A stretch of DNA of 64,000 bases. Origin: Bacteroidia bacterium (GTDB lineage: Bacteria > Bacteroidota > Ignavibacteria > SZUA-365). The stretch is from positions 4,512,552 through 4,576,551 of the forward strand of contig JAOSJT010000001.1 in NCBI GenBank assembly GCA_027493955.1. The letters are read 5' to 3'. Positions 1 to 64,000 of this stretch are shown here, one piece after another (within the stretch, counting starts at the first letter, position 1; each line of letters opens with the position of its first letter). The notes beneath the pieces are model-generated. The model was given only the letters and a program-made list of their open reading frames with translations. It made no database searches and was not told the origin of the DNA. Both the position numbers and the translations under genes were made by a program.

Positions 1-459
1 CTCCCATGAGGCTTTGTTGTGGTCATCCGGGTTGGTGATGGAACTGATGCTTCCGAAACCGTCGGGATCCACAATCTGATAACGCTTGATGGCGGAAGTG
101 TCGTCAATGGAAATCTCATACGGCAGACGCTTGAGAGGCGAGAGCCGCAGGGAGTCGAAGGAGAAGGCCGAAATGTACAGCTTCGTGAAGAGACTGTCGC
201 GCCGTCCCTCGGAGATATCATTCTGAATAAAGTGCATCAGCGTGTCGATATTGTTGGTATATCGCTGCTTCGCATTGAAAAACTCAATTTCAGCCGAACG
301 AAGCGCTGACATGCGGGCACGGGATTCCCACTTCATGTCGTCCTTGAACCGGAGTTCCTGACCGGGGGACCAGATCACCCACCAGAGGGCGGCGGTCAGA
401 CCGACGATTACGACGACGAGGACGATGTCAACGATTCCAAATGGCTGTTTGTGTGCCAT
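1..459 (-). CDS. Membrane-anchored protein of unknown function (3' part cut off by window edge)
   Basis: The first 153 codons are present, starting MAHKQPFGIVDIVLVV, and the frame runs off the left edge without a stop. Residues about 9-29 form one strongly hydrophobic segment, so the protein is probably anchored by an uncleaved N-terminal helix with the rest outside the cytoplasm. The following stretch (about 35-70) is rich in charged residues and alanine and looks helical, which with the N-terminal helix gives a pseudopilin-like shape. I see no prepilin peptidase site, so that is only an impression. The start lies 35 bp after the comEA stop on the same strand, so the two are probably co-transcribed. 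Function not recognised. Confidence 0.7.
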   Translation of the reverse strand, partial: MAHKQPFGIVDIVLVVVIVGLTAALWWVIWSPGQELRFKDDMKWESRARMSALRSAEIEFFNAKQRYTNNIDTLMHFIQNDISEGRRDSLFTKLYISAFSFDSLRLSPLKRLPYEISIDDTSAIKRYQIVDPDGFGSISSITNPDDHNKASWE

Positions 460-494
460 GCATGCCTCCAGAGTTGTGCAGTACTGCCTGCGTG

Positions 495-977
495 TTATTC
501 TACAGTAATCAGATGTCGCATTTTTTCGAACTTCTTTTCACCGATCGAGGGCACGTTCATGATGTCTTCGGGTCGGCTGAATCGTCCATGCGCTGTGCGC
601 CAGGTGACAATTTTCGTCGCGGTGGCTTCTCCGACCCCGGGGAGGGACTGAAGCTCGGCCGCTCCGGCTGTGTTGATGTTCACAGTGCCGCCAGTGCGCT
701 TCGTGCCGCTGTTCGCCACTGTGGTGCTTGTGCGATGCGGCGTTCTTGTGCTGTCCGTGGCGGCCATTTCCGGTAACGAGGCACGCTGCGCAAACAACGA
801 GTCATGCTTCGCGAATTCAGCCCGATAATCAGGACCGGGCTGCGGCGGCTGCCGGAACGCGGACAGGGCAATGCCGAACAGTATCGCGGCGCCGAGAAAC
901 AGGGCGACTGCCGCTTCGTTTCGTGTGAAACCGGCGCGGTGTGCGAGAGATATCAGGGATTTCCACATGATGCTCAC
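495..977 (-). CDS. comEA: ComEA-like helix-hairpin-helix DNA-binding membrane protein
   Basis: 160 aa. An N-terminal transmembrane helix (about residues 23-42) is followed by a low-complexity Thr/Arg-rich linker and a C-terminal tandem helix-hairpin-helix domain (residues 99-160). The first hairpin reads VNINTAGAAELQSLPGVG and the second NVPSIGEKKFEK. This is the ComEA architecture: a membrane-tethered periplasmic dsDNA receptor in natural transformation. Small HhH proteins of this type also occur outside competence systems, so the DNA-uptake role is inferred. It is supported by a comEC homologue at 48.2-50.7 kb in the same window. An unknown membrane protein follows 35 bp downstream. Confidence 0.8.
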   Translation of the reverse strand: MSIMWKSLISLAHRAGFTRNEAAVALFLGAAILFGIALSAFRQPPQPGPDYRAEFAKHDSLFAQRASLPEMAATDSTRTPHRTSTTVANSGTKRTGGTVNINTAGAAELQSLPGVGEATATKIVTWRTAHGRFSRPEDIMNVPSIGEKKFEKMRHLITVE

Positions 978-999
978 CCGCGGTCAGTTCACAGACTCT

Positions 1000-1028
1000 A
1001 AAATACGGAGAAGGGAATTCTCATAAAA
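1000..1028 (-). promoter_or_regulatory. Possible promoter of comEA
   Basis: On the minus strand a TTTTAT hexamer (1023-1028) lies 17 bp from TATTTT (1000-1005), about 22 bp before the comEA start. The -10 and spacing match the pattern seen at other genes here; the -35 is poor. Confidence 0.35.
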
Positions 1029-1250
1029 CTGCGTGCGTGTCACCCTGTGATCCAATCGGGTTGAGGGCAGTACGGGGGAGGGTGCGCTTCGCGCGTTCAG
1101 CGGGTGAGCGCGCAGGACTACGAAGACCCGCCGCTGTCTGCGCAGAGCATGCGCGGAGCACGCCCGAAAGCGTGGTGCCCCGTCGGGGTGGTCATCGAAA
1201 TTCGTGTGTTTCATTTCAGGCTCCCAAGTATGAAACGGAATGACGTGAAG

Positions 1251-1313
1251 GCGGCCATGCGGCCGCATCGTATTGTGTTTACTCTGTCGTGCGGGCGGAC
1301 CATGCCGCCCCGC
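1251..1313 (-). terminator. Two GC-rich hairpins after dnaJ
   Basis: GCGGCC (1251-1256) pairs with GGCCGC (1261-1266) across four bases. GCGGGCGG (1291-1298) pairs with CCGCCCCGC (1305-1313) with one bulged base. They lie just beyond the dnaJ stop, but no T-tract follows on the minus strand, so intrinsic termination is doubtful. Confidence 0.35.
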
Positions 1314-1320
1314 GTCGGTG

Positions 1321-2475
1321 TCAGGAGAATGAATCGAAGAGTTTTCCGAAGAAGCTCTTCTTTTCATCTTTTCCTTCGGGCGAAAACCCGTTGAGTTCAC
1401 CCATCTGTTGCAGTAATTCCTTTTCCTGCGGCGACAGCTTCTTCGGTACAAATACATGCACGCGCACAAGTTGATCCCCGCGTCCGCTGCTGTTGAGATG
1501 CGGAATACCTTTGTCCCTCATGCGCAACAATGTCCCCGAAGCCGTCCCCGCTTCGATTTTCAGCCGGGCTTTGCCGGTCAGCGTCGGGACCTCCGTATCC
1601 GTGCCGAGCACCGCCTCCGGATAGCTGATCACGAGGTTGTAGATCACATCGTCTTCATGCCGGTCGAAATGTTCATGGTCCTTCTCGCGAATGTAGACGA
1701 TCAGATCTCCTGCGGGGCCGCCCTTACGGCCGGCGTCGCCCTGTCCGTGCAGCGGGATGTAGTTGCCCTCGCTGACACCGGCCGGCACCTTCACTTTGAT
1801 GGTGCGTTCACCCTGCACGCGACCGTCGCCGTGGCAGCCGAGGCAAGGTTCCTTGATGACGCGTCCCTCGCCGCCGCAGTTGGTGCAGGCAACGACGTTG
1901 ATGAACTGCCCGAAAAGCGAGCGCGACACCTGACGAAGCTCACCGCTGCCTTTGCAGACGGAGCAGGTCTCCAGAGAGGACCCGGATTTCGCACCGCTGC
2001 CGTTGCAGCTTTCACATGGCACCTGGCGCTTCACCTTCAGTGTTTTCTCCACCCCGGTGGCGATCTCTTCCAGCGTCAGATGCAACTGCACTTTGAGATC
2101 CGAACCCGGCTGCCCCTGCCGCGGACGCGAGCGCGAGCGGCCGCCGCCGAACACTTCCTCGAAAATGCCGCCGCCAAAACCGCCGCCGAATATGTCCCCG
2201 AAATGACTGAAGATATCGTTGATATCCGTGAATCCCGGTCCGGCGCTTCCGGCACGCAGCCCGTCATGGCCGAAGCGGTCGTATTTCTGCCGCTTGTCCG
2301 TATTGCTGAGCACCTCGTAGGCCTCGGCAGCTTCCTTGAAGTTCTCTTCGGCCTGTTTGTCCCCGGGATTGCGGTCGGGATGGTACTGCATCGCCAGCTT
2401 GCGGTACGCTGATTTTATTTCATCCGCGCCCGCGTTTTTCTCCACCCCGAGTACTTCGTAATAATCGCGCTTCAT
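1321..2475 (-). CDS. dnaJ: Chaperone DnaJ (Hsp40)
   Basis: 384 aa, the normal length of a type I DnaJ. The J domain occupies residues 1-70 with HPD at 32-34, followed by a Gly/Phe-rich linker. The zinc-finger domain (about 150-230) has four CxxCxGxG repeats: [24 protein letters not shown] and CLGCHGDG. The C-terminal substrate-binding domains follow. DnaJ delivers unfolded clients to DnaK and stimulates its ATPase. The start overlaps the grpE stop by 4 bp (ATGA), so translation is coupled, and the gene is third in the HrcA-controlled operon. dnaK itself is not in this window. Confidence 0.97.
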
Positions 2476-3068
2476 GCCTGCTCCCCTGCGCCAGTGTCCG
2501 GCGGCTCAATAGCGACGGTGACTTTGGCGTGGCGTATCACCTTGTCATGCAGCAAATATCCCTTCTCGGCGACGTCGAGCACGGTTCCGGGTTCTGCATC
2601 CGAGGTGGGAACCTGCAGCAAGGCGTCGTGAAAATCCACGTCGAACGGCTTGCCCTTCGCATCCATGGCGGTGAGTCCGCGTTGTTCGAGCGTACGAAGG
2701 AGTTTGCCGTAAATTATCTCGACGCCGGCGAAAAAGCTCGTGAAGTCCGGATGTGTTTTTCCGGCATCCAGCGAGCGCTCGAAATCGTCCAGTACGGGGA
2801 GCAATCCCAGGAGCAATCCTTCGTTGCCGTATTTGATGAGCACATCCTTTTCTTCCCGCGTGCGCCGCTTGAAGTTCTCGAACTCGGCAACCCGGCGGAG
2901 AAGCTGATCCCGTAAGGCGTCCCGTTCTGCGCGAAGAGCGGCGGCATCGTCGGCAGCGGGTGTGTTGCTCTGCCCGGCATCCGGCGTTGCGCGTTCCGTG
3001 GCATCGGTCTCTGTATTTTCATTCTGTCCGGCTGAGCCGTTCACTTCCGTGATGTCCTCTTCAGACAT
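2472..3068 (-). CDS. grpE: Nucleotide exchange factor GrpE
   Basis: 198 aa, typical GrpE length. The first 45 residues are acidic and low complexity. Next comes a helix with coiled-coil potential containing [20 protein letters not shown], the GrpE dimerisation signature. The C-terminal beta-wing includes the conserved end-region [21 protein letters not shown]. GrpE releases ADP from DnaK. The gene sits between hrcA and dnaJ, overlapping dnaJ by 4 bp and following hrcA by about 36 bp. Confidence 0.96.
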
Positions 3069-3104
3069 GGAATCCTCTGCGTCAACATTAGTGAAACATA
3101 TGGT

Positions 3105-4154
3105 TCAGGTAGAAATCACCCTGGCAAGATAATCGACAATGGCGGCCATACGTGGGTAGTCCATGCGCTTGGGCCCGACAATGCTTACCGCTCCCATGAG
3201 TTGCCCGAGGCGGTACGGGCTGCTGATGATGCTGTAATCCGCCATTTTCTCATGTCGAAGTTCCTTGCCGATACGAATCGTCAGGGATTGACCCGTGCTG
3301 ATATCCTCCAGCACGTGGACGATGATCTCCTGATTTTCAACGAGTTCGATGATGTTGCGCATACGTTCGGCATCCTCGAATTCCGGCTGCCGCGTAATGC
3401 CCTGCATCCCTTCGATGCAGAGAGAAGACGAGTCGATGCGCTCCGAAAACAGCTTATCCGACGAATCGATGAACAGGCGGATGATGTCGCGGTCGTGCTG
3501 ATCGGAATCCCGCATACGATCGGTAAAGGTCTCGCGAATTTCGCGCAGAGTCAGTCCGCTCAAACGTTCGTTCAACAGCGTTCCGATGCTGTCGAGCTGA
3601 TCGCGTGGCACTTCGGTGTGCACGTTCATGATGATCGTCTTCACAATGCCGCTGCGTATGGAGAGGATAACCATCACCTTGTCGCTTGCGACAGGAATCA
3701 GCTCGAGCCGCTGCAGCACACCGCTGGCCAGCGACGGGGCGGCGACGACAGCCAGCTGTCTCGATATACGGCTGAGGATGTGCGAACTCGCGCGGATCAA
3801 ATCACCTATCGCGGAAGCGGATGCCTCATTCAACTGGCTGTCGATAAAGCTGCGATCTTCGGAGGAGAGGACCCACTCCCGCATCATCGCGTCCACATAA
3901 TAGCGATAGCCCTGGTCGGTCGGCACTCGGCCCGCTGAGGTGTGCGGGTGTCCGATAAGACCGATTTCCTCCAGATCCGCCATCACATTGCGAATGGAGG
4001 CCGGGCTGAGCTGCAAATCGGTGAGCTTGGAAAGCGATCGCGATCCCACAGGTTGAGCTGTGGACACGTGCTGTTCTATCACATACAGCAGTACCTGACG
4101 TTCCCGATCGCTCAGGGTAGGAAAGGCCTCGGTATGTTCGCTTTCGTTGGTCAT
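3105..4154 (-). CDS. hrcA: Heat-inducible transcription repressor HrcA
   Basis: 349 aa from the ATG at 4154. An open frame extends to 4247, but that start would lie inside the CIRCE operator, so I chose MTNESEHTEAF. The N-terminal winged helix includes QPVGSRSLSKL and SPASIRNVMADLEEIGLI, both classic HrcA. The body carries the GAF-like core, and the end has IGPKRMDYPRMAAIVDYLA, the HrcA C-terminal signature. HrcA dimers bind CIRCE and repress heat-shock genes, folding with the help of GroE. It is the first gene of hrcA-grpE-dnaJ, and the operator upstream indicates autorepression. Confidence 0.96.
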   Translation of the reverse strand: MTNESEHTEAFPTLSDRERQVLLYVIEQHVSTAQPVGSRSLSKLTDLQLSPASIRNVMADLEEIGLIGHPHTSAGRVPTDQGYRYYVDAMMREWVLSSEDRSFIDSQLNEASASAIGDLIRASSHILSRISRQLAVVAAPSLASGVLQRLELIPVASDKVMVILSIRSGIVKTIIMNVHTEVPRDQLDSIGTLLNERLSGLTLREIRETFTDRMRDSDQHDRDIIRLFIDSSDKLFSERIDSSSLCIEGMQGITRQPEFEDAERMRNIIELVENQEIIVHVLEDISTGQSLTIRIGKELRHEKMADYSIISSPYRLGQLMGAVSIVGPKRMDYPRMAAIVDYLARVIST

Positions 4155-4210
4155 GTTCACGTGTCGAGAGTCGCTGTTTCCAGCCCGCGTTTCCGCAGGG
4201 CACAATGTAA

Positions 4211-4239
4211 AACATACAATGCGGCGGGGAAGAATGCAA
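4211..4239 (-). promoter_or_regulatory. Candidate promoter of hrcA-grpE-dnaJ
   Basis: On the minus strand TTGCAT (4234-4239) is separated by 17 bp from TATGTT (4211-4216). Transcription would start near 4204, leaving about a 50-nt leader before hrcA. CIRCE abuts the upstream edge of the -35. A promoter further upstream that would place CIRCE in the leader cannot be excluded. Confidence 0.5.
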
Positions 4240-4240
4240 G

Positions 4241-4267
4241 GTAGCACTCAGTGACCTGGAGTGCTAA
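4241..4267 (-). promoter_or_regulatory. CIRCE operator (HrcA binding site)
   Basis: Inverted repeat with 9-bp arms GTAGCACTC (4241-4249) and GAGTGCTAA (4259-4267) and a 9-bp spacer. This matches the CIRCE consensus TTAGCACTC-N9-GAGTGCTAA at 17 of 18 arm positions. It lies immediately upstream of hrcA and is the expected target of HrcA. Confidence 0.96.
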
Positions 4268-4411
4268 CCGGTTGATCCTGCATAACTTAGAGACTGTCAC
4301 GAAAAGGGAAATTCTGCCCGGAACTCGGCTGCGCAGGAGAGTTGTCTCTGAAAAGGCGGCGGGAATGATCGCATACGCTGCCTCATTCCCGCCTGCCAGA
4401 AGTCGGAAGTT

Positions 4412-5188
4412 TTATTGTGCGGTGAATTCGAGGGTGTGCTCGACGGTGCCGTTATGGAGTATGTCTACGGAATATTTCCCCGGGGGGAGTCCGTCGTTCA
4501 GTGACAGGGAGAAGCCGATCCAACCGGGGCTGTCGAACGGGAGTCCGTATTCGCTGATGAGCATACGACCACCGCTTTTGTCATGCTGATACCAGATGGC
4601 GGTAAATACCGAACCTGCCGGCTGTCCTTCGACGAACACGGGGGCGAACAGACGGGCGATATTCGTCGGGAAGGACTCCACCACCGTCACCGGGTAATAA
4701 TTATCATTGATTTCGGTCGCAAGTACCGCTTCCTTGATCACTGATTCACTGAACATGGGTTCGACGGTGAAAGGGACACTTTGCTTAATCTCGCCATTGA
4801 TATAGAGATCGACAGCGTACTTCGCATACGGGAGTCCGCTTTCCGACAATGCGAGGGTGAAATCCACCCAAATGCTGGAGTTCACATCCACCTCGGTTGA
4901 ATCAATGACGCCGCGTTCCTCGCCCTCGTCGAAACGCCACACCGCTTTCACTTTCGTTCCTTCAGGCGTGTTGGCCATTTCCACACAACAGTGCAGGAGA
5001 TTTTCGTATTTGTGAAAAGTGGTGGTCTCTTCGATGGGTGCGTTGTCTTTGTCGACACTGCGGGCCATGACGGCGCGGTCGATGTTGGCGGTGCTGAATT
5101 GGCAGGCGCCAAGGAGCGCCAGACCGGAGATGAGCACCAACGCCAGGGCTGGGCGAAAGGCGTGAGTCTGCATTGTTGTTCTCCTCAT
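4412..5188 (-). CDS. Two-repeat lipoprotein of unknown function
   Basis: 258 aa from the ATG at 5188, which overlaps the stop of the upstream Nudix gene (ATGA). The signal peptide ends in a lipobox (ALLGAC, Cys29), so the mature protein is lipid-anchored. The mature part is an internal duplication of about 100 residues. Both copies carry a W-x-F/Y strand (VKAVWRFDEGE / FTAIWYQHDKS), a W-[VI]-[DG]-F strand and then Y-[AS]-VD-[LI]-x-x-[NH]-G followed by a final FT[VA] strand. This suggests two beta-sandwich domains. Function not recognised. Coupling to the Nudix gene indicates co-expression, not necessarily joint function. Confidence 0.8.
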   Translation of the reverse strand: MRRTTMQTHAFRPALALVLISGLALLGACQFSTANIDRAVMARSVDKDNAPIEETTTFHKYENLLHCCVEMANTPEGTKVKAVWRFDEGEERGVIDSTEVDVNSSIWVDFTLALSESGLPYAKYAVDLYINGEIKQSVPFTVEPMFSESVIKEAVLATEINDNYYPVTVVESFPTNIARLFAPVFVEGQPAGSVFTAIWYQHDKSGGRMLISEYGLPFDSPGWIGFSLSLNDGLPPGKYSVDILHNGTVEHTLEFTAQ

Positions 5189-5661
5189 GTTGCTGGTCGG
5201 TCTATCGAAGGGAGGAAGTGCGCGCTGTCATTGGCGGTGAGCCCATGATGCAGAATACGCAGACCCTCTTTGTGTCCGGGAAACACGAGCAACTCCATCG
5301 CGGTGTCGAAAGAGTACCATCCCATACGCTGATGTTCCCGAGAGAGTGTGATACTCTGCTCCGGCCGCGCTTCGGCGGCAAACACCGGCACCGAGTTGAT
5401 GGAATCGTCTGACGCAAGGTAAAAGGTGGCGACGTATGGTACAAGAAAAATCTCACATCCCGCTATCCCTGTTTCTTCCTGCAATTCACGACGAGCGGCC
5501 TGTACGGCGTGCTCCCCCGGTTCTATTCCTCCTGTTACCATCTGCCATAAACCCGGATAGAGATCTTCGTCCTGCGCACGCTGAAGCAGAAGGTACTCTG
5601 GTACATCGTCAACACGGCGGTAGATGTGAATCTGTACGAAGCGACTTTGATGTTGAGGCAT
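5185..5661 (-). CDS. Nudix hydrolase
   Basis: 158 aa from ATG 5661; the frame is open further upstream but that extension has no family similarity. The Nudix box (residues 44-66) is complete: GG-x5-E-x7-REL-x-EE-x-G, with the catalytic REL-QEE core. Nudix enzymes hydrolyse nucleoside diphosphates linked to another moiety. The overall layout (WQMVTGGIEPGE, EHQRMGWYSFDTAMELL) resembles the NudB / dihydroneopterin-triphosphate or dATP pyrophosphatase group, but substrate cannot be read from sequence. The gene overlaps the downstream lipoprotein gene by 4 bp and is divergent from lon. Confidence 0.88.
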   Translation of the reverse strand: MPQHQSRFVQIHIYRRVDDVPEYLLLQRAQDEDLYPGLWQMVTGGIEPGEHAVQAARRELQEETGIAGCEIFLVPYVATFYLASDDSINSVPVFAAEARPEQSITLSREHQRMGWYSFDTAMELLVFPGHKEGLRILHHGLTANDSAHFLPSIDRPAT

Positions 5662-5778
5662 GTGATCGTGGTTTAGTGACGTTATGGCTGAGTTCTGAGT
5701 CTTTCCGGGACATATTGGCAGGTGTTCCGCAAGGATTGCTGACAAACGGTCAGGTGAGAGTCCTGAATCACTGATATA

Positions 5779-5807
5779 TTGTTTCTGGCACGTTGTTTGT
5801 TTAAAAT
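5779..5807 (+). promoter_or_regulatory. Candidate promoter of lon
   Basis: TTGTTT (5779-5784), 17-bp spacer, TAAAAT (5802-5807). The leader would be about 70 nt and ends in a GAGGAAG ribosome-binding site 2-4 nt before the lon ATG. The same -35 hexamer and spacing recur upstream of two other genes in this window. Confidence 0.5.
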
Positions 5808-5882
5808 GCTTACCCGTCAGGCCTTCCATCTTTGGAATCGGGCGAAGGGAATGACGGTCAGCCAAACAAATGTGAGGAAGCT

Positions 5883-8300
5883 ATGTCTGATCACGAACAC
5901 GCGGTAGCACTCGAAAGCACTGACATCGCCGCGGCAAGTAAGGAAACGATGCCGGTTCTGCCATTACGGAATATGGTGTTTTTTCCGGGAATGATCATGC
6001 CGCTGTTTGTCGGTCGGCCGGGTTCCGTACGACTCGTGGAGGATGCGCATCGCACGCAGCAGTCCGTGTTGGTGCTCACGCAGAAGGACTCGAACATCGA
6101 TGCGCCTCACGCCGGAGATTTGTACACCGTCGGAACCGTGGTCAGGATCATGAAGATCTATACTATGCCGGACGGATCGAAAAGTGTTGTCGTGCAGGGT
6201 CTCCGCAGGGCCGGCGTGCTTGGCATTTCGGCGGAAGATCCCTATCTCCACGCGGACGTGGAATCCTGGAGCGACACGGCGGTGTCATCGGGCGGCGACA
6301 TGGAACTCGAAGCATTGCTCGGCAATCTCCGCACTCAGTTACGCCGTATGCAGGAATTGACGCCCGAGGCGAATCCCGAGCAGCTCAATCTCATCATGAA
6401 TACACAGGAGTTGCCCGCCTTTGCGTTTCTGGTGGCCGCGCTGCTGAATGTGCCTGTTCCGGAAAAGCAGGAATTTCTGGAAACCCGCGATACGAGGGAC
6501 ATGCTGAACAAGCTCGTCGTTTCTCTCACGGGCCTGATTCAGCGGCAGGAGCTGAGTCGCAAAATTCAATCCGACGTGCAGGATTCGATTAACAAAAGTC
6601 AGCGGGAATATTTTCTGCGGGAGCAGCTACGGGCCATCAAAAAAGAATTGGGGGAAGAGAACGAACAGCTGGAAATTGATGAAATGCGGAGCAAGCTCTC
6701 TGAAATGACGTTGCCCGACGATGTGCGCAAAACCATCGAAAAAGAGCTCAACCGTCTGTCCGTGATGAGTCCAGCTTCGGCCGAGTACAGCGTCACGCGC
6801 AATTACATCGACTGGCTGCTGGAGATGCCCTGGGGCGCCTCTACCGAAGACAACCTGGACATCGCCGCGGTTCGGGAAAAACTCGAGGAGGATCACTACG
6901 GCCTTGAATCGGTAAAAAAACGCATACTTGAATATCTCGCGGTGCGCAAGCTGAAAAACGACATGCGGGGACCGATACTCTGCTTCGTCGGTCCTCCCGG
7001 CGTCGGCAAGACTTCACTCGGCCGCTCGATCGCCGATGCGATGGGGCGCAAGTATGTGCGCTTTTCTCTCGGCGGCGTACGCGACGAAGCGGAAATCCGC
7101 GGCCATCGCCGCACGTATGTCGGTGCGCTTCCGGGACGCATCATTCAGAACATCCGACGGGCGGGCACGAACAATCCCGTGCTGGTTCTGGATGAAATTG
7201 ACAAGGTGGGAATGGATTTCCGGGGCGATCCGACCTCGGCGCTGCTGGAGGTGCTCGATCCCGAACAAAACGTCAATTTCAGCGACCACTACCTCGAGGT
7301 GGCGTTCGATCTTTCGCGCGTGCTCTTCATCGCCACCGCAAACACCATGGACACGATTCAGCCCGCTCTTCGGGACAGAATGGAGATCATCGAGATTCCG
7401 AGTTACATACTCGAAGAGAAGCTGCACATCGCCCGTCGTCATCTCTTGCCCAAACAATTACGCGAGCACGGACTGACGGAAGAGCAGTTGGAGCTGAACG
7501 ACGAGCTCATCCGCGACGTCATTGACGTGTACACACGTGAAGCAGGTGTGCGCAACCTCGAACGCAAACTCGCGGATCTCTGCCGCGGTGCCGCGCGTCA
7601 AATCGCCGAAAGCGGCGTTGCAAAGGTCGTTATCGGCAAGGAACAGCTGGGTGAGTACATCACTTCCCGGAAATTTCATCCCGAGGCGGCTGAGCGCATC
7701 TGCCGGCCCGGCATAGCAACGGGGTTGGCATGGACGCCTGTCGGCGGTGACATTCTGTTCATCGAAGCCCAGCGCATGAAAGGCAAGGGCCAGCTCATCA
7801 TCACCGGACAGGTGCGCGACGTGATGAAGGAAAGCGTGCAGGCCGCCTTGAGCTTCATCGCCGCGAACGCGGAGGAATTGGGAGTGGATGCCAATTTCCG
7901 GCAACACATGGACATACACGTGCACGTACCAGCCGGAGCGATTCCGAAAGACGGCCCCAGCGCGGGTGTGACCATGCTCGCCGCCTTGACCTCCATGCTC
8001 ACCGACCGTGTCGTGCGCAACGATCTGGCCATGACCGGCGAAATCACGCTTCGCGGCGCGGTGCTCCCCGTCGGTGGCATCAAGGAAAAAGTGTTGGCCG
8101 CGCATCGGGCCGGGATAACACAGGTACTGCTGCCATCGAAGAATGAGGACGCGCTGAAGGAAATTCCGGAATCCGTACGTACCGCGATGACCTTCCATCT
8201 CGTGGACGAGATGCGTCAGGTCGTGGACATCGCCCTTCAAACCGGAGCGAAACCGCGCAGACGAAAAAAAACGGTTGAAATTCTTGCGAAAAATTCGTAA
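5883..8300 (+). CDS. lon: ATP-dependent protease Lon
   Basis: 805 aa from ATG 5883, preceded by GAGGAAG; an in-frame ATG at 5832 lacks such a site. The N-terminal substrate domain begins at [15 protein letters not shown]. The AAA+ module has Walker [10 protein letters not shown] (about residue 370) and Walker [12 protein letters not shown]. The C-terminal protease domain has catalytic Ser in [11 protein letters not shown] (about 694) and Lys in [10 protein letters not shown] (about 737). LonA degrades misfolded and regulatory proteins as a cytosolic hexamer. No CIRCE is seen upstream, so its heat control, if any, differs from that of hrcA. A zinc-ribbon gene follows after 42 bp. Confidence 0.97.
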
Positions 8301-8342
8301 ATTAAAAAGATACTGCCGGAATCCTGAACTTTTTGGTGAATA

Positions 8343-8579
8343 ATGAAAACAACAGAGAAAGCGCCGCCGAAACCCGTCAAGGTCAAACAGACTGGAAAGG
8401 TGATCGGGATGGTCATCACAGAATGTCCCATGTGTAAAAACACCATCAGTTTCGACATTCAGACGGCAAAATACTGCCCGTACTGCAATGCCGAGGTGAG
8501 TGTGGATCTTGACAAGGTGGAGGTCGTTGTGCGCGCCACGCGTCCGCCGACGCAGAAGGGCCAGAAAAAGGTCGCCTGA
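8343..8579 (+). CDS. Small zinc-ribbon protein
   Basis: 78 aa. A basic Lys/Pro-rich N-terminus precedes a zinc ribbon with paired knuckles CPMCKN (residues 28-33) and CPYCNA, then a short beta strand (VDLDKVEVVVRA) and a basic tail. The two CPxC pairs are 16 residues apart, enough to bind one zinc ion. It is downstream of lon on the same strand and is closed by a strong terminator, so it probably shares the lon transcript or has its own weak promoter. Small ribbons of this kind can bind nucleic acid or another protein. No specific function recognised. Confidence 0.75.
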   Translation: MKTTEKAPPKPVKVKQTGKVIGMVITECPMCKNTISFDIQTAKYCPYCNAEVSVDLDKVEVVVRATRPPTQKGQKKVA

Positions 8580-8625
8580 CGCGCATCCAAGTACCGAGCA
8601 CTTCCGTTCCGACACGGACCCCCGA

Positions 8626-8650
8626 CCCCGCCGCGAGGCGGGGTTTTTTT
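8626..8650 (+). terminator. Intrinsic terminator after the zinc-ribbon gene
   Basis: Perfect 7-bp GC stem CCCCGCC (8626-8632) / GGCGGGG (8637-8643), GCGA tetraloop, then seven T residues (8644-8650). Confidence 0.93.
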
Positions 8651-8970
8651 GTCGGAGTTGGCAATGCGGTCGAAGTTCCCTTCGTGCGTCGTTAAGATGA
8701 CGGGAAATAGTTTCGGCCTCGCCTCCTCTAATTATCAGGAGATTGCGGAGACGCGGTTCTGCCGAATCACGTCGGGAATGCGCTTCGACAGTGAAAAAAA
8801 AATGAAAAATATCCGTATAGCTGTAACTTTTCTCCCGATGATGGTATATTTAGAAACGTGATGGTTGCCATGTCGCCCACAATGCTATTCTGTGCGAAGC
8901 ACCCGTAGTCGCACCTGAGCCGCATCCGATTAGCAGTACCATCTGGCCGTTTCTAGTACAGGAGGGCACC
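8651..8970. other. Intergenic region before the large surface-protein gene
   Basis: No gene seen. It must contain the promoter of the 1724-aa gene, but none is convincing: TATATT at 8845-8850 lacks a good -35, and TTGCCA (8865-8870) with TATTCT (8886-8891) has only a 15-bp spacer. A GGAGGG ribosome-binding site lies at 8961-8966. Confidence 0.6.
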
Positions 8971-11900
8971 ATGAGGAGATTGAGCGCAGCGTCAGCCGCA
9001 GTGCTACTGTTGCTGGTGTTTTTGTGTCATGCCGGCACTTCGGTACAAGCGCAAGTTGTCAACGAGGGACTGCGGACCAACACAGGCCGCTGGATGGAGA
9101 TCCCGGATAATCCGACTATCGCACTTCCGGTGTTTACCGCCGAAGCCTGGGTGAAATGTCTGTCGGGCGGGTTGATCGTCACCCGCGACCACCCCACGGG
9201 TACGCCGTCCGATTGGCAATTATGGTATCATGCGGCTCGTAACCGTCTGGCTTTCATCACCGCCACCTCTCCACCGGATTCCTATTTTTTTACCTCCGAT
9301 AACAGTTTCCTTCCGGATCGTTGGTACCATATCGCTCTCGTGGTCAATGGTCCGGCGGGGAGGGCACGGTTGTACCTGAATGGGGTACAGGTCCTTTATC
9401 AGACCTTTTCGCCGCGCGATTTCAGCGCCTCGACCGGGCTGGCATGGGGAGGGTATTTCGGGAATTCCACCGGTGCCTATCTGAACGGGTTCTTCGACGA
9501 GGCGAAGTACTGGAATATTGAGCGGTCGCAGTCACAGATCGTTGCGACCAAGGACATTGCTCAACCGATGAATGACCGTAACGGGCTCATGGGGTATTGG
9601 CGTTTTTGCGGGAATTACGCTGATTCGTCCGGCAATGGCAATCACGGAATACCTCAAGGCAATCCAACGATTTCTCCTATCCCGGATCTTCCCTTCGGGA
9701 TCAATTGTGTCCTGTGCACCACAGAGGCACCGGTTTCGATCATTCCGAGAAATGCAGGATTGTGTGATGGACAGTCGGTGGTGCTTTCCGCCTCTCCAGG
9801 CTTTGTGGAATATCGCTGGAGCAACGGTAGTACAACGCGTACAACGGTCGCTGCCGCGCCAGGGCGGTACCAGGTGACCGTACGCGATTCCAATGGATGC
9901 TACGGCGTTGATACCGTGACCGTGTACCTGTTACCGGGACCGGTCGCCGATGCCGGACCCGATACGATACTGTGTTCCTTGATCAATGGTGTCCGCATCG
10001 GGAGACCGGCGTATGCCGGTCAGCCACCGTATCGCTATGCGTGGGAGCCGGCAGGGAATCTCGATACGTCGGATATTGCGCAGCCCGTCGCGAGGCCAAC
10101 CGCCTCAACGATATTCCGCGTACGGGTCACCGACGCCAACGGGTGTATCAGCGAAGATTCGGTGCTAGTGGGCATCGTTCCGGAACTCGTTGTAGCGATA
10201 CCCGATACCGTTGAAATCTGTGAGGGGGATTCAGTTGTCGTTCCTGCATCACTAACCGGCGGAATGCCGCCGTATCGGTATCGCTGGACGCCATCCGATT
10301 ATCTGGACAGCGACGGAGTCCTCCAGCCGATTGTCAGCCCTCCAGGCTCTCGTTGGTATTATGTGGAGATCAGGGACACTGTTGGCTGCAGTACTATGGA
10401 CAGTGTATACATTCGTGTGTATCCTGCCATTCAGGCATTCGCAGATGGCGACACTGTTATCTGTGCGGGGGACTCGGTGCAACTCAACGCCCGAGTCATC
10501 GGTTGTAAAGCACCCTATACCTATCACTGGAGTCCGGCGGCGGGTCTGAGTTCCACGAACATCGCGAATCCACTGGCTTCGCCGTCAGTGAGCACCCGCT
10601 ACTTCCTGAGAGTCTCCGATGCGCTGCACAGTCTTGTGTGCATCGCAGACGCCGAAGTTACTGTGGGCGTGTCGCCACAGACAGTACCGCTGCTGCCGGA
10701 TAGTTTGAGTTTTTGCGACAGCGACAGTATTCGTCTACCGCTTGAAGTGTCGGGTGGTCTCGGAGATTTGAAGTACGACTGGCAGCCGGGAACGGAACTT
10801 GATGATCCGGGTGCCCGCCAACCGAGATTGCGGAACAGGGCTACGGGATGGTTTCGCGTAAGCATCAGCGACAGCGCGGGGTGTACTGTCGAAGACTCGG
10901 TCTTCATCCACGCCGGGGCGGCGCCGGAACTGCTCCTCCCGGACACGGTCAGAGTTTGTAATGGGACGAGTGTTCAATTGCCGCTGAATGTGTTGAGCAC
11001 AGCGGACCCCTTGACGTTCAGGTGGGAACCTCCGACGGATCTGTCCAGCGTCACGGAACGGCAGCCGATTGCCAGTCCGAAACAGAACAGGATGTACCGT
11101 GTTCGGGTAACTGATCGCTTCGGGTGTTGGAACGAGGACTCAATATTCGTTGACCTGTTGCCGCTTCCTTCGGTTGTACTTACGGCTGACGGCCCTACCA
11201 GATTTTGCGAGGACGACAGTGTGCGGCTTACAGCGACACCCGGATTCAGACAGTATCGCTGGATGCTGCCCTCGGGACAGGTCGTGTCCGGATCGAATCA
11301 GCGCGTCGTCTCGGAAGCGGGCACATACCGGGTCACAGTGACGGATTCAAACGGCTGCCAAGGGATATCGAATCAGATCATTGTCACCCGGCCACTGCCG
11401 TTTATCATTCAGATTATTGTTCATGGAAGCATTCCCCTTTGTGCCGGCGATTCCGTCACGCTGGAGGCACCGCCCGGGTATCGTCAATACAGCTGGAAAA
11501 ATGCTGCCGGTGTGCCGCTCGGAAATGCACGGCTGCTTCGTGTAGGAGATGCCGGCAGATTTACGGTGAGCGTCCGCGACAGTCTGGGCTGCGAGGGTGT
11601 CGGTGAGATCCTCGTCACACAGGCGGAAAAGCCCAAGCCCACTATCGACGGTCCGCTGCTTGTGTGCATCAACAGTACGCATCGCTACGTTGCCATTCTG
11701 AAGGCCGGCAACAGTTATCGATGGCGCGTCGATGCGGGGGATATGCGCGATGCCGGAATGGCAAGCATTACCACGATTAACTGGAACGCCCTGGGCCTGC
11801 AGCGTCTCACACTGCGCATGACGCTCGATTCCAGCGGATGCTCGGACAGCATCACTGTACTTGTCCGTGTGGTGGACAAACTTGAGCCGGTGATCACGGC

Positions 11901-14145
11901 GAGTGGACCCCGCGTAATTTGCGAGGGCGATTCCGTCGTATTGCGGACGGCTGCCACTTACGCATCATGGACCTGGCTGGACAGCTCCGGGAGCGTGATC
12001 GCAACCAGTTCTCAAGCTCTCATCCGCCGCAGCGGCAGGTATGTCGTGCAAGTGACCTCCGCCGATGGCTGCAGCGGCAGCGACACGGTGTACGTAACCG
12101 TGCTCTCACGCCCAGCGGTCTCGATCATCGGACCGAGGGTGTTTTGCGCCGGGGACACTGCGGAGTATTCCGTTGCCGGCAGCGGGAGCAGACTGCGATG
12201 GACGTCAACGGGAGGGGAGATTCTCGGTTCCGACACTGCCTCGACGGTACGCGTATTCTGGCGGTTGCCGGGCAGCGGCACACTGCGCGTGCGCGTCGAG
12301 CTGGATGGGCAGCCAATCCCTTGCCCGGGTGAGGACGAAATCAACATCCGTATTGGCAGCGCGACACAGCCATGGGTTGTCGCGCAACCCGATAGCGTGC
12401 TCTGCGAGGGCGATTCCACCGACCTTCTCGCTCAACCCGGTTTCGCTGAATACCGGTGGCGGCGCGCGGACGGGACGGTGCTCGGCGACGGCGCGATCCT
12501 TCGCGTCGGAGAAAGCGGGCTGTATTACGTGACCGTCAGGGATTCGCTTGGCTGCGAGGCGAGTTCGGCGATGATTTCGATTCATGTCAAGGCTCGCCCG
12601 GCCACGGAGTTCACCGGGCCGAGGTCGGTGTGCGTGAACACCGTCGCGGAGTACTGTGTTACACGAACCCCCACCTCACGCTATCGCTGGGTGTGCGAAG
12701 GCGGCACGCCTGTCGGCGCTCTCGAAGGTCCGTGTGTGCGGATACAATGGACAGTGGCCGGTACGCACAAGCTGAAACTTATCATCAGTGATGATCCATG
12801 TGAGTGGGCCGACTCCGCCGAGGTGGTGGTGGGCGACAGTTTGAAACCCGATCTCAGCTCGCAGGGTCCTTTCGCGCGCTGTGAAGGCGATACCCTGCTT
12901 CTGGACGCAGGAGCCGGCTACACGAGTTACGAGTGGAGTACACCATACGGTACGACGAACACGCGCAGTATTCCGGCATTTCGGTCGGGCCGCTATGTCG
13001 TTCGCGTCACCGACGCCGCTGGCTGCGGAGGGAGTTCCGATCCCATCGAAGTGCTGTTCCATCCGGGTCCGGCACCGCTCATCGTTGGTCCCGAAGGTAT
13101 GTGTCCGGGTGACACGGTGACGCTGCGAGTTGCAGGCAGCTACCGTAGTTATCGATGGTCCGATGGATCGAGCGGCCACAGTACGATCACAGGGGCGTCC
13201 GGTGTCTATCGGGTTGAGGTCATTGACAGCAATGGATGCACAGGGATTTCACCCCCGCATACCGTGTCGATGTATCCATTGCCGGAGAAACCGCGCATCT
13301 CGCGCCAATCCGACTCGCTTCGATCGACAGCAGCGGACCGCTATCAGTGGTATCATGAGGGAGTGGCGATCACAGGCGCGGATGCAATGCTGTGCCTGAT
13401 ACGGGGCGTGGGTGCATATACGGTCCGCACATGGAATGTATTTGGATGCCGGGCCGAGTCCGATCCATTCCTGGTGGAAGGTGTCTCGGTAATCGTGATG
13501 CTCCCTGAAGTAACCGTCAAACCGGGAGAGAGAGTAAGCATCCCGATGACGCTCATTCATGGTGGACAACTCGACGGCGTCAAGGCCGGCGCTTTCGATG
13601 CCACCATTCGTATGGATCGCATGCTCGTTCGCCTCGAATCAGATGCCCCGGTAACATTCGACGGTCGCGACATGCTGATCGACGTAACGGGAACGCACGA
13701 AGCAGGAGGTAACGAGCTGGCATCGCTCGATGTGACCGCCACGCTGGGCGACATTTCCTCGACGCCGCTTACGATAGAGTCCTTCCGCTGGCTGGATTCC
13801 GATATCAGTACACAACTCGTTCACGGCTCCCTTCGCATTGATATATGCGAAGAGGGCGGAGAGCGGTTGTTCTCCTCCAGCGGCAGACTGCGGTTGTATC
13901 AGAATCACCCAAATCCCTTCAATGCTCAAACGGTGATAAAGTATGAACTCATCGAGCTCGGTCAGTACTCGCTGTACGTCCTCGATGCGCTCGGAAGACG
14001 AGTCCTGCTTCTAGCGGAGGGACAAGCCTCACCCGGAGCGTATCAGGTGACCTTTGACGGGTCCGAATTGCCGGGCGGACTGTATTCCTGTGTGCTCAGG
14101 ACAGCCACGCATGTGCTCCTTACGCGTATGCTGCTCATCAAGTGA
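8971..14145 (+). CDS. Giant modular surface protein: LamG-like domain, Ig/PKD-like repeats, cohesin-like domain, T9SS sorting domain
   Basis: 1724 aa. The signal peptide (1-28) is followed by a LamG/concanavalin-like domain (about 38-240; e.g. DRWYHIALVVNG, GYWRFCGNYADSSGNGNHG). A long run of about 80-residue beta-sandwich repeats extends to about 1500. Each opens with a [FIL]C-x-G/D-D-[ST] motif (ICEGDSV, LCAGDSV, FCEDDSV, RCEGDTL) and usually closes with TDSNGC-like sequence, as in SprB-type or PKD/Ig-like adhesin repeats. A cohesin-like domain spans about 1510-1635. The last 80 residues, starting at NHPNPFNAQT (about 1645), are a type IX secretion C-terminal domain ending LLTRMLLIK. Expected to be exported through T9SS and attached at the surface; adhesion is inferred. 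It stands as a single-gene unit. Confidence 0.88.
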   Translation: MRRLSAASAAVLLLLVFLCHAGTSVQAQVVNEGLRTNTGRWMEIPDNPTIALPVFTAEAWVKCLSGGLIVTRDHPTGTPSDWQLWYHAARNRLAFITATSPPDSYFFTSDNSFLPDRWYHIALVVNGPAGRARLYLNGVQVLYQTFSPRDFSASTGLAWGGYFGNSTGAYLNGFFDEAKYWNIERSQSQIVATKDIAQPMNDRNGLMGYWRFCGNYADSSGNGNHGIPQGNPTISPIPDLPFGINCVLCTTEAPVSIIPRNAGLCDGQSVVLSASPGFVEYRWSNGSTTRTTVAAAPGRYQVTVRDSNGCYGVDTVTVYLLPGPVADAGPDTILCSLINGVRIGRPAYAGQPPYRYAWEPAGNLDTSDIAQPVARPTASTIFRVRVTDANGCISEDSVLVGIVPELVVAIPDTVEICEGDSVVVPASLTGGMPPYRYRWTPSDYLDSDGVLQPIVSPPGSRWYYVEIRDTVGCSTMDSVYIRVYPAIQAFADGDTVICAGDSVQLNARVIGCKAPYTYHWSPAAGLSSTNIANPLASPSVSTRYFLRVSDALHSLVCIADAEVTVGVSPQTVPLLPDSLSFCDSDSIRLPLEVSGGLGDLKYDWQPGTELDDPGARQPRLRNRATGWFRVSISDSAGCTVEDSVFIHAGAAPELLLPDTVRVCNGTSVQLPLNVLSTADPLTFRWEPPTDLSSVTERQPIASPKQNRMYRVRVTDRFGCWNEDSIFVDLLPLPSVVLTADGPTRFCEDDSVRLTATPGFRQYRWMLPSGQVVSGSNQRVVSEAGTYRVTVTDSNGCQGISNQIIVTRPLPFIIQIIVHGSIPLCAGDSVTLEAPPGYRQYSWKNAAGVPLGNARLLRVGDAGRFTVSVRDSLGCEGVGEILVTQAEKPKPTIDGPLLVCINSTHRYVAILKAGNSYRWRVDAGDMRDAGMASITTINWNALGLQRLTLRMTLDSSGCSDSITVLVRVVDKLEPVITASGPRVICEGDSVVLRTAATYASWTWLDSSGSVIATSSQALIRRSGRYVVQVTSADGCSGSDTVYVTVLSRPAVSIIGPRVFCAGDTAEYSVAGSGSRLRWTSTGGEILGSDTASTVRVFWRLPGSGTLRVRVELDGQPIPCPGEDEINIRIGSATQPWVVAQPDSVLCEGDSTDLLAQPGFAEYRWRRADGTVLGDGAILRVGESGLYYVTVRDSLGCEASSAMISIHVKARPATEFTGPRSVCVNTVAEYCVTRTPTSRYRWVCEGGTPVGALEGPCVRIQWTVAGTHKLKLIISDDPCEWADSAEVVVGDSLKPDLSSQGPFARCEGDTLLLDAGAGYTSYEWSTPYGTTNTRSIPAFRSGRYVVRVTDAAGCGGSSDPIEVLFHPGPAPLIVGPEGMCPGDTVTLRVAGSYRSYRWSDGSSGHSTITGASGVYRVEVIDSNGCTGISPPHTVSMYPLPEKPRISRQSDSLRSTAADRYQWYHEGVAITGADAMLCLIRGVGAYTVRTWNVFGCRAESDPFLVEGVSVIVMLPEVTVKPGERVSIPMTLIHGGQLDGVKAGAFDATIRMDRMLVRLESDAPVTFDGRDMLIDVTGTHEAGGNELASLDVTATLGDISSTPLTIESFRWLDSDISTQLVHGSLRIDICEEGGERLFSSSGRLRLYQNHPNPFNAQTVIKYELIELGQYSLYVLDALGRRVLLLAEGQASPGAYQVTFDGSELPGGLYSCVLRTATHVLLTRMLLIK

Positions 14146-14164
14146 AGCCCCACCAAATGAACCT

Positions 14165-14192
14165 GTACCCCCCGCAGCACTGCGAGGGGTAC
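14165..14192 (+). terminator. Hairpin after the surface-protein gene
   Basis: GTACCCCCCGCAG (14165-14177) pairs with CTGCGAGGGGTAC (14180-14192) with one mismatch; the innermost pairs must open to form a loop. It lies 20 bp past the stop. No T-tract follows, so it may be a factor-dependent terminator or an RNA 3'-end stabiliser. Confidence 0.5.
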
Positions 14193-14227
14193 ACGGAACA
14201 GCAACAATGGGAGGACAGGGAAATGCG

Positions 14228-14256
14228 TTGTTTCTTGGGGACATCGTCCATATTTT
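14228..14256 (+). promoter_or_regulatory. Candidate promoter of the glycan cluster
   Basis: TTGTTT (14228-14233), 17-bp spacer, TATTTT (14251-14256), about 42 bp before the first gene of the cluster. The hexamers and spacing match the candidate lon and proline dehydrogenase promoters. Confidence 0.55.
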
Positions 14257-14298
14257 TCAGTTTCATCGTTTCGTACACCAATTATTACAGACGATTCA

Positions 14299-16896
14299 AT
14301 GGCAAAAGGACGCACTCCCGCCCGCGGTTCGACACGAAATGCGGTACCCGATCTCTCGCAGCCCGAATTCCTCCAGAAACACGGCAGTAAAATCTACGCC
14401 GGCCTCATAGCGCTGCTGCTCATTGTCTTCTTTCACGAGGCATTTTTCAGCGGCAAGGTGTTTCATGTGCCGGACAATGCCTCTTCCATAGCGATCGAGC
14501 AAGGCTATCTGAAGGAAGCGGACGATGCGGGCGAAAATCCGTTCTGGAATCCCTATGTCTTTTCAGGTATGCCGACGTGGGGATCATCTTCTCCCGGGCA
14601 TGGCATGTACCTGCACACCTTTCTCGATCCCCTGAAGCCGATGATTGTCATGCAGGCGTATGGCTGGGCGCAGGGTATCGTAAATGTGCTGCCCCTTCCA
14701 GCAATGTTCTGGGATATTTTCAATTACTTCCTCCTGGGTGTCTTCACCTACTTTTTCGGCATACGACGAAAATTCGAACCCTTTGCGGCCTTTCTGGTGG
14801 CGGTTTCCGTGGTGTTCTCCCTGTACTCGCTCAACTGGATCATGGCGGGACACAACACCAAGATCACCGTGTTCGCCTGGCTGCCGGCGGTACTGCTGCT
14901 CATAGACCTGCTGTTCGAGAAAAAGAGTGTGCTCCGCGTGGCGCTGCTCATCGCCGCGCTGCATTTCACCTTCAATTCCGGACACGTGCAGATGGTCTTC
15001 TACAATCTGATCGCCATCGGGATGTTCGTCCTCTACAAATGGTACAGCGGTGAACGCTTCGCGAATGTGGCCATCGTGTCGGCCATCGCGGTTGGTGCCG
15101 CGGCCTTCGCCTTCCTTATGTTGTCCGGGCCGTATTTCGCGACCTGGGAGTACAAAGACTTTTCCATACGCGGCGCCGGATCCGGCGGCAGCGGGCACGG
15201 GACGGCCGCAGGCGGACTGGATTACGACTATGCGACCAATTGGTCCTTTTCCATCCCTGAGATCGTGACCTTCTTTGTTCCCTCTTTCGTCGGTTTCGGC
15301 TCACCCACGTACTGGGGTACAATGACGTTCACCGAATCCCCGATTTATCTCGGCGTGGTGATCAGCTTTTTCGCACTGCTCGGCATCATCCTCCGGCCGA
15401 AGGACAAGTTCGTGCATCTCTGGATCGCTCTGGGTGTCTTGTCGCTGTTGGTGGCGCTGGGAAGGAATTTCAGTCTCGTATTCGATCTGTTTTTCCACCA
15501 TGTACCGTTCTTCAATAATTTCCGCATCCCGTCCATGATTCTCTTTCTCATGGCCCTGTGTGTCGGCATGCTTGCGGGTGTGGGATTGACCGAAATCGTC
15601 CGCCGGATCAAGGAGAAAAATGCGCAGGCCACCGCCGCGCTCACGAAGGCGCTGTGGGTGCCCGTCGCCGTGGCCGCGCTCCTGGTGCTCATTCTTCTTG
15701 CCTCCGAGGGCGGCTACACCTCCACTGTCACCTCGATGATGGAAAAATATCAGCCGCAATCACTGCAATACATTCAGCAGGTGGAACAGGCGCTCGCAGC
15801 GGGGCAGCAAATCCCGGCGGAGTATCAGGGGTATACCAAGGCGGCGATTTACAAAGGAGCGCTCAATGATGCGCTGCTCGGACTTTTCCTCATGGCTTTG
15901 GCGGCGCTGTTGCTCTGGGCATTCATCAGGGCGAAGATAGGTCTTACGCTGCTGCAGGCAGGTTTGCTTGTCATTTTGGTGATGGACTGGTGGATCGTGG
16001 ATTACAAGCCCATGAATATGGTGAGTCCGACGCAACAGGAACAGGCGATGCAGAGAACGGACGTCGTGGATTTCCTCAAGAACGACAAGTCGGTGTATCG
16101 TATTCTCCCGGCTTCCAATCACGGGAGCGACAACTGGTACGTGGCCTATACGATTCAGAGTGTGGCGGGCTACCATCCCGCCAAGCTGAAATTGTACGAC
16201 GACGTCCGCAACAGCATGTTTTCGGCGTTCACGTTCCAGAATGCGCAACATCTGGAAAGCATCAATTGGGCGATGCTGAGTATGCTCAATACCAAGTACG
16301 TCGTCGTGCCCAACGACTGGCAGATCACCCGTCCCTGGCTGAAGCCGGTATTCCGGGGCGCCAGTGAATCGGTGTACGAGAATCAGTACGTGTTGCCGCG
16401 CGCGTTTTTCGTGGGCGCCTCGGAGGTCATCACCGACGACGAGGCGATGTTCAACAAAGTGGGAACGCTGCCCGGTTACACCCCCGATCGCGTGGCCTAT
16501 TTGAGCGCGCCGTTGCCGACGCCGTTGCCGCAGGTCTCCGATTCGGTACTCGCGACAGCCAGGGCTGAGCTGAAGAACTTCGGCATCAACGGCTTCACCT
16601 ATGAAGTCAGCACGCCGGTGGACGCGATACTGAAGCTGAGCGAAGTGTACTATCCGAGCGGCTGGACGGCGACGCTGGACGGCAAACCGGTAGACATTCT
16701 CCGCAGCGATTACGTACTGCGCGCCGTGGTAATCCCCGCTGGTACACATACTCTGGAGATGCGTTTCGAGCCGCAATCCTACACCGCCGGTTTCATTGTT
16801 ACCACGGCGACGAATTACGCACTGGCGATTGTGCTGTTGATGTATTTCGGACTTTGGCTACGGAAACGGCTGTCCGCGAAAGGCGCGACGGCATAA
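14299..16896 (+). CDS. YfhO-family polytopic membrane protein
   Basis: 865 aa. After a short basic N-terminus there are about a dozen hydrophobic segments between residues 30 and 565. An extracytoplasmic domain of about 230 residues and a final transmembrane helix near 835-855 follow. Motifs typical of YfhO / GT-C-like proteins include NPFWNPYVFSGMPTW near the start and a large loop after the first helix. YSLNWIMAGHNTKITVFAWLP and SINWAMLSMLNTKYVVV are also recognisable. Members are thought to transfer sugars from lipid carriers on the outer face of the inner membrane (YfhO in Bacillus acts in teichoic-acid glycosylation). Specificity here is unknown. It heads a cluster of glycosyltransferases and a flippase, consistent with decorating a surface glycan. 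Confidence 0.82.
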   Translation: MAKGRTPARGSTRNAVPDLSQPEFLQKHGSKIYAGLIALLLIVFFHEAFFSGKVFHVPDNASSIAIEQGYLKEADDAGENPFWNPYVFSGMPTWGSSSPGHGMYLHTFLDPLKPMIVMQAYGWAQGIVNVLPLPAMFWDIFNYFLLGVFTYFFGIRRKFEPFAAFLVAVSVVFSLYSLNWIMAGHNTKITVFAWLPAVLLLIDLLFEKKSVLRVALLIAALHFTFNSGHVQMVFYNLIAIGMFVLYKWYSGERFANVAIVSAIAVGAAAFAFLMLSGPYFATWEYKDFSIRGAGSGGSGHGTAAGGLDYDYATNWSFSIPEIVTFFVPSFVGFGSPTYWGTMTFTESPIYLGVVISFFALLGIILRPKDKFVHLWIALGVLSLLVALGRNFSLVFDLFFHHVPFFNNFRIPSMILFLMALCVGMLAGVGLTEIVRRIKEKNAQATAALTKALWVPVAVAALLVLILLASEGGYTSTVTSMMEKYQPQSLQYIQQVEQALAAGQQIPAEYQGYTKAAIYKGALNDALLGLFLMALAALLLWAFIRAKIGLTLLQAGLLVILVMDWWIVDYKPMNMVSPTQQEQAMQRTDVVDFLKNDKSVYRILPASNHGSDNWYVAYTIQSVAGYHPAKLKLYDDVRNSMFSAFTFQNAQHLESINWAMLSMLNTKYVVVPNDWQITRPWLKPVFRGASESVYENQYVLPRAFFVGASEVITDDEAMFNKVGTLPGYTPDRVAYLSAPLPTPLPQVSDSVLATARAELKNFGINGFTYEVSTPVDAILKLSEVYYPSGWTATLDGKPVDILRSDYVLRAVVIPAGTHTLEMRFEPQSYTAGFIVTTATNYALAIVLLMYFGLWLRKRLSAKGATA

Positions 16897-16935
16897 TCGC
16901 GCTACGCGCTCGAGACATCGCATGAGTTTCACACA

Positions 16936-18081
16936 GTGAGGGTCGTCATTTCAGTGGGCGGGCGCTTCCACGCCATTCAGCTTGCGGAGCAGCTGCATGC
17001 ACGCGGTCGGCTCGAACGCATCATCACCACCAAGAGCTGGTACGTACGGACGTTGTTTCCGTCCAGGAAATGGACGGCGATCCCCGCTCCCGAGTATCTC
17101 GGCATGCTCGTGCGCGCCGTGCCGTTTCTCCGCCGGCGCGGATGGTATTCCTATGTCAAGGACAATCTGTTCGACGCTCTCGCGCGAAAGTACATTCCCG
17201 CTTGTGATGTGTTTCACGCGTGGGGGAATTATGCGCTGATTTCCATGCCCTATGCGCGAAGGCGCGGTGCGGTGGTGGTGATAGAGCGCGGCTCGACGCA
17301 TCCGTATTATCAGGACGCCATACTGCGGGAGGAGTATGCGCGCTTCGGAATAGAGGCCGAGCGGGCGCATCCGCAGATTATTGAAAAAGGTCTGCGCGAA
17401 ATAGAGCTTGCGGATCGCGTGATCATTCCTTCCGAATTCGTGCGTCGAACCTTTGTCGAACACGGTTTTCCCGACGAGAAGCTTGCCGTGATACCCTACG
17501 GCTTCAATCCTGCGCATTTTCACCCGGGAGAGAAGCGCGATGAGGTGTTTCGCGTCCTCTTTGTCGGGAATATCAGCGTGCAGAAGGGCGTGCACTATTT
17601 GCTTGAGGCCTGGGAACAGCTCGGTTTACGCAATGCGGAACTGGTATTTATAGGCACGGTGGAGCAGGAGTTGAAGCCTCTGCTCGAGCGTCACGCCTCT
17701 CGAATCACCCTGCGGGGGCATGTGAAACACGAAGAGCTGTACCGCGAGTATGCGCAGGCGTCGGTGTTCGTCCTGCCATCGTTGCAGGAGGGATCCGCGC
17801 TCGTCACGTACGAGGCCATGGCCTGCGGGCTTCCCTTGCTCGTATCGGAGAACACCGGCAGCATCGCGTTGGACGGGGAGCATGGCTTCGTCGTTCCCAT
17901 ACGCGATGCGGACGCGATCGCGGAAAAACTGCAATGGTCCCACGATCACCCCGCGGAGGCCCGCGCCATGGGACAGCAAGGCCGTGCGTATGCCCAGCAG
18001 TTCACCTGGGCACGCTATGCCGAACAGGTGATGCAGGTGTACCGCAGCGTGCTGGCGGAAAGAGGGGGTGGGGCGGAATGA
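16936..18081 (+). CDS. Glycosyltransferase family 4-like protein
   Basis: 381 aa with a GTG start at 16936. The N-terminal Rossmann half contains ISVGGRFHAIQLAEQL. The C-terminal GT-B half has the nucleotide-sugar signature: FRVLFVGNISVQKGVHYLLEA, then LPSLQEGSALVTYEAMACGL with the E-x7-E arrangement of retaining GT4 enzymes. It transfers a sugar from an activated donor, probably to a lipid-linked acceptor on the cytoplasmic face. The stop overlaps the start of the flippase gene (ATGA), so the two are translationally coupled. Donor and acceptor cannot be predicted. Confidence 0.9.
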   Translation: MRVVISVGGRFHAIQLAEQLHARGRLERIITTKSWYVRTLFPSRKWTAIPAPEYLGMLVRAVPFLRRRGWYSYVKDNLFDALARKYIPACDVFHAWGNYALISMPYARRRGAVVVIERGSTHPYYQDAILREEYARFGIEAERAHPQIIEKGLREIELADRVIIPSEFVRRTFVEHGFPDEKLAVIPYGFNPAHFHPGEKRDEVFRVLFVGNISVQKGVHYLLEAWEQLGLRNAELVFIGTVEQELKPLLERHASRITLRGHVKHEELYREYAQASVFVLPSLQEGSALVTYEAMACGLPLLVSENTGSIALDGEHGFVVPIRDADAIAEKLQWSHDHPAEARAMGQQGRAYAQQFTWARYAEQVMQVYRSVLAERGGGAE

Positions 18082-19520
18082 GCATAGCAAAAAAGGCTAT
18101 CCTCAGCACACTGTGGACTGGCGGACTCAATTATATCGCGATGGCGGTGGGGTTCGTATTCGGCATTTTGCGCGACCGCATTCTCATGCCCGAGGAGAAC
18201 GGGATTTACATGTTCGGCGTTGCGGTGGTCGATCTGCTATTTATCATTGCCGCGGTTTCCTTCAATATCAGCGTTATTCAGGCGGATGAGGAAAAAGAGG
18301 ACCTTTATTCCACAGCGTTTGTTCTGACGCTCATCCTCGCGATTGTCATGGTAGGGGCATCACTGCTCACCGCCTGGATACTACAGCTACGGGGAACGCT
18401 TGAAATCAAAGTAGAGGCGTTTCTCGTACTCGCCGCATTCAGCTCGCTGAACCTGTTCACGATATTGTTTTCTTCGTATCTCGAGAAGCAACTCGAGTAC
18501 CGCATTTTGGCGCGGATCAACCTGTTGGCCGTTCTCGCGTTTCCACTCGTATCCTGGATCCTGGTTTCACGCGGCATGGGGGCCTGGGGAATGGTATTCG
18601 GTTATTGTTCCTCTTTTGTTGTATCATTTGTGGGGATGCTCTTTGTCAGCCGCTATCCCGTCGGTCTCCGCTTCAATGCCGGAACCGCACGCTGGTTTCT
18701 GTCCATGGGCTGGCGCTTGGTGTTCTCGCGCGGTATGGAGGTCATTTTCGTTCGCTACGGTACTCTCGTGACCGAGAGCGTGCTCGGGACGAATTTGCAG
18801 GGCAGTTATGGTCGTGCATTGAAGTATTGGGAACTTGCGCCGCAAACGGTAGCCCCTGCTGTCGTCACCGTCGCGTTACCGACGTATTCAAAAGTCAAGA
18901 ATGACAACCAGCGACTATCGAAAGCGTTCTCGATGGTTGTGTATTTCCTTGTCAGAGCGCTCATGCCCTTCGTGCTTGTCTTCGGCGTGCTCTCAGAATC
19001 CTTCCTCCGGATCATTGGAGAACAGTGGCTCGATGCCGTGCCCGTGCTGAGAATCCTCGCGGTCGGTGCGCTGCTTTCTCCGCTATTCGAGAACATGAAG
19101 CAATTGCTCTATGCCCGCGGCAAACCTGGAGCTATCGTCCGTGTACGCATCGTCCAGCTTGCGGTGTTCGTTCCACTGATGTATTTCCTGGTGGTGTGGA
19201 TGGGTATCGCGGGTGCCGCGCTCGCCGTGACCCTCAACTTCTGTATCGGTGTTGCCGGCGCGATCATTCTCCTGCGGAAGGAAGTGGATATCGTATGGAC
19301 GAAAGCAATGGCGTTGCCGCTGGTCTTTGCAGCAATTGCGTGGGTGGCGGTCACGGTCGCACCGCTGCCCAACATGGAGGTTGGCGCAGTACTTCAGTTT
19401 GTCTTGGAAGCACTGTATCTCGTTGGTATCTTTACTGCACTTGAGCTGCTGGTGGAACGGCGCTCGATCAAGGACCATCTGGTTTATATCCGCACCGCCA
19501 TGAAGGGCGAAGAATCCTGA
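18078..19520 (+). CDS. Wzx-type oligosaccharide flippase (MOP superfamily)
   Basis: 480 aa from ATG 18078, which overlaps the preceding stop by 4 bp; the upstream in-frame extension is a shadow of the glycosyltransferase gene. It contains 12-14 hydrophobic helices and starts MSIAKKAILSTLWTGGLNYI, the usual beginning of polysaccharide-repeat flippases. The family moves undecaprenyl-linked oligosaccharides from the inner to the outer leaflet. Its position between glycosyltransferase genes fits export of a glycan made by the neighbours. No Wzy polymerase or WaaL ligase is recognised in this window; the YfhO-type protein at the head of the cluster may act on the exported product. Confidence 0.9.
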   Translation: MSIAKKAILSTLWTGGLNYIAMAVGFVFGILRDRILMPEENGIYMFGVAVVDLLFIIAAVSFNISVIQADEEKEDLYSTAFVLTLILAIVMVGASLLTAWILQLRGTLEIKVEAFLVLAAFSSLNLFTILFSSYLEKQLEYRILARINLLAVLAFPLVSWILVSRGMGAWGMVFGYCSSFVVSFVGMLFVSRYPVGLRFNAGTARWFLSMGWRLVFSRGMEVIFVRYGTLVTESVLGTNLQGSYGRALKYWELAPQTVAPAVVTVALPTYSKVKNDNQRLSKAFSMVVYFLVRALMPFVLVFGVLSESFLRIIGEQWLDAVPVLRILAVGALLSPLFENMKQLLYARGKPGAIVRVRIVQLAVFVPLMYFLVVWMGIAGAALAVTLNFCIGVAGAIILLRKEVDIVWTKAMALPLVFAAIAWVAVTVAPLPNMEVGAVLQFVLEALYLVGIFTALELLVERRSIKDHLVYIRTAMKGEES

Positions 19521-19533
19521 AGCGCACACACCC

Positions 19534-20562
19534 ATGACCATCCTCCTCGTTTGTGAATACTGGTACGGCACCGGTGGCTGGACGTACGTTCCGGCACTGC
19601 AGGAACTGGGCTGTACGGTGCACGTCTTCGACTATCGGAAAAAGGCCGAACGCGAACGGTCGGTACCGCTGCCGGGACCGATAGCGCGACGGCTGGACAG
19701 GCGTGCGATGAGTGCGGACTTCGTCCGCACCGTGTCGGAACTGCGTCCCGATGTCGTGTTTTTGCTCAAAGGCGAGTGGATAGCGGAACAGGCGCTGCGG
19801 GAGGTCAAGGAAAAATACCGGCCCGTGCTTCTGCAGTGGTATCCCGATGGTCCGTTCAACGTCGAGAATCGCAACGCAACGCGCGACAGCATCGCTTCCA
19901 TTCCACTTTTCGACATATACTACATCTACGCGAAGTCTCTGATCGCTCCGCTGTACGCGGCGGGTGCGAAACGCGTCGAGTACCTGCCCTTTTGCTACGA
20001 TCCGAACATGCTCCGCAAACCGGACGCGATCACGGAGGAGGACGTCAGGAAATATGCCACCGACGTGGTATTTGCCGGGACTTGGGAACCGATGCGCGAG
20101 TGGTGGCTGTCGCAGATCACGGAATTCGATCTCTCCGTCTGGGGAAATATGTGGGAGCGTGTTGCGGAGACGCACCCGCTTCGCGCGCGCTGGAAAGGGA
20201 ATGCCGTGTACGGTGAAGAAATCTCGCGGCTGTTCGCGGTTTCGCGAATTCATCTCAATTTTCTCCGCGAGCAGAACAAGGATTCCCACAATGTGCGCAC
20301 ACTGGAAATTCCCGGCTTCGGGGGCTTTCTGCTGACGCAGCGCTCGAAAGAACAGGCGGAGGAACTCTTCATCGAGGGCCGCGAGATCGCCTGCTTCGAA
20401 ACGGTGGAGGAACTGAAGGAGAAAATTCGCTACTACACCGAACACGAAGACGAGCGGCTTGCCATCGCCGCTGCGGGCCACGAACGGGCTGTGCGGGAGC
20501 ATCAGGCCATACACCGTCTGCGGCGCGTGATGGATGACGTACGAACACTGACAGGGAACTGA
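19534..20562 (+). CDS. CgeB-like glycosyltransferase
   Basis: 342 aa. The fold reads as GT-B, with an N-terminal half (ILLVCEYWYGTGGW, RPDVVFLLKGEW) and a C-terminal half containing DVVFAGTWEPMREWW, SRIHLNFLREQNKDSHNVRT and EIPGFGGFLLTQRS. That last combination is characteristic of the CgeB / glycosyl transferases group 1_2 family, associated with glycosylation of spore coats, flagellins and surface glycans. It follows the flippase by 13 bp and precedes the next glycosyltransferase by 6 bp, so it belongs to the same operon. Substrate unknown. Confidence 0.85.
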   Translation: MTILLVCEYWYGTGGWTYVPALQELGCTVHVFDYRKKAERERSVPLPGPIARRLDRRAMSADFVRTVSELRPDVVFLLKGEWIAEQALREVKEKYRPVLLQWYPDGPFNVENRNATRDSIASIPLFDIYYIYAKSLIAPLYAAGAKRVEYLPFCYDPNMLRKPDAITEEDVRKYATDVVFAGTWEPMREWWLSQITEFDLSVWGNMWERVAETHPLRARWKGNAVYGEEISRLFAVSRIHLNFLREQNKDSHNVRTLEIPGFGGFLLTQRSKEQAEELFIEGREIACFETVEELKEKIRYYTEHEDERLAIAAAGHERAVREHQAIHRLRRVMDDVRTLTGN

Positions 20563-20568
20563 ACCGCG

Positions 20569-21738
20569 ATGAATATTCTCTTGCTGACGTCCGATTTCCT
20601 CCCCAATGTTGGCGGCATGGCCACGCACGCGCTGGAACTCGCGCGTGCCCACGTGCGCAACGGTCATCATGTGCATCTCGTGCATCCGGTGTACGGACCG
20701 GGAGAGCGGCGCATCGAGGACATGGAGGGCTTCACCGTACACAAACTCTTCGTCAACAGTGATACACCCCGTGTCAAGCACCTCCTCTACATACGGACGG
20801 TGCGACGCTACATTCTCGCGCTGCATGCCAACATCCGCTTCGATGTGTTGCACTGGCATGATCTCACACCCAATTGCTGGACCACCTACACTCTGAAATC
20901 GCGGCTTCCGCTGGTCTGGACGAACCATACGTCGAATTATCTCGAGATGTACGAGACCCCGGGTGGACGCAGAAAGATTCGCCTCTTCCTGAGTCATGCC
21001 GATGCCATCATCAGTCCGAGCCGCGAGCTGTACGAAAAATCGCGCGCCACCGGCATCGCACCGGAGCGCAATGTGTACATTCCCAATGGAGTGGATGCCG
21101 AGAAGTTTCGTCCGGGTGGCGTCTTCGGCGTCATCGACAAGGATTATGGTATTGATCCTGCGCGACCGGTGATCATCTGCCCGCGACGCCTGGAGCCGAA
21201 GAACGGTGTTGAGTTTTTCATCCGCGCCATCCCGCTCGTACGAAAGGAAATTCCGGATGTACAATTCCTTATCGTGGGAGGCGGCTTTCCGGAAGAACGC
21301 AGCCGTTTCGAGAAAATGCTCGCCGATGCGGGAGAGGCGCATCGCGTGGTGTTTACCGGCAACGTCCCGAACACGTCCATGCCGTTGTTCTACGCACTGG
21401 CCACTATTGCCACGCTGCCGTCGCTGATGGAAGCGACCAGCATCTCCGGACTCGAGGCCATGGCCAGCGGACTGCCTCTTGTCGGCACCAACGTGGGCGG
21501 CATCCCCGAAATCATCGAAGATCGAATCAGTGGTCTGCTGGTTGAACCCCGTAATCCCGAACAACTCGCGGAAGCGTATCTCCGACTGCTGAAGGATGAA
21601 CACCTGCGCCGTACACTCGGCGAAGGAGCGCGCCGCCGTGTCGAGGAGACCTTCGCCTGGCCGGAAATCGCGCGTCGCACCGTGGAAGTGTATGAGCGCG
21701 CTATCCGTCATCGCGAAGGTAACAAGGCGCACACATGA
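20569..21738 (+). CDS. Glycosyltransferase family 4 protein
   Basis: 389 aa. The N-terminus MNILLLTSDFLPNVGGMATHALELA carries the glycine-rich acceptor loop of GT4 enzymes. Mid-protein IPNGVDAEKFRPG and PRRLEPKNGVEFFIRAIPLV mark the start of the donor domain. The retaining-GT4 motif is SLMEATSISGLEAMASGLPLVGTNVGG, with the paired glutamates E-x7-E. The reading frame is intact and the gene overlaps the next glycosyltransferase by 4 bp (ATGA). Expected to be a cytosolic or membrane-associated sugar transferase in the glycan operon. Confidence 0.92.
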   Translation: MNILLLTSDFLPNVGGMATHALELARAHVRNGHHVHLVHPVYGPGERRIEDMEGFTVHKLFVNSDTPRVKHLLYIRTVRRYILALHANIRFDVLHWHDLTPNCWTTYTLKSRLPLVWTNHTSNYLEMYETPGGRRKIRLFLSHADAIISPSRELYEKSRATGIAPERNVYIPNGVDAEKFRPGGVFGVIDKDYGIDPARPVIICPRRLEPKNGVEFFIRAIPLVRKEIPDVQFLIVGGGFPEERSRFEKMLADAGEAHRVVFTGNVPNTSMPLFYALATIATLPSLMEATSISGLEAMASGLPLVGTNVGGIPEIIEDRISGLLVEPRNPEQLAEAYLRLLKDEHLRRTLGEGARRRVEETFAWPEIARRTVEVYERAIRHREGNKAHT

Positions 21739-22859
21739 ACGTCCTCGTCATCAGCCACACGTATATCACGCGCGTCGGCAGGGAGAAGTGGCGTGAACTC
21801 GTACGGCGGCATGATCTCCGTCTCAGGATCATCGTCCCGACGCAATGGAAGGACTATCTGTTCACCCTCAACTATGCAGACCACGAGGAGACCGAGCTCG
21901 ACATGCACGCTCTGCCGGTGTGCTTCTCGGGTAAGGAGGCCGCGCACGTATACCGCTCGCTGTCGCCGGCCCTGCGCGGTTTCACACCGGACATCCTGCA
22001 TGTGGAGGAGGGGACCGACGCATTTTCGTATTTCCAGGCACTGCTCTATCGCAAGCTGTACGCACCACGGGCACGCACGTTGTTTTTCACCTGGATGAAC
22101 TTCGAGAAACGTTTGCGCTTCCCATTTACCTTTTTCGAGCGTTTCAACCTGCGCCACTCCGATGCGGCGATCTGTGGAAATTCCGACGCGCGGGAGATCT
22201 TGCGGAGCAAGGGTTTCGATAAACCCGTGCATGTCATGCCGCTCCTGGGAATTGATCCGCAATTGTTCAGCAAACGGGATGCGTCGGCCTTGCGCGAGGA
22301 ACTCGGGCTTCGGGGCACCGTGATCGGCTTCATCGGACGATTTGTTCCGGAAAAGGGAGTACGCGAATTACTCACGCAGGCAGCGAAACTGCAGGGCGAG
22401 TACACCTTGCTGCTCATCGGCGGTGGTGCACTGGAACAGGAATTGCGCGACACCGCGAATGCCCTCGGACTTGCCGAGCGTGTACGCATCGTGCTTTCCA
22501 TCCCGCACAGCGAGATACCGCGGCATATCAACTGCATGGATGTACTCGTGCTGCCGTCGTACACCGTCCCGCACTGGAAGGAGCAGTTCGGGCAGGTTCT
22601 CGTTCAGGCCATGGCGTCCGAAGTGCCGGTGCTGGGATCCACCCATGCCGAGATTCCCCGTGTCATTGGAGATGCAGGACTCACCTTCCCCGAACGGGAT
22701 TGGGACGCCATGCTGACGCAACTGCAGCGCTATCTTGACTCGAAAACCCTTCGCGCGGAATACGCAGCGAAAGGACGCGCGCGCGTACTCGACCTGTACA
22801 CCAACACGCGCATCGCCGACCGTACGTTCGAAGTGTATCGCGAGCTGCTGCATACCTGA
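21735..22859 (+). CDS. Glycosyltransferase family 4 protein
   Basis: 374 aa, start overlapping the previous stop. The N-terminal domain begins MNVLVISHTYITRVGREKWREL. The donor-binding half includes GTVIGFIGRFVPEKGVRELL, LLLIGGGALEQEL and, near residue 280, EQFGQVLVQAMASEVPVLGS, the usual GT4 E-x7-E region with Gln replacing the second Glu (EQFGQVLVQA). That substitution is unusual but is known in other GT4 subgroups. This is the last gene of the glycan cluster, with no hairpin terminator after it. Confidence 0.88.
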   Translation: MNVLVISHTYITRVGREKWRELVRRHDLRLRIIVPTQWKDYLFTLNYADHEETELDMHALPVCFSGKEAAHVYRSLSPALRGFTPDILHVEEGTDAFSYFQALLYRKLYAPRARTLFFTWMNFEKRLRFPFTFFERFNLRHSDAAICGNSDAREILRSKGFDKPVHVMPLLGIDPQLFSKRDASALREELGLRGTVIGFIGRFVPEKGVRELLTQAAKLQGEYTLLLIGGGALEQELRDTANALGLAERVRIVLSIPHSEIPRHINCMDVLVLPSYTVPHWKEQFGQVLVQAMASEVPVLGSTHAEIPRVIGDAGLTFPERDWDAMLTQLQRYLDSKTLRAEYAAKGRARVLDLYTNTRIADRTFEVYRELLHT

Positions 22860-22961
22860 ACACAGAGCTCTTCTCCCATCGATTTTCCAATTTTTTCTTG
22901 CTGAATGCGTTCATTTTTTAGTCGAAAGGACGCAACTGACATACATTGCCCCGCACAATGC

Positions 22962-22990
22962 TTGTTTTTCGTGAAAAACTGCACTAATTT
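22962..22990 (+). promoter_or_regulatory. Candidate promoter of proline dehydrogenase
   Basis: TTGTTT (22962-22967), 17-bp spacer, TAATTT (22985-22990). The leader would be about 150 nt. The rest of the 290-bp gap after the glycan cluster (22860-23149) shows no gene. Confidence 0.5.
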
Positions 22991-23149
22991 GGGACGGTGC
23001 GCCGATTCGCTCCTGCGTTATCACGATTAAGCGATACGTCGTCGTTTCCCGCGATCCCGGAACAGCAGTTGCGATATTCATCCGAGCGCGTTAGCGCACG
23101 AAGACGATCTTCCTGAAAACGGCTTTTTCACCATTCTTCAGAGCCATCC

Positions 23150-24058
23150 ATGTCATTCATAAGCAAACTCATCGCAGCGTCCCTCCCCATGATCCCTAAA
23201 TCCGTCGTCGGATTTTTTGCCAAGCCGTATATAGCAGGCGAATCACTTGCAGACGGCATCCGTGTGGTGAAGGAACTCAACGCCAAAGGTATCATGGCGA
23301 CGATGGACGTTCTCGGGGAAAGTGTCAACTCCCGCGGGGAGAGCGTCGAAATGCGGAAACAGTGCGAGCAGGTGCTGCATGCTATCGAGGAACACAGGCT
23401 CGACGCCAACCTCAGCATCAAGCCGACGCAGATGGGTTTGAGTTTCGATGAGACGTTCTGTGAGGAGAATCTGCGCGTACTGCTTGATATCGCCAGACAA
23501 TACGGGAATTTCGTGCGCATAGACATGGAGGATCATCCGTACACGGACTCGACCATCGCCATGTACAAACGCCTGCGCCGAGATTATCCCGCCAATGTCG
23601 GTGTTGTGCTGCAGTCGTATCTACGCAGGACGATGAACGATCTCGTAGAGCTCGTGGCCGACGGACCGACGAATATCCGTCTCTGTAAGGGGATTTACGT
23701 CGAGCCGGAAGCGATAGCGTTCAAGAAGCGCGAAGAAGTGCAGGACAGTTTTAAAGATCTGAACGAATACGGACTTTCGAACAATGTCTATATCGGTATT
23801 GCGACCCATGACGATGTTCTGATCGATCACGGTATCGAGCTGGTGCACAGACTGGGACTTAAGCGTGAGCAGTACGAGTTTCAGATGCTGCTCGGTGTGC
23901 GTCCCCAACGCCGCGATCAGATCGTTTCCCTGGGACATCGCTTGCGGGTGTATGTTCCCTTTGGTGACCAGTGGTACGCGTACTCGACGCGCCGTCTGAA
24001 GGAAAATCCCTCCATGGCCATGCACATTGTGAAGGCCATACTGGGATTCGGAAAGTAA
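23150..24058 (+). CDS. Proline dehydrogenase (monofunctional)
   Basis: 302 aa, the length of monofunctional PRODH rather than PutA fusions. It has the (beta/alpha)8 barrel pattern of the family: LDANLSIKPTQMGLSFDE, NFVRIDMEDHPYTDSTI, VGVVLQSYLRRT, IRLCKGIYVEP and IGIATHDD. The terminal YSTRRLKENP supplies the paired arginines that hold the proline carboxylate. The FAD enzyme oxidises proline to pyrroline-5-carboxylate, feeding electrons to the respiratory chain. No P5C dehydrogenase lies beside it. The metal-receptor gene follows after 4 bp, so the two are probably co-transcribed without an obvious functional link. Confidence 0.93.
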   Translation: MSFISKLIAASLPMIPKSVVGFFAKPYIAGESLADGIRVVKELNAKGIMATMDVLGESVNSRGESVEMRKQCEQVLHAIEEHRLDANLSIKPTQMGLSFDETFCEENLRVLLDIARQYGNFVRIDMEDHPYTDSTIAMYKRLRRDYPANVGVVLQSYLRRTMNDLVELVADGPTNIRLCKGIYVEPEAIAFKKREEVQDSFKDLNEYGLSNNVYIGIATHDDVLIDHGIELVHRLGLKREQYEFQMLLGVRPQRRDQIVSLGHRLRVYVPFGDQWYAYSTRRLKENPSMAMHIVKAILGFGK

Positions 24059-24062
24059 TTCC

Positions 24063-24977
24063 GTGGCGGGGACACTGCGAGCCGTCTCCGTGCTGCTGAT
24101 CGTCGTTCTTGCAGCCGCCGGGTGTGGACGGGTCCAGCGTGAATCCCCAAGCGACGCACGGAGTATAACCGACGATCTGGGGAGGTCGCTGCGCCTCGAC
24201 GGCGTCCCGCAACGTATCGTGAGTCTCGCGCCCAGTTTTACCGAAACGTTGTACGCGCTTGGAGCGGACAGTTTGCTCGTCGGGGTAACGCGATACTGCA
24301 ATTATCCACCCGCCGCGAAATCCAAAACGAACATCGGAGATCTTCTCGCACCGGACATCGAGGGTATCCTTGCGCTCGACCCGGATGTCGTGCTTATTTC
24401 CATTGAAGGCAACTCCCAGCACACGTTTGCACGGCTACAGGAATTCGGGGTGCGTGTGTTCGTCTCCAACCCACGCGATCTCGACGGGGTACTGAAATCC
24501 ATCACCGACATCGCCGAGATCACCGGAAGGACAAACACGGGCAAGAAGCTGACATCCACGTTGCGGGCCGTACGCGACAGCGTGCTTGCACATCCGCCCG
24601 TGAACAAGCCCGCCGTGCTCATGTTGCTGTCTCTTCAACCACTGATCGCAGCCGGATCGGGAACGTTTATCGGTGAACTCATTGAATCCGCGGGGGGACG
24701 GAACGCGGCGGGCGACCTCACCGCTTCCTATCCAGTCATGGACAGGGAAGATGTGCTGCTGCGCAATCCGGATATTCTCCTGCTATCCGATGACCTCAGC
24801 GCCGACCCAGAGGCCGTGCTGGAACGATTCCCTGAATGGAAACGCCTGACGGCTTTTCGCCGCGAAGCCATGCACCGCATCGAAGCGGACAAACTCATGC
24901 GACCGGGGCCCCGGCTCTTTGATATTCTTCGCGAATTTCACGAAATGTTCCTTCACACCGAAAGCGATCATCGGTGA
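24063..24977 (+). CDS. BtuF-like substrate-binding lipoprotein of a metal/cobalamin ABC importer
   Basis: 304 aa with a GTG start 4 bp after the proline dehydrogenase stop. The signal peptide ends in lipobox LAAAGC (Cys21). The mature part is a class III helical-backbone metal-receptor: PQRIVSLAPSFTETLYALGA, GDLLAPDIEGILALDPDVVL, a long helix, then LLLSDD and a C-terminal LRPGPRLFDILREFHE. Such proteins capture cobalamin, haem or ferric siderophores for an ABC importer. The permease and ATPase are absent here, so the ligand is open; resemblance to BtuF is the best guess. Confidence 0.88.
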   Translation: MAGTLRAVSVLLIVVLAAAGCGRVQRESPSDARSITDDLGRSLRLDGVPQRIVSLAPSFTETLYALGADSLLVGVTRYCNYPPAAKSKTNIGDLLAPDIEGILALDPDVVLISIEGNSQHTFARLQEFGVRVFVSNPRDLDGVLKSITDIAEITGRTNTGKKLTSTLRAVRDSVLAHPPVNKPAVLMLLSLQPLIAAGSGTFIGELIESAGGRNAAGDLTASYPVMDREDVLLRNPDILLLSDDLSADPEAVLERFPEWKRLTAFRREAMHRIEADKLMRPGPRLFDILREFHEMFLHTESDHR

Positions 24978-25073
24978 CGACTGCCCCCGTGCAGGGAAAT
25001 GGCATTTTCGTGACCGCCCTGGCTCTCCGGTTCAACGATGAACTCCGGATGTAGGATGACTTTCGTATCGAAG

Positions 25074-25490
25074 ATGGGCGATTCATGAAACAGCCGCTTC
25101 CGCGTTGAAGGTGGGCCATTCATGGAACACCCACATCTGCATCGAAAGTGGGCGATTCATGAAACACCCACATTTGCGTTGAAAGTGGGCGGTGCATGAA
25201 ACACCCACATTTGCGTTGAAAGTGGGCGATTCATGAAACACCCACATTTGCGTTGAAAGTGGGCGATTCATGAAACACCCACATTTGCGTTGAAAGTGGG
25301 CGATTCATGAAACACCCACATCCGCGTTGAAAGTGGGCGATTCATGAAACACCCACATTTGCGTTGAAAGTGGGCGATTCATGAAACACCCACATTTGCA
25401 CCGAAAGTGGGCGATTCATGAAACACCCACATTTGCACCGAAAGTGGGCGATTCATGAAACACCCACATTTGCACCGAAATTGGGTGTTT
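25074..25490. repeat. Eleven-copy 37-bp tandem repeat, each unit containing a near-palindrome
   Basis: The core ATG triplets sit at exact 37-bp steps (CAT at 25084, 25121, 25158, 25195, 25232, 25269, 25306, 25343, 25380, 25417, 25454). Each unit has a 24-bp imperfect palindrome starting GTGGGCGATTCATGAA and ending CCCAC, centred on the perfect palindrome TTCATGAA (20 of 24 positions symmetric), plus a 13-bp linker such as ATTTGCGTTGAAA. Copies vary: the first is degenerate, copies 9-11 have ACC for GTT in the linker, and the array ends in a decayed half unit. The period is not divisible by three and the consensus has stops in every forward frame, so it is noncoding. There are no unique spacers. 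Confidence 0.95.
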
Positions 25491-25717
25491 CACCGAACAC
25501 GCCTCCGGTGTCGGCGACGGCTACCTTCGCTCCGCACCTTGCGGCTGTCTGTTTCCGGACGAGGATCAAGGCATTGTGGGTGTATTTGGAGCCACTGCCC
25601 CGCGAGTGATTCACTACAGCTCATGTCGCAACGATGAGACAAGGCAGGGCTTTTGTTGTCACGAGGCCGTTCCAGCTGCGTGTCGGTGTTGCGATGACGA
25701 AGGCAGTACACGAGTAC

Positions 25718-25747
25718 GCAAAGGGCGGCCATCTGGCCGCCCTTTGC
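25718..25747. terminator. Perfect 13-bp hairpin, possibly a bidirectional terminator
   Basis: GCAAAGGGCGGCC (25718-25730) and GGCCGCCCTTTGC (25735-25747) flank ATCT. It lies between convergent genes, about 97 bp beyond the lipoprotein stop. Only three consecutive Ts occur on either strand, so intrinsic termination is plausible but not certain. Confidence 0.6.
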
Positions 25748-25843
25748 GCGAAAGATAAGTGGATGTGAGGGAACTCCGGATACTTCTGCTCCCGTTTTCC
25801 GGCATAAGCCCCGTGAAAACAGGTCGAAACAAGAATCCCGTTC

Positions 25844-26479
25844 TCAGGAGGCCGGCTCGGCCTTCTCCGTTGCGAGTTTTTTAAGATTCATGCCGGACGC
25901 TATACGTCGGGGTGAGCCTTCGGGTAAGCCGTCCGTGGTGATTTTTACGATATACCGATCGCCGACGAGCAGATTGGCTTCGGCATGCTGCGACTTGGAA
26001 TTCCACGATTCGAACGCGGGCGAACCGGCAATTTCCACACTGCGTTCATAGCCCGTGGTGCTCTCCTTATTGAATTTCATTTTCAGAGCGATGGTATAGG
26101 GAGTGTACAGGACGCCGATGAAGGCGTAGTCAAAAATTTCTATTCTGACACGCTGAGGTCCGCCTTCGGCCCGGTACTCGGCATTTGCCTGTGAATATTG
26201 CCACTCGCCCATACTGGCTGATTCACCTTCCGGTTCACCCCGGGGCAAACCCTCCGCGGTCTCGGGAAGATAATTGAGCAGGACGCGAAAACTCACGGGC
26301 GGGACGGGTGTGCGTTCTTCCGATACGCTTTTGGACATCTCCTCCGCCGCGGTTTGCATGTTCTTCGCAGCGTCGGACAGTTTATCGAGAGTGCTCGGTT
26401 CATCACTTTTTCCGCAGCCCGTGAAGGCCAGCGGTGCGGCAACGAACAGTACGAGGGTGAGAATGGTTATCGCACGCAT
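25844..26479 (-). CDS. Small lipoprotein of unknown function
   Basis: 211 aa from ATG 26479, which has GGAG 8 nt upstream; an ATG 12 bp earlier has none. The signal peptide ends in lipobox AFTGC (Cys22). A helical segment (STLDKLSDAAKNMQTAAEEM) resembling a short coiled coil follows. The remaining 150 residues are predicted mostly beta, containing RVRIEIFDYAFIG and GDRYIVKITTDGLPEGS. Similar small lipoproteins with an N-terminal alanine-rich helix occur in related genomes without assigned function. It has its own promoter candidate and lies downstream of the PBP gene on the same strand. Confidence 0.78.
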   Translation of the reverse strand: MRAITILTLVLFVAAPLAFTGCGKSDEPSTLDKLSDAAKNMQTAAEEMSKSVSEERTPVPPVSFRVLLNYLPETAEGLPRGEPEGESASMGEWQYSQANAEYRAEGGPQRVRIEIFDYAFIGVLYTPYTIALKMKFNKESTTGYERSVEIAGSPAFESWNSKSQHAEANLLVGDRYIVKITTDGLPEGSPRRIASGMNLKKLATEKAEPAS

Positions 26480-26530
26480 GATCGACTCCATGCAATGGTA
26501 TTGAAAAAAGTAGTGCGTGAATCACCGTTG

Positions 26531-26559
26531 AAAATAGGCAGTTCTCGGATGAGGGGCAA
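26531..26559 (-). promoter_or_regulatory. Candidate promoter of the small lipoprotein gene
   Basis: Minus strand: TTGCCC (26554-26559), 17-bp spacer, TATTTT (26531-26536). The leader would be about 45 nt. The remainder of the 295-bp gap to the PBP gene (26480-26774) contains only a short palindrome at its edge and no gene. Confidence 0.5.
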
Positions 26560-26774
26560 ACCGCGTTTCCATCTGCGCTTTGCGTCCTGTCCGCACGCGT
26601 TTCCGTATGAACGCCGGCGTTGTGGAAACGCACCCGTTCTTTCCGGATCACCCGTCATGAATCCCGTCCGGCGCGATTGATGACATCATGCCGAGACGAT
26701 TACGCATATCATCAAGCGGATTGGGAAAACCTGCCTTCGAATCCTTATCTATTGGCCGATAGCCGAAAGCGCTT

Positions 26775-28967
26775 TCAGAATTCGGAAGGACCGTCGCTTC
26801 GTCCGGATGACGGCGAAGAATGCATGGTGCAGTAACCGGGGAAGTATTTTTTATTCACGAAATCCGTCACCACATGAGGACAGAAAGGAGTGGCGAGATT
26901 CTGCGATTCCACACACAGCCGCTCCTGTACGACGCCTTCAGGTTGAACGAAATCCCGGAGAGGGATGTTGACGCGTTTGTCGGAATACGCATATTTCATA
27001 AACCGTCCCCAGATTGGTGCCGCGGCCACGCTTCCCTGGCCGTAGGAACCCGTAAAGGTGACGCGTCTGTCGTCGAAGCCCGTCCAGACACCGGCGACCA
27101 GCGAGGGTGTGAAGCCGATAAACCATGCGTCGGCATAATCCTGCGTGGTACCCGTCTTCCCGCCGGCCGGACCGGTAAACCAGCGCCGGGTGGCGGCACC
27201 GGTACCACCGGTGACGACGCTGCGGAGCATGCTTGCCATGATAAAGGCGGTTTCCTTGCTCAACACTTCGCGGATCTCCGACGTGTTGTTTTCGATGACG
27301 CGGCCGTCACGATCCTCAATGCGTGTGATGGCGATGGGCCTGGCATAAATTCCCTCGTTCGCGAATGCCCCGTAGGCTGCGATGAGCTGCAGGGGAACCA
27401 CCTCGGAAGTTCCGATGGCCAGGGATGGCACAGGACGCAGCGGTGTGTCGATACCCATGCGCTTGGCGTAGCGCACCACCTCATCCGGCGGAGCGAGTTC
27501 GAGAATGGCGCGTATGGCGACGAGGTTGACGGAATTCTGCAAACCACGCCGCAACGTGTACATGCCGCCCGTCTCTCCGCCGAAATTCTTCGGGCGCCAC
27601 ATCTTGCCGGAGCCGTCGGGCATGGAGATCGCGTCGTTGGACAACTGTTGCGCGGGAGAGTAACCATTGTCTATGGCGACGGTGTAGATGAATGGCTTGA
27701 ACGTGGAACCCGGCTGTCGCGTGATCTGTGTTACATGATTGAGCCCGTAGCGGAAATTCAACTCCGCATTACCGACCATGGCGCGGATCTCACCTGATCG
27801 CGGATCGATTGCCGCAAATCCCACCTGGATGCGGGTAAGTGATCGACGCACAGAATCCACGAAGCGCGCATTTCGTCGCATGCGGATGGTGACGATATCG
27901 CGTTGGTCCTCGGTCCGGGCAGCTTTGAACTCCGGGGTCTGCCGAATCGCCAGCCGCAGCGCGGTTCCGAAAATGGCGCGGTTCCCCGGTGTGTCCCAGC
28001 TCCACCGGGCTTCGAACTGCTCCTGGAATGGGATGAGATGCTCGAGTACGGCGCGATTCGCGTGCTCCTGCAAGCGGCTGTCAATTGTGGTGTACACCGA
28101 CAGACCGTCGCGGTACAGGTTGAAACCGTACTTCTCCGCTCTCTCACGGAGTTGCTGGCGCACGTATTCCACAAAATGCGGAGCAATACCCGCCGATTGC
28201 TCACGACTGCGCGTGACAATGGAATCCTGCCTGAACGCGGAGACTTCTCCTTCGGTCAGATAATCTTCCTCGAGCATGTTCTCAAGGACTGTGTTGCGAC
28301 GGGCAACAGCGGCCTGATACTTGCGTCGCGGGTCGTAATGCGTGGGATTGGCGAGAGCCCCGACGAGAAAGGCGCATTCCGGGACGGTGAGGTCGGCAGG
28401 ACGTTTCCCGAAGTATACTGCGGCGGCGGATTGCAACCCGTACGCGCCCCGGCCGAACGGCGCGACGTTCAGATACATGATGAGAATCTCGTCCTTGGTG
28501 TACCGGCGCTCGATCTGTACGGCGGTGACCATCTCGCGTACTTTACGGAGGACGCTGACTTCGCGCGTGAGATACAGAATACGTGCGAGCTGTTGCGTGA
28601 GCGTGCTTCCGCCGGGGCCGCGGATGGTGAGAGAGGTAATGCGTTGAAGGATGACGCGGAACACGGCACGAAGGTCCACACCCCAGTGACTGTAGAAGCG
28701 CTTGTCTTCCGTAGCCAGCAAGGCCTGGATAAACGGTCGGGGAATACTGTCGAGCGAGACGAGACGGGAACGGTTCTCCTCGAAAAATCGATCGATAATC
28801 AGCCCGTCCGCAGAATAGACACGTGTCGCGAACGGCGGTTTCGGATTCTCAAGTTCCTCGAAACTGGGCAGTCCCTCCGCGATCGCGGAGTAAAACCACC
28901 ATCCACCACCGACAACGATAATGAGAGGAAGAGCGATGGACCAGAATTGTCGCGGTGTGATGCTCAC
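26775..28967 (-). CDS. Class A penicillin-binding protein 1A (transglycosylase/transpeptidase)
   Basis: 730 aa with a GTG start overlapping the lpxH stop by 4 bp. One N-terminal transmembrane helix (about 10-30). The GT51 transglycosylase domain (about 55-230) has EDKRFYSHWGVDLRAV, GGSTLTQQLAR and MYLNVAPFGRGAYGLQSAA. The transpeptidase domain (about 385-690) has SxxK in QPGSTFKPFIY (Ser near 421), SVN in LQNSVNLVAI, and KTGTTQDYADAWF near 600. It polymerises and cross-links peptidoglycan in the periplasm. Coupling to lpxH joins two envelope-biogenesis genes. All catalytic motifs appear intact. Confidence 0.95.
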   Translation of the reverse strand: MSITPRQFWSIALPLIIVVGGGWWFYSAIAEGLPSFEELENPKPPFATRVYSADGLIIDRFFEENRSRLVSLDSIPRPFIQALLATEDKRFYSHWGVDLRAVFRVILQRITSLTIRGPGGSTLTQQLARILYLTREVSVLRKVREMVTAVQIERRYTKDEILIMYLNVAPFGRGAYGLQSAAAVYFGKRPADLTVPECAFLVGALANPTHYDPRRKYQAAVARRNTVLENMLEEDYLTEGEVSAFRQDSIVTRSREQSAGIAPHFVEYVRQQLRERAEKYGFNLYRDGLSVYTTIDSRLQEHANRAVLEHLIPFQEQFEARWSWDTPGNRAIFGTALRLAIRQTPEFKAARTEDQRDIVTIRMRRNARFVDSVRRSLTRIQVGFAAIDPRSGEIRAMVGNAELNFRYGLNHVTQITRQPGSTFKPFIYTVAIDNGYSPAQQLSNDAISMPDGSGKMWRPKNFGGETGGMYTLRRGLQNSVNLVAIRAILELAPPDEVVRYAKRMGIDTPLRPVPSLAIGTSEVVPLQLIAAYGAFANEGIYARPIAITRIEDRDGRVIENNTSEIREVLSKETAFIMASMLRSVVTGGTGAATRRWFTGPAGGKTGTTQDYADAWFIGFTPSLVAGVWTGFDDRRVTFTGSYGQGSVAAAPIWGRFMKYAYSDKRVNIPLRDFVQPEGVVQERLCVESQNLATPFCPHVVTDFVNKKYFPGYCTMHSSPSSGRSDGPSEF

Positions 28968-29740
28968 GATGCCGCCGTCTCTGTTATGGGCATGTCGTTC
29001 TCCAAGGTACGCAGAGAAATGTCGCCGTGCTCGAACACTGCATAAGAAAAGTGGCGTAGCCAGTCGCCCAGGTTGATATAGGCGCCGTTTCCGATACGCT
29101 CAAACGCGGGAAGATGCCGATGTCCCATGACGACGTAGTCCGCACCAGCTGCGATACGGTTCTGTGCTTCAAGGCGCATGCCGTCGGTCTCGCCGTAGAA
29201 TTTGCCGGAAGTGTAGTCGCGGCTGCCGTGAGAAAAACGCCGTGCAATCGCAAATCCGAGATCGGGGTGCAGCACGCGGAAAGCGATCTGCGCCCAACGC
29301 GCACGCAGCAATTTTTTCAGCAATCGGTAGCCGCCGTCCTTCGGTGCGAGCCCGTCTCCGTGGAACACATAGAAGCGCTTTCCGTCGCTGCTGAAATGCA
29401 GGTCGTCGCGCACGACAGTCACACCGAGGTCGTCGGAAAAAACCGAACCGATGGCGAAATCGTGATTACCGGCGAGATAGACCACCGGGCATTTTGCTTC
29501 GGTCAGTTGTCCCAACGCCGTGAGCACCTCGTGCGAACCGCGGGGAACCACATACCGGTATTCGTACCAGAAATCAAATAAATCCCCGACAATGACGAGA
29601 GAACCGCGCCCCTGCTGTACAGTGTTGGTCAACTCCACGAAGCGGCGGCGCTTGACGCGCTCCGCCTCCGCGCTTCCGACGCCGAGGTGAAGATCCGAAA
29701 TGAAGTACACGGGGGATATGAGCACGGTGTCGCTGGACAT
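28964..29740 (-). CDS. lpxH: UDP-2,3-diacylglucosamine hydrolase-like metallophosphoesterase (LpxH)
   Basis: 258 aa from ATG 29740; an open extension to 29839 lacks similarity. Calcineurin-like motifs are all present: FISDLHLG, GDLFDFWYEY, AGNHD, FHGDG and the closing MGHRHLPAF. LpxH removes UMP from UDP-2,3-diacylglucosamine to give lipid X, the fourth step of lipid A synthesis, at the inner-membrane surface. The family also contains related enzymes in Bacteroidota-like bacteria, so LpxH is the probable, not proven, function. The stop overlaps the GTG of the PBP gene. Confidence 0.85.
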   Translation of the reverse strand: MSSDTVLISPVYFISDLHLGVGSAEAERVKRRRFVELTNTVQQGRGSLVIVGDLFDFWYEYRYVVPRGSHEVLTALGQLTEAKCPVVYLAGNHDFAIGSVFSDDLGVTVVRDDLHFSSDGKRFYVFHGDGLAPKDGGYRLLKKLLRARWAQIAFRVLHPDLGFAIARRFSHGSRDYTSGKFYGETDGMRLEAQNRIAAGADYVVMGHRHLPAFERIGNGAYINLGDWLRHFSYAVFEHGDISLRTLENDMPITETAAS

Positions 29741-30130
29741 AGCACTACAAGATGCCGAACACACGGAGGATTTGCAATACCGCCTCGAAAACGGTTCGGC
29801 GGCGGTTCGGCGAGCGAAAAAATGGTCCACACCCGTCACGTCGCGGTGAAGGACTCAAAATTCTTTTGTCTGAATTTCTATTGACATTCTGGCGGGATAG
29901 TGCTATTCTTGAGGAAGCAAAATGTACCCCTGCGTACCGGAGTCACCGGGAACATCACTGCCACCCTTTACTGAGCACGACCCGAACAGCGTCCCAACCG
30001 CTTCCCGTTAAGGAAGGAACCGACAGCGGCGCTTGCATTTACGCAGGGCAATTGGTAGTTTGCACACTAATCGTCCATTCAATAAAGACAATCAACCATA
30101 TCATCATTCATAACCCCATCGGAGGAATCA
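29741..30130. other. Divergent promoter region and long leader
   Basis: 390 bp between lpxH (minus) and the 890-aa protein gene (plus). It contains a consensus promoter at 29881-29909 and then about 215 nt of untranslated leader ending in GGAGGA (30121-30126). The leader does not match a riboswitch that I recognise. Confidence 0.65.
29881..29909 (+). promoter_or_regulatory. Near-consensus sigma-70-type promoter of the 890-aa secreted protein
   Basis: Perfect TTGACA (29881-29886), 17-bp spacer, TATTCT (29904-29909). It is one of the two strongest promoters in the window and gives a leader of about 215 nt. Confidence 0.75.
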
Positions 30131-32803
30131 ATGAAAGTTGCTAGGCTATCATTCATGCTGGTGGCTCTCGCGTTCCTGGGATCTTTGACCACGAACGCTC
30201 AGGTCCGTGAGTTCGAATACTTCACAGACCCGAACGCCGCCATCGTGGATTTCAGCACCACGACCTCAGCAATCACCGTTCCAGACAATTTCACAATCAG
30301 CACGCTTGCCGTGATGGTGGATATTGATCATGCTGCGGCAAGCGATCTCGTGATCACGCTGTCCGGTCCTACCGGCACCTACACACTGTCCACACAGAAC
30401 GGTATGGCTGGTGCAAACTACGAGAACACCATTTTCGACAGCAATCCCACAGGCGCCATACCTGGCGTGCCCATCAATTCACCGGGCAATGTCACCGCGT
30501 ACTTCCGTGGTATTTACATCCCGGAAAGCAGTCTCCCGACCACCGGCAGCGCAGCCGGTACCTGGACGCTGAGCGTTGCGGATAACCTTCTCGGCGACAA
30601 CGGTACGCTCGTGAAATGGGGATTGATTTTCAATCGCTACGACAACTATCGTGATATCCGTTGGGGTATGGATCTCAACAACATGGGCGTCACAACCCTT
30701 AACTCCTTCGGCCTCGTTGATGACGTGACGACCATCCCGCCCTACACTGTGCAGGGCTACCGTCCGTTGAACAACATCGTGACCGCCGTTGCAGTATTCC
30801 AGCTCAGCCAGGTCCCCGGTGTGCTGAATGCGACGATCGATCACAAATATCCCGGCGGCCCCACGAGCAATGTTGTGGAAGCGGATCTCTCCATCCCCGC
30901 CGTCGGCGCCTACGCACCCGCCGTCAATTTCGCGCTGAACAACAGCAAGGGTACGCACGAAGCGATGCTCGATCTGATGATGCGTACGGACCTCTGGATG
31001 AGCCGCAGCGACAACAACGTCAAGGTTCCTTTGGATGTGACTCCCGGTTCGCTCGCGTTTGACAATGGTGTCGCCCAGAACACGCTGATCCAGTGGGTCA
31101 ACGAGTGCGACGCTCTCACCTATTCGATTTACTCGCCGCAAACCATCACCAGTGTTGATGTGTGGCAGGGCAGCGTTGTCGAGCTCGAACCGAATCCCTC
31201 GACCTCGCAGATGACCATCAACGTGTGGGATCAGAACACCAACGCGCTCGTCGCTACCACCGGTCCCGTGGCCTTCCCGCCGCAGGGTCAGAAGTGGGTG
31301 AGCTATCCCTTCACCCCGCCGGTAGCATTGCCCGCTGGTGCCTACCGTGTCGGCGTGTGCCTCAACGCACTCGATCCGGGCTCCTTCGGCGCTGGTATTG
31401 GTATGGACTGGGCCGGCAGCCCCTTCGAACCGCTCGGCAGCTTCGGCCGCTATGCGAGTCTCGGTCTGCAGTGGGTCTCCTTCGATGGTGGCAGCACGTG
31501 GAATCCCGAAAACTTCCGCGCGTTCAGCACGACCATGATTCGCCCGAACTTCGTGCAGCAGTCCGACGTCGGCGTTATCGCCATCAACCACAACAACGGT
31601 CCCGGCGGCATGAGCGTCAGTGTCACTTTCGGTGCCTACGCCCACTACAGCTGGCTTCCGAATCAGATGACCTTCGGCAAGGTGACCATCCTCAATGGCC
31701 TGGGCCAGACCGTCGGTTATGCCGAGAAGCGCGTGTATCTGCAGTCGACCCCGTACGTTGACACGCAGAACTTCAACTTCCCGACGTTGACCAGCGGCAA
31801 CTACACGATCCGCGCCGAAATCGTCCGTCCGGACGACGAGAACCTGATCAACAACGTGTACGAGCGTACCATCAACATTCCGTTCGCTCCGATGATCGTC
31901 AGCACCCCCGGCGCCATTGCCGGCGAGCTGAAGAACCAGATCATCTCCACGTACGCGCAGCAGGGTATCCAGCTCGAATTCGTTGACCGCAATCTGGGCT
32001 TCGAATTCCCGGTCGAAGGCAAGATCCTCTGGGTCGGTAATCTTGATAAGTCCGCCGCCGCCCAGGCGCGTGAATTCGTGATGCAGGGTGGCGATTTCGC
32101 CGTCCTTCCCGATCTCAACGCCGGCAATCCGTTGACGGAAACCTTCAAGGCCGTCGCCACGCAGAAGGAAGTCGAGTCCATGAATCGCGCCCTCGCGCTG
32201 CCCTCCAGCGTCAACATGCGCAACGACGATGCCCGTAACTTCATCAGCATGATGGCCGACAACGATGCCGAACGCATGGTTATCGGTAAGCGCATCGAGG
32301 ACTCCGACAGCCGCATCGCATCCTACTTCGCGAGTGTGAAGAACGCCAACGAGCTTGAAATCAGCCGTCGCAGCGCCAGCAATATCGTGTACGCCAATTC
32401 CGGCGACACGCGCGTCGAAGCTGTCCGCATGGGCGACCTCGCCATTGTGCAACTGCTCGTAAAGGATTCCAAGCCCGCGCGTCAGATCGAAGCGATCGCC
32501 AACGCCGCGCAGTTCGAAATCACGCAGAACTACCCGAATCCCTTCAACCCCACCACCAACATTGCGTACAACGTGCCCAGCGATGCCAACGTGACTGTGC
32601 GTGTGTATGACATGCTTGGTCGTGAAGTGTCGACGCTCGCCGCCGGTTTCCATACCGCCGGCAAGTACATCACCAGCTGGAACGCCACCAACTCCTACGG
32701 TCAGGTCATGGCCAGCGGTATCTACATGTACCGCCTGGAAGCCTCGCCCGTCGATGGTTCCGCTCCGTTCGTGATGGCGAAGAAGATGATTCTCTCCCGC
32801 TAA
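30131..32803 (+). CDS. Secreted protein with P-domain-like N-terminus and T9SS sorting domain
   Basis: 890 aa with a strong GGAGGA site. Signal peptide cleaved near TTNAQ (23). Residues about 35-170 match the proprotein-convertase P domain pattern (TISTLAVMVDIDHAAASDLVITLSGP, then AAGTWTLSVADNLLGDNGTL), here without a protease domain. The middle region has beta-sandwich segments and an unusual block near 590-660 (IQLEFVDRNLGFEFPVEGK, ILWVGNLDKSAAAQAREFV) that I cannot place. The C-terminal domain begins at NYPNPFNPTTN (about 800) and ends FVMAKKMILSR, a textbook T9SS sorting domain. Strong promoter, ribosome site and terminator, plus strongly biased codon choice, suggest an abundant outer-surface or extracellular protein. 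Confidence 0.88.
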   Translation: MKVARLSFMLVALAFLGSLTTNAQVREFEYFTDPNAAIVDFSTTTSAITVPDNFTISTLAVMVDIDHAAASDLVITLSGPTGTYTLSTQNGMAGANYENTIFDSNPTGAIPGVPINSPGNVTAYFRGIYIPESSLPTTGSAAGTWTLSVADNLLGDNGTLVKWGLIFNRYDNYRDIRWGMDLNNMGVTTLNSFGLVDDVTTIPPYTVQGYRPLNNIVTAVAVFQLSQVPGVLNATIDHKYPGGPTSNVVEADLSIPAVGAYAPAVNFALNNSKGTHEAMLDLMMRTDLWMSRSDNNVKVPLDVTPGSLAFDNGVAQNTLIQWVNECDALTYSIYSPQTITSVDVWQGSVVELEPNPSTSQMTINVWDQNTNALVATTGPVAFPPQGQKWVSYPFTPPVALPAGAYRVGVCLNALDPGSFGAGIGMDWAGSPFEPLGSFGRYASLGLQWVSFDGGSTWNPENFRAFSTTMIRPNFVQQSDVGVIAINHNNGPGGMSVSVTFGAYAHYSWLPNQMTFGKVTILNGLGQTVGYAEKRVYLQSTPYVDTQNFNFPTLTSGNYTIRAEIVRPDDENLINNVYERTINIPFAPMIVSTPGAIAGELKNQIISTYAQQGIQLEFVDRNLGFEFPVEGKILWVGNLDKSAAAQAREFVMQGGDFAVLPDLNAGNPLTETFKAVATQKEVESMNRALALPSSVNMRNDDARNFISMMADNDAERMVIGKRIEDSDSRIASYFASVKNANELEISRRSASNIVYANSGDTRVEAVRMGDLAIVQLLVKDSKPARQIEAIANAAQFEITQNYPNPFNPTTNIAYNVPSDANVTVRVYDMLGREVSTLAAGFHTAGKYITSWNATNSYGQVMASGIYMYRLEASPVDGSAPFVMAKKMILSR

Positions 32804-32826
32804 ACGAAGAGACTGACGTTGAAAAG

Positions 32827-32856
32827 CCGCCCCGCGTTTCGCGGGGCGGTTTTTTT
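32827..32856 (+). terminator. Intrinsic terminator after the 890-aa gene
   Basis: Perfect 10-bp GC stem CCGCCCCGCG (32827-32836) / CGCGGGGCGG (32840-32849), TTT loop, then seven Ts (32850-32856). Confidence 0.95.
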
Positions 32857-32885
32857 ATACGGTAGTAGGGAAATCATGACGGACG

Positions 32886-32926
32886 AAAAAACACCCGTCC
32901 CGCGAAAGTTTCATCGGGACGGGTGT
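32886..32926 (-). terminator. Intrinsic terminator of the convergent 132-aa gene
   Basis: A 12-bp perfect stem, ACACCCGTCCCG (32891-32902) and CGGGACGGGTGT (32915-32926), followed on the minus strand by a T-tract (A run 32886-32891). It ends transcription coming from the gene at 32969-33367. Confidence 0.9.
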
Positions 32927-32968
32927 CGTTGCACGGAGGAATGTTTGTTACCGGGCCGGCACGCGAAA

Positions 32969-33367
32969 TCACTTATTATCGGGGAGACGGAAGAAATTCA
33001 AGGAAAACGCCGGAGACGTTGGCAAGGAAGCGGAACGATCGAACCCGTAGGTGATCTTGTTCCTGTCCACAACCAGCAGCATCGTGCTCCCTCCCTCTTT
33101 GACCTCGATGTAGAGGCCTTCATCTGAGCGGGCATCGAGCGTGGCAAGGGCTCCGGTGGATGGATCGGCGAACAGGGCAATGCCGTCCTTGGGAATATCG
33201 GTACAACGGAAATCATGATCCGCAACACTGAATCCCTGATCCGTGATCGTGACGAGGCCGTCGGGTGTCGCACATTTCAAGGTAACTCCCTCTGGAAGAT
33301 TCTGTGCGGTCATGCTCGAACCGGTGGAAATGAGTATCGCGGCTGCGAGAATAATTGTCCGTCTCAT
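32969..33367 (-). CDS. Small secreted protein of unknown function
   Basis: 132 aa with an N-terminal signal peptide (cleavage near SSMTAQ, about 21) and a CAGGAG ribosome site 8 nt before the ATG. The mature protein has two cysteines (CATPDG and FRCTDIP) that could form one disulfide, and an alternating beta-strand pattern ending in FSLNFFRLPDNK. It stands alone, convergent with the 890-aa gene, with its own terminator and a pair of palindromes upstream. No known family recognised. Confidence 0.7.
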   Translation of the reverse strand: MRRTIILAAAILISTGSSMTAQNLPEGVTLKCATPDGLVTITDQGFSVADHDFRCTDIPKDGIALFADPSTGALATLDARSDEGLYIEVKEGGSTMLLVVDRNKITYGFDRSASLPTSPAFSLNFFRLPDNK

Positions 33368-33779
33368 CGTTGCATCTCCTGCATATCATGGTGTGTATTC
33401 TGCGGCACCTTTCTCCGCACGGTCCTGTACATGTGAAAACCGTGCCAAACGGTTTTCACCCTCTGATTTGGGCAAAACCGTATGTTTATGGATGGGGCGA
33501 TTTCTGTCCCTGTGAATCGTGGCGACACAACGTGAAGCCGTTTCACGATCGTGGGTAACGGCTGCACAACGCTGTAACCGTAACTCTCCATTGCGTTTCC
33601 CGGAAGCACGGGAGAATTTCTCGCACGGAATCACCGGCAGACTGTGGACGGAAGCGCAATTTCCTGACCGGAATGTGATGAACGTCATCCGGGAGCATGC
33701 GGAGGTTCTGCGCAAATGCTTCTCGACCATTGTTCGAAAGCACCCATATCACAGGCTGTGCCATCCCATTCACACGCTC
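33368..33779. other. Intergenic region with two palindromes
   Basis: About 410 bp between the 132-aa gene (minus) and the arsR-type cassette promoter (plus). It holds palindromes at 33433-33459 and 33531-33547. No gene with a ribosome site or family resemblance is visible. Confidence 0.6.
33433..33459. repeat. Perfect 11-bp inverted repeat upstream of the 132-aa gene
   Basis: GTGAAAACCGT (33433-33443) and ACGGTTTTCAC (33449-33459) flank GCCAA. It lies 66 bp upstream of the gene's start. A weaker relative, CGTGAA/TTCACG, sits at 33531-33547. Either an operator or an RNA hairpin; no T-tract follows. Confidence 0.7.
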
Positions 33780-33808
33780 TTGACATTCGCACGTGAGCTC
33801 CCTATTTT
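33780..33808 (+). promoter_or_regulatory. Consensus promoter of the arsR-type cassette
   Basis: Perfect TTGACA (33780-33785), 17-bp spacer, TATTTT (33803-33808). Expected transcription start is near 33815, inside the palindromic operator. Confidence 0.8.
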
Positions 33809-33809
33809 A

Positions 33810-33831
33810 TATTTCGTATTTCTACGAAATA
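33810..33831 (+). promoter_or_regulatory. Palindromic operator over the start site of the arsR-type cassette
   Basis: Arms TATTTCGTA (33810-33818) and TACGAAATA (33823-33831) are perfectly complementary around TTTC. The site begins 1 bp after the -10 box, so a bound repressor would block initiation. Its size and AT-rich symmetry suit an ArsR/SmtB dimer, and the first gene encodes one; binding is inferred. Confidence 0.75.
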
Positions 33832-33867
33832 CTAAACAATGTGGCCGTATGCAGAGCGAGAGCAACC

Positions 33868-34182
33868 ATGATTGAGGTACTTCCCATCGTACAGCATGAA
33901 ATCGGGGAAAAGCACGTACGATTCGCACGCTATGCCAAGGCGCTCGGACATCCCATCCGGATTTTCATCGTGGAGTTCTGCCTGCGACGGAACTGTTGCT
34001 ACAGCGGCGATCTCGCCGAGCTTCTGCCCATCGCCCGCAGCACGCTTTCGCAGCATTTGAGCGAGCTCAAGAGCGCTGGTCTGATTCAGGGTGAAATCAA
34101 TCCACCGAGAATCAAATACTGTATCAACCGCGAGGCGTGGGATGAGGCAAAGGCACTCTTCGGCGACCTCATTACACTGTAA
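33868..34182 (+). CDS. ArsR/SmtB-family transcriptional repressor
   Basis: 104 aa from ATG 33868. A winged helix occupies about residues 20-90, with the recognition helix in LPIARSTLSQHLSELKSAGLIQG. Cysteines at 38, 43, 44 and 85 (FCLRRNCCYSGDL, KYCIN) could make a thiol site for As(III)-like inducers. The CC pair is not the canonical ELCVCDL of ArsR, so the ligand is uncertain. ArsR proteins repress their own operon until a metalloid or metal binds. It is the first gene of the cassette, directly downstream of a consensus promoter and operator. Confidence 0.9.
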   Translation: MIEVLPIVQHEIGEKHVRFARYAKALGHPIRIFIVEFCLRRNCCYSGDLAELLPIARSTLSQHLSELKSAGLIQGEINPPRIKYCINREAWDEAKALFGDLITL

Positions 34183-34219
34183 ATCAAACCTTCTGTTCAT
34201 ACATACTCCGGAGAACCTC

Positions 34220-34453
34220 ATGGATGTGAAAATTCTCGGTACCGGCTGTCCGAAATGCCGCACGCTCGAACAGTCCGTACGAAGCGTAGTTGAAAAACAT
34301 CATCTGGACGCCACCGTCTCCAAGGTCGAAGACATTGTCGACATCATGAATTACGGCGTGATGATGACGCCGGCTCTGGTGATAGACGGTACAGTGGTAC
34401 TCAAGGGACGCCTGCCGAATGAAGACGAACTGACATCCCTCCTTACACGCTGA
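34220..34453 (+). CDS. CxxC mini-thioredoxin (ArsE-like / TM0996 family)
   Basis: 77 aa from ATG 34220, preceded by CGGAGA. A compact thioredoxin fold with redox motif GTGCPKC (Cys10 and Cys13) and a cis-Pro loop in MMTPALVIDG, as in the small 'redox-active disulfide protein 2' family. The position directly before an ArsF-like gene and an ArsG-like permease matches the small subunit of the described ArsEFG organoarsenical system; that assignment is by context. It has no signal peptide, so it should act in the cytosol. The gene starts 37 bp after the repressor gene. Confidence 0.85.
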   Translation: MDVKILGTGCPKCRTLEQSVRSVVEKHHLDATVSKVEDIVDIMNYGVMMTPALVIDGTVVLKGRLPNEDELTSLLTR

Positions 34454-34465
34454 GGTACACCAGCC

Positions 34466-34879
34466 ATGAACACTGCAATTCTCTCCCTGCTGCTCTGTTT
34501 CATCATGCTTTCACCCGACACCGTTGCGCAAACCGTACAGAAGAGCGCAGAAAAAGCCGAAGTAAAAGCTGTTCAGATTCTCTATTTTCACGGTGCGCGC
34601 CGCTGCAGCACATGCAAGGCCATCGAGAAAGTAGCGAAGAACACCGTCAAGGATCGGTATGCCGGCGATGCGCGCGTTGTGTTTCGTACTCTGAATCATG
34701 AAGACAAGAAGAACGCCGCACTCGTCGAGAAATACCAGATCGCCGGCTCCTCGTTGATCATCCAGGGAACGGGGAAAGCGTTCAAGGACCTTACTTCGGA
34801 ATGCTTCCAGTACGCGAGAAATGACCCCGGCAAACTGCAGTCTCTGGTGATTTCAACCGTGGACGGATATCTGAAATAG
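34466..34879 (+). CDS. ArsF-like periplasmic thioredoxin-fold protein
   Basis: 137 aa. Signal peptide (1-22, cleavage near TVAQ). The mature part has YFHGARRCSTCKAIEKVA with redox Cys47 and Cys50, and continues KNTVKDRYAGDARVVFRTLNHEDKKNAALVEKYQIAGSS. This layout is that of proteins named nitrophenyl compound nitroreductase subunit ArsF. The family is linked to reducing nitro-aromatic arsenicals, but catalytic evidence for this homologue is absent. It lies between the mini-thioredoxin and the permease, spaced 12 and 6 bp. An alternative role is a general thiol-redox carrier for the permease next door. Confidence 0.82.
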   Translation: MNTAILSLLLCFIMLSPDTVAQTVQKSAEKAEVKAVQILYFHGARRCSTCKAIEKVAKNTVKDRYAGDARVVFRTLNHEDKKNAALVEKYQIAGSSLIIQGTGKAFKDLTSECFQYARNDPGKLQSLVISTVDGYLK

Positions 34880-34885
34880 CCACGC

Positions 34886-35578
34886 ATGGAATACCTCCAG
34901 AACCTGCTTGATTCGACCCAGGTCCCGTTCCTCTCCGCGTTGCTGCTCGGGCTGATGACCGCCATCAGTCCTTGTCCTCTCGCCACCAACATCACGGCGA
35001 TGGGATACATCAGCCGCGATATTGAGGATCGGAAGCGTGTGTTCCTCAACGGACTGGTGTACACGCTGGGCCGCGCGTTTTCCTACACCGCCCTCGGGAT
35101 TGTCATATTTTTTGGAGCGAGCACATTTGACATTTCCCGCCTCTTTCAGGGTTGGGGCGAGCGTCTGCTCGGACCGATGCTTATACTCGTGGGTGTCGTC
35201 ATGCTCGATATTCTGCCGTTGCGACTCCCTGGCGGCGGCACACTGACAGAGCGTGTCGGAGAAAAACTGAAGGGATTCGCGGGCGTCTTTCTCCTCGGTG
35301 CGCTGTTCGCCCTCGCATTCTGTCCCTACAGTGGTGTGCTGTACTTCGTCATGTTGATTCCGATGACGGTGGCGGGTGCGGATGGATTGTACCTGCCGGC
35401 GGTGTACGCTGCGGGAACCGGTCTTCCGGTGATCATCGCCGCATGGCTGCTCGCGTTTACCGTGCGCGGCATCGCCGGTTTCTACCAGAAAGTAAAAATG
35501 TTCGAATACTGGTTCCGTCGCGTCGTTGCCGTGCTCTTTATAGCCGCCGGCGTGTATTTCATCGTGCAGTTTCTGTAA
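34886..35578 (+). CDS. ArsG/CcdA-like membrane permease
   Basis: 230 aa with six predicted helices of the LysE/DsbD-CcdA type. Paired membrane cysteines occur in LMTAISPCPLATNITAMGYI (Cys30) and FALAFCPYSGVLYF (about Cys147), the arrangement used by CcdA to carry electrons across the membrane. The sequence resembles proteins annotated as aromatic aminobenzylarsenical efflux permease ArsG. Two readings are possible: an exporter of aminophenyl arsenicals, or a CcdA-like reductant carrier feeding the periplasmic thioredoxin-fold partners. It follows the ArsF-like gene by 6 bp. Confidence 0.85.
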   Translation: MEYLQNLLDSTQVPFLSALLLGLMTAISPCPLATNITAMGYISRDIEDRKRVFLNGLVYTLGRAFSYTALGIVIFFGASTFDISRLFQGWGERLLGPMLILVGVVMLDILPLRLPGGGTLTERVGEKLKGFAGVFLLGALFALAFCPYSGVLYFVMLIPMTVAGADGLYLPAVYAAGTGLPVIIAAWLLAFTVRGIAGFYQKVKMFEYWFRRVVAVLFIAAGVYFIVQFL

Positions 35579-35683
35579 CCGTATGGTGGGCGCGCGGGCC
35601 GCGACGGGCCGGAGACGTTCTCCTGCGCTGCGCGCCGATCCGTAACGGGATCACGTGAGATAGAAAAAGGAAAAGAGACTCTC

Positions 35684-36979
35684 ATGTCAATGAAACAGGA
35701 GTGGAAAGCCCTGGCCTGGATGTTGGGTGCCTTTCTCGCCGCGTACTTCCTGCCTGTCGGGCAAACGCGCTTCGATAATGCCGTGTATGAAGCGCTGGAA
35801 TTGCTTCGCTGGTACGCACAGGAACATGTGCTGCTCTGTCTGGTACCGGCTTTCTTCATCGCGGGCGTGATCTCGGTGTTTGTGAGTCAGGCTTCGGTGA
35901 TACGGTACTTTGGTGCGAACGCGGTCAAGTGGAAAGCATATTTGATCTCTTCCGTCTCGGGCACCGTGCTGGCGGTGTGCAGTTGCACGATATTGCCGCT
36001 GTTCTCGAGCATACACAAGCGCGGTGCGGGTCTCGGTCCGGCCATCGCTTTTCTCTATTCGGGTCCGGCTATCAACATCCTCGCTATCATTCTCACGGCG
36101 CGCATACTGGGCTGGGAACTCGGACTCGCCCGCGTTATCGGTGCGGTGCTGTTCAGTATCGTGATCGGCCTCCTGATGGCTGTTATGTACCGGAAAGAAG
36201 AGCGTGAAAAAGCCCAGGCACAAATGCATATCGAAACTCCGGCCGGGTTGCGACCGCTGTGGCAGACATCAATCCATTTCTTTGCGCTCGTCGGTGTACT
36301 GGTTTTTGCCAACTGGGGCAATCCCGGGGGCGAAGCGGGCTTTTTTACACTGATGTATGCATGGAAGTGGTGGATCACCGGCGCATTTGCGCTCGTTTCC
36401 GCATGGTCTCTGTATCGCATTGTCGGGATACGACCCGCGTGGGTACTCGCCGTCATGGCGCCGGTGATCGTGCTCGCTTTCGTCTTTCCGGAGCAACCGC
36501 TGATCTCATTCGTCGCGGGCACCATCGGTCTGACGCTGCTCACGGGCTTCACACCCGGCGAACCGCGCGAATGGCTGGAATCGAGTTGGGGCTTTGCGAA
36601 GCAGATCATGCCCCTGCTTGGTGCCGGTGTGCTTGTTGCCGGCTTGCTGCTCGGTAATGCCGGAGGCGAGGGGCTTATTCCCAACGACTGGATATCAATG
36701 CTCGTCGGCGGTAATTCTCTCGGCGCGAATCTCTTCGCCTCCGTGTTCGGTGCGTTCATGTATTTCGCCACGCTTACCGAAGTTCCCATTCTCCAGGGAC
36801 TGCTCGCCAGCGGCATGGGCAAGGGTCCGGCTCTTGCGCTCCTCCTTGCCGGTCCGGCACTTTCTCTTCCAAACATGCTGGTCATCCGCAGTGTGATGGG
36901 AACGCAAAAAACCGTTGTCTTCGTCTCCCTCGTGATTGTGATGGCCACGCTCAGCGGTTTGATTTTTGGTGCAATGTAA
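35684..36979 (+). CDS. ArsP-type permease (predicted organoarsenical / thiophilic-compound exporter)
   Basis: 431 aa with ten or so hydrophobic helices. The conserved AVCSCTILPLFSSIHKRGAGLG (Cys99 and Cys101) is the signature of the DUF318/ArsP permeases, and a second copy-like motif (FATLTEVPILQGLLASGMGKG, GPALSLPNMLVI) marks the C-terminal half. Members of this family export trivalent organoarsenicals or are linked with mercury or other thiophilic stress. It is separated by 105 bp from the ArsG-like gene, with no convincing separate promoter. It overlaps the following thioredoxin gene by one base (TAATG). Confidence 0.85.
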   Translation: MSMKQEWKALAWMLGAFLAAYFLPVGQTRFDNAVYEALELLRWYAQEHVLLCLVPAFFIAGVISVFVSQASVIRYFGANAVKWKAYLISSVSGTVLAVCSCTILPLFSSIHKRGAGLGPAIAFLYSGPAINILAIILTARILGWELGLARVIGAVLFSIVIGLLMAVMYRKEEREKAQAQMHIETPAGLRPLWQTSIHFFALVGVLVFANWGNPGGEAGFFTLMYAWKWWITGAFALVSAWSLYRIVGIRPAWVLAVMAPVIVLAFVFPEQPLISFVAGTIGLTLLTGFTPGEPREWLESSWGFAKQIMPLLGAGVLVAGLLLGNAGGEGLIPNDWISMLVGGNSLGANLFASVFGAFMYFATLTEVPILQGLLASGMGKGPALALLLAGPALSLPNMLVIRSVMGTQKTVVFVSLVIVMATLSGLIFGAM

Positions 36980-37401
36980 TGAGAACGATAGCATCGCTGA
37001 CCATGACTCTTTTCGCTTCGGCACTTCTCCTCGCAACGGGCTGCGGGGAGAAGCGCGATGCGTCGGTCACACCGGAGGGATTGCCCGTGATCACTGCCTC
37101 CGCTATCGACAGTTTCGTCACCGCCGGCGGTATCTCGCTCATAGAGTTCGGCGGAAAGCATTGCGGTCCGTGCAAGAGCATGCGCGGCATTCTCGCATCA
37201 TACACCGCCGCGCACCCCGAGTTGCGCGTTGCCTGTGTGTACTGGGAAGAGCATCCGGAGGCCTTCAAGCGCTTCAACGTCGGTGCGGTGCCGGCGCAAC
37301 TCGTCTTCGATACCGACGGTAACGAGCGCCTTCGGAACATCGGCGTATGGGAGAAAGCCGATCTCATCGCCGCGCTCCGCACACTGTCCGGGGATTTCTG
37401 A
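36979..37401 (+). CDS. Thioredoxin-family lipoprotein
   Basis: 140 aa, start sharing one base with the permease stop. Signal peptide with lipobox LLATGC (Cys22). A thioredoxin domain follows with active site KHCGPCKSM (Cys62 and Cys65) and cis-Pro in GAVPAQLVFDTDG. It is expected to be anchored on the periplasmic side. There it could keep cassette cysteines reduced or receive electrons from the CcdA-like permease. It is the last gene of the cassette; the next gene, rlmB, is convergent, and only a weak inverted repeat lies between. Confidence 0.88.
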   Translation: MRTIASLTMTLFASALLLATGCGEKRDASVTPEGLPVITASAIDSFVTAGGISLIEFGGKHCGPCKSMRGILASYTAAHPELRVACVYWEEHPEAFKRFNVGAVPAQLVFDTDGNERLRNIGVWEKADLIAALRTLSGDF

Positions 37402-37573
37402 CGAAGTTCTGTGCCCTGTTCAGTGCGCTTCGAAACAGATTCTAACTCGACCAATGTGGAATTCGCCACCGGGCGCGAACTTATCTCGTGAGGCCCATAG
37501 CCGCCGATTCCCGATTCTCCCCTTGTAACGCGTAACTCTCACGGGTTACTCCGGACCCGCCGACGCTTCGCCC

Positions 37574-38296
37574 TCAAATCCGCTTTCTCCGGATTTCATA
37601 CATCGCCAGCGCTGCGGCAACAGAGGCATTGAGCGAGTCAATGTGCCCCCACATGGGGATGCGCACAAGCGTATCACAGGTTCTCTTTGTGAGGTGACGC
37701 AATCCGTGGCCCTCGCTGCCTACAACGAGACACAGCGGACGGAAACCGTCGAGGTCGAGCAGATCCGTCTCGCCTTCCGCATCGAGGCCGGCGAGCCAGA
37801 TACCTTCCTCTTTAAGTTGCTCCAACGCCTGATGCAGATTCCCGACGCGTGCGATAGCCATATGCGCAACGGCCCCGGCGGATGTTTTCACGACGGTATC
37901 GGTGATGGGGGAGGAGTCGCGTTGCGGAAGCAGTATTCCGTGAGCGCCGGCGCACTCGGCAGAACGGAGAATCGCACCGAGATTACGTGGATCCGTGACG
38001 CCATCCACGGCGACGAAAAAGGGCGGATCCTGTTCCCGGACATCGGCAAGCAAATCCCGGAGAGTAACGAGCCGCGCCTCCTCGATAAGTGCAACGATAC
38101 CCTGTGAGTCAGTCGTGTTTCCGAGGCGGTCGAATTTCTGTCGCGGCAGTTCGACGACTTGCACGCCGTGCTCACGCGCGTGCCGCTTGACCTCCTCCAC
38201 GGCGTTGCCATGCGTTCCGAAGCGGATGAATATCTTGGCCACTGTCGTATCGGAACGCAGGGCTTCAATGACAGGGTTCCGTCCGTATATGTACAT
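37574..38296 (-). CDS. rlmB: 23S rRNA 2'-O-methyltransferase RlmB (TrmH/SpoU family)
   Basis: 240 aa, matching RlmB length. The small substrate domain starts MYIYGRNPVIEALRSD. The SPOUT methyltransferase domain has motif 1 VDGVTDPRNLGAILRSA, motif 2 CLVVGSEGHGLRHLTKRTCD and motif 3 IPMWGHIDSLNASVAAALAMYE, which forms the S-adenosylmethionine knot. RlmB methylates G2251 of 23S rRNA; other TrmH members act on tRNA, so the exact target is assigned by similarity. It follows recG by 24 bp on the same strand. Confidence 0.92.
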   Translation of the reverse strand: MYIYGRNPVIEALRSDTTVAKIFIRFGTHGNAVEEVKRHAREHGVQVVELPRQKFDRLGNTTDSQGIVALIEEARLVTLRDLLADVREQDPPFFVAVDGVTDPRNLGAILRSAECAGAHGILLPQRDSSPITDTVVKTSAGAVAHMAIARVGNLHQALEQLKEEGIWLAGLDAEGETDLLDLDGFRPLCLVVGSEGHGLRHLTKRTCDTLVRIPMWGHIDSLNASVAAALAMYEIRRKRI

Positions 38297-38320
38297 AAGC
38301 GCTCCTTGTGTTTCGTGGTA

Positions 38321-40528
38321 TCAGGATACCGTCAGCATGGTGATGGAAGTACGGAGTTTCGGACCGAGTTGCGTGCGCAAGGTTGTGTGTTCGTCCAGTC
38401 GGAGTTGCGGATCGCGCTCGACGATATCGAATGCGGCCGCACGGGCGCGCTGCAAAATGCTTCCGTGTTCAAGCAGGTTCGCGAGGCGGAATACGGGGAA
38501 ACCGCTCTGCTGTGTGCCCCAGAGATCACCGGGACCGCGAATTTCCATGTCCACCTCCGCAATGCGGAAACCATCCGTCGTCTGTTGCATGGTGTCGAGG
38601 CGTCTCCGCACGTCCGAAACCTGCCGTGTATCGCCGTTGAGGGTGGTACCCGCAAAATAGCTGCGCTTGTCCGTCATCAATATGCAATATGCCTGTTTTT
38701 CGCTTCTGCCGACGCGACCCCGGAGCTGGTGCAATTGCGCGAGACCGAAGCGCTCCGCATGCTCGATGAGCATGACCGTCGCATCGGGGACGTCCACACC
38801 CACCTCGATAACCGTGGTGGAGACGAGTATGTCCAGCTCACGGCGTTTGAAGCACATCATCACGTCGTCCTTTTCATCGGTTTTCATCTGGCCATGGAGC
38901 AGACCGAGCCGCAGATCCGCGAACACACCTCCGCGCAGACGTTCGTATTCCTCATTCGCCGCTTTAAGGTCCAACTTCTCGGATTCACTCACGAGCGGGA
39001 AGACGATATAGGCCTGATTCCCTCGCCCGACCTCTTCGCGTATGAATTGCTCGACCGTGTCGCGGTCATTTTCGAAGCGTATCGCCGTGCGCACCGGCTT
39101 GCGATGGGCCGGCAGTTCATCGATGACTGACACATCCAGATCGCCGTACAAGGTCATGGAAAGTGTGCGGGGAATCGGTGTGGCGGTCATCACCAACGCA
39201 TCCGGCGTGGCGCCTTTCATGCGCAGCGACGCCCGCTGTGCCACGCCGAAGCGGTGCTGCTCATCAATCACCACGAGACCCAATGCGTTGAATTCCACTC
39301 CGTCCTGAATCAGCGCATGTGTGCCCACCACGATGTCCACCCCGCCTCCGGCGATGAGTCCAAAGATTTCACTGCGTTCACGCATGGATTGCTGGCCCGT
39401 TAATAAACGGATGCGGATGTTGAGGTCATCCACCATGGAGGTGATAGTCCTGTAGTGCTGTTCCGCGAGAATTTCCGTGGGTACCATTAGTGCACACTGA
39501 TGACCACTGTCCACCGCTACCAGCATAGCAAGCAGCGCAACGACGGTTTTTCCGGAACCGACGTCGCCTTGAAGCAGGCGGTTCATGGGATGCGGATTGC
39601 GCATATCGGACACGATTTCGCGTAACACGCGGCGCTGGGCTCTTGTGAGTTCAAATGGGAGCCGCTGCACCAGACGACGCGCCGAAGGACTTTCACCCGA
39701 AAAGGCGATACCCGGTGCGGAGGTGGATTGCATGCGCCTGCGCAGAGCGAGCTGCATCGAAAGCAAGAAGAACTCGTCGTAGATCAGCCGCTCCCTCGCC
39801 TTGTTCAGGGTCTGCATATTCTGCGGTCGGTGGATGTTTTCGAGGGCGCTACGCAGAGGTTGGAGTTGTTCGCTCTGCAGCAGAGACACCGGAGCCCAAT
39901 CCCGTACGTCGTCCAGATGACGCTGCAGGGCTGTATGCAGGAGTTTGCGGAAGCCCCCGTGTCTGTTCAGTCCGACTTTTTCCAGGTCCGCTCCGGACGG
40001 GTACACGGGCACGATACCGCCGGTGTTGATGAAGTCCAGGGACTCCTCATCCTGCAGCCGGTCGATGTCCGGATGTACCATGCTGGCGTTGCGCCCGAAC
40101 AACTGAATGGTACCTGAAACGGCAAGAGTCTCACCCTCGGTGAACGCTGTCTGCCAGTAATTCAGTCCCTGAAAAAAAACCGCTTCCATGTTTTTTCTGC
40201 CGTCGGCAATCGTGACGACGAAGCGTTTGCGCTTGCTCGTCAGCGTCGCCGCGCGCGCCACCACACCAACCACAGTTACCACCTCACCCACATATTTGTA
40301 CAACTCTGAAATGCGGACGATGGTGGAGCGGTCCAGATAGCGGCGCGGAAAATGGTAGAGCAGATCGGCGACCGTGCGGATGCCGATAGTCTCCAGCGCA
40401 CGCGCACGATGCGAGCCGACGCCGGGCAGAGAGGTTACCGAAAGTGTGTCGAGTATGGATGGTTGCGTGGTAGACAATGGATTTCGTTCCCCGTGACGAA
40501 AATCAAAGTTACTCAGCAGCGCATCCAT
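38321..40528 (-). CDS. recG: ATP-dependent DNA helicase RecG
   Basis: 735 aa from ATG 40528 (a TTG 6 bp earlier is possible). The wedge/OB domain is followed by the superfamily 2 helicase core: ELTRAQRRVLREIVSDM, Walker A GDVGSGKTVVA (near 320), Walker B DEQHRFGVAQR, TATPIPRT and HGQMKTDEKDDVM. The last part ends TTVIEVGVDVPDATVM, QLHQLRGRVGRSEKQAYC and GPGDLWGTQQSG, all RecG signatures. It remodels stalled forks and Holliday junctions. Slightly longer than the 693-aa E. coli enzyme, with extra residues at the N-terminus. It is divergent from the membrane protein upstream and co-oriented with rlmB. Confidence 0.96.
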   Translation of the reverse strand: MDALLSNFDFRHGERNPLSTTQPSILDTLSVTSLPGVGSHRARALETIGIRTVADLLYHFPRRYLDRSTIVRISELYKYVGEVVTVVGVVARAATLTSKRKRFVVTIADGRKNMEAVFFQGLNYWQTAFTEGETLAVSGTIQLFGRNASMVHPDIDRLQDEESLDFINTGGIVPVYPSGADLEKVGLNRHGGFRKLLHTALQRHLDDVRDWAPVSLLQSEQLQPLRSALENIHRPQNMQTLNKARERLIYDEFFLLSMQLALRRRMQSTSAPGIAFSGESPSARRLVQRLPFELTRAQRRVLREIVSDMRNPHPMNRLLQGDVGSGKTVVALLAMLVAVDSGHQCALMVPTEILAEQHYRTITSMVDDLNIRIRLLTGQQSMRERSEIFGLIAGGGVDIVVGTHALIQDGVEFNALGLVVIDEQHRFGVAQRASLRMKGATPDALVMTATPIPRTLSMTLYGDLDVSVIDELPAHRKPVRTAIRFENDRDTVEQFIREEVGRGNQAYIVFPLVSESEKLDLKAANEEYERLRGGVFADLRLGLLHGQMKTDEKDDVMMCFKRRELDILVSTTVIEVGVDVPDATVMLIEHAERFGLAQLHQLRGRVGRSEKQAYCILMTDKRSYFAGTTLNGDTRQVSDVRRRLDTMQQTTDGFRIAEVDMEIRGPGDLWGTQQSGFPVFRLANLLEHGSILQRARAAAFDIVERDPQLRLDEHTTLRTQLGPKLRTSITMLTVS

Positions 40529-40784
40529 GAGCAAGGCACATTCGCGTACAAATCGGAGGGCGGAATACGTACGCGGATTTTCACGAACACGCCCGGAATT
40601 TCATGGAGGAAATGTACCGGGGAGGAAAGCGCGCTATCTCCGACCCAGAACTTCAACAAAAATCTCCACACGATCAGCATACACTTTCCGGAAGTGACGC
40701 GGCGAACAAAGACCGTATGCTCGGTTGCTATGGATTTGCTATATTTTTTGATTGGAAAGTTGTAAAGCACACCATGGTCGACGA

Positions 40785-42776
40785 ATGAAGAAGCACAAGA
40801 ACAAATCCCGGATCGCGGAAACACCTGAGCATCCCCCACAGAAGCGCATTCTGCTGTCTGTGGGTTTGGTGAAACTCTTCGGCGCAGCCATCCCCTTGCT
40901 CGCATTGATTTCAGGATCGCTGTACTGGTATCTGATGCGGGATACGCTGGGACAAACCGGCCTGCCCTTTGACGAAAGTTGGATTCCGCTGACATTCGCG
41001 AAGAACCTGCTTGCGCACGGCAGTTACGCCTATCACTCCGCTGGCATGGTAACCTCAGGCGCGGCGGCACCGTTGCAGGTGCTGTTGCTCGCGTTGCTGG
41101 GAATCCCTTTCGGCACCGGTGTCACGGCCACATTCATTCTTGGTCTCATCTCTTTCGCCCTTTCCGGTTATGTCCTGTTCCGCTTAGCATTGCTTCTCTT
41201 CGAGGACGATCAACGCTTCGCGCCCGCAGTGGGATTGCTTTTTGTCGCATCACCGCTTTCCGTGAGTGCCGCGCTGTCGGGACTGCCGAGCATGCTGTTT
41301 ACCGCGTTCATTCTGTTTTCGGCGTTGTTCTATTTGAAGCGCAAACCGTTATGGTTCTTTGTTTTCGCTGGGCTATCGGTCTGGGTCCGCCCCGAAGGTC
41401 TCATTTTCATCATAGCCGCCCTGCTGCATCTGCTGTATAATCACGCCATAGCGAGAGCTTCGCAACGTGCAGGGAATGCCCCCGCACCGGCGTCGAGACG
41501 CGAAACGGCCATCGGCGCGGGCGTAGCGGTGCTGCTCATCGCCGGTTATGCGTTGTTCAATCTGACCCTTGGCGAGGGCGTTTTCCCGAACTTTGTGTCC
41601 GCGAAGCTCAAGTACTACTCCGCCGCCTCCAGCGATTTCTGGGGTGACGTACTGCGCTTCTACTCGAGCTCGGCGCATATTGCGCTCATCGTCTTCGCGG
41701 GGCTCGGTGTTCTCACCATGCTCTGGAATGTTCTGCACAGACGTCAGCAATCGCTGTTGATGTCCGCTGCATTCATTGCCGGAACCATTGTCGCTTCCTG
41801 GTTGATTTTTCCCTTCATCCTGTCCATGCACAGCCTCATCGCGACACTCCCATTTTTCCTGCTCCTGAGCGTATGGGGCATGCGATCTCCCTGGACGGGA
41901 GACGGCGGAATTGTCCGACTGACATCATCCGCAGTCCCCATCATCATCGGATCCATCGCGATCGTCGTTGCGCTGATTCTTTCCATCGCCGATTGGGAGG
42001 ATATGCGGCAGGTACATGTGCGCATGGTGCGTGAACAATTGGAGCGGCCCGTCGCCGCCGCGAACTGGATTGCGCATAATACATCTGCGGAGGACGCGAT
42101 CGCGACGCACTTCCCGGGCGTGATGGGGTATCACACCGAGTGTCGGATTGTGGATATGACCGGTGTCGTGTCACCGGAAATCATTCCGGCCATAGGAAAT
42201 TTGCCGGCCTTGAAGGAGATACTGGAACGCGAACGCGTGGAAATGATTGCCGCCCAGAGAGATCATTTCGAAGTGGTGAATGTCACGCCGTTCTGGACAT
42301 CGAACCGTAACGCTCCGCCTGTCATGGAAATTCATCCATACCTCGTCGGTACGACGCGCATCATGTCGCAGCGGGCGAGTTCCTGGAATGCGCAAGCTGC
42401 CGCACTCATGCAGGATGCCCGGCACGAGGAAGCGCGGGACCTGTTGAAGAAATCCTATGATGAGGATCCCCACTCATCGCGTACCAATACGTTGCTGGGA
42501 TTGGTTCTCCTCGAACTGAAGGATACCGTGGAGGCGGAGAAGTACCTGCGTGAGGCGGTGCGTCTCGATCCCGACTATGCACCCGCGATGGTACCGCTTG
42601 GTGATATCCTCGTCGCACGAAAAGACTACTGGGCCGGTATCCCCATACTCGAAAAAGCGCACCTGCTCAATCCATCGTCGGTACGCGCGCGCGCGTCCTG
42701 GCGCAACGCTCTGCGAGCGCAACGCGAGGATTCGCTGGCAGCCAAAGGTATTTACACCTTTACCATCACGCAGTAA
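40785..42776 (+). CDS. Polytopic membrane protein with C-terminal TPR segment (GT-C / PMT-like)
   Basis: 663 aa from ATG 40785. A basic N-terminus is followed by about ten transmembrane segments. The first long loop carries GLPFDESWIPLTFAKNLLAHGSYAY, similar to the acidic D-E motif of PMT/ArnT-like GT-C enzymes. The end (about 545-650) has tetratricopeptide-like repeats (ARHEEARDLLKKSYDEDPHSSRTNTLLGLVLLELKDTVEAEKYLREAV). An extracytoplasmic region near 440-540 contains the dipeptides expected of a folded domain. The substrate cannot be deduced; a lipid-sugar-dependent glycosyltransferase is the best guess. Confidence 0.75.
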   Translation: MKKHKNKSRIAETPEHPPQKRILLSVGLVKLFGAAIPLLALISGSLYWYLMRDTLGQTGLPFDESWIPLTFAKNLLAHGSYAYHSAGMVTSGAAAPLQVLLLALLGIPFGTGVTATFILGLISFALSGYVLFRLALLLFEDDQRFAPAVGLLFVASPLSVSAALSGLPSMLFTAFILFSALFYLKRKPLWFFVFAGLSVWVRPEGLIFIIAALLHLLYNHAIARASQRAGNAPAPASRRETAIGAGVAVLLIAGYALFNLTLGEGVFPNFVSAKLKYYSAASSDFWGDVLRFYSSSAHIALIVFAGLGVLTMLWNVLHRRQQSLLMSAAFIAGTIVASWLIFPFILSMHSLIATLPFFLLLSVWGMRSPWTGDGGIVRLTSSAVPIIIGSIAIVVALILSIADWEDMRQVHVRMVREQLERPVAAANWIAHNTSAEDAIATHFPGVMGYHTECRIVDMTGVVSPEIIPAIGNLPALKEILERERVEMIAAQRDHFEVVNVTPFWTSNRNAPPVMEIHPYLVGTTRIMSQRASSWNAQAAALMQDARHEEARDLLKKSYDEDPHSSRTNTLLGLVLLELKDTVEAEKYLREAVRLDPDYAPAMVPLGDILVARKDYWAGIPILEKAHLLNPSSVRARASWRNALRAQREDSLAAKGIYTFTITQ

Positions 42777-42782
42777 TCCGAC

Positions 42783-44498
42783 ATGATACGGCTGCTGCTT
42801 CCGCTTCTGCTCCTGCTCGCTATTCCTTTTGCCGGGAGAGGCATGGCGCAACAGTATGGGGGAACGGATCAGCGCGAGTTACGAGGCGTGTGGCTTACAA
42901 CGCTGCTTGGTCTCGACTGGCCGCAAGCGTCGCTACGCGGCAACATCGAGGCGCAGAAAAAAGCACTGCGCACCATACTCGATGATGTGCGTCGCAAAAA
43001 TTTTAACACCGTGTTTTTTCAGGTGCGTTCTCGCGGCAACGCGCTGTACCGTTCCACGCTGGAACCCTGGTGTTCCGAACTGACCGGTACGCTGGGCAAA
43101 GATCCCGGCTGGGATCCACTGGCGTTCGCGATCACGGAAGCGCGGGAGCGCGGTCTTGAGCTGCACGCATGGTTCAACGTCTTCCGTGTCTGGAGCGCAG
43201 GTGCGCCGCCACAAAGCAGCCCGCCCCATCTGGCTCTTGCGTATCCCTCGTGGGTACGCCGTTTCGGTGATGATCTCTGGATGGATCCCGGCATCCCGGA
43301 AGCGCGTGAGTATACGTTGCGTGTCATGGAAGAGCTTGTCCGCAACTACGATATCGACGGCATTCACCTGGACTATTGCCGTTATGCGGACCGGGGCTTC
43401 GACGATGAAGCCACCTGGCGTCGTTACGGAGAAAACGGGATGACGAAAGACGACTGGCGGCGAAACAATGTCAACGCACTGGTGGAAGCCGCCTACAAGC
43501 GTCTCAGCGCGATACGGCCCTCCCTGATCGTCGGTTCTGCCCCCATCGGCATATACCAGAATTTACCTACCGCCCGCGGCTGGGAAGGACGCAACGCAAT
43601 TTCTCAAGACTCACGCGCATGGCTCGCCGGCGGGTATCACGACTATGTGGTTCCGCAAATGTATTGGGGCCTGTCGCGAAACGGAAGCCGCATCGATTTC
43701 GAGGCCCTTGTCGCCGATTGGAGCCGGAATGCGTCCGGACGTCATGTCCACGCCGGTGTGGCTGCCTACAAGGAGGATATCCATCCGCATCTGGCTGAAC
43801 ATGTGGATGCGGCACGCGCGCAGGGAGCCAGCGGAGTGGTGTTTTTCCGTTATGAGCATATTCGCGATGCGGGATTTTCCGGACGGTTCGACAGAAAAAT
43901 GCTGCCTCCGCCACTGACATGGAAGGACGCGATTCCACCCAATCCCGTGCGCAACCTTCGCCGAAGTCCCGATGAACATGGCACGCGATGGAGCTGGGAC
44001 GCACCTCTCGCCGCCCCGGATGGGGAATCCGCGCGGTGGTATGCGGTCATGGAGCGCAGAGACGGCGGCAGGAGGGTGTTGCGTGAACTTCTACCCGCAC
44101 ATACGACGCATTTCGTTGCAGGCGAGGCAACGGCGGAGATACGCATACTCGCAGTGGACCGCGCCAGGAATCTGAGCAGGGATGACGAAGAAACGCTGGT
44201 TGCCACGACGAAGCCGGTTGCGCACGGACGTTCGCCCGAGGCGCGAGCGGCTCGGGCGGTATTCGTCGCCGACGACCTGATGCTGCTTGGCTACGAACTT
44301 CCGCGTCCCGCGCATGTGCGATTGCGTCTTTTGGATGAAGACTCTGCGGAGCTTGCGTTGCTGTACGACGGCTACGCGGATGCCGGTGTGCATGTGCTCG
44401 GTGTGGAACTGGATAAACTCGATGGCGAAGCCGCGCACACAGTCTTTGAATCTGGTGAGCTGCGTGTTGTATTGCCGGTTGTTTCGTACCAGCCATAG
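42783..44498 (+). CDS. Secreted GH10-like glycoside hydrolase (GHL10/DUF187 type)
   Basis: 571 aa with a signal peptide ending GRGMAQQ. The core (about 30-370) reads ELRGVWLTTLLGLDWPQAS, RKNFNTVFFQVRSRGNALYRS, YDIDGIHLDYCRYAD and YVVPQMYWGLSRNG. These correspond to the beta-strand ends of a TIM barrel in the glycosyl hydrolase-like 10 (PF02638) family, with D-x-D-Y-C-R typical of its catalytic face. The last 180 residues form a beta-rich region that looks like a fibronectin-III-type module. The family acts on cell-wall or exopolysaccharide chains. It starts 6 bp after the preceding membrane protein and precedes glnE by 34 bp. Confidence 0.82.
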   Translation: MIRLLLPLLLLLAIPFAGRGMAQQYGGTDQRELRGVWLTTLLGLDWPQASLRGNIEAQKKALRTILDDVRRKNFNTVFFQVRSRGNALYRSTLEPWCSELTGTLGKDPGWDPLAFAITEARERGLELHAWFNVFRVWSAGAPPQSSPPHLALAYPSWVRRFGDDLWMDPGIPEAREYTLRVMEELVRNYDIDGIHLDYCRYADRGFDDEATWRRYGENGMTKDDWRRNNVNALVEAAYKRLSAIRPSLIVGSAPIGIYQNLPTARGWEGRNAISQDSRAWLAGGYHDYVVPQMYWGLSRNGSRIDFEALVADWSRNASGRHVHAGVAAYKEDIHPHLAEHVDAARAQGASGVVFFRYEHIRDAGFSGRFDRKMLPPPLTWKDAIPPNPVRNLRRSPDEHGTRWSWDAPLAAPDGESARWYAVMERRDGGRRVLRELLPAHTTHFVAGEATAEIRILAVDRARNLSRDDEETLVATTKPVAHGRSPEARAARAVFVADDLMLLGYELPRPAHVRLRLLDEDSAELALLYDGYADAGVHVLGVELDKLDGEAAHTVFESGELRVVLPVVSYQP

Positions 44499-44532
44499 CC
44501 CAATCTCAGGTAAAAGCGCGTAACTTGCTCTT

Positions 44533-47400
44533 GTGATTCCGAGAAGTCATACGGAAAAGCGCGTACTTTCGGCACTTGCACAGGCAGCGCCGCCGGATGC
44601 CGTGCTTCGTCGCTGTGCGGATGCCGCGCATGGGACGGCATTGTATCGGTCGTTGCTCGTTCGCGCGACACTGGCGCGTGAGAATGGAGCGACGATTTTC
44701 GCGAAACTGCTCGACGAGGGTTTGTATGCCATTCCGGATCCCGAGCGCGCACTCCTGCACCTCGAGCGCGTCGTAGACGCAGCGTTCAATGTTGCCTCTG
44801 TCGTTGAGATGCTCACGACGCATCCGCGCATCTTCGGGGCGTTGCTGCGTCTGCTCGCGGCCTCGGAATGGATTGCCGATACTCTGGTGCGCGACGCCGA
44901 ACTGCTGCGCTGGCTTCTTCTCGAAGCCGGAAACGAGGAACGAAGCATCGCGGCCATGAATACCGAGGCTGTCGTCATCGCCGGTCGATTCAACACCGTT
45001 GCAGGTCAACTGCGTGCGCTGCGTCGTTTCCAGCGACGCGAGCTTCTGCGTATCGTCTCCTCCGATGTCCTCGGTATGCGTGAAATGACATCAGTACTGC
45101 GGGAGCTTTCCGCGCTCGCCGATACCATCGTCGGAAGAGCATGGATGATGGCCGCGGCAACCGTTGAACAGTGGCACCAGATCCACATCGCTGTTCCCGT
45201 CGTGATTCTTGCGCTCGGTAAACTCGGCGGGGGAGAGCTGAATTACAGCTCCGACGTTGACCTTATGATCGTGTACGACGCAGCCGGGCATCCCGATGCG
45301 ATAGTCATGCATGATGTGATCACCGCAGCTGTGGCGGAGATGGTCCGATTGCTCTCTGAACAAACGGCGGAAGGACAGCTGTATCGTACCGATCTCCGTC
45401 TCAGACCGGATGGCGCCGCGGGTCCGCTGGCAATTTCGCGGCAGGCCGCATTGAATTACTATGAACAACGGGGAGCCGACTGGGAACGGCAGATGTTGCT
45501 GCGCGCCCGCGTATGCGCCGGTGATGCGGATCTGGGCCGTTCCTTCCTCCGCGAGCTCTATCCGTTCATTTTCCCGCGCACCTTTCGTCGTCTGCCGTCG
45601 GAAATTTTTTCAGAGACCATGGCGCGGCTCGCCGAGCGCTGGGCGAATGAGGACAACGTCAAACACATGCGCGGCGGCATTCGCCACATAGAATTCACGC
45701 TCCAGGCCTTGCAGCGCGTTCACGGTGCCAACGATGGCACGGTGCTCACACCATCCACCCTTGCTTCGCTCGACGCCTTGTCCGAACGCGGATATCTGAC
45801 CTTCGAAGAGCATGCACTGCTGCGCCGTGCGTATCTGTTTCTCCGCAGGGTAGAGCACGCCATCATGGTCGATCGCTTCGAGCAGACGCATGAACTTGAG
45901 GAGGGCGAAGACCAGCGGAACCGCATCGCCTGGCTGTTGGGATTCGAGCATGGCGAGGAGCTGGACAGGCAACTCCAGGAAGTGCGGAATGATGTTGACC
46001 GTATTTGCTCCGATCTCATGATGGTGCGCGAGCAGCAAGGCCACGCCGCTGAGCGGAGTGACGGAGCTTCCTCTTCGTCCTGTGTCCTGCCGGGACCCTT
46101 GCTTCGCGATTTGACGGACGGACGCAGCGAAAAGGGAAGGGATTCTATCCATCGTGATCGCCTGCATGCGCTTCTTCCGCAGTTGCGTCAGGAAATTACT
46201 TCCGAGCGCCTTCCGCTGACCTGTCTCACGGCGCTGGAGAACCTGATGCACAGAAGCACCTATCCGGGCGAGATTATCACTCTGCTGGAACAACACCACG
46301 CTCGGAGTATCCTGCTTCGCCTTGCCTCCCTCGCTCCGGTCCTTTTGCGCATGTTCGAAAATGATCCCTTCCTGCTGGAACTCATGTTCAGCGGCTGGAG
46401 CACCGATCTCGGACACGAGCGGCTGAAGCGCGTCAGTGAGACTGCGGCAATCGCTCATTTACTTATGGACGAAACCGACATCGCGCACTGCGGTGAGAAA
46501 TTGACGCAGGTGGTGGATCACATTCTTGGCGATTGTATCACTAGCACTTCCGCCCGTCAATCAGTGTGTGTGATCGCGTTGGGGAAATATGGCAGCCGCG
46601 AGCTCATACCCGGCTCCGACCTGGATGTCGTTTTCGTGCACGACCACGAGTCTGTCGGGACGGAAGAAGCACAATCGTCGGTCCGCTCCATCATTCACCG
46701 GATGCAGCAGGCCGGATATACGGTGGACGCGAGGTTGCGCCCTGAAGGCGCCAGTGCGCCGCTCTCTGTTTCCCTCGCTGCCTGGGTGGACTATATGCAC
46801 AGGCGTGCCTCACTCTGGGAAAAGCAGTCTCTGTTGCGGGCTCGCGTCCTGGGGCCGCCCGTGCTTCGGAAGCAGGTGAACGAACGCATAGACAACGTCC
46901 TCGGCTCGTTCCGCTGTACGCGCGGTGATCTGGAGGCGATCGACGCCATGCGCAGGAAAATGGAACCCGAGAATCGCTTTCGGCGGGAGGATTTCATCGA
47001 CATCAAGCGCTCACCAGGTGGCTTGGTTGATGTGGAGTTCGCCTGGCAGATGTACTGTCTCACGCTTGCCGTTGCGGACCGCCTGAAAGCACGGGCCGCA
47101 ACGATCAATCCGGAAGGGATGCCACACGACCTTCGTGCGCCTTTCGATCGCATGCTCCCGCGTTACCACGATCTTCGTGTGCTGCAGTTGCGCCTGCGCC
47201 TTCTTGTTGAAACGCCGTCGAACCTCTACCCGTCCGATGAGACGCATCGCGCCCTTCTCGCTTCTGCCCAGTCGTTCCCGCATTGGAGGCAGCATCTCGA
47301 TTGGTTGAAGACAGTAATGCGGGAAATCCGGGAGGATTATCATCGTATCAGAATGGCTCTTCAGTCACGTTTGGAAAAGCAGTCGGAACAATCGGAGTAG
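44533..47400 (+). CDS. glnE: Glutamine synthetase adenylyltransferase / adenylyl-removing enzyme
   Basis: 955 aa with a GTG start, close to the 946 aa of E. coli GlnE. Both nucleotidyltransferase cores are present: LGKLGGGELNYSSDVDLM near residue 227 and LGKYGSRELIPGSDLDVVF near 682. Each has the D-x-D metal pair and a downstream helix (HMRGGIRHIEFTLQ and KRSPGGLVDVEFAWQ). The N-terminal half removes and the C-terminal half adds AMP to glutamine synthetase, controlled by PII. Truncated or single-domain forms are not seen here. It is followed by truA after 7 bp, so the two are co-transcribed. Confidence 0.95.
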   Translation: MIPRSHTEKRVLSALAQAAPPDAVLRRCADAAHGTALYRSLLVRATLARENGATIFAKLLDEGLYAIPDPERALLHLERVVDAAFNVASVVEMLTTHPRIFGALLRLLAASEWIADTLVRDAELLRWLLLEAGNEERSIAAMNTEAVVIAGRFNTVAGQLRALRRFQRRELLRIVSSDVLGMREMTSVLRELSALADTIVGRAWMMAAATVEQWHQIHIAVPVVILALGKLGGGELNYSSDVDLMIVYDAAGHPDAIVMHDVITAAVAEMVRLLSEQTAEGQLYRTDLRLRPDGAAGPLAISRQAALNYYEQRGADWERQMLLRARVCAGDADLGRSFLRELYPFIFPRTFRRLPSEIFSETMARLAERWANEDNVKHMRGGIRHIEFTLQALQRVHGANDGTVLTPSTLASLDALSERGYLTFEEHALLRRAYLFLRRVEHAIMVDRFEQTHELEEGEDQRNRIAWLLGFEHGEELDRQLQEVRNDVDRICSDLMMVREQQGHAAERSDGASSSSCVLPGPLLRDLTDGRSEKGRDSIHRDRLHALLPQLRQEITSERLPLTCLTALENLMHRSTYPGEIITLLEQHHARSILLRLASLAPVLLRMFENDPFLLELMFSGWSTDLGHERLKRVSETAAIAHLLMDETDIAHCGEKLTQVVDHILGDCITSTSARQSVCVIALGKYGSRELIPGSDLDVVFVHDHESVGTEEAQSSVRSIIHRMQQAGYTVDARLRPEGASAPLSVSLAAWVDYMHRRASLWEKQSLLRARVLGPPVLRKQVNERIDNVLGSFRCTRGDLEAIDAMRRKMEPENRFRREDFIDIKRSPGGLVDVEFAWQMYCLTLAVADRLKARAATINPEGMPHDLRAPFDRMLPRYHDLRVLQLRLRLLVETPSNLYPSDETHRALLASAQSFPHWRQHLDWLKTVMREIREDYHRIRMALQSRLEKQSEQSE

Positions 47401-47407
47401 CTAGCAC

Positions 47408-48232
47408 ATGGGCGACACGGAAGGACAACGCTTCGCTATGCGTATCGAGTACGACGGTACGGACTTCGTCGGCTGGCAGATTCAGAACAACGGGCGCTCG
47501 GTGCAGGGCGAACTTGAACGGGCTCTCGAACAAATCTGTGGTGGAAATCCCCGCGTGCATGGTTCGGGAAGAACCGATACCGGCGTCCACGCGGAAGGAC
47601 AGATGGCACATGTGGATCTCGCCACGCGTCTTTCACCCGTACAACTGCGAAACGCGCTCAATGCCGAACTCGCTGAAGACGTCACCGTTCACGACGTATC
47701 CATCGCAGCAGCGGATTTTCATGCCCGACATTCCGCTTCCTCGCGCTCGTACACCTACGCGATTGCACACAGACGTATCTCCATCGACCGTCGCAGGCAA
47801 TGGATGCTGTATGCGGGTTTCGATCACGATGCCGTGCGTGCTGCGATTCCGCTCCTGCTGGGCGCGCATGACTTCACCACGTTTTCGAAATACGCCCCGG
47901 AGCAGAAGCATCACTACTGTTATATATTCGACGCGCGATGGGAAAGCGACGGATTGCGATCTCTTTTCCATATCACCGCAAACCGTTTTCTCCATGGTAT
48001 GGTGCGCTGTATCGTCGGCGAACTCGCCCGCATCGGAAGAGGGAAATGTTCCCCCGAAGACCTCGCGCATCTCCTCGCCGCTCGCGACCGTACGCTGGCA
48101 CCCATGCTCGCGCCCGCGCAAGGGCTGGTGCTGCGGGAGGTACGTTATGATGCGGGGGAACGCGCGCTCGTGACCGCCGTGATGAACGAGCTTCGCGGGT
48201 CGGACGCACCGGACACCGAATCAGATTCGTGA
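47408..48232 (+). CDS. truA: tRNA pseudouridine(38-40) synthase TruA
   Basis: 274 aa. The catalytic aspartate is Asp57 in GSGRTDTGVHAEGQ, following MRIEYDGTDFVGWQIQ. Further TruA motifs are SRSYTYAI, HDFTTFSKYA and FLHGMVRCIVGELARIGRG. It isomerises uridines 38-40 of the tRNA anticodon arm. The start follows glnE by 7 bp, and the stop lies 15 bp from the convergent comEC stop with no hairpin between. A short Asp/Ser-rich tail (SDAPDTESDS) extends past the conserved end. Confidence 0.95.
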   Translation: MGDTEGQRFAMRIEYDGTDFVGWQIQNNGRSVQGELERALEQICGGNPRVHGSGRTDTGVHAEGQMAHVDLATRLSPVQLRNALNAELAEDVTVHDVSIAAADFHARHSASSRSYTYAIAHRRISIDRRRQWMLYAGFDHDAVRAAIPLLLGAHDFTTFSKYAPEQKHHYCYIFDARWESDGLRSLFHITANRFLHGMVRCIVGELARIGRGKCSPEDLAHLLAARDRTLAPMLAPAQGLVLREVRYDAGERALVTAVMNELRGSDAPDTESDS

Positions 48233-48247
48233 GTCGGTGCAGGCGTA

Positions 48248-50662
48248 TCACCAGCGTCGTTTCCATATCTTCCGACCGTCGCTTTCGAATATCACCGCTC
48301 CCTCGATGTCGGTTCTGTGAATCCGGATACCCGCATCCTGTAAACGCTTCAGCACGTCGTATTTCGGATGCTTGAAGTGATTGAGCCGCCCGGCGCAGAT
48401 GATTGCATGCCTCGGGCGCACGACGCGCACCAATTCCTGCGATGTGCTCGTGGTGCTGCCGTGATGTCCGACCTTGAGCACGTCCGCCCGAAGCAAGGTG
48501 TCGTAGCGCTGAAGCATGCGGCTCTCCGCTTCGACGTCGGCGTCGCCGGTGAACAGCCACCGTGTCCGGCCGTATTGCAGCATGGCGACGATCGAAGTGT
48601 GATTCCCCGCCTCGCAGGCAACGCTGTCAGCTGGCGAGAGTACGTACAGCCGCGCTGCGCCGCCGAGCTCGATCACATCGCCCTCGCGCGCGTCCCGCAG
48701 TAACGCCCGCTCTTTGCGAATTGCTCGCAGCAAATCCTGCGCCTCGTCGCGCTCCGGCCAGGCGCAGGTGATCAGCACCTGTTTCACCGCCACGGCCTCC
48801 AGCACCGCCGCGGCTCCGCCGATATGATCGTTGTCGGGATGCGTGAGCACCATCACATCGATGGTGTCGATACCGAGCCGCCGAAGATACGGGACGATGA
48901 CGGTTGTGCCGCTGTTCGACGATTGCGATGAGGGACCGGTGTCGATGAGGATGGTGACATCGCCGGGGAGTTGCACAAGAGTAGCGTCTCCCTGTCCGAC
49001 GTCGAGAAAGGTGATGACGGCGACGTCCTTCTCAGGCGGGCGAAGCGCATTGTTCAGGAAAAGTATGCCGAGCAGACACAGAAGCAGCAGCGCGAGCTTC
49101 TGCCGCAGCCTGCCCTCCCGATGCGCAAGCCAGACGACGGACGAGGCGTACACGAGGAGAAACCACCATGGCAGCGTCCCCGCGCGAAGCACCGCCCAGG
49201 GTTGCTCCGCGCTCCATTTTGAAACGAGCAGAATCACATCGAGGCAACCGGCCGCCGTGTGCGAAAGCATCGAGGCGATCCACGGCCATAGCGAGGCGAG
49301 CATGGCGGCGAGCATGCCGCAGCAGACGACCACAAAGACCAGAGGCACGGCGACGAGATTCACCGCGAAACCCACAATACTGAACTCCCCGAACAGCGGC
49401 AGCGTGAGCGGCACCGTACACACCTGTGCCGAGGCCGTGAGTGCGAGCAGCGAAACCGTCGTCTCGACCGCGCCCTTTCTCCAGCGCTTCGGGAGCAGTT
49501 TCAACACGGACCGCTTTATGCGCTCCTGAAACAACAGAATCCCGAACACCGCACCGAACGAAAGCTGAAAGCTCAGCCCGAACAAGGCGAACGGATCTAT
49601 GAGCAGTATCATCGTACCGGCTACCGCCAGGGAGTTGATGGTCGTATTGCCCCGCTGCACGATGCGGCCCACGACGAAGAGACTGCTCATCATCGCGGCC
49701 CGCTGCACTGGCGGCGCGAAGCCCGTCATTCCGGCGAATATCCACACCGCCGCTATGGCGAGCACTCCGCGTATGCCGAAGCGCAGCCTCTCGAGCGGGA
49801 TCAGCACCATGGTCACGATGATGCCGGCGTGCAGTCCCGATACGGCGAGAATGTGCATAATGCCCGACGCCCGGAAATCATCCAGTACATCGCGCTCGAT
49901 GTCGCCCCTGTCCCCGAGCAGCAGGCCCCGCATCAGAGCCAGATGCTTGTCGGCGAATAGAATTTCGAGCTGCTCGTTGATCCAGTTCCGAAGCCCGTGC
50001 AGAGTTTCCTGTACGAACCCCGGAGTTTCGTAGGCCGTCACCGAAAGATCGCTGCCCTTCGATACTCCAAAGGTCGCTGTCATCCCTTCCTGCAGCAGCA
50101 TATCCCGCGCATTGAAGGCCCACGGATTGCGTGCCGGACGCGGGCTCCGCAGCTTGCCTTCCGCTCGTATGCGGTCTCCGGGACGCAGGGGCAGCAGCGT
50201 ATCGCCGGCGACTAAGCTGCTCCGCGTGTAATACAGCATGACCGCCTCACCGGGAGACAGAATACCGGTATCCGTTATCAACGTATCGCAGCGGAAACGG
50301 AAGGACTGACCGGACGGCGTGCTCCGCGGCGAAGCAAGCACCACGCCGGCGACAGCGACCTTGGGGCGTTTGTCCGCCGCCTCGAGCATGCCGCGCGGCA
50401 GTGATTCCAGGCGTGTGGACGCAAGGCACATACCGCTCACAATCAGCAGCATCCCGAGCGCGAGATCGCGCAGCGGCGCAAGGGACAGGTAGCGCAGCGC
50501 CGCGGCCCAGAGCAGCACAGCGGCGAAGAGCACACCCGCCGCGGGCGGCAGCAGCAGCACCGAGGGTACCGGCTGTTGATGGATGAATACTATGCCGAGC
50601 GCCAGCGCGGCGAAAAATCTTACCGCGGGATATCCCGCAATGATGCGAGGCGAAAGAAGCAT
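48248..50662 (-). CDS. comEC: ComEC/Rec2 DNA internalisation protein
   Basis: 804 aa from ATG 50662, which has AGGGAG 7 nt upstream; an ATG 33 bp earlier lacks one. The N-terminal DUF4131 region and the competence transmembrane domain span about 20-510, including FRASGIMHILAVSGLHAGI, the ComEC signature, and GFAPPVQRAAMMSSL. The C-terminal metallo-beta-lactamase domain has LDVGQGDATLVQLPG, HPDNDHIGG and KVGHHGSTTS. It forms the inner-membrane channel for single-stranded DNA in transformation. A comEA homologue is at 0.5-1 kb, so both core proteins exist in this genome; uptake pili are not seen here. Confidence 0.95.
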   Translation of the reverse strand: MLLSPRIIAGYPAVRFFAALALGIVFIHQQPVPSVLLLPPAAGVLFAAVLLWAAALRYLSLAPLRDLALGMLLIVSGMCLASTRLESLPRGMLEAADKRPKVAVAGVVLASPRSTPSGQSFRFRCDTLITDTGILSPGEAVMLYYTRSSLVAGDTLLPLRPGDRIRAEGKLRSPRPARNPWAFNARDMLLQEGMTATFGVSKGSDLSVTAYETPGFVQETLHGLRNWINEQLEILFADKHLALMRGLLLGDRGDIERDVLDDFRASGIMHILAVSGLHAGIIVTMVLIPLERLRFGIRGVLAIAAVWIFAGMTGFAPPVQRAAMMSSLFVVGRIVQRGNTTINSLAVAGTMILLIDPFALFGLSFQLSFGAVFGILLFQERIKRSVLKLLPKRWRKGAVETTVSLLALTASAQVCTVPLTLPLFGEFSIVGFAVNLVAVPLVFVVVCCGMLAAMLASLWPWIASMLSHTAAGCLDVILLVSKWSAEQPWAVLRAGTLPWWFLLVYASSVVWLAHREGRLRQKLALLLLCLLGILFLNNALRPPEKDVAVITFLDVGQGDATLVQLPGDVTILIDTGPSSQSSNSGTTVIVPYLRRLGIDTIDVMVLTHPDNDHIGGAAAVLEAVAVKQVLITCAWPERDEAQDLLRAIRKERALLRDAREGDVIELGGAARLYVLSPADSVACEAGNHTSIVAMLQYGRTRWLFTGDADVEAESRMLQRYDTLLRADVLKVGHHGSTTSTSQELVRVVRPRHAIICAGRLNHFKHPKYDVLKRLQDAGIRIHRTDIEGAVIFESDGRKIWKRRW

Positions 50663-50917
50663 GACCGGACTCCCTGCGGTCGGTGGCAAAAACATCTACG
50701 GAAAGTACGCATCAAACGATACCGATGCGAGAGCAAAAATCATGACCTGCGAGGTGAGGAACTATCTGAACCGGAATGAAGCTCCCACCAATTTGCCGAT
50801 CCTCTTTCGAGAGCCTCGGCTGAGGTCCACTCATCCGGAAGATCAGTTTTACCACGGTCCGACGTGGAGCAGAAACAATACGTCAAGAATGAAATATGCC
50901 ACTGAAATATCCGCAAC

Positions 50918-52288
50918 TCACTTTGTGCCCAGCAACACCACGCGTTCCGTGATCGTACCTGCTGCCGTATGTGCGTTGATGAAATAGACGCCTGGCGGCA
51001 GCATTGCCGTGGAGATGGCAATTGGTCCATTCATGGATTGTGCGCCGTGAAATACCACCTTTCCAAGCACATCGGTCATATCGATGTGGGCGTCGCGCAC
51101 ATCGCAATCCACCGTGATATTGCTGGTACCGGAGGGATTGGGCCAGACGCGCAGTCGAGGACTTTCCGGCGGATCGTAGCTCGCCTGCAGCGAGGTCGTG
51201 TTGCTATCCGGAATATAGGACGAAAGGCCTTCGTCTCGACCAATAAATATCTTGTCGCCGAGAGTAGCATATGATACGACTGCGACGTTTGAGGAAGTTG
51301 GCTTTTGACAGCGCAGCGTCAAATCTGGGTTATAGATCAGAAAATTATCCCAGAGGGCGGAAAAGATCACCGACGAAACACCAAATGCCGGAGGTTGACC
51401 GGTCGTTAGCGGATGCGTCTTGTTCAAGGATGGCTCGAATCCACGGGGTGTTCTAAGCAATACATACCAGGTACTATTTTCGAAATATATATTACCAAAG
51501 CGGTAATGCACTGAACGAAGGCGCTCAGGACGAAAATCAGCAGCGATGGGAACGGTACTCACGAACCTTATCTTGCCGGATGCCTCGATGTGATAAAACT
51601 GCAATTCATTAGCGATTCTTGACCCAACGACAATGGTATCGCCGTAGCAATCAACAGGACCGACACCTCTGTTCCAGGACTCGATCAAGTTGAGAGAGTC
51701 AACGAGTACTACATCATCATACACATGCTTGAAACTGTATATCGCTGCACCGTTACTGATGATAAAAACACTGTCATTGACCTGTCCGATCCGGTGTGTC
51801 TCGCATGCCCAACGTATGTCGCTGTATTTCAACAGTGGTATGCTGTCCAGAACAGTCTGACGCTCGGAGACCGTCCCGGTAAAATCGAGTTTCAGGAAGC
51901 GAATGGTCTCGCCGCAATACCAACTGACGACAATGAGTGAATCGAGCAGGAGGGCGTCGGTAATGTGTGCATTCGCGATGTGCGGGTTGAGAAAGAATGG
52001 ATCACTACGGAATCCAAACAGGATTTCTCCGGTCCTGAAATTAAAGTGATACATGTAGCTGAACCATTGGGAGAGGCAGGTACTGTCCGAGGTTGGTTTC
52101 ACGAAGCCGTTTCCAGGGCCGTGATCGCTCGTGCGATAATAACACGTCTGGGCCACAACATCTGTCGCTATTGTCAAATGCGCAAAAATGACGGAGACGA
52201 ATAGTAGCGCAAGACAGCGGGTAGTACACGAAATGTCGGTGCCCGCTCTAAGACCCGTCTTTTTCCTGACAGCATTCTCCACCATCAT
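50918..52288 (-). CDS. Secreted T9SS-targeted protein, paralogue A
   Basis: 456 aa from ATG 52288; an upstream in-frame ATG at 52360 is possible. Signal sequence ALLFVSVIFAHLTIATDVVAQ. The body is a beta-rich domain rich in F/W/Y, with repeats of the form NDSVFIISNGAAIYSF, GNIYFENSTWYVLLRTP and GDKIFIGRDEGLSSYIPD, which suggest a beta-propeller-like repeat of about 40-50 residues. The last 75 residues are a T9SS sorting domain (LRVWPNPSGTSNITVD ... MLPPGVYFINAHT ... RVVLLGTK). It is followed by a close paralogue and its coding is AT-richer than most of the window. Function not recognised. Confidence 0.78.
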   Translation of the reverse strand: MMVENAVRKKTGLRAGTDISCTTRCLALLFVSVIFAHLTIATDVVAQTCYYRTSDHGPGNGFVKPTSDSTCLSQWFSYMYHFNFRTGEILFGFRSDPFFLNPHIANAHITDALLLDSLIVVSWYCGETIRFLKLDFTGTVSERQTVLDSIPLLKYSDIRWACETHRIGQVNDSVFIISNGAAIYSFKHVYDDVVLVDSLNLIESWNRGVGPVDCYGDTIVVGSRIANELQFYHIEASGKIRFVSTVPIAADFRPERLRSVHYRFGNIYFENSTWYVLLRTPRGFEPSLNKTHPLTTGQPPAFGVSSVIFSALWDNFLIYNPDLTLRCQKPTSSNVAVVSYATLGDKIFIGRDEGLSSYIPDSNTTSLQASYDPPESPRLRVWPNPSGTSNITVDCDVRDAHIDMTDVLGKVVFHGAQSMNGPIAISTAMLPPGVYFINAHTAAGTITERVVLLGTK

Positions 52289-52437
52289 CTCGTGCCGACA
52301 CGCGCGATGCCGAGTTTCCGTCGAAGTTCGTTTGCGGCAATTGTACCTGAGAGAGGGCATTGCTATCTCCGTGCGATGAGTATTTTGAGAAAATGACGCA
52401 TCCGTATTAAAAAGGGCTCAACTGAAATATCCGCAAC

Positions 52438-53733
52438 TCACTTAGTGCCTAGCAACACCACCCGTTCCGTGATCGTACCTTCTTCCGTATGTGCGTTGAT
52501 GAAATAGATGCCTGGCGGCAGGAAGGCGGTGGGGATAATAGTTACGCCGGTACCTGCTTGCCATGCTCGAAAGACGATGCGTCCAGTCTCATCATAAAGG
52601 TCGAGGGCTGTGGTGGTCTGATCGCTGCGTACTGTGATCATACCGCTGGACGAGGGATTGGGCCATACTTCTATCCAAGAGCGGCGAGTTGAGAGAGAAG
52701 GCGAGGCAATGGATGTGGTGGTCGTGTCACGTATCCATGTCGAAATGCCTCCCGAGTTGGCTGTGAACACCTTGTCGCCAAAAATACCGCTCGCCAGAGC
52801 ACCTGGTGAGACAACCGGGCTTTGGTTGCAGAGCAGGTTCAATTCCTGATCATAAACCCAAAACTCATCATTTACGCAACCGACTATGATTACCAGATTT
52901 TTCCCGAACAGCGGTTTCGTCTCCCGTAAGGTCCAATCCTCGGCAATGCCGGGTGCGAGTTTGAACCTTTCGGGAGTTCTCAGTAGAACATACCAAAATG
53001 CTCCATCGGTCCAATAAAGGTTACCGTGACGCAAGAATACATCATAAACAGATGATACAGCTCTATCGATTTCGATCGTTGCAGATTGGGAAATCCTCCC
53101 TACCCCGTCGACATAATAGAAACGGGCATCATGAGACTCAGATGATACCACGACGATGGTATCTCGATACAAATCCAGAGCCGACCACGATCCTTGAATT
53201 GCCATTGAGTCTACGCAAACAACAGAATCAAAACTGTGGAGGAAACTATAGATTCTCCCTCCTCTTCCGCTAATCAGAAAAACGCTGTCATTCACGGCAG
53301 ATAATTTATAATACGGACCACCGAAAGGATTTCCGGAGTTCTTGAGCATCGGGATCTGATCCAATGCGGAGGGTATCTCGGATACAACATCAAGATAGTC
53401 CATTTTGAGTACACGATACATTGCGCCCTCGTCCCAGCTCACGACGAACAGAGAATCAAGCATGAGAACCTCCGAAACTGAGGCGATAACATTATCAGGG
53501 TAGGGAAGAAGCGCCTCGGTGTTGAAACTGAAAAGAGTATCACCCGTTCTGTAATTGTAATAGAGTAGCGTGTCGAACCACTGTCCGAAACATGTCGAAT
53601 CCGTCATTGGTTTGACAAAAAAATTTCCCCAGACGTGTTCGTCGGTTTTTCGGTAACATGGTTGCCCTTCTACAACACAAGCGAGACACATCGTGGAAAG
53701 GAGAATTACGATGAGGAGTCTGGATGAACGCAT
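52438..53733 (-). CDS. Secreted T9SS-targeted protein, paralogue B
   Basis: 431 aa with signal peptide (LLSTMCLACVVEGQ). It aligns with the neighbouring gene along its length: CYRKTDEHVWGNFFVKPMTDSTCFGQWF against CYYRTSDHGPGNGFVKPTSDSTCLSQWF, then the same beta-repeat body. It ends WPNPSSSGMITV ... FLPPGIYFINAHTEEGTITERVVLLGTK. Overall similarity is moderate, but the final 30 residues are nearly identical. It lies 149 bp upstream of paralogue A on the same strand. T9SS export is inferred from the sorting domain. Confidence 0.8.
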   Translation of the reverse strand: MRSSRLLIVILLSTMCLACVVEGQPCYRKTDEHVWGNFFVKPMTDSTCFGQWFDTLLYYNYRTGDTLFSFNTEALLPYPDNVIASVSEVLMLDSLFVVSWDEGAMYRVLKMDYLDVVSEIPSALDQIPMLKNSGNPFGGPYYKLSAVNDSVFLISGRGGRIYSFLHSFDSVVCVDSMAIQGSWSALDLYRDTIVVVSSESHDARFYYVDGVGRISQSATIEIDRAVSSVYDVFLRHGNLYWTDGAFWYVLLRTPERFKLAPGIAEDWTLRETKPLFGKNLVIIVGCVNDEFWVYDQELNLLCNQSPVVSPGALASGIFGDKVFTANSGGISTWIRDTTTTSIASPSLSTRRSWIEVWPNPSSSGMITVRSDQTTTALDLYDETGRIVFRAWQAGTGVTIIPTAFLPPGIYFINAHTEEGTITERVVLLGTK

Positions 53734-53979
53734 TCGAATGCTTCGTGTATAATTATTGAAATAGCATGACTAAATCCGATAAAAGAAATCACCTCAAAAC
53801 ACAAGCATCACGAGAAGTACCGCGTATTTGGAGAACCTAGTCAGAAAGTTGTTGAAAATCAAGAATCGAGTGCGTTCCCGTCATGGACACCTTAAAGTCC
53901 TACATCTGAAATCAGTCCCACCCGCCTGATCCCTTACCAATTTCATTCCCCTGATCAGGTCCGATCCAGATGCGTTCCC
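53734..53979. other. Intergenic region upstream of paralogue B
   Basis: About 245 AT-rich bp. It contains the inverted repeat CCTGATC ... GATCAGG near 53925-53959 at the end of the phosphomutase-like gene, with no T-tract. No gene seen. Confidence 0.55.
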
Positions 53980-54924
53980 TCAACACTGCACGTATCTGCA
54001 TATCTCCGGCACGAGATCCGTCAGCGATTGCATGGCAGCGAAATCGAAACCCTTCCGATTGCCGAAAGCGAACAGCGGTACAGGATTGCGCGTGTGCGTC
54101 TTGATGCTCAGCTCTTCCATATTGCCGTGGTCGCTGGTGACGAGCACAAGCGTGCGACGGAGGTCCACTGTCTCGTACACGCCCCGCAGCAGTCCGTCGA
54201 ATTGTTCGAGACAGTGCTTCGCGCGTTCGAAGCTCTGCTCATGCCCGGCCTTGTCCGTCATGAAATATTCGAACAGCGTAAACGCGTGCTCGTCGGCCAC
54301 GCGCGCAAGTACGGCGCCCGCCTCGCGTGGAGTAATTACCGGCGCATCGGGGTGACCAATATGAGGCCAGCGTTCGGCAGTGATGTCCGTGGAGACGGAG
54401 GTGCCCGCTTTGAGCGAGCGGATATCGCGGAAGGGAATATCCGAAGTGAGCGCCGCGTACATCCCGGCCACCATGCGCTTGCGGGGCCCCTCGAGATAAT
54501 CGAAAAAGCGCTGCGGAAAAGCGTTCGCAAGCGCGGCCGGTCGCTGCGGCATCGCGTTGCGCAGTCGCGCAAAGATGCTGTGCTGCGCGACCACCGGTTT
54601 CAGGGTCGAGTAGATGTAGGGACCAAAATGCTGCCCGATCATGCGGGCTGTGTTCAGTCCCGTGTACAGGGCCGATTGACCGGTTCCGCTTTGAGGCAAT
54701 CCCTTTACACCGAGTCGGGCGTTCAGCGGCAGGTAAAGCGCGTCGCTTCCTTCATAATCCCTGCTGCGCAGCGAAGGCAGATTGCCGTCAAGCAGCTCCT
54801 GGAGAAATAGGGGAGGAGAAGCGAAGAGCGGATTGCGCGAAGCGTCGCGCACCCCGATGCCGACACCGTCTAAGAATATCAGCAGAACGCGGGGCGATGT
54901 GTCAATCGTCGCCGGCCGCGTCAT
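53980..54924 (-). CDS. Alkaline-phosphatase-superfamily metalloenzyme (phosphoglycerate mutase-like)
   Basis: 314 aa. Superfamily motifs are LLIFLDGVGIG (metal-binding Asp), QSGTGQSALYTGLN with the nucleophile position, FEYFMTDKAGHEQSF, and SDHGNMEELSIKTHTRNPVPLFAFG. These match the metalloenzyme domain of 2,3-bisphosphoglycerate-independent phosphoglycerate mutase and relatives. At 314 aa it is much shorter than iPGM (about 510) and lacks the inserted phosphotransferase domain, so true iPGM activity is unlikely. The gene start overlaps dtd by 23 bp, implying coupled translation. Substrate unknown. Confidence 0.75.
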   Translation of the reverse strand: MTRPATIDTSPRVLLIFLDGVGIGVRDASRNPLFASPPLFLQELLDGNLPSLRSRDYEGSDALYLPLNARLGVKGLPQSGTGQSALYTGLNTARMIGQHFGPYIYSTLKPVVAQHSIFARLRNAMPQRPAALANAFPQRFFDYLEGPRKRMVAGMYAALTSDIPFRDIRSLKAGTSVSTDITAERWPHIGHPDAPVITPREAGAVLARVADEHAFTLFEYFMTDKAGHEQSFERAKHCLEQFDGLLRGVYETVDLRRTLVLVTSDHGNMEELSIKTHTRNPVPLFAFGNRKGFDFAAMQSLTDLVPEICRYVQC

Positions 54925-55378
54925 GATACTCGTTCTTGCTTTTCAGCATGACGGTGACGGGACCATCGTTGACCAACTCCACATCCATCATTGCGGCGAA
55001 TTCCCCGGTCCCTATTCTTTCCACGCCGAGAAGCCGCCGCAGTTCATGGACGTAATGATCGTACAGGCGCTCCGCTAGGATGGGCTCGGCCGCATGCCCG
55101 TAGCTCGGCCGGTTGCCCTTGCGCGTGTCCGCGTGCAGCGTGAACTGCGACACGACAAGAATCTCCCCGCCGATGTCCTGCACCGAGAGATTCATCTTTC
55201 CTTCGCCGTCATTGAAAATGCGCAGTTGCGCCGTCCGCGACGCCAGGTACGCAGCCTCGGCCTCTCCGTCTCCATGCCTTACCCCCGCCAGCACGAGCAG
55301 TCCTCTGCCGATTGACCCTGTGATCCGGCCGTCAACCGTTACTTTCGCTTGCGATACGCGTTGTATGAGGAGGCGCAT
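54902..55378 (-). CDS. dtd: D-aminoacyl-tRNA deacylase
   Basis: 158 aa from ATG 55378; an upstream open extension is purine-tract sequence with no homology. Family motifs: MRLLIQRVSQAKVTVDG at the start, LVVSQFTLHADTRKGNRPSY, and the C-terminal MMDVELVNDGPVTVML (the usual GxxMxVxLVNDGPVT). It frees tRNA from mischarged D-amino acids and glycine. It has a 13-residue C-terminal extension relative to the 145-aa E. coli enzyme. It overlaps the next gene by 23 bp. Confidence 0.92.
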   Translation of the reverse strand: MRLLIQRVSQAKVTVDGRITGSIGRGLLVLAGVRHGDGEAEAAYLASRTAQLRIFNDGEGKMNLSVQDIGGEILVVSQFTLHADTRKGNRPSYGHAAEPILAERLYDHYVHELRRLLGVERIGTGEFAAMMDVELVNDGPVTVMLKSKNEYHDAAGDD

Positions 55379-55609
55379 TTTTTTTTGCTGGTAGAGGGTG
55401 AAGGGTAAAGGGGTGAAGAGGAGGATCGTGAAAAGGTAAAAAGGTGAAAAGGAAAAAAGGTAAGATGGTAGGATATTATGACGTTGTATTTTTATCAACT
55501 CATCGGTTCGGCACGAATCGAAAGGTAAGGGCGTCTTACCCCGCCACGGCGAGTCTTCGACTTTTCACCGTTTCACCTTTTTTCCTTTTCACGATTCACG
55601 ATTCCCGAT
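55379..55609. repeat. Purine/pyrimidine-rich inverted repeat between the HD-protein gene and dtd
   Basis: The left arm (55426-55459) is almost all G/A and the right arm (55561-55594) is its near reverse complement: 30 of 34 positions match, around 101 bp of ordinary sequence. GTGAAAAGG-type motifs recur in the left arm and GATTCACGATTCCCGATT-like direct repeats follow the right. It sits in the 231-bp gap upstream of dtd. Folding into a long hairpin or a DNA-structure role is possible; no gene. Confidence 0.75.
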
Positions 55610-56233
55610 TCACGAAAACAACTTTCGTTTAATCATATCCATCTCCGTGACGATGCGCAGGAGAAGCAGATTTTGCTCCTGTTGTGCCATGGGATAGTAG
55701 TACTGTTCGGTTTCCTCGATGTAACGGAAGGGATTGCGCTTGACGCCGAATTCCAGGCAGCGATAGTTGTCCAGGCGTTCGGCGAATTTGATAATTTTAC
55801 AGTCGAGACTGCTGAAACGCAGTCGTTCTATATACCGTGTGTCCTCCTCTTCCCGTTGCGCACCGGTGAGGCGAAGGTTTTTCGTCAGTACTTCCACGAT
55901 GTAGGAAATGTACGGGCTGAAATTGAATTTGAGTACTTCTGCAGTGATGATGTCCGAATCTTCGAGTACATCGTGCAGCAGCGCGGCGGAGATGACATCG
56001 GCATTGATATACTCGAGCTCACGGATGATGATACGGGCGACGCGTGACAAATGCCAGAAATAGTGCGCACCGTCGTTACGCACCTGAAAAGCATGCACAT
56101 GCGTGGCCATTTCGAACGCGCCGAGAATGGTAGTCAGCTCCACGGGATCCACGCGGGTACTGACGTCCTCTATCAACTCCTCGCGGGTGTACTGGGTTTG
56201 GTTATAGTGTGGTAATGCTTCCTGCATTCGCAA
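55610..56233 (-). CDS. HD-domain hydrolase resembling the RelA/SpoT hydrolase domain
   Basis: 207 aa. The HD pattern is HYFWHLSRVARIIIREL (His61), ALLHDVLEDSD (His87, Asp88) and KFAERLDNYRCL, aligning with the (p)ppGpp hydrolase domain of RelA/SpoT. No synthetase, TGS or ACT domain follows, as in small alarmone hydrolases. At the usual metal-binding aspartate of the KxADRLHN motif there is Glu152, and Asp155 stands in the usual His position, so the active site is not standard. Function as a pppGpp hydrolase is a hypothesis. It lies on the same strand as the GH57-like gene, after a strong terminator. Confidence 0.72.
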   Translation of the reverse strand: MRMQEALPHYNQTQYTREELIEDVSTRVDPVELTTILGAFEMATHVHAFQVRNDGAHYFWHLSRVARIIIRELEYINADVISAALLHDVLEDSDIITAEVLKFNFSPYISYIVEVLTKNLRLTGAQREEEDTRYIERLRFSSLDCKIIKFAERLDNYRCLEFGVKRNPFRYIEETEQYYYPMAQQEQNLLLLRIVTEMDMIKRKLFS

Positions 56234-56239
56234 TACAGT

Positions 56240-56273
56240 AAAAAAAACGGGACACCGCGTCGCGGTGCCCCGT
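56240..56273 (-). terminator. Intrinsic terminator of the GH57-like gene
   Basis: A long GC stem ACGGGACACCG (56247-56257) / CGGTGCCCCGT (56263-56273), one mismatch, small loop, with a T run on the minus strand (A run 56240-56246). It lies 15 bp past the stop. Confidence 0.9.
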
Positions 56274-56288
56274 TGTACCTTTGGGGAA

Positions 56289-58865
56289 TCAGTATTTTTT
56301 CATCCGGGCGAAGACGTCTTCGATCACCATTTTGTCGCCCGTAATGGTAATGCGGCGCCAATCATCGGGGAAGGTTTCGGATCCCTCCCAGGTGCCCTGG
56401 CCTCCGCTGTTGGAGAACTTGTACAACAGCTCGCCTTCGTCGATCTCGGTGATCAGCGTCCAGACGTTGTCGCCGAACTGCTTGTCGCCGTTTTCGCCGT
56501 TATCCCACATGCGTACCGTATTGGGCTCGAGATTCGCGAGTTCCTTGCGGTTGCCCGCGATGTTCACAGAGGTAATGGCCTCGCGATCCACAAGCTTACA
56601 CAGGAAGGTCACCTGAACGCGTTTGCGGGGGGTGGACCACTCGGGTGAGAAATCCGCCGGATTGACGAAGGAAGCGACCTGGGGTACACTGGCGCCGGCG
56701 ATCTGCCCGGCATGTGAGAGATTCGCTGTGAAAGCCTGCTCGAAGGGCTTGGGATTCATCTTCAACAACGACTGCTTATTGAAGGCCTCAAACCATTGCG
56801 GGCTGGTCGCGCCGTAGAAGAAGTTGAACGCGGCACCCTTGAAATTCTCCAGGTAATTCGGTGACACATCCGGTGTCGCGCCGGTAAGAGCGGATCGTGT
56901 ATTGCGCAGAGCATCCCACGCGGCGTTCATTTCGTCGCTGCCGATCCATGTGCTGAGCTTGCCTTCGAAACGTGAACCAGCGGCGAGCGTGTTCAGCTTC
57001 TCGAAATCCGCGGCTTTGTGTGCGGGCACACCGCGCAGACGATTGCCGTGGATGTACTCGGACATGGTTACGGATACGAGAGTGCGATTCTCGAACAGTT
57101 TGTTCAGCTTGCGATAGATGCCGTTGATAATGCCCTTGCCGTCGATGTCGCGCTCGTAGTGCATCCACGCATCATCCCCGTCAATAACCACGGTGACGAG
57201 CGCTTCTTTCTTGTCGTTGTTCGGTGCCATGGAGAGCACGGTGCGGATGAAATCGTCCGCCGAGTTCTCCGCGTAATAGTGACGATACATCCAGTTTACG
57301 CGGTTGCTCAAAAGCGTGTTCGTGAACGCCCCGAATACGGTTTTCCCGTCAACGGTCACAGAGTAGGGTATAGTGCTCGGAAGGTTTTTCGGTTCGCTGC
57401 GGCGCAGTACCTGTTCGTCGGAAGTGAACCACTCGAAACCATTATCCTTGAGAAGCGGGATCACCGCCGGAGACATGGCGCCATACGGCGGGACGTAGCC
57501 GGTGGGCGTGATATTCATGTAACGCTTGTAGGCCTCAATGGCCATTTTGAGCTGTGCGTCAACATCACCGGGATGCTGATAGGCAGCGGGCAGCGTGATA
57601 TTCGGATCGGCCTCTTTTGCTACGTCGGAGTTGATCAGCAGCGGCAGCACGGCATCGGAGTAGGACGTCGCGGCCATTTCGAGCTGTCCGATCATGGCGG
57701 TGGGATTGTAGCGAGCCTTTTCGAACGCAGGCAGGATACTGGCCATGATGTACCACGAAGACGCGACGGCGCGTGCGCAGTCCTCTTCGGTAATCGCACG
57801 CTTCAGATAATATTTCCCGTCGCTGCGGAAGGAGACAAGATCACGCAGGTCGAGGGAACGGTAGATGCGCGTACCCGTCTGAATCAGGGGCACGCGGCGC
57901 TCGTAAAATTCGGTATCAAAGTTTGCAAAAATGGCGAAAAACTTCAGCAGTCGCAGTTCGTCCACCGTGTAGTTCGGATTGCCGTTGGCGTCCTGCCATT
58001 TGTCATACAACTCCATCATTTCGGGGAAGCGACGCAGACGCACCGGGCTCATGGTAAAGGCGTTCCACTCGTTCTTGTAGAGATAGGCTTTGTCCTGCTC
58101 GGTCAGGCGTTCGGCCGGCGTCAGGCAGATGTCTATCCATGGATCGGTCTTCCCTTTCATCCGGGCGAGAAAACCCGCTGCATCCATCTCCGCCGGTTTT
58201 GTCCTTGCACTGGGACGGAAGGGCTTGACGAAGGGCTCGAGCCGCTTGACGTACACTTCCTGAATCTGCCACAGCAGCGTCGGTGATAACACCGCTGTAG
58301 CATGAACGTTCGGGTAACGCTGGATCACATCAGCCAGCTCGAAATAATCGCGGCATGCGTGCTGACGCACAAAGGGTGCTTCAATCTGATCGGATGCGGG
58401 ATTGTAGAAAAGGGGAACATGATGCTTGAATACCAGATTCAGATACACCGTTCCGCCTGTTTTGCTGTAACTGTCGTCGAGATTGCGGCGCACGGGATAG
58501 CCCTGCACGAGCAGCTTTCCGTCGTCTCCGAGCGAGACCAGCGTATTCAGACGCTTGCCGTCGAGTGACTCGAAGGTGAGGGGATTGGCCGGATCATGTT
58601 CGATACGGGTACCATCAATGGAAAACGCGTACTGGTAGGTGCCGGGGAGCAGGTCCACCGTTACGGTCCACTCGCCGCCTGCCGATTTGCTCATCGGGTT
58701 GGACGTCGTTGACCAGCCATTGAAATCACCGACAAGTGACACGGTCTTTGCGCCATCGTTCTTGTAGGTGAATGTGACCCCATCGGGAGATTTTGTCGGC
58801 TGAGCGATGACAAGAAGGGGGAACAGCAGGAAGGCAAATAGCAGAGGGAGGGATCTGCGTCTCAT
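56289..58865 (-). CDS. Secreted GH57-like protein with starch-binding-type modules
   Basis: 858 aa from ATG 58865, with GGAG 5 nt upstream; the longer frame from 58943 starts upstream of the likely transcription start. Signal peptide (LLFAFLLFPLLVIAQ). A CBM48-like domain (about 25-115) has TFTYKNDGAKTVSLVGDFNGW and GTYQYAFSIDGT. The central region (about 140-640) carries LNLVFKHHVPLFYNP and VHATAVLSPTLLWQIQEV, the layout of a GH57 amylase/4-alpha-glucanotransferase barrel, then TPTGYVPPYGAMSPAV. The C-terminus has a second starch-binding-like domain (NIAGNRKELANLEPN ... WEGSETFPDDW). It may act on alpha-glucans outside the cytoplasm, although GH57 enzymes are mostly cytosolic. Catalytic residues cannot be confirmed by eye. 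Confidence 0.7.
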   Translation of the reverse strand: MRRRSLPLLFAFLLFPLLVIAQPTKSPDGVTFTYKNDGAKTVSLVGDFNGWSTTSNPMSKSAGGEWTVTVDLLPGTYQYAFSIDGTRIEHDPANPLTFESLDGKRLNTLVSLGDDGKLLVQGYPVRRNLDDSYSKTGGTVYLNLVFKHHVPLFYNPASDQIEAPFVRQHACRDYFELADVIQRYPNVHATAVLSPTLLWQIQEVYVKRLEPFVKPFRPSARTKPAEMDAAGFLARMKGKTDPWIDICLTPAERLTEQDKAYLYKNEWNAFTMSPVRLRRFPEMMELYDKWQDANGNPNYTVDELRLLKFFAIFANFDTEFYERRVPLIQTGTRIYRSLDLRDLVSFRSDGKYYLKRAITEEDCARAVASSWYIMASILPAFEKARYNPTAMIGQLEMAATSYSDAVLPLLINSDVAKEADPNITLPAAYQHPGDVDAQLKMAIEAYKRYMNITPTGYVPPYGAMSPAVIPLLKDNGFEWFTSDEQVLRRSEPKNLPSTIPYSVTVDGKTVFGAFTNTLLSNRVNWMYRHYYAENSADDFIRTVLSMAPNNDKKEALVTVVIDGDDAWMHYERDIDGKGIINGIYRKLNKLFENRTLVSVTMSEYIHGNRLRGVPAHKAADFEKLNTLAAGSRFEGKLSTWIGSDEMNAAWDALRNTRSALTGATPDVSPNYLENFKGAAFNFFYGATSPQWFEAFNKQSLLKMNPKPFEQAFTANLSHAGQIAGASVPQVASFVNPADFSPEWSTPRKRVQVTFLCKLVDREAITSVNIAGNRKELANLEPNTVRMWDNGENGDKQFGDNVWTLITEIDEGELLYKFSNSGGQGTWEGSETFPDDWRRITITGDKMVIEDVFARMKKY

Positions 58866-59210
58866 AACACTCCGCGAAACTATGGTGAGTACGGACTTCT
58901 TATGTCGGATTGTGCGAGATGGCATACCATCAATAGACTTCAAACTACTTTAAGAACGCCAGAAATGCAACAAAATCGCAGCCGATGTCACCGGGATTTC
59001 GTGCCGGCGTTCTGATTATCCGGGAATTCGCTGAAATTCTGTACCGTCACGTGTATCGTCACCGCGAGGGCCGTCTCCAGTATCGAACGCTTTCCGGGAC
59101 TGCGATGAACTTTGCGTATATTTATTTGTGTTGTTCTTTGTTCCACAGCAGGCGCGGATACGTCCCGGTTCCCGCGTTGCACACCTCTGTACGAATCCTC
59201 ACGAAGCACC
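58866..59210. other. Divergent intergenic region
   Basis: About 345 bp between the GH57-like gene and the 141-aa gene. It contains the promoter candidate of the former. TATATT near 59118 has no matching -35. A frame from 59112 reads into the 141-aa gene, but its own start is not supported by a ribosome site. No gene seen. Confidence 0.6.
58942..58970 (-). promoter_or_regulatory. Candidate promoter of the GH57-like gene
   Basis: Minus strand: TTGCAT (58965-58970), 17-bp spacer, TAGTTT (58942-58947). Same -35 hexamer as the hrcA candidate. The start site would be near 58935. Confidence 0.5.
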
Positions 59211-59636
59211 ATGATCATAAGTGACGCCGTCCGGAACATCGTTGAAATGCTGCACACGCACAGCGGAAAGCGTCCCGCGGATGTAGCGGTGCTTTCCATG
59301 ATTCTGCAGCACGCAGGCGACGCCGGCCTGGCCGGGGACCTCGGCGCACTGTGCTTCCGCGCCAAGCATGTGAGCAGGGTGTTCGATACACTGTCGCGCC
59401 ATACGCCGGAGACGGAATTGCACACGAAGTTGCAGGAAGAGTTTTCCGTGTCGATTCGTGAGTTTCATGTGATGCTCGACTCCTTTATTTCCGAGGCGCC
59501 CGAAGAGCTTCGCACGAACATCACTTCGCGGCATCTTGCCGTGACACCCGATGGACTGCGGCAGTTGATGTCGCTGGCGCGCGATCTGGAACTCCTGAAA
59601 AATTGGGAACTCGATATGACGCAGCAGATCCCGTGA
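59211..59636 (+). CDS. Protein of unknown function upstream of tilS
   Basis: 141 aa from ATG 59211. All-helical, with a hydrophilic profile and no signal or membrane segment: MIISDAVRNIVEMLHTHSGKR near the start and ELLKNWELDMTQQIP at the end. HHH-free and cysteine-poor. The stop overlaps the tilS GTG (GTGA), so translation is coupled. This suggests a genuine gene that is conserved with tilS in this lineage. Function not recognised. Confidence 0.7.
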   Translation: MIISDAVRNIVEMLHTHSGKRPADVAVLSMILQHAGDAGLAGDLGALCFRAKHVSRVFDTLSRHTPETELHTKLQEEFSVSIREFHVMLDSFISEAPEELRTNITSRHLAVTPDGLRQLMSLARDLELLKNWELDMTQQIP

Positions 59637-61009
59637 GCACGAACACGCTCCTCTCGATGTGTGTACGCGCACTGGGTTCCCAGGGCGTACTCAAGCGCGG
59701 TGCTTCCTTCGTCGTCGCCGCCAGCGGCGGGATGGACTCGACAGTGCTCTGTCATATCATGCGGCAAGCCGCACGCCGATGGAAGCTCCGCCTCTGCTTC
59801 GCCTACATTCATCACGGTCTGCGCACCGAGGCCGATGGGGAGGCGGATTTCGTCCGTCAATTAGCCGAACGCATGGATGCGGAATTCCGCTGCGCGCACA
59901 TTGATGTGCGGCGTGAAATGGAGCAATCGGGCGCGTCTCTGCAGGATGTCGCTCGCCGGCTTCGCTACGACGCACTCGAGAAAATCCGTTCCGATATCGG
60001 TGCAATCGCTGTGCTGACGGCACATCATGCGGATGATCAGGCCGAAACTCTGTTGGCGCATTTTCTGCGGGGCAGCGGCGTCCGCGGACTCGTGGGCATC
60101 AGACCGCTCCTCGGCACCGTGGCGCGCCCTCTGCTCGGGGCTGCCCGCGGCGATGTACTGGCCTATGCGCGGGAGCATGAGCTGACATGGATGGATGATG
60201 CATCCAACGCCAAGGACACGTACCGGCGTAATGCCATCCGCCACCATGTGATTCCGCAAATCGAGCAGCACGTCAATCCCGGCCTCCGTCATACTCTGGG
60301 AGATACAGCCCACGTTTTTTCTGCATTGGATGCTTACCTACATGCACAGGCGGAGGCACTGCACCGACGATCCGTGACGACGGACGCGTACGGAGACGTT
60401 TCCCTTGCGGTTCCAGTACTGAAAGGGTATTTTGAATTTGAGCGTATGCTGCTTTTTCGGGTGCTGATTGCAGAAATGCGCGGAAGCGAGCCCTCCTTCG
60501 ACGAGGTACGCGCCGTGGAGAATGTTCTGAAGGCCACCGCGGGTCGGTTTGTGGACCTCGGGAAGGAATGCAGGATCATTCGTGAAAGCGACAGCGTGGT
60601 GTTTTCCCGTAAGACGTCGCTCCCCGCTGCCATTGCAGTCGTCCCGGGCCAACGCGTACGATATGGACCTTTTATCCTGTCGTCACAGACGCACGCTTAC
60701 CCGCCCGCTCTGTCGGCGGAGACATCACGCGAGGTCATCGATCTCGATCGTACGGGGCGAGAGTGGCAACTAGGCCCCTGGAGGGATGAAGATACATTCA
60801 CTCCCTTCGGAACAGCAGAAAGCAGACGCGTGAGCGATTTTCTCGCATCCGCGGGATACTCCCTCCGGGAACGCCGCCGCATCCCCGTGTTACGCGGCGC
60901 CAATGGCATTATCTGGATTTGCGGGGTGCGACTTGACGCGCATGCAGCGCTGACTCCCCACACATCCACCACAGCAATTGTTGAGTACTTTCCGGAACTT
61001 CTGCAATGA
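59633..61009 (+). CDS. tilS: tRNA(Ile)-lysidine synthase TilS
   Basis: 458 aa with a GTG start overlapping the previous gene's TGA. The N-terminal PP-loop ATPase has SGGMDS (residues 31-36), then IHHGLRTEADGEADF and LTAHHADDQAETLLAHFLRGSGVRGLVG, all TilS motifs. The C-terminal region contains the TilS domain (about 350-440). It attaches lysine to C34 of tRNA-Ile(CAU) so that it reads AUA. The order tilS-hpt-ftsH is the same as in Bacillus and many other bacteria. The stop overlaps the hpt ATG. Confidence 0.94.
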   Translation: MSTNTLLSMCVRALGSQGVLKRGASFVVAASGGMDSTVLCHIMRQAARRWKLRLCFAYIHHGLRTEADGEADFVRQLAERMDAEFRCAHIDVRREMEQSGASLQDVARRLRYDALEKIRSDIGAIAVLTAHHADDQAETLLAHFLRGSGVRGLVGIRPLLGTVARPLLGAARGDVLAYAREHELTWMDDASNAKDTYRRNAIRHHVIPQIEQHVNPGLRHTLGDTAHVFSALDAYLHAQAEALHRRSVTTDAYGDVSLAVPVLKGYFEFERMLLFRVLIAEMRGSEPSFDEVRAVENVLKATAGRFVDLGKECRIIRESDSVVFSRKTSLPAAIAVVPGQRVRYGPFILSSQTHAYPPALSAETSREVIDLDRTGREWQLGPWRDEDTFTPFGTAESRRVSDFLASAGYSLRERRRIPVLRGANGIIWICGVRLDAHAALTPHTSTTAIVEYFPELLQ

Positions 61010-61584
61010 ACTTTCTCCAGGAACACACCGCCGACAGCGTAATCATTCGGGACGAGACCTTTGTCCCGTTGATCCCCGCGCAGGTGATACAGAACCGGAT
61101 CAGAGAACTGGCGGAGGAAATTTCCGTTGAGTTGAACGGCGAAGGCGGGGTGTTCATCTGTGTGCTCAATGGCGCATTCATGTTTTTCTCCGATCTGGTC
61201 CGGCATCTGGGAATCGACTGCGAGGTGGACTTCATCAAACTGTCGAGTTACGGTGAGAGCAGGATTTCATCCGGAAACGTCCGTCTTATCAAGGACATAA
61301 ACTGCGAAATCCATGGTCGAAGGGTGTTTATAGTCGAGGATATCGTTGATACCGGTGCTTCCATCGATTTTATGTTGCGTCACCTGGAGAAAAAGAACCC
61401 TGCGTCAGTGAAAATTGTTACCTTACTGCATAAGCCGGCCAGCACGCGTTTCAATGTCGCGCTTGATTATGTCGGTTTCGAGATTCAGCCACGCTTTGTC
61501 GTGGGCTATGGTCTGGATTATGCGCAGCAGGGGCGCAATCTTCCTGCGATCTACGTTCTCGATGACGAGAAAAAACACATTTAG
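61006..61584 (+). CDS. hpt: Hypoxanthine phosphoribosyltransferase
   Basis: 192 aa. The PRPP-binding loop is VFIVEDIVDTGASIDF (Glu111-Ser119). Other HPRT motifs are GVFICVLNGAFMFFSDLVR and DFIKLSSYG. It salvages hypoxanthine and guanine to IMP and GMP using PRPP. ATG 61006 overlaps the tilS stop (ATGA), and ftsH follows after 26 bp. Length and motifs are standard. Confidence 0.95.
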   Translation: MNFLQEHTADSVIIRDETFVPLIPAQVIQNRIRELAEEISVELNGEGGVFICVLNGAFMFFSDLVRHLGIDCEVDFIKLSSYGESRISSGNVRLIKDINCEIHGRRVFIVEDIVDTGASIDFMLRHLEKKNPASVKIVTLLHKPASTRFNVALDYVGFEIQPRFVVGYGLDYAQQGRNLPAIYVLDDEKKHI

Positions 61585-61610
61585 TTACTCAGTGACAACA
61601 AAGCAGATAC

Positions 61611-63785
61611 ATGCGTAACCCATTTTCCCCCTCCTGGCACATGGCCGCACCTGACGATCAGGGAAACCGACCTCCCGCACGTCGCGATGGACCGCAATCC
61701 GGAAAAAATCCGGACGAGAATCCCTGGGCGCGCTATTCCAAGGTCGTTCTCACCTGGCTTGCGGTGATTCTTATCGCATTCGTCGTGATGACCTTCCTCG
61801 ACTCCAAACCGGAGGCGCCTTCGATTACCTATTCGCAATACCAGCGTATCCTGAACGGCGAGATCAAGAATCTCGACGACTCCATGGTCAAAATCGTCAA
61901 AGCCACGGTGTACAAATCCGGCCTGAACGATTATGTGATGGAAGGTGCGCTCAATCAGACCATACCTTTGAAAACAGAGGACGGACGCACCGTGGACGCC
62001 TCCACGTTTTCCGTCAATCTCGGCGCGGTTGATTCCGAGGCGCAGCAGGTCTGGATCAGTCAGGGGATCGATGTGACCTTTAAGGAAAAGGACAATATCT
62101 GGACGAACACGCTGATCACCCTGCTCCCGTGGGTGCTCATCATTGGTGTGTGGCTGTTTTTCATGAGGCGCATGCAGGCGGGTGCAGCGGGAGGGCCCAA
62201 GGGGCTGTTCTCCTTCGGGAAGAGCCGCGCCAAGATGATCAATGAAAATTCGATCCGCATCAATTTTTCCGATGTCGCCGGAGCTGACGAGGCCAAGGTG
62301 GAATTGCAGGAAGTAATCGAGTTTCTCAAGGAACCGGGAAAATTTCAGCGTCTCGGAGGAAAAATCCCCAGGGGTGTTTTGCTCCTCGGCCCTCCGGGAA
62401 CCGGAAAAACGCTGCTTGCGCGCGCCGTCGCGGGAGAAGCGGGGGTTCCCTTCTTCTCCATTTCGGGCGCGGAATTTGTCGAGATGTTTGTCGGCGTCGG
62501 AGCCAGCCGCGTACGCGATTTGTTCGAGAACGCAAAAAAGAACTCCCCCTGCATCGTCTTCATCGACGAAATTGACGCTGTCGGGCGTCAGCGCGGCGCA
62601 GGTCTCGGCGGCGGACACGACGAGCGCGAACAGACGCTGAACCAGCTTCTTGTGGAAATGGATGGCTTCGAGCAGGGGAGCACTGTCATCATTATCGCCG
62701 CAACGAACCGGCCCGACGTGCTCGATCCCGCCTTGCTGCGTCCCGGACGCTTCGACCGCCAGATCGTGGTGGATCGCCCGGACGTCAAAGGCCGTCTCGG
62801 AATCCTGAAAGTGCATGTGCGGAATATTCCGCTCGATCCCGACGTGGATCTCGAAACGCTCGCGAAGGGGACGCCGGGCCTCGCCGGTGCGGAGCTGGCC
62901 AACCTGGTCAACGAAGCCGCGCTCTACGCCGCCCGACGGAACAAGAAATCCGTTACCATGCTCGATTTCGAGGAAGCCAAAGATAAGGTTATGATGGGCC
63001 TCGAACGCAAGAGCCTCATCATATCCGAGGACGAAAAGCGGATGACCGCCTATCATGAAGCAGGCCATGTACTTGTCGCGAAAATGATACCCGAGGCGGA
63101 CCCGGTGCACAAAGTCACCATCATTCCTCGCGGGCGTGCACTCGGTGTGACAACGTATCTTCCCATTGACGAAAAACACACCTATTCGAAGCAATATCTC
63201 GAAGCCATGATCGCGTACGCCATGGGTGGCCGCGCCGCAGAACTACTGATCTTCAACCAATTTACTACCGGCGCCGGAAACGATATCGAGCGGGCCACGA
63301 CACTTGCGAGGAAGATGGTGTGCGAGTGGGGCATGAGCAATCTGGGGCCGCTGACGTTCGGGTCGAAGCAGGAAGAAATCTTCCTCGGACGCGAAATATC
63401 GCAGCACCGCGATTACAGCGAAAAAACGGCAATGGCTATCGACGAGGAAGTGCGGATGATCGTCACAAAAGGTATGGACCTTGCTTCGTCGCTGCTGAAT
63501 GAGCACAAGGAAGTGCTTGATCGTCTTGCCATGGCGCTGCTCGAACGCGAAATATTAGACAGCGACGAAATCGATCTGATCCTCCGCAATGAACCTCTGC
63601 CACCAAAGAAAATCTCCGACAACGGCATACAGGACCCGGTGAAAAAAACGGGCGAAGATATGCTGAAAATCGATCAGGAACGCGCGGAGAAAATTCGCAA
63701 GGCCGTAGAAGAAATTCAGCGACAGGAATCGGTCCAGAATCCACCGCAGCAGAGCGAGGGCCAGACACGGGAAGGTAAGGAATGA
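61611..63785 (+). CDS. ftsH: ATP-dependent zinc metalloprotease FtsH
   Basis: 724 aa from ATG 61611 (ATG 61641 also possible). Two transmembrane helices, about residues 44-64 and 164-184, flank a small periplasmic domain. The AAA+ domain has Walker A GPPGTGKT (about 261), [10 protein letters not shown] and [21 protein letters not shown]. The zinc site is HEAGH (His482-His486). A basic/acidic C-terminal tail of about 80 residues is longer than in E. coli FtsH (644 aa). It degrades membrane proteins and soluble regulators. Its stop overlaps the next start (ATGA). Confidence 0.96.
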
Positions 63786-64000
63786 CGGCGGATTCGTCCG
63801 CAAGCGGTGTATCCGGCGGCGAATCCGTGTCTTTTCGGTCGGAGCTGCTCCGCAAGAGTATTCACATGACCTCGCTGTCCATCCCGGTGGCCTATGCGAT
63901 GATCAGCAAAGACCTCGCGCTGCTGATACTCATTCCGATGACGGCGGCCTTTCTCATCGCGGACGTCCTCCGGACCTTTCATGCACCGAGCTTCCGGCTC
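63782..64000 (+). CDS. Membrane protein, CTP-dependent lipid kinase or cytidylyltransferase-like (5' part only)
   Basis: The first 73 codons are in the window. [20 protein letters not shown] is the start of the dolichol-kinase / phytol-kinase / CDP-diglyceride synthetase-like family, in which a conserved Arg-Lys-x-x-His precedes the first helix. At least two hydrophobic segments are visible ([17 protein letters not shown]). The frame is open to the window edge. The start overlaps the ftsH stop, so it is the next gene of the same operon. The lipid substrate cannot be predicted. Confidence 0.7.

Follow-up and report, generated by a model that had tools for sequence, protein, structure and literature searches.

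REPs are among the commonest palindromic repeats in bacterial genomes, and whether REP transposases are selfish elements, have been domesticated for a task in the cell, or combine the two is an open question. The closest described systems are the REP and BIME repeats with their RAYT genes (REPtrons) of E. coli, Stenotrophomonas and Pseudomonas (PMC2817692, PMC3733652, PMC8266576). The REP head is GT(A/G)G (PMC2817692), and many known REP families contain fewer head-to-tail dimers than expected (PMC3733652). Recognition by TnpA-REP in E. coli depends on fixed mismatches, and Tyr-to-Phe mutants show no cleavage (PMC8266576). HuH and Y motifs were common to all sequences surveyed in PMC6006769; Bertels et al. 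(2017), as cited there, describe RAYT groups that are thought to be domesticated and to serve the host. In open-licence papers, no description of catalytically inactive RAYTs was found.

The window analysed here, a stretch of 64,000 bases (4512552-4576551) of a single contig of 5,237,942 bases, contains a head-to-tail array of 37-bp palindromic units. The best explanation, with a probability of about 0.78, is a tandem array of a lineage-specific RAYT-associated REP, together with a catalytically dead, probably hairpin-binding RAYT lineage. There is good support for the identification as a REP family; hairpin binding by the HuH-less protein is putative, and any local function of the array is hypothetical.

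The array and its convergent setting

At positions 25075-25473 of the window, Tandem Repeats Finder detected a repeat of period 37 with 10.8 copies, 93% matches and 0% indels. The palindrome GGGNGNTTCATGAANCNCCC occurs there 11 times at exact 37-bp spacing, from 25076 to 25446, and, with up to 3 mismatches allowed, nowhere else in the 64-kb window; the chance expectation is 0.32, and 11 copies were reached in 0 of 100 shuffles. The palindrome is 24 bp long, and a decayed twelfth copy was read directly from the sequence (Table 1). The array was assigned to the minus strand from the arm pattern GGGTG...CGCCC, the linker fitting both strands about equally. For all nine arrays that were compared, the consensus shows a mismatch or a wobble at position pairs 4/17 and 6/15 of the 20-mer, which flank the palindrome core symmetrically. 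The strongest departures from the consensus were found in the first two and the last three units, and the change GCGTT -> GCACC is common to the last three linkers. Each forward frame across the array contains 5-6 stops. An earlier note on this DNA had claimed eleven units in exact 37-bp phase, a GTT-to-ACC block in the last copies, a near-palindromic unit, noncoding character from stops in every forward frame and a convergent intergenic setting; all of this is borne out, the neighbouring genes ending at 24977 (+) and 25844 (-).

Table 1. Coordinates of the array, its neighbours and the RAYT-derived genes (positions in the window for the first four rows)
Feature	Position	Strand	Remarks
Eleven-unit head-to-tail 37-bp REP array	25074..25482	-	palindrome starts at 25076 + 37n, n = 0-10
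Decayed twelfth palindrome, GGGTGTTTCACCGAACACGCC	25483..25503	.	in 37-bp phase
Left convergent neighbour, periplasmic binding protein (Peripla_BP_2)	24063..24977	+	context
Right convergent neighbour, lipoprotein-like, without Pfam match	25844..26479	-	context
C gene, RAYT homologue	3210621-3211286		between two 37-bp arrays (3.2106-3.2113 Mb)
A copy (example)	L081:5223-6035		3.283 Mb
A copy (example)	L076:6661-7428		3.258 Mb
A copy (example)	L077:6975-7742		3.520 Mb
A copy (example)	L131:5320-6132		4.831 Mb
B copy	L126		5.216 Mb
B copy	L127		2.571 Mb
B copy	L128		0.379 Mb
B copy	L129		4.592 Mb
B copy	L130		2.266 Mb

A CRISPR array was rejected, since the 17-bp intervals are not unique spacers but homologous to one another, both inside one array and from array to array. 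In an Rfam scan of the locus, all matches were far below the gathering scores and nearly all belonged to microRNA families, being triggered by the repeated hairpins.

Unit identity is 90% within arrays vs 79% between arrays, and units of the window array differ by 2.6 at lag 1 vs 7.0 at lag 9. These values support the growth by internal duplication proposed in the earlier note; the tandem REP array probably grew by local tandem duplication. Differences per site are fewer in the palindrome than in the linker, both within arrays (0.069 vs 0.136) and between arrays (0.144 vs 0.216).

The folding energy of a single unit is -9.9 kcal/mol for the minus and -5.9 kcal/mol for the plus strand, where the hairpin is modest because of fixed mismatches in the stem. 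Two neighbouring units pair at -32.7 kcal/mol on the minus strand (z = -5.2). Repeated RNA hairpins, one of the roles listed in the earlier note, would be a possible role of the array according to these predicted structures.

Five of the eight long 37-bp arrays are located between convergent genes, as against 0/9 short copies (Fisher p = 0.009); convergent gaps make up about 15-16% of intergenic space, which gives 5/8 a binomial p of about 0.003-0.004, the test being post hoc and the numbers small. This bias, the strong pairing of neighbouring units, and the A-rich and T-rich flanks common around dispersed single copies are consistent with a function between convergent genes, either as a bidirectional barrier to transcription or as a stabiliser of 3' ends; the array would then be under selection for this role whatever its origin. 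Such a function is possible but rather unlikely as the explanation of the array, since an intrinsic-terminator scan gave zero sites inside it, the other three long arrays are not convergent, and the same bias is expected from mere purging out of operons and promoters. The convergent bias as such fits either a read-through barrier or the loss of long arrays that lay in operons or promoters.

The REP family in the genome and its RAYT-derived genes

The earlier note had proposed that the unit be sought elsewhere in the genome, in relatives, and near the origin or terminus. The genome search revealed about eight further arrays, as well as singles and dimers. With up to 3 mismatches, the 20-mer of the unit gave 152 forward and 138 reverse matches genome-wide, and a reversed-control 20-mer gave none in the same genome. 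Further arrays, found by BLAST with the array, are located at 0.783, 1.218, 1.239, 2.118, 3.210, 3.212, 3.967 and 4.095 Mb, and short copies were found in the same search. The other loci that were read out comprise dimers, singles and 37-bp arrays, the longest with 25 units. A second palindrome class, with the core GGGCGATACATGAATCGCCC, recurs with periods of 45, about 118 and 151 bp. Every one of the 33 palindrome loci examined lies in intergenic DNA, gene context being taken from fetched stretches of the genome, in which 83% of the sequence is coding according to a simple gene caller.

In relatives, the 37-bp array pattern was absent from the 40 searched, and a stricter single-palindrome pattern was not found in 390 genomes of the same class. 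The array pattern also gave zero matches in genome_contigs and viral_contigs, where the records of the genome itself were possibly excluded. The distribution of about 35 loci along the chromosome is even (KS p = 0.5).

Several loci have a more complex structure. At 1.2179-1.2188 Mb (L054:6863-7763) a 37-bp array is disrupted and re-duplicated as larger units with a 154-bp step and a non-palindromic insert. At 3.2115-3.2123 Mb (L057:8464-9287) open frames of 136-199 codons run through a 37-bp array; they are an effect of the repeat and could be mistaken for genes by automatic annotation. At 4.369 Mb (L070:6260-6850) and 2.626 Mb (L069:6200-6700) a related palindrome is contained in tandem repeats of a larger unit, about 118 bp and 151 bp long, respectively, the sequence of which is otherwise unrelated.

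The list of roles in the earlier note is partly upheld by this distribution. The mobile repeat family was right and can now be specified as a RAYT-associated REP family. A plain single-locus minisatellite was rejected, since the unit is dispersed over the genome, in about eight other arrays and in singles, and is associated with a gene family. An iteron-like function, with the sites bound by a replication or partition protein, is hardly credible: the regular 37-bp spacing of a dyad-symmetric site would fit it, but the loci are evenly spread, and no replication genes were found beside the arrays examined.

The gene family is represented by a clade of 15 HuH-less proteins, namely, subfamilies A (nine genes), B (five genes) and C (one gene). 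Proteins of subfamily A are about 270 residues long and about 35% identical to those of B. Genes of subfamily A, eight in the first fetched set and nine in the genome, have 45-bp-period arrays about 220 bp downstream, and the B genes are located about 220 bp upstream of their own palindromes, with between 1 and 4 copies of AATTTCGATTCATGAATCGAAATT or near variants of it per gene; the core of AATTTCGATTCATGAATCGAAATT has nine matches, every one of them at the five B loci. The distance from the stop codon of the C gene to the first downstream palindrome is 231 bp. Thus, a separate palindrome goes with each subfamily; the core is common to all three, and the spacing is similar.

The A copy L067 contains a stop codon near the start, and the B copy L130 is truncated. 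A and B proteins (L081, L126) have a C-terminal extension of about 100 residues, LLGRxLFL...GPxRIFL, which gave zero library matches and is absent from canonical RAYTs.

The frame of the C gene is open over 221 codons and was stop-free in 0 of 2000 shuffles. Its third-position GC, 0.49, is low for the genome and similar to that of one of its canonical RAYTs. The gene is single-copy and could be a decaying pseudogene. The window array is 1.3 Mb away from it and would be linked to the C protein via the repeat sequence only.

Comparison of profiles of the HuH-less proteins and canonical RAYTs by hhalign gave a probability of 99.85 (E = 1.4e-30, 163 columns), which shows homology to RAYT / TnpA-REP (Y1 core). 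Canonical relatives match NF047646, below the cut-off, and TnpA-REP of PDB 4er8; the canonical RAYTs of G005 and G006, genomes of sister genera in the same family, are also below the NF047646 cut-off. For A, B and C, an NCBIfam search gave zero matches, and Pfam Y1_Tnp matched only A, with 14.8 bits against a cut-off of 23, and neither B nor C. The profile libraries miss all three subfamilies as RAYTs, which may explain why such proteins have gone unnoticed.

In the maximum-likelihood tree, A, B and C form one HuH-less clade (support 99/94), the sisters of which are the canonical RAYTs of G005 and G006 (support 97/99). The G005 gene has three copies of GTAGGGCGGATTCATGAATCCGCCCTAC on its upstream side and a variant of it on its downstream side, and the pattern has 51 matches in that genome; thus, the 37-bp palindrome is tied to the REP family of the same RAYT lineage. 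The position of the C gene between arrays, the palindromes of A and B, and the association of GTAGGGCGGATTCATGAATCCGCCCTAC with the G005 RAYT indicate that the window array belongs to a REP family.

Loss of catalytic residues, selection and dispersal

The HuH motif is replaced by E-V-E in all nine A proteins, by S-I-E or C-V-E in B, and by S-A-H in C, which keeps one His of the pair. According to the alignment, the catalytic Tyr and the Asn of the Y---N motif are replaced in 15 of 15 proteins of the clade. HuH and Tyr are kept by all relatives in the alignment and by every one of 38 further relative ORFs, which were taken from searches of the class and of the phylum; HuH-less relatives were found neither in genome_contigs nor among these 38 ORFs. 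Given the absence of HuH and of the catalytic Tyr, the clade is classed as RAYT-derived and not as an active RAYT.

In the RAYT core of A and B, dN/dS is about 0.05-0.27, with dS up to about 1.8; the pair L076/L077 is nearly identical and uninformative for this ratio. The coding sequences of A and B are under strong purifying selection.

These data bear on the reading of the array as a neutral satellite, which would have arisen from a REP copy by slippage and would have no present role or protein interaction. It can be entertained tentatively: growth was local and concerted, the repeat is restricted to the species among the 40 relatives and 390 same-class genomes searched, and the C gene is possibly decaying. 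It is less compatible with the greater conservation of the palindrome than of the linker within and between arrays, with the co-divergence of repeat and protein across three subfamilies, and with purifying selection on the A and B proteins.

The nine A copies are at unrelated loci and are 68-99% identical. The HuH-less ancestor on the tree indicates, barring parallel losses, that A and B copies multiplied after the catalytic loss. Between two A elements, L076 and L077, identity is 98.7% across 1113 bp, a stretch that begins 13 bp ahead of the start codon and ends with the last palindromes; the flanks differ on both sides. Their upstream 80 bp have diverged, with some motifs still common. Either recent copying into new sites or gene conversion would account for this pair. 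For the dispersal of A and B in general, another enzyme acting in trans, gene conversion between older copies, or a novel activity of the protein itself could be responsible.

Mobilisation of the REPs and the A and B elements in trans by a canonical RAYT or other transposase, with the HuH-less proteins as passengers, is unlikely. The genome encodes three or more proteins in which HuH and Tyr are intact (4215650, 887848 and 1004597), and the near-identity of the two A elements points to recent copies, but the TTCATGAA palindrome flanks none of the three genes, the flanking repeats, where found, differ, and purifying selection on passengers is unexpected. The Y1_Tnp gene 4215650, the only one that the family search of the genome detected, was rejected as a partner, being flanked by GGAAGTGTCGYCCTGCGG with no TTCATGAA palindrome nearby, and the canonical RAYTs 887848 and 1004597 were rejected because the same palindrome does not flank them.

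At about 4.2155 Mb (L071:7380-8860), a HuH-intact IS200-like Y1 transposase is located beside many copies of GGAAGTGTCGYCCTGCGG with CCCCACACTTACGTATGGGG. The canonical RAYTs at 0.888 Mb (L159:6301-6852) and 1.004 Mb (L063:4423-5427), with intact HuH and Tyr, were missed by the Pfam family search of the genome; the former is followed by TGTAGAGACGCCCGGCCGGGCGTCTCTACG.

Dispersal by the HuH-less proteins of their own genes and palindromes, by a different chemistry or by guiding another enzyme, is quite improbable; an example of such chemistry would be a metal site in which His-u-His is substituted by the conserved Glu-Val-Glu. If true, the 37-bp arrays would belong to a REP system no longer using the HuH/Tyr mechanism.

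In the preferred reading, an active ancestral RAYT, or elements moving with it, would have seeded the palindromes, and slippage during replication, or unequal recombination, would then have amplified the 37-bp units in place. Binding of the folded palindrome by the protein probably continues, without cleavage. Most likely, the array is still present at this locus because a convergent intergenic gap tolerates it, and it is perhaps also a bidirectional barrier to read-through.

The catalytic residues are lost clade-wide, A and B are conserved, the palindromes are subfamily-specific, and spread followed the loss; taken together, putative hairpin binding would be separated from catalysis here. A service to the host through REP binding by RAYT-derived proteins could be tested directly in this clade. 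The 37-bp arrays illustrate the fate of a REP family without its own active transposase, namely, long head-to-tail arrays grown in place.

Comparison with known systems

The repeat is an imperfect palindrome of 24 bp, extragenic and present in many copies, and is within the 20-40 bp typical of REPs. Its head is GTGG, found in 85 of 97 C units and also paired at the other arm, and copies flank a catalysis-less RAYT homologue, the C gene, in the same genome. The alternating unit orientation of a strict BIME is absent; the units are head-to-tail, and the locus is therefore named a tandem REP array, not a BIME proper. The under-representation of head-to-tail dimers in many known REP families argues against the REP reading.

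Similar to REPtrons, the system consists of short extragenic palindromes with a GT(A/G)G head and a stem with fixed mismatches, in dispersed and clustered copies, with a homologous protein gene between copies and co-divergence of protein and palindrome between subfamilies. Unlike in REPtrons, the cognate protein lacks the catalytic residues, the units keep a head-to-tail 37-bp phase instead of alternating, and the head is symmetric, with GTGG on both arms paired within the stem. The ATTCATGAAT core and the stem plan are common to the REP of G005, the RAYT of which belongs to the sister group of the HuH-less clade and has REP copies on both sides, with an upstream spacing of about 117 bp; in G005, however, HuH, Tyr and Asn are intact, the head is GTAG, and 37-bp arrays are absent. 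IS200/IS605-type Y1 transposases belong to the same protein family by profile comparison and share the hairpin at the element end, but here HuH and Tyr are lost, and A and B have the additional C-terminal residues. With the domesticated RAYT groups, as far as PMC6006769 relates them from Bertels et al. (2017), the clade shares RAYT-derived proteins; it differs from the groups as related there in the loss of the HuH and Y motifs across the whole clade. The kind of repeat system, a REP, is known; in the variant seen here, the associated transposase lineage is catalytically dead, yet conserved and dispersed in two of its three subfamilies.

What the first reader, a model, noticed from the sequence alone, without database searches (positions are those of the whole stretch)
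33780..37401. Inducible six-gene redox-plus-permease cassette of ArsEFG/ArsP type without classical arsenic genes
Seen: consensus promoter, palindrome over the start site, an ArsR-family regulator with an unusual cysteine set, a CPKC mini-thioredoxin, a signal-peptide protein with CSTCK, a six-helix permease with paired membrane cysteines, a CSC-motif permease and a CGPCK lipoprotein. Genes are tightly packed. Known: ArsE/F/G-type proteins act on nitro-aromatic arsenicals and ArsP permeases export trivalent organoarsenicals. Inference: a cytosol-to-periplasm electron relay combined with efflux, for an organoarsenical or another thiophilic toxin. The absence of ArsC, ArsB/Acr3 and ArsM, and the pairing of a CcdA-like and an ArsP-like permease with three different thioredoxin folds, make it unlike standard ars operons. 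This is the best candidate here for an under-described system.
Basis: partly seen in the sequence, partly recalled or inferred. Interest (0 to 1): 0.75.

Follow-up and report, generated by a model that had tools for sequence, protein, structure and literature searches.

The report
Arsenic-resistance operon with redox relay
This is a bacterial arsenic-resistance gene set of an already described kind, a small regulator, thioredoxin-type redox genes and a membrane exporter, that in this genome sits apart from the usual arsenic genes it adjoins in several related bacteria.

Summary
The six genes are real, packed and co-directional (33868-37401, +). NCBIfam names genes 2-4 ArsE, ArsF and ArsG, each above its cut-off; gene 5 is an ArsP_1/DUF318 permease. 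The palindrome at the promoter is the only such site in the 5.24-Mb genome and recurs upstream of 37 of 94 related loci. The anatomy is right. "Without classical arsenic genes" holds only locally: the genome has arsR-acr3-arsC-like-arsM about 2.2 Mb away, and in 5 of 9 family relatives with the cassette such genes adjoin it. Of the 80 closest ArsG loci, 77 have E+F+G and 69 also the permease; 24 of 35 full-length loci hold acr3, arsC or arsM. The redox trio and two arsP sizes in ars operons were reported in 2010 (PMC2963123); arsEFG was named by 2019 (citation only). Verdict: new member of a known kind. Open point: ArsG looks like the electron conduit CcdA with a cysteine pair kept in all 98 complete proteins examined, which fits a relay better than the efflux permease it is named as.

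The parts
33780..33808 (+). promoter-like pair TTGACA-17 nt-TATTTT
   Evidence: 10 of 12 matches; number of such sites not clearly above chance
33810..33831 (+). operator palindrome TATTTCGTA-TTTC-TACGAAATA, probable ArsR site
33868..34182 (+). arsR, 104 aa winged-helix repressor; C44 and C85 invariant in 13 of 13 aligned proteins (a chosen subset), C43 in 12 of 13
34220..34453 (+). arsE, 77 aa thioredoxin-like protein without an evident signal peptide, CPKC (MTH895/ArsE family)
34466..34879 (+). arsF, 137 aa thioredoxin-like protein with an export-signal-like start, RRCSTCK
34886..35578 (+). arsG, 230 aa CcdA-like membrane protein with invariant C30 and C146
35684..36979 (+). long ArsP_1/DUF318 permease, 431 aa, invariant CSC at 99-101 in the 28 aligned
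36979..37401 (+). trx, 140 aa thioredoxin-like lipoprotein-like protein (CGPCK); start overlaps the permease stop

Best explanation
An ArsR-controlled arsenical-resistance operon of the arsR-arsE-arsF-arsG-arsP kind, one half of an arsenic island whose other half (arsR-acr3-arsC-like-arsM) lies elsewhere in this genome. ArsR sits on the palindrome between the -10 box and the start codon and lets go when a trivalent arsenical binds its cysteines (inferred). ArsE passes electrons from cytosolic thiols to the membrane cysteine pair of ArsG, which hands them to the exported ArsF and perhaps to the lipoprotein thioredoxin (relay inferred from fold, motifs and co-occurrence). The permease exports a trivalent arsenical, probably an organic one such as the methylarsenite made by ArsM (inferred from family). 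Which periplasmic substrate the relay reduces is unknown.
For: Family matches above cut-off for E, F, G and ArsP_1. Co-occurrence: E+F+G in 77 of 80 loci, E+F+G+permease on one strand within 3 kb in 69 of 80, with 5 of the 11 misses cut by contig ends. Arsenic link: acr3, arsC or arsM in 24 of 35 full 20-kb loci, adjacent in G002, G003, G006, G007, G008, and on a Prevotella plasmid. Own genome holds acr3 and arsM above cut-off. Relay: Foldseek's only confident match for the ArsG model is CcdA 5vkv, prob 1.00; C30 aligns with the TPC cysteine of this genome's DsbD; both ArsG cysteine motifs in 98 of 99 proteins, the one miss being cut by a contig end. Regulation: operator unique in the genome and recurrent; ArsR cysteines in a loop-plus-wing arrangement resembling the arsenite/methylarsenite sensor ArArsR.
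Against: No experiment. ArsG is named, after a 2019 study of which I saw only the citation, as an efflux permease for aromatic arsenicals. C146 falls two columns from the second DsbD cysteine in the profile alignment. The ArsG model is middling (pLDDT 71.5, pTM 0.65); in the VIA-align second look four NQR/RNF rows score slightly above CcdA (Z 7.8 to 7.3 against 7.0), with fewer residues aligned, and such Z can be mere helical packing. 11 of 35 full loci show no acr3, arsC or arsM within 20 kb. The relaxed operator pattern is absent in 57 of 94 loci. This ArsR scores under the metalloregulator cut-off (50.9 against 55 bits). Five of 80 loci have the trio but no permease although the sequence is long enough, and one (L137) has neither E nor F detected. 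G004 of the same family has E, an ArsR-like gene, F and G without an adjacent permease. In G009 the cassette has no acr3, arsC or arsM within the 12.6 kb fetched.
Confidence: 0.62

Rival explanations
1. As the published names imply: ArsE and ArsF form a nitroreductase for nitro-aromatic arsenicals and ArsG is itself the efflux permease for the trivalent aminoaryl product; the DUF318 permease is a second exporter.
For: NCBIfam names NF040494 and NF040495; cited study on roxarsone and nitarsone (citation seen); PMC9144182 lists ArsG among exporters (passage).
Against: E and F match thioredoxin-like families and no flavin-type nitroreductase family was listed at E 0.01; ArsG resembles CcdA with a conserved cysteine pair; a separate permease stands within 6 kb in 72 of 80 loci.
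Confidence: 0.2
2. The redox trio serves cytosolic arsenate reductase (ArsC), as suggested in 2010. This overlaps with the best explanation up to the acceptor.
For: PMC2963123: 7 of 8 instances had arsC in the operon (passage); arsC in 23 of 35 full loci here.
Against: ArsF has an export-like start, and CcdA-like proteins are known to carry electrons outward; the 2010 authors themselves thought transmembrane flow less likely because ArsC is cytoplasmic; here no arsC lies beside the cassette.
Confidence: 0.12
3. A resistance cassette for another thiophilic metal, such as Cu, Zn or Hg, with a DUF318 exporter like SO_0444 or SaoE.
For: The only NCBIfam hits of the permease are the SO_0444 Cu/Zn transporter and SaoE.
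Against: Both far below cut-off (109 of 300 and 107.6 of 325 bits); genomic links are to arsenic genes.
Confidence: 0.06

Closest known systems
ArsEFG (Shewanella putrefaciens 200 by recall; Chen, Zhang and Rosen 2019, citation only)
   Same: All three proteins above the curated family cut-offs, in one row after arsR
   Different: Here followed by a long DUF318 permease and a lipoprotein-like thioredoxin; no function tested; layout of the reference operon not compared
[quoted passage not shown]
   Same: Same three protein kinds; the paper also notes a ~300 aa and a ~400 aa ArsP type
   Different: Seven of their eight instances include arsC; here the arsC-like gene is about 2.2 Mb away
Prevotella nigrescens plasmid NZ_CP072340 ars operon
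   Same: arsR, arsF, arsG, thioredoxin, DUF318 permease
   Different: Short permease, different order, arsC and acr3 in the same row
CcdA/DsbD electron conduits
   Same: DsbD_2 domain, first membrane cysteine, probable CcdA fold, thioredoxin-like partners
   Different: Set in ars operons; separate curated family; second cysteine two columns off in the alignment
ArArsR of Arsenicibacter rosenii (PMC11868830, parts 1 and 2 of 3 read)
   Same: Cysteines from the loop before the recognition helix and from the wing
   Different: Two adjacent loop cysteines and one in the wing instead of one and two; sequences not aligned here

Membership tests
ArsEFG module | ArsE, ArsF and ArsG above curated family cut-offs | tested here: met
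   114.1 of 62, 96.7 of 60, 300.7 of 200 bits
ArsEFG module | genes adjacent, behind an arsR | tested here: met
ArsEFG module | resistance to and reduction of nitro-aromatic arsenicals | not testable with these tools
   needs a bench test
ArsP permease | PF03773 ArsP_1 above gathering score | tested here: met
   247.3 of 32.3 bits
ArsP permease | orthology with the characterised Campylobacter ArsP | not tested
   reference sequence not at hand
ArsP permease | export of trivalent organoarsenicals | not testable with these tools
   needs a bench test
SO_0444 Cu/Zn exporter | NF033936 cut-off | tested here: not met
   109 of 300 bits
SaoE exporter | NF040736 cut-off | tested here: not met
   107.6 of 325 bits
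CcdA/DsbD electron conduit | DsbD_2 transmembrane domain (PF13386) | tested here: met
   71.1 of 24.9 bits
CcdA/DsbD electron conduit | conserved membrane cysteine pair | tested here: met
   C30 and C146 invariant in 17 of 17 and 40 of 40; motifs in 98 of 99, one cut by a contig end; C30 aligns with the first DsbD cysteine, C146 two columns from the second
CcdA/DsbD electron conduit | CcdA fold | tested here: inconclusive
   Foldseek prob 1.00 to 5vkv but E 6.2e-3 and model pTM 0.65; Z 7.0, below four NQR/RNF rows
DsbD proper | NF001419 protein-disulfide reductase DsbD cut-off | tested here: not met
   31.9 of 330 bits
ArsR/SmtB metalloregulator | HTH_5 domain above gathering score | tested here: met
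   33.5 of 22 bits
ArsR/SmtB metalloregulator | NF033788 metalloregulator cut-off | tested here: not met
   50.9 of 55 bits
classical ars operon | acr3 (or arsB) and arsC beside the regulator | tested here: not met
   the one own-genome acr3 is about 2.2 Mb off; arsB and a genome-wide arsC search were not run; acr3, arsC or arsM adjoin the cassette in five relatives

The most novel reading that the evidence does not exclude
ArsG is not an exporter but a CcdA-type conduit: E, G and F form a dedicated outward thiol relay that serves the DUF318 permease or its periplasmic arsenical cargo. ArsE plus the permease would be the minimal unit: in the 29 best-scoring ArsE loci of a phylum sample other than our own, 26 have a DUF318 permease within the 1.5 kb fetched on each side, 25 of these with no ArsF or ArsG detected there. 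That survey is narrow: 26 of the 29 genomes belong to one family, f33, and in G151 arsF and arsG do lie just beyond. If true, the current functional names of ArsF and ArsG would be wrong. Odds lowered from a first 0.4 on account of that narrowness.
Probability: 0.36. Interest if true: 0.5.

Novelty: new member of a known kind. Interest (0 to 1): 0.3.

Why it matters
The module recurs across Bacteroidota loci, yet the chemistry attached to its names sits poorly with the protein folds. If the relay reading holds, ArsF and ArsG annotations in public genomes are functionally mislabelled, and arsenical detoxification gains a transmembrane redox step that can be tested with two cysteine changes. For this genome alone the finding is ordinary: an ars island in two pieces.

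Tried and rejected
Another metal-exporter identity for the permease: not taken up, as it misses both cut-offs. Solved homologues by sequence: none at E 1 for the permease or ArsG, one insignificant hit for ArsF. Foldseek with the permease model gave no usable match (best prob 0.25, model pTM 0.66), so its fold stays undecided. In-frame TGA flags on some relatives' ArsM matches looked like selenocysteine, which is known for arsenite methyltransferase (PMC13188914, passage); for G005 and G006 the match end coincides with the stop codon of the open frame, so I dropped the idea; the other two flagged genomes were not checked. Plasmid search with ArsG: 16 records, one of them annotated as ArsG, most others as TauE/SafE-type. 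Paper searches turned up PMC2963123 as the one paper placing such a redox trio in ars operons; I found none that joins the trio to a DUF318 permease in Bacteroidota, but most subscription papers are not held. arsB was not searched; arsC was looked for only by its place near other genes.
Full report
What is there. The interval holds six co-directional genes at 33868-37401, with gaps of 37, 12, 6, 105 and -1 bp. On each side lies a reversed frame: an unmatched 132-aa one upstream and rlmB downstream. NCBIfam places genes 2, 3 and 4 in the ArsE, ArsF and ArsG families above their curated cut-offs. Gene 5 is an ArsP_1 (DUF318) permease. Gene 1 is a winged-helix ArsR-type protein just under the metalloregulator cut-off. 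Gene 6 is a thioredoxin-like protein with a lipobox-like start.

Control region. The sigma-70-like pair is not clearly above chance in number. The palindrome is the solid part: one exact site in the window, one in the 5,237,942-bp genome at up to one mismatch. A relaxed version occurs within 2.2 kb upstream of arsG in 37 of 94 loci; the 94 are those of 99 with at least 1.5 kb upstream, against 20 hits in 1,187,511 bp of the rest of these loci. Contig lengths and scores suggest that L112 repeats L060 and L114 repeats L067, so these counts hold a little redundancy. Among 13 chosen ArsR proteins C44 and C85 are invariant and C43 is kept in 12. That resembles, without a position-by-position match, ArArsR, where one loop and one wing cysteine are needed for methylarsenite and a further wing cysteine for arsenite (PMC11868830, parts 1 and 2 of 3 read).

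Arsenic context. The genome has one acr3 above cut-off and one arsM above cut-off, in a row arsR-acr3-arsC-like-arsM near 2.35 Mb of the same contig, about 2.2 Mb from the cassette; the arsC-like protein is well below the arsC cut-offs (46.2 of 174.3 bits). Of the 12 genomes of the family, 10 including this one have ArsG over cut-off; in G011 a contig end cuts the gene. Nine relatives carry the cassette: eight with the long permease, G011 cut before it. In five (G002, G003, G006, G007, G008) acr3, arsC or arsM lies within a few kb and convergent; in G007 this is arsM alone. In three (G005, G010, G011) a contig ends in or directly behind the cassette. In G009 nothing of the kind is seen in the 12.6 kb fetched. 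The tenth relative-type case, G004, has E, an ArsR-like gene, F and G in another order, with its long permease on another contig. G012 of a sister family has R-E-F-G-permease without acr3, arsC or arsM in 13.1 kb. A thioredoxin like gene 6 sits behind arsM in six relatives (G002, G005, G006, G007, G009, G010) and behind the permease in G008 and here; G007 also has a weak hit (27 bits) behind the permease. My inference: the cassette is one half of an arsenic island, and the thioredoxin is a junction gene that stayed with this half.

Wider survey. E+F+G are together in 77, and E+F+G+permease on one strand within 3 kb in 69; of the 11 others 5 are cut by contig ends, five have the trio without a permease, and one (L137) has neither E nor F detected. 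Among the 35 loci of full length, 23 hold acr3, 23 arsC, 9 arsM and 24 any of these, leaving 11 with none. Permeases come in a short (about 340 aa) and a long (about 440 aa) form, 44 and 27. In an evenly drawn sample of 395 phylum genomes, this one included, 9 have ArsG over cut-off, so the module is enriched in this family but patchy in the phylum. ArsE-type thioredoxins were over cut-off in 103 of 296 sampled genomes; of the 29 best-scoring loci other than our own, 26 have a DUF318 permease within 1.5 kb, 25 of them with no ArsF or ArsG detected in that stretch. Twenty-six of these 29 genomes are of one family, f33, and in G151 arsF and arsG lie just beyond. A Prevotella nigrescens plasmid shows arsR-F-G-thioredoxin-permease-arsC-acr3 as annotated genes; it is the one ArsG-annotated record of 16 matched in the plasmid collection.

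Mechanism. ArsG has two cysteines, C30 and C146, invariant in 17 of 17 and 40 of 40 aligned proteins; their motifs are kept in 98 of 99, the miss being the contig-cut copy. A profile comparison aligns C30 with the TPC cysteine of this genome's own DsbD; C146 falls two columns from its counterpart. The predicted fold is of middling quality; Foldseek's first match is the electron transporter CcdA with probability 1.00, no other listed row exceeding 0.44, while in the VIA-align second look four NQR/RNF rows score slightly higher with shorter alignments. By eye ArsE has no signal peptide, and ArsF and gene 6 have export-like starts. The simplest reading is cytosolic thiol to ArsE to ArsG to ArsF, with the permease exporting a trivalent arsenical. 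The direction of flow, the final acceptor and the cargo are inferred.

What was known. [quoted passage not shown] The names ArsE, ArsF and ArsG go with a 2019 paper by Chen, Zhang and Rosen, seen only as a citation; its content is recalled. PMC9144182 lists ArsG among exporters and ArsE and ArsF among organoarsenical resistance genes (passages). The review PMC6205960 describes ArsP as a methylarsenite exporter with two gene clusters probably of different function (passages). So the finding is a new member of a known kind, with a functional question left open about ArsG.

Noticed in passing
L191 5701-8846 (own genome C1, about 2346.7-2349.8 kb): Separate arsR-acr3-arsC-like-arsM operon; its arsC-like protein (HNSRRSHLSQLW loop) is longer than usual and well under the arsC cut-offs.
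   Followed up: partly
window 32969-33367 (-): 132-aa frame with an export-like start next to the cassette, no Pfam or NCBIfam match at E 0.01.
   Followed up: no
L146 8616-9994: Three arsF-like genes in tandem before arsG in one Bacteroidales locus.
   Followed up: no
L206-L234: Bacteroidota loci, mostly of one family, with arsR-arsE-permease and often arsC: possibly a minimal form of the module.
   Followed up: partly
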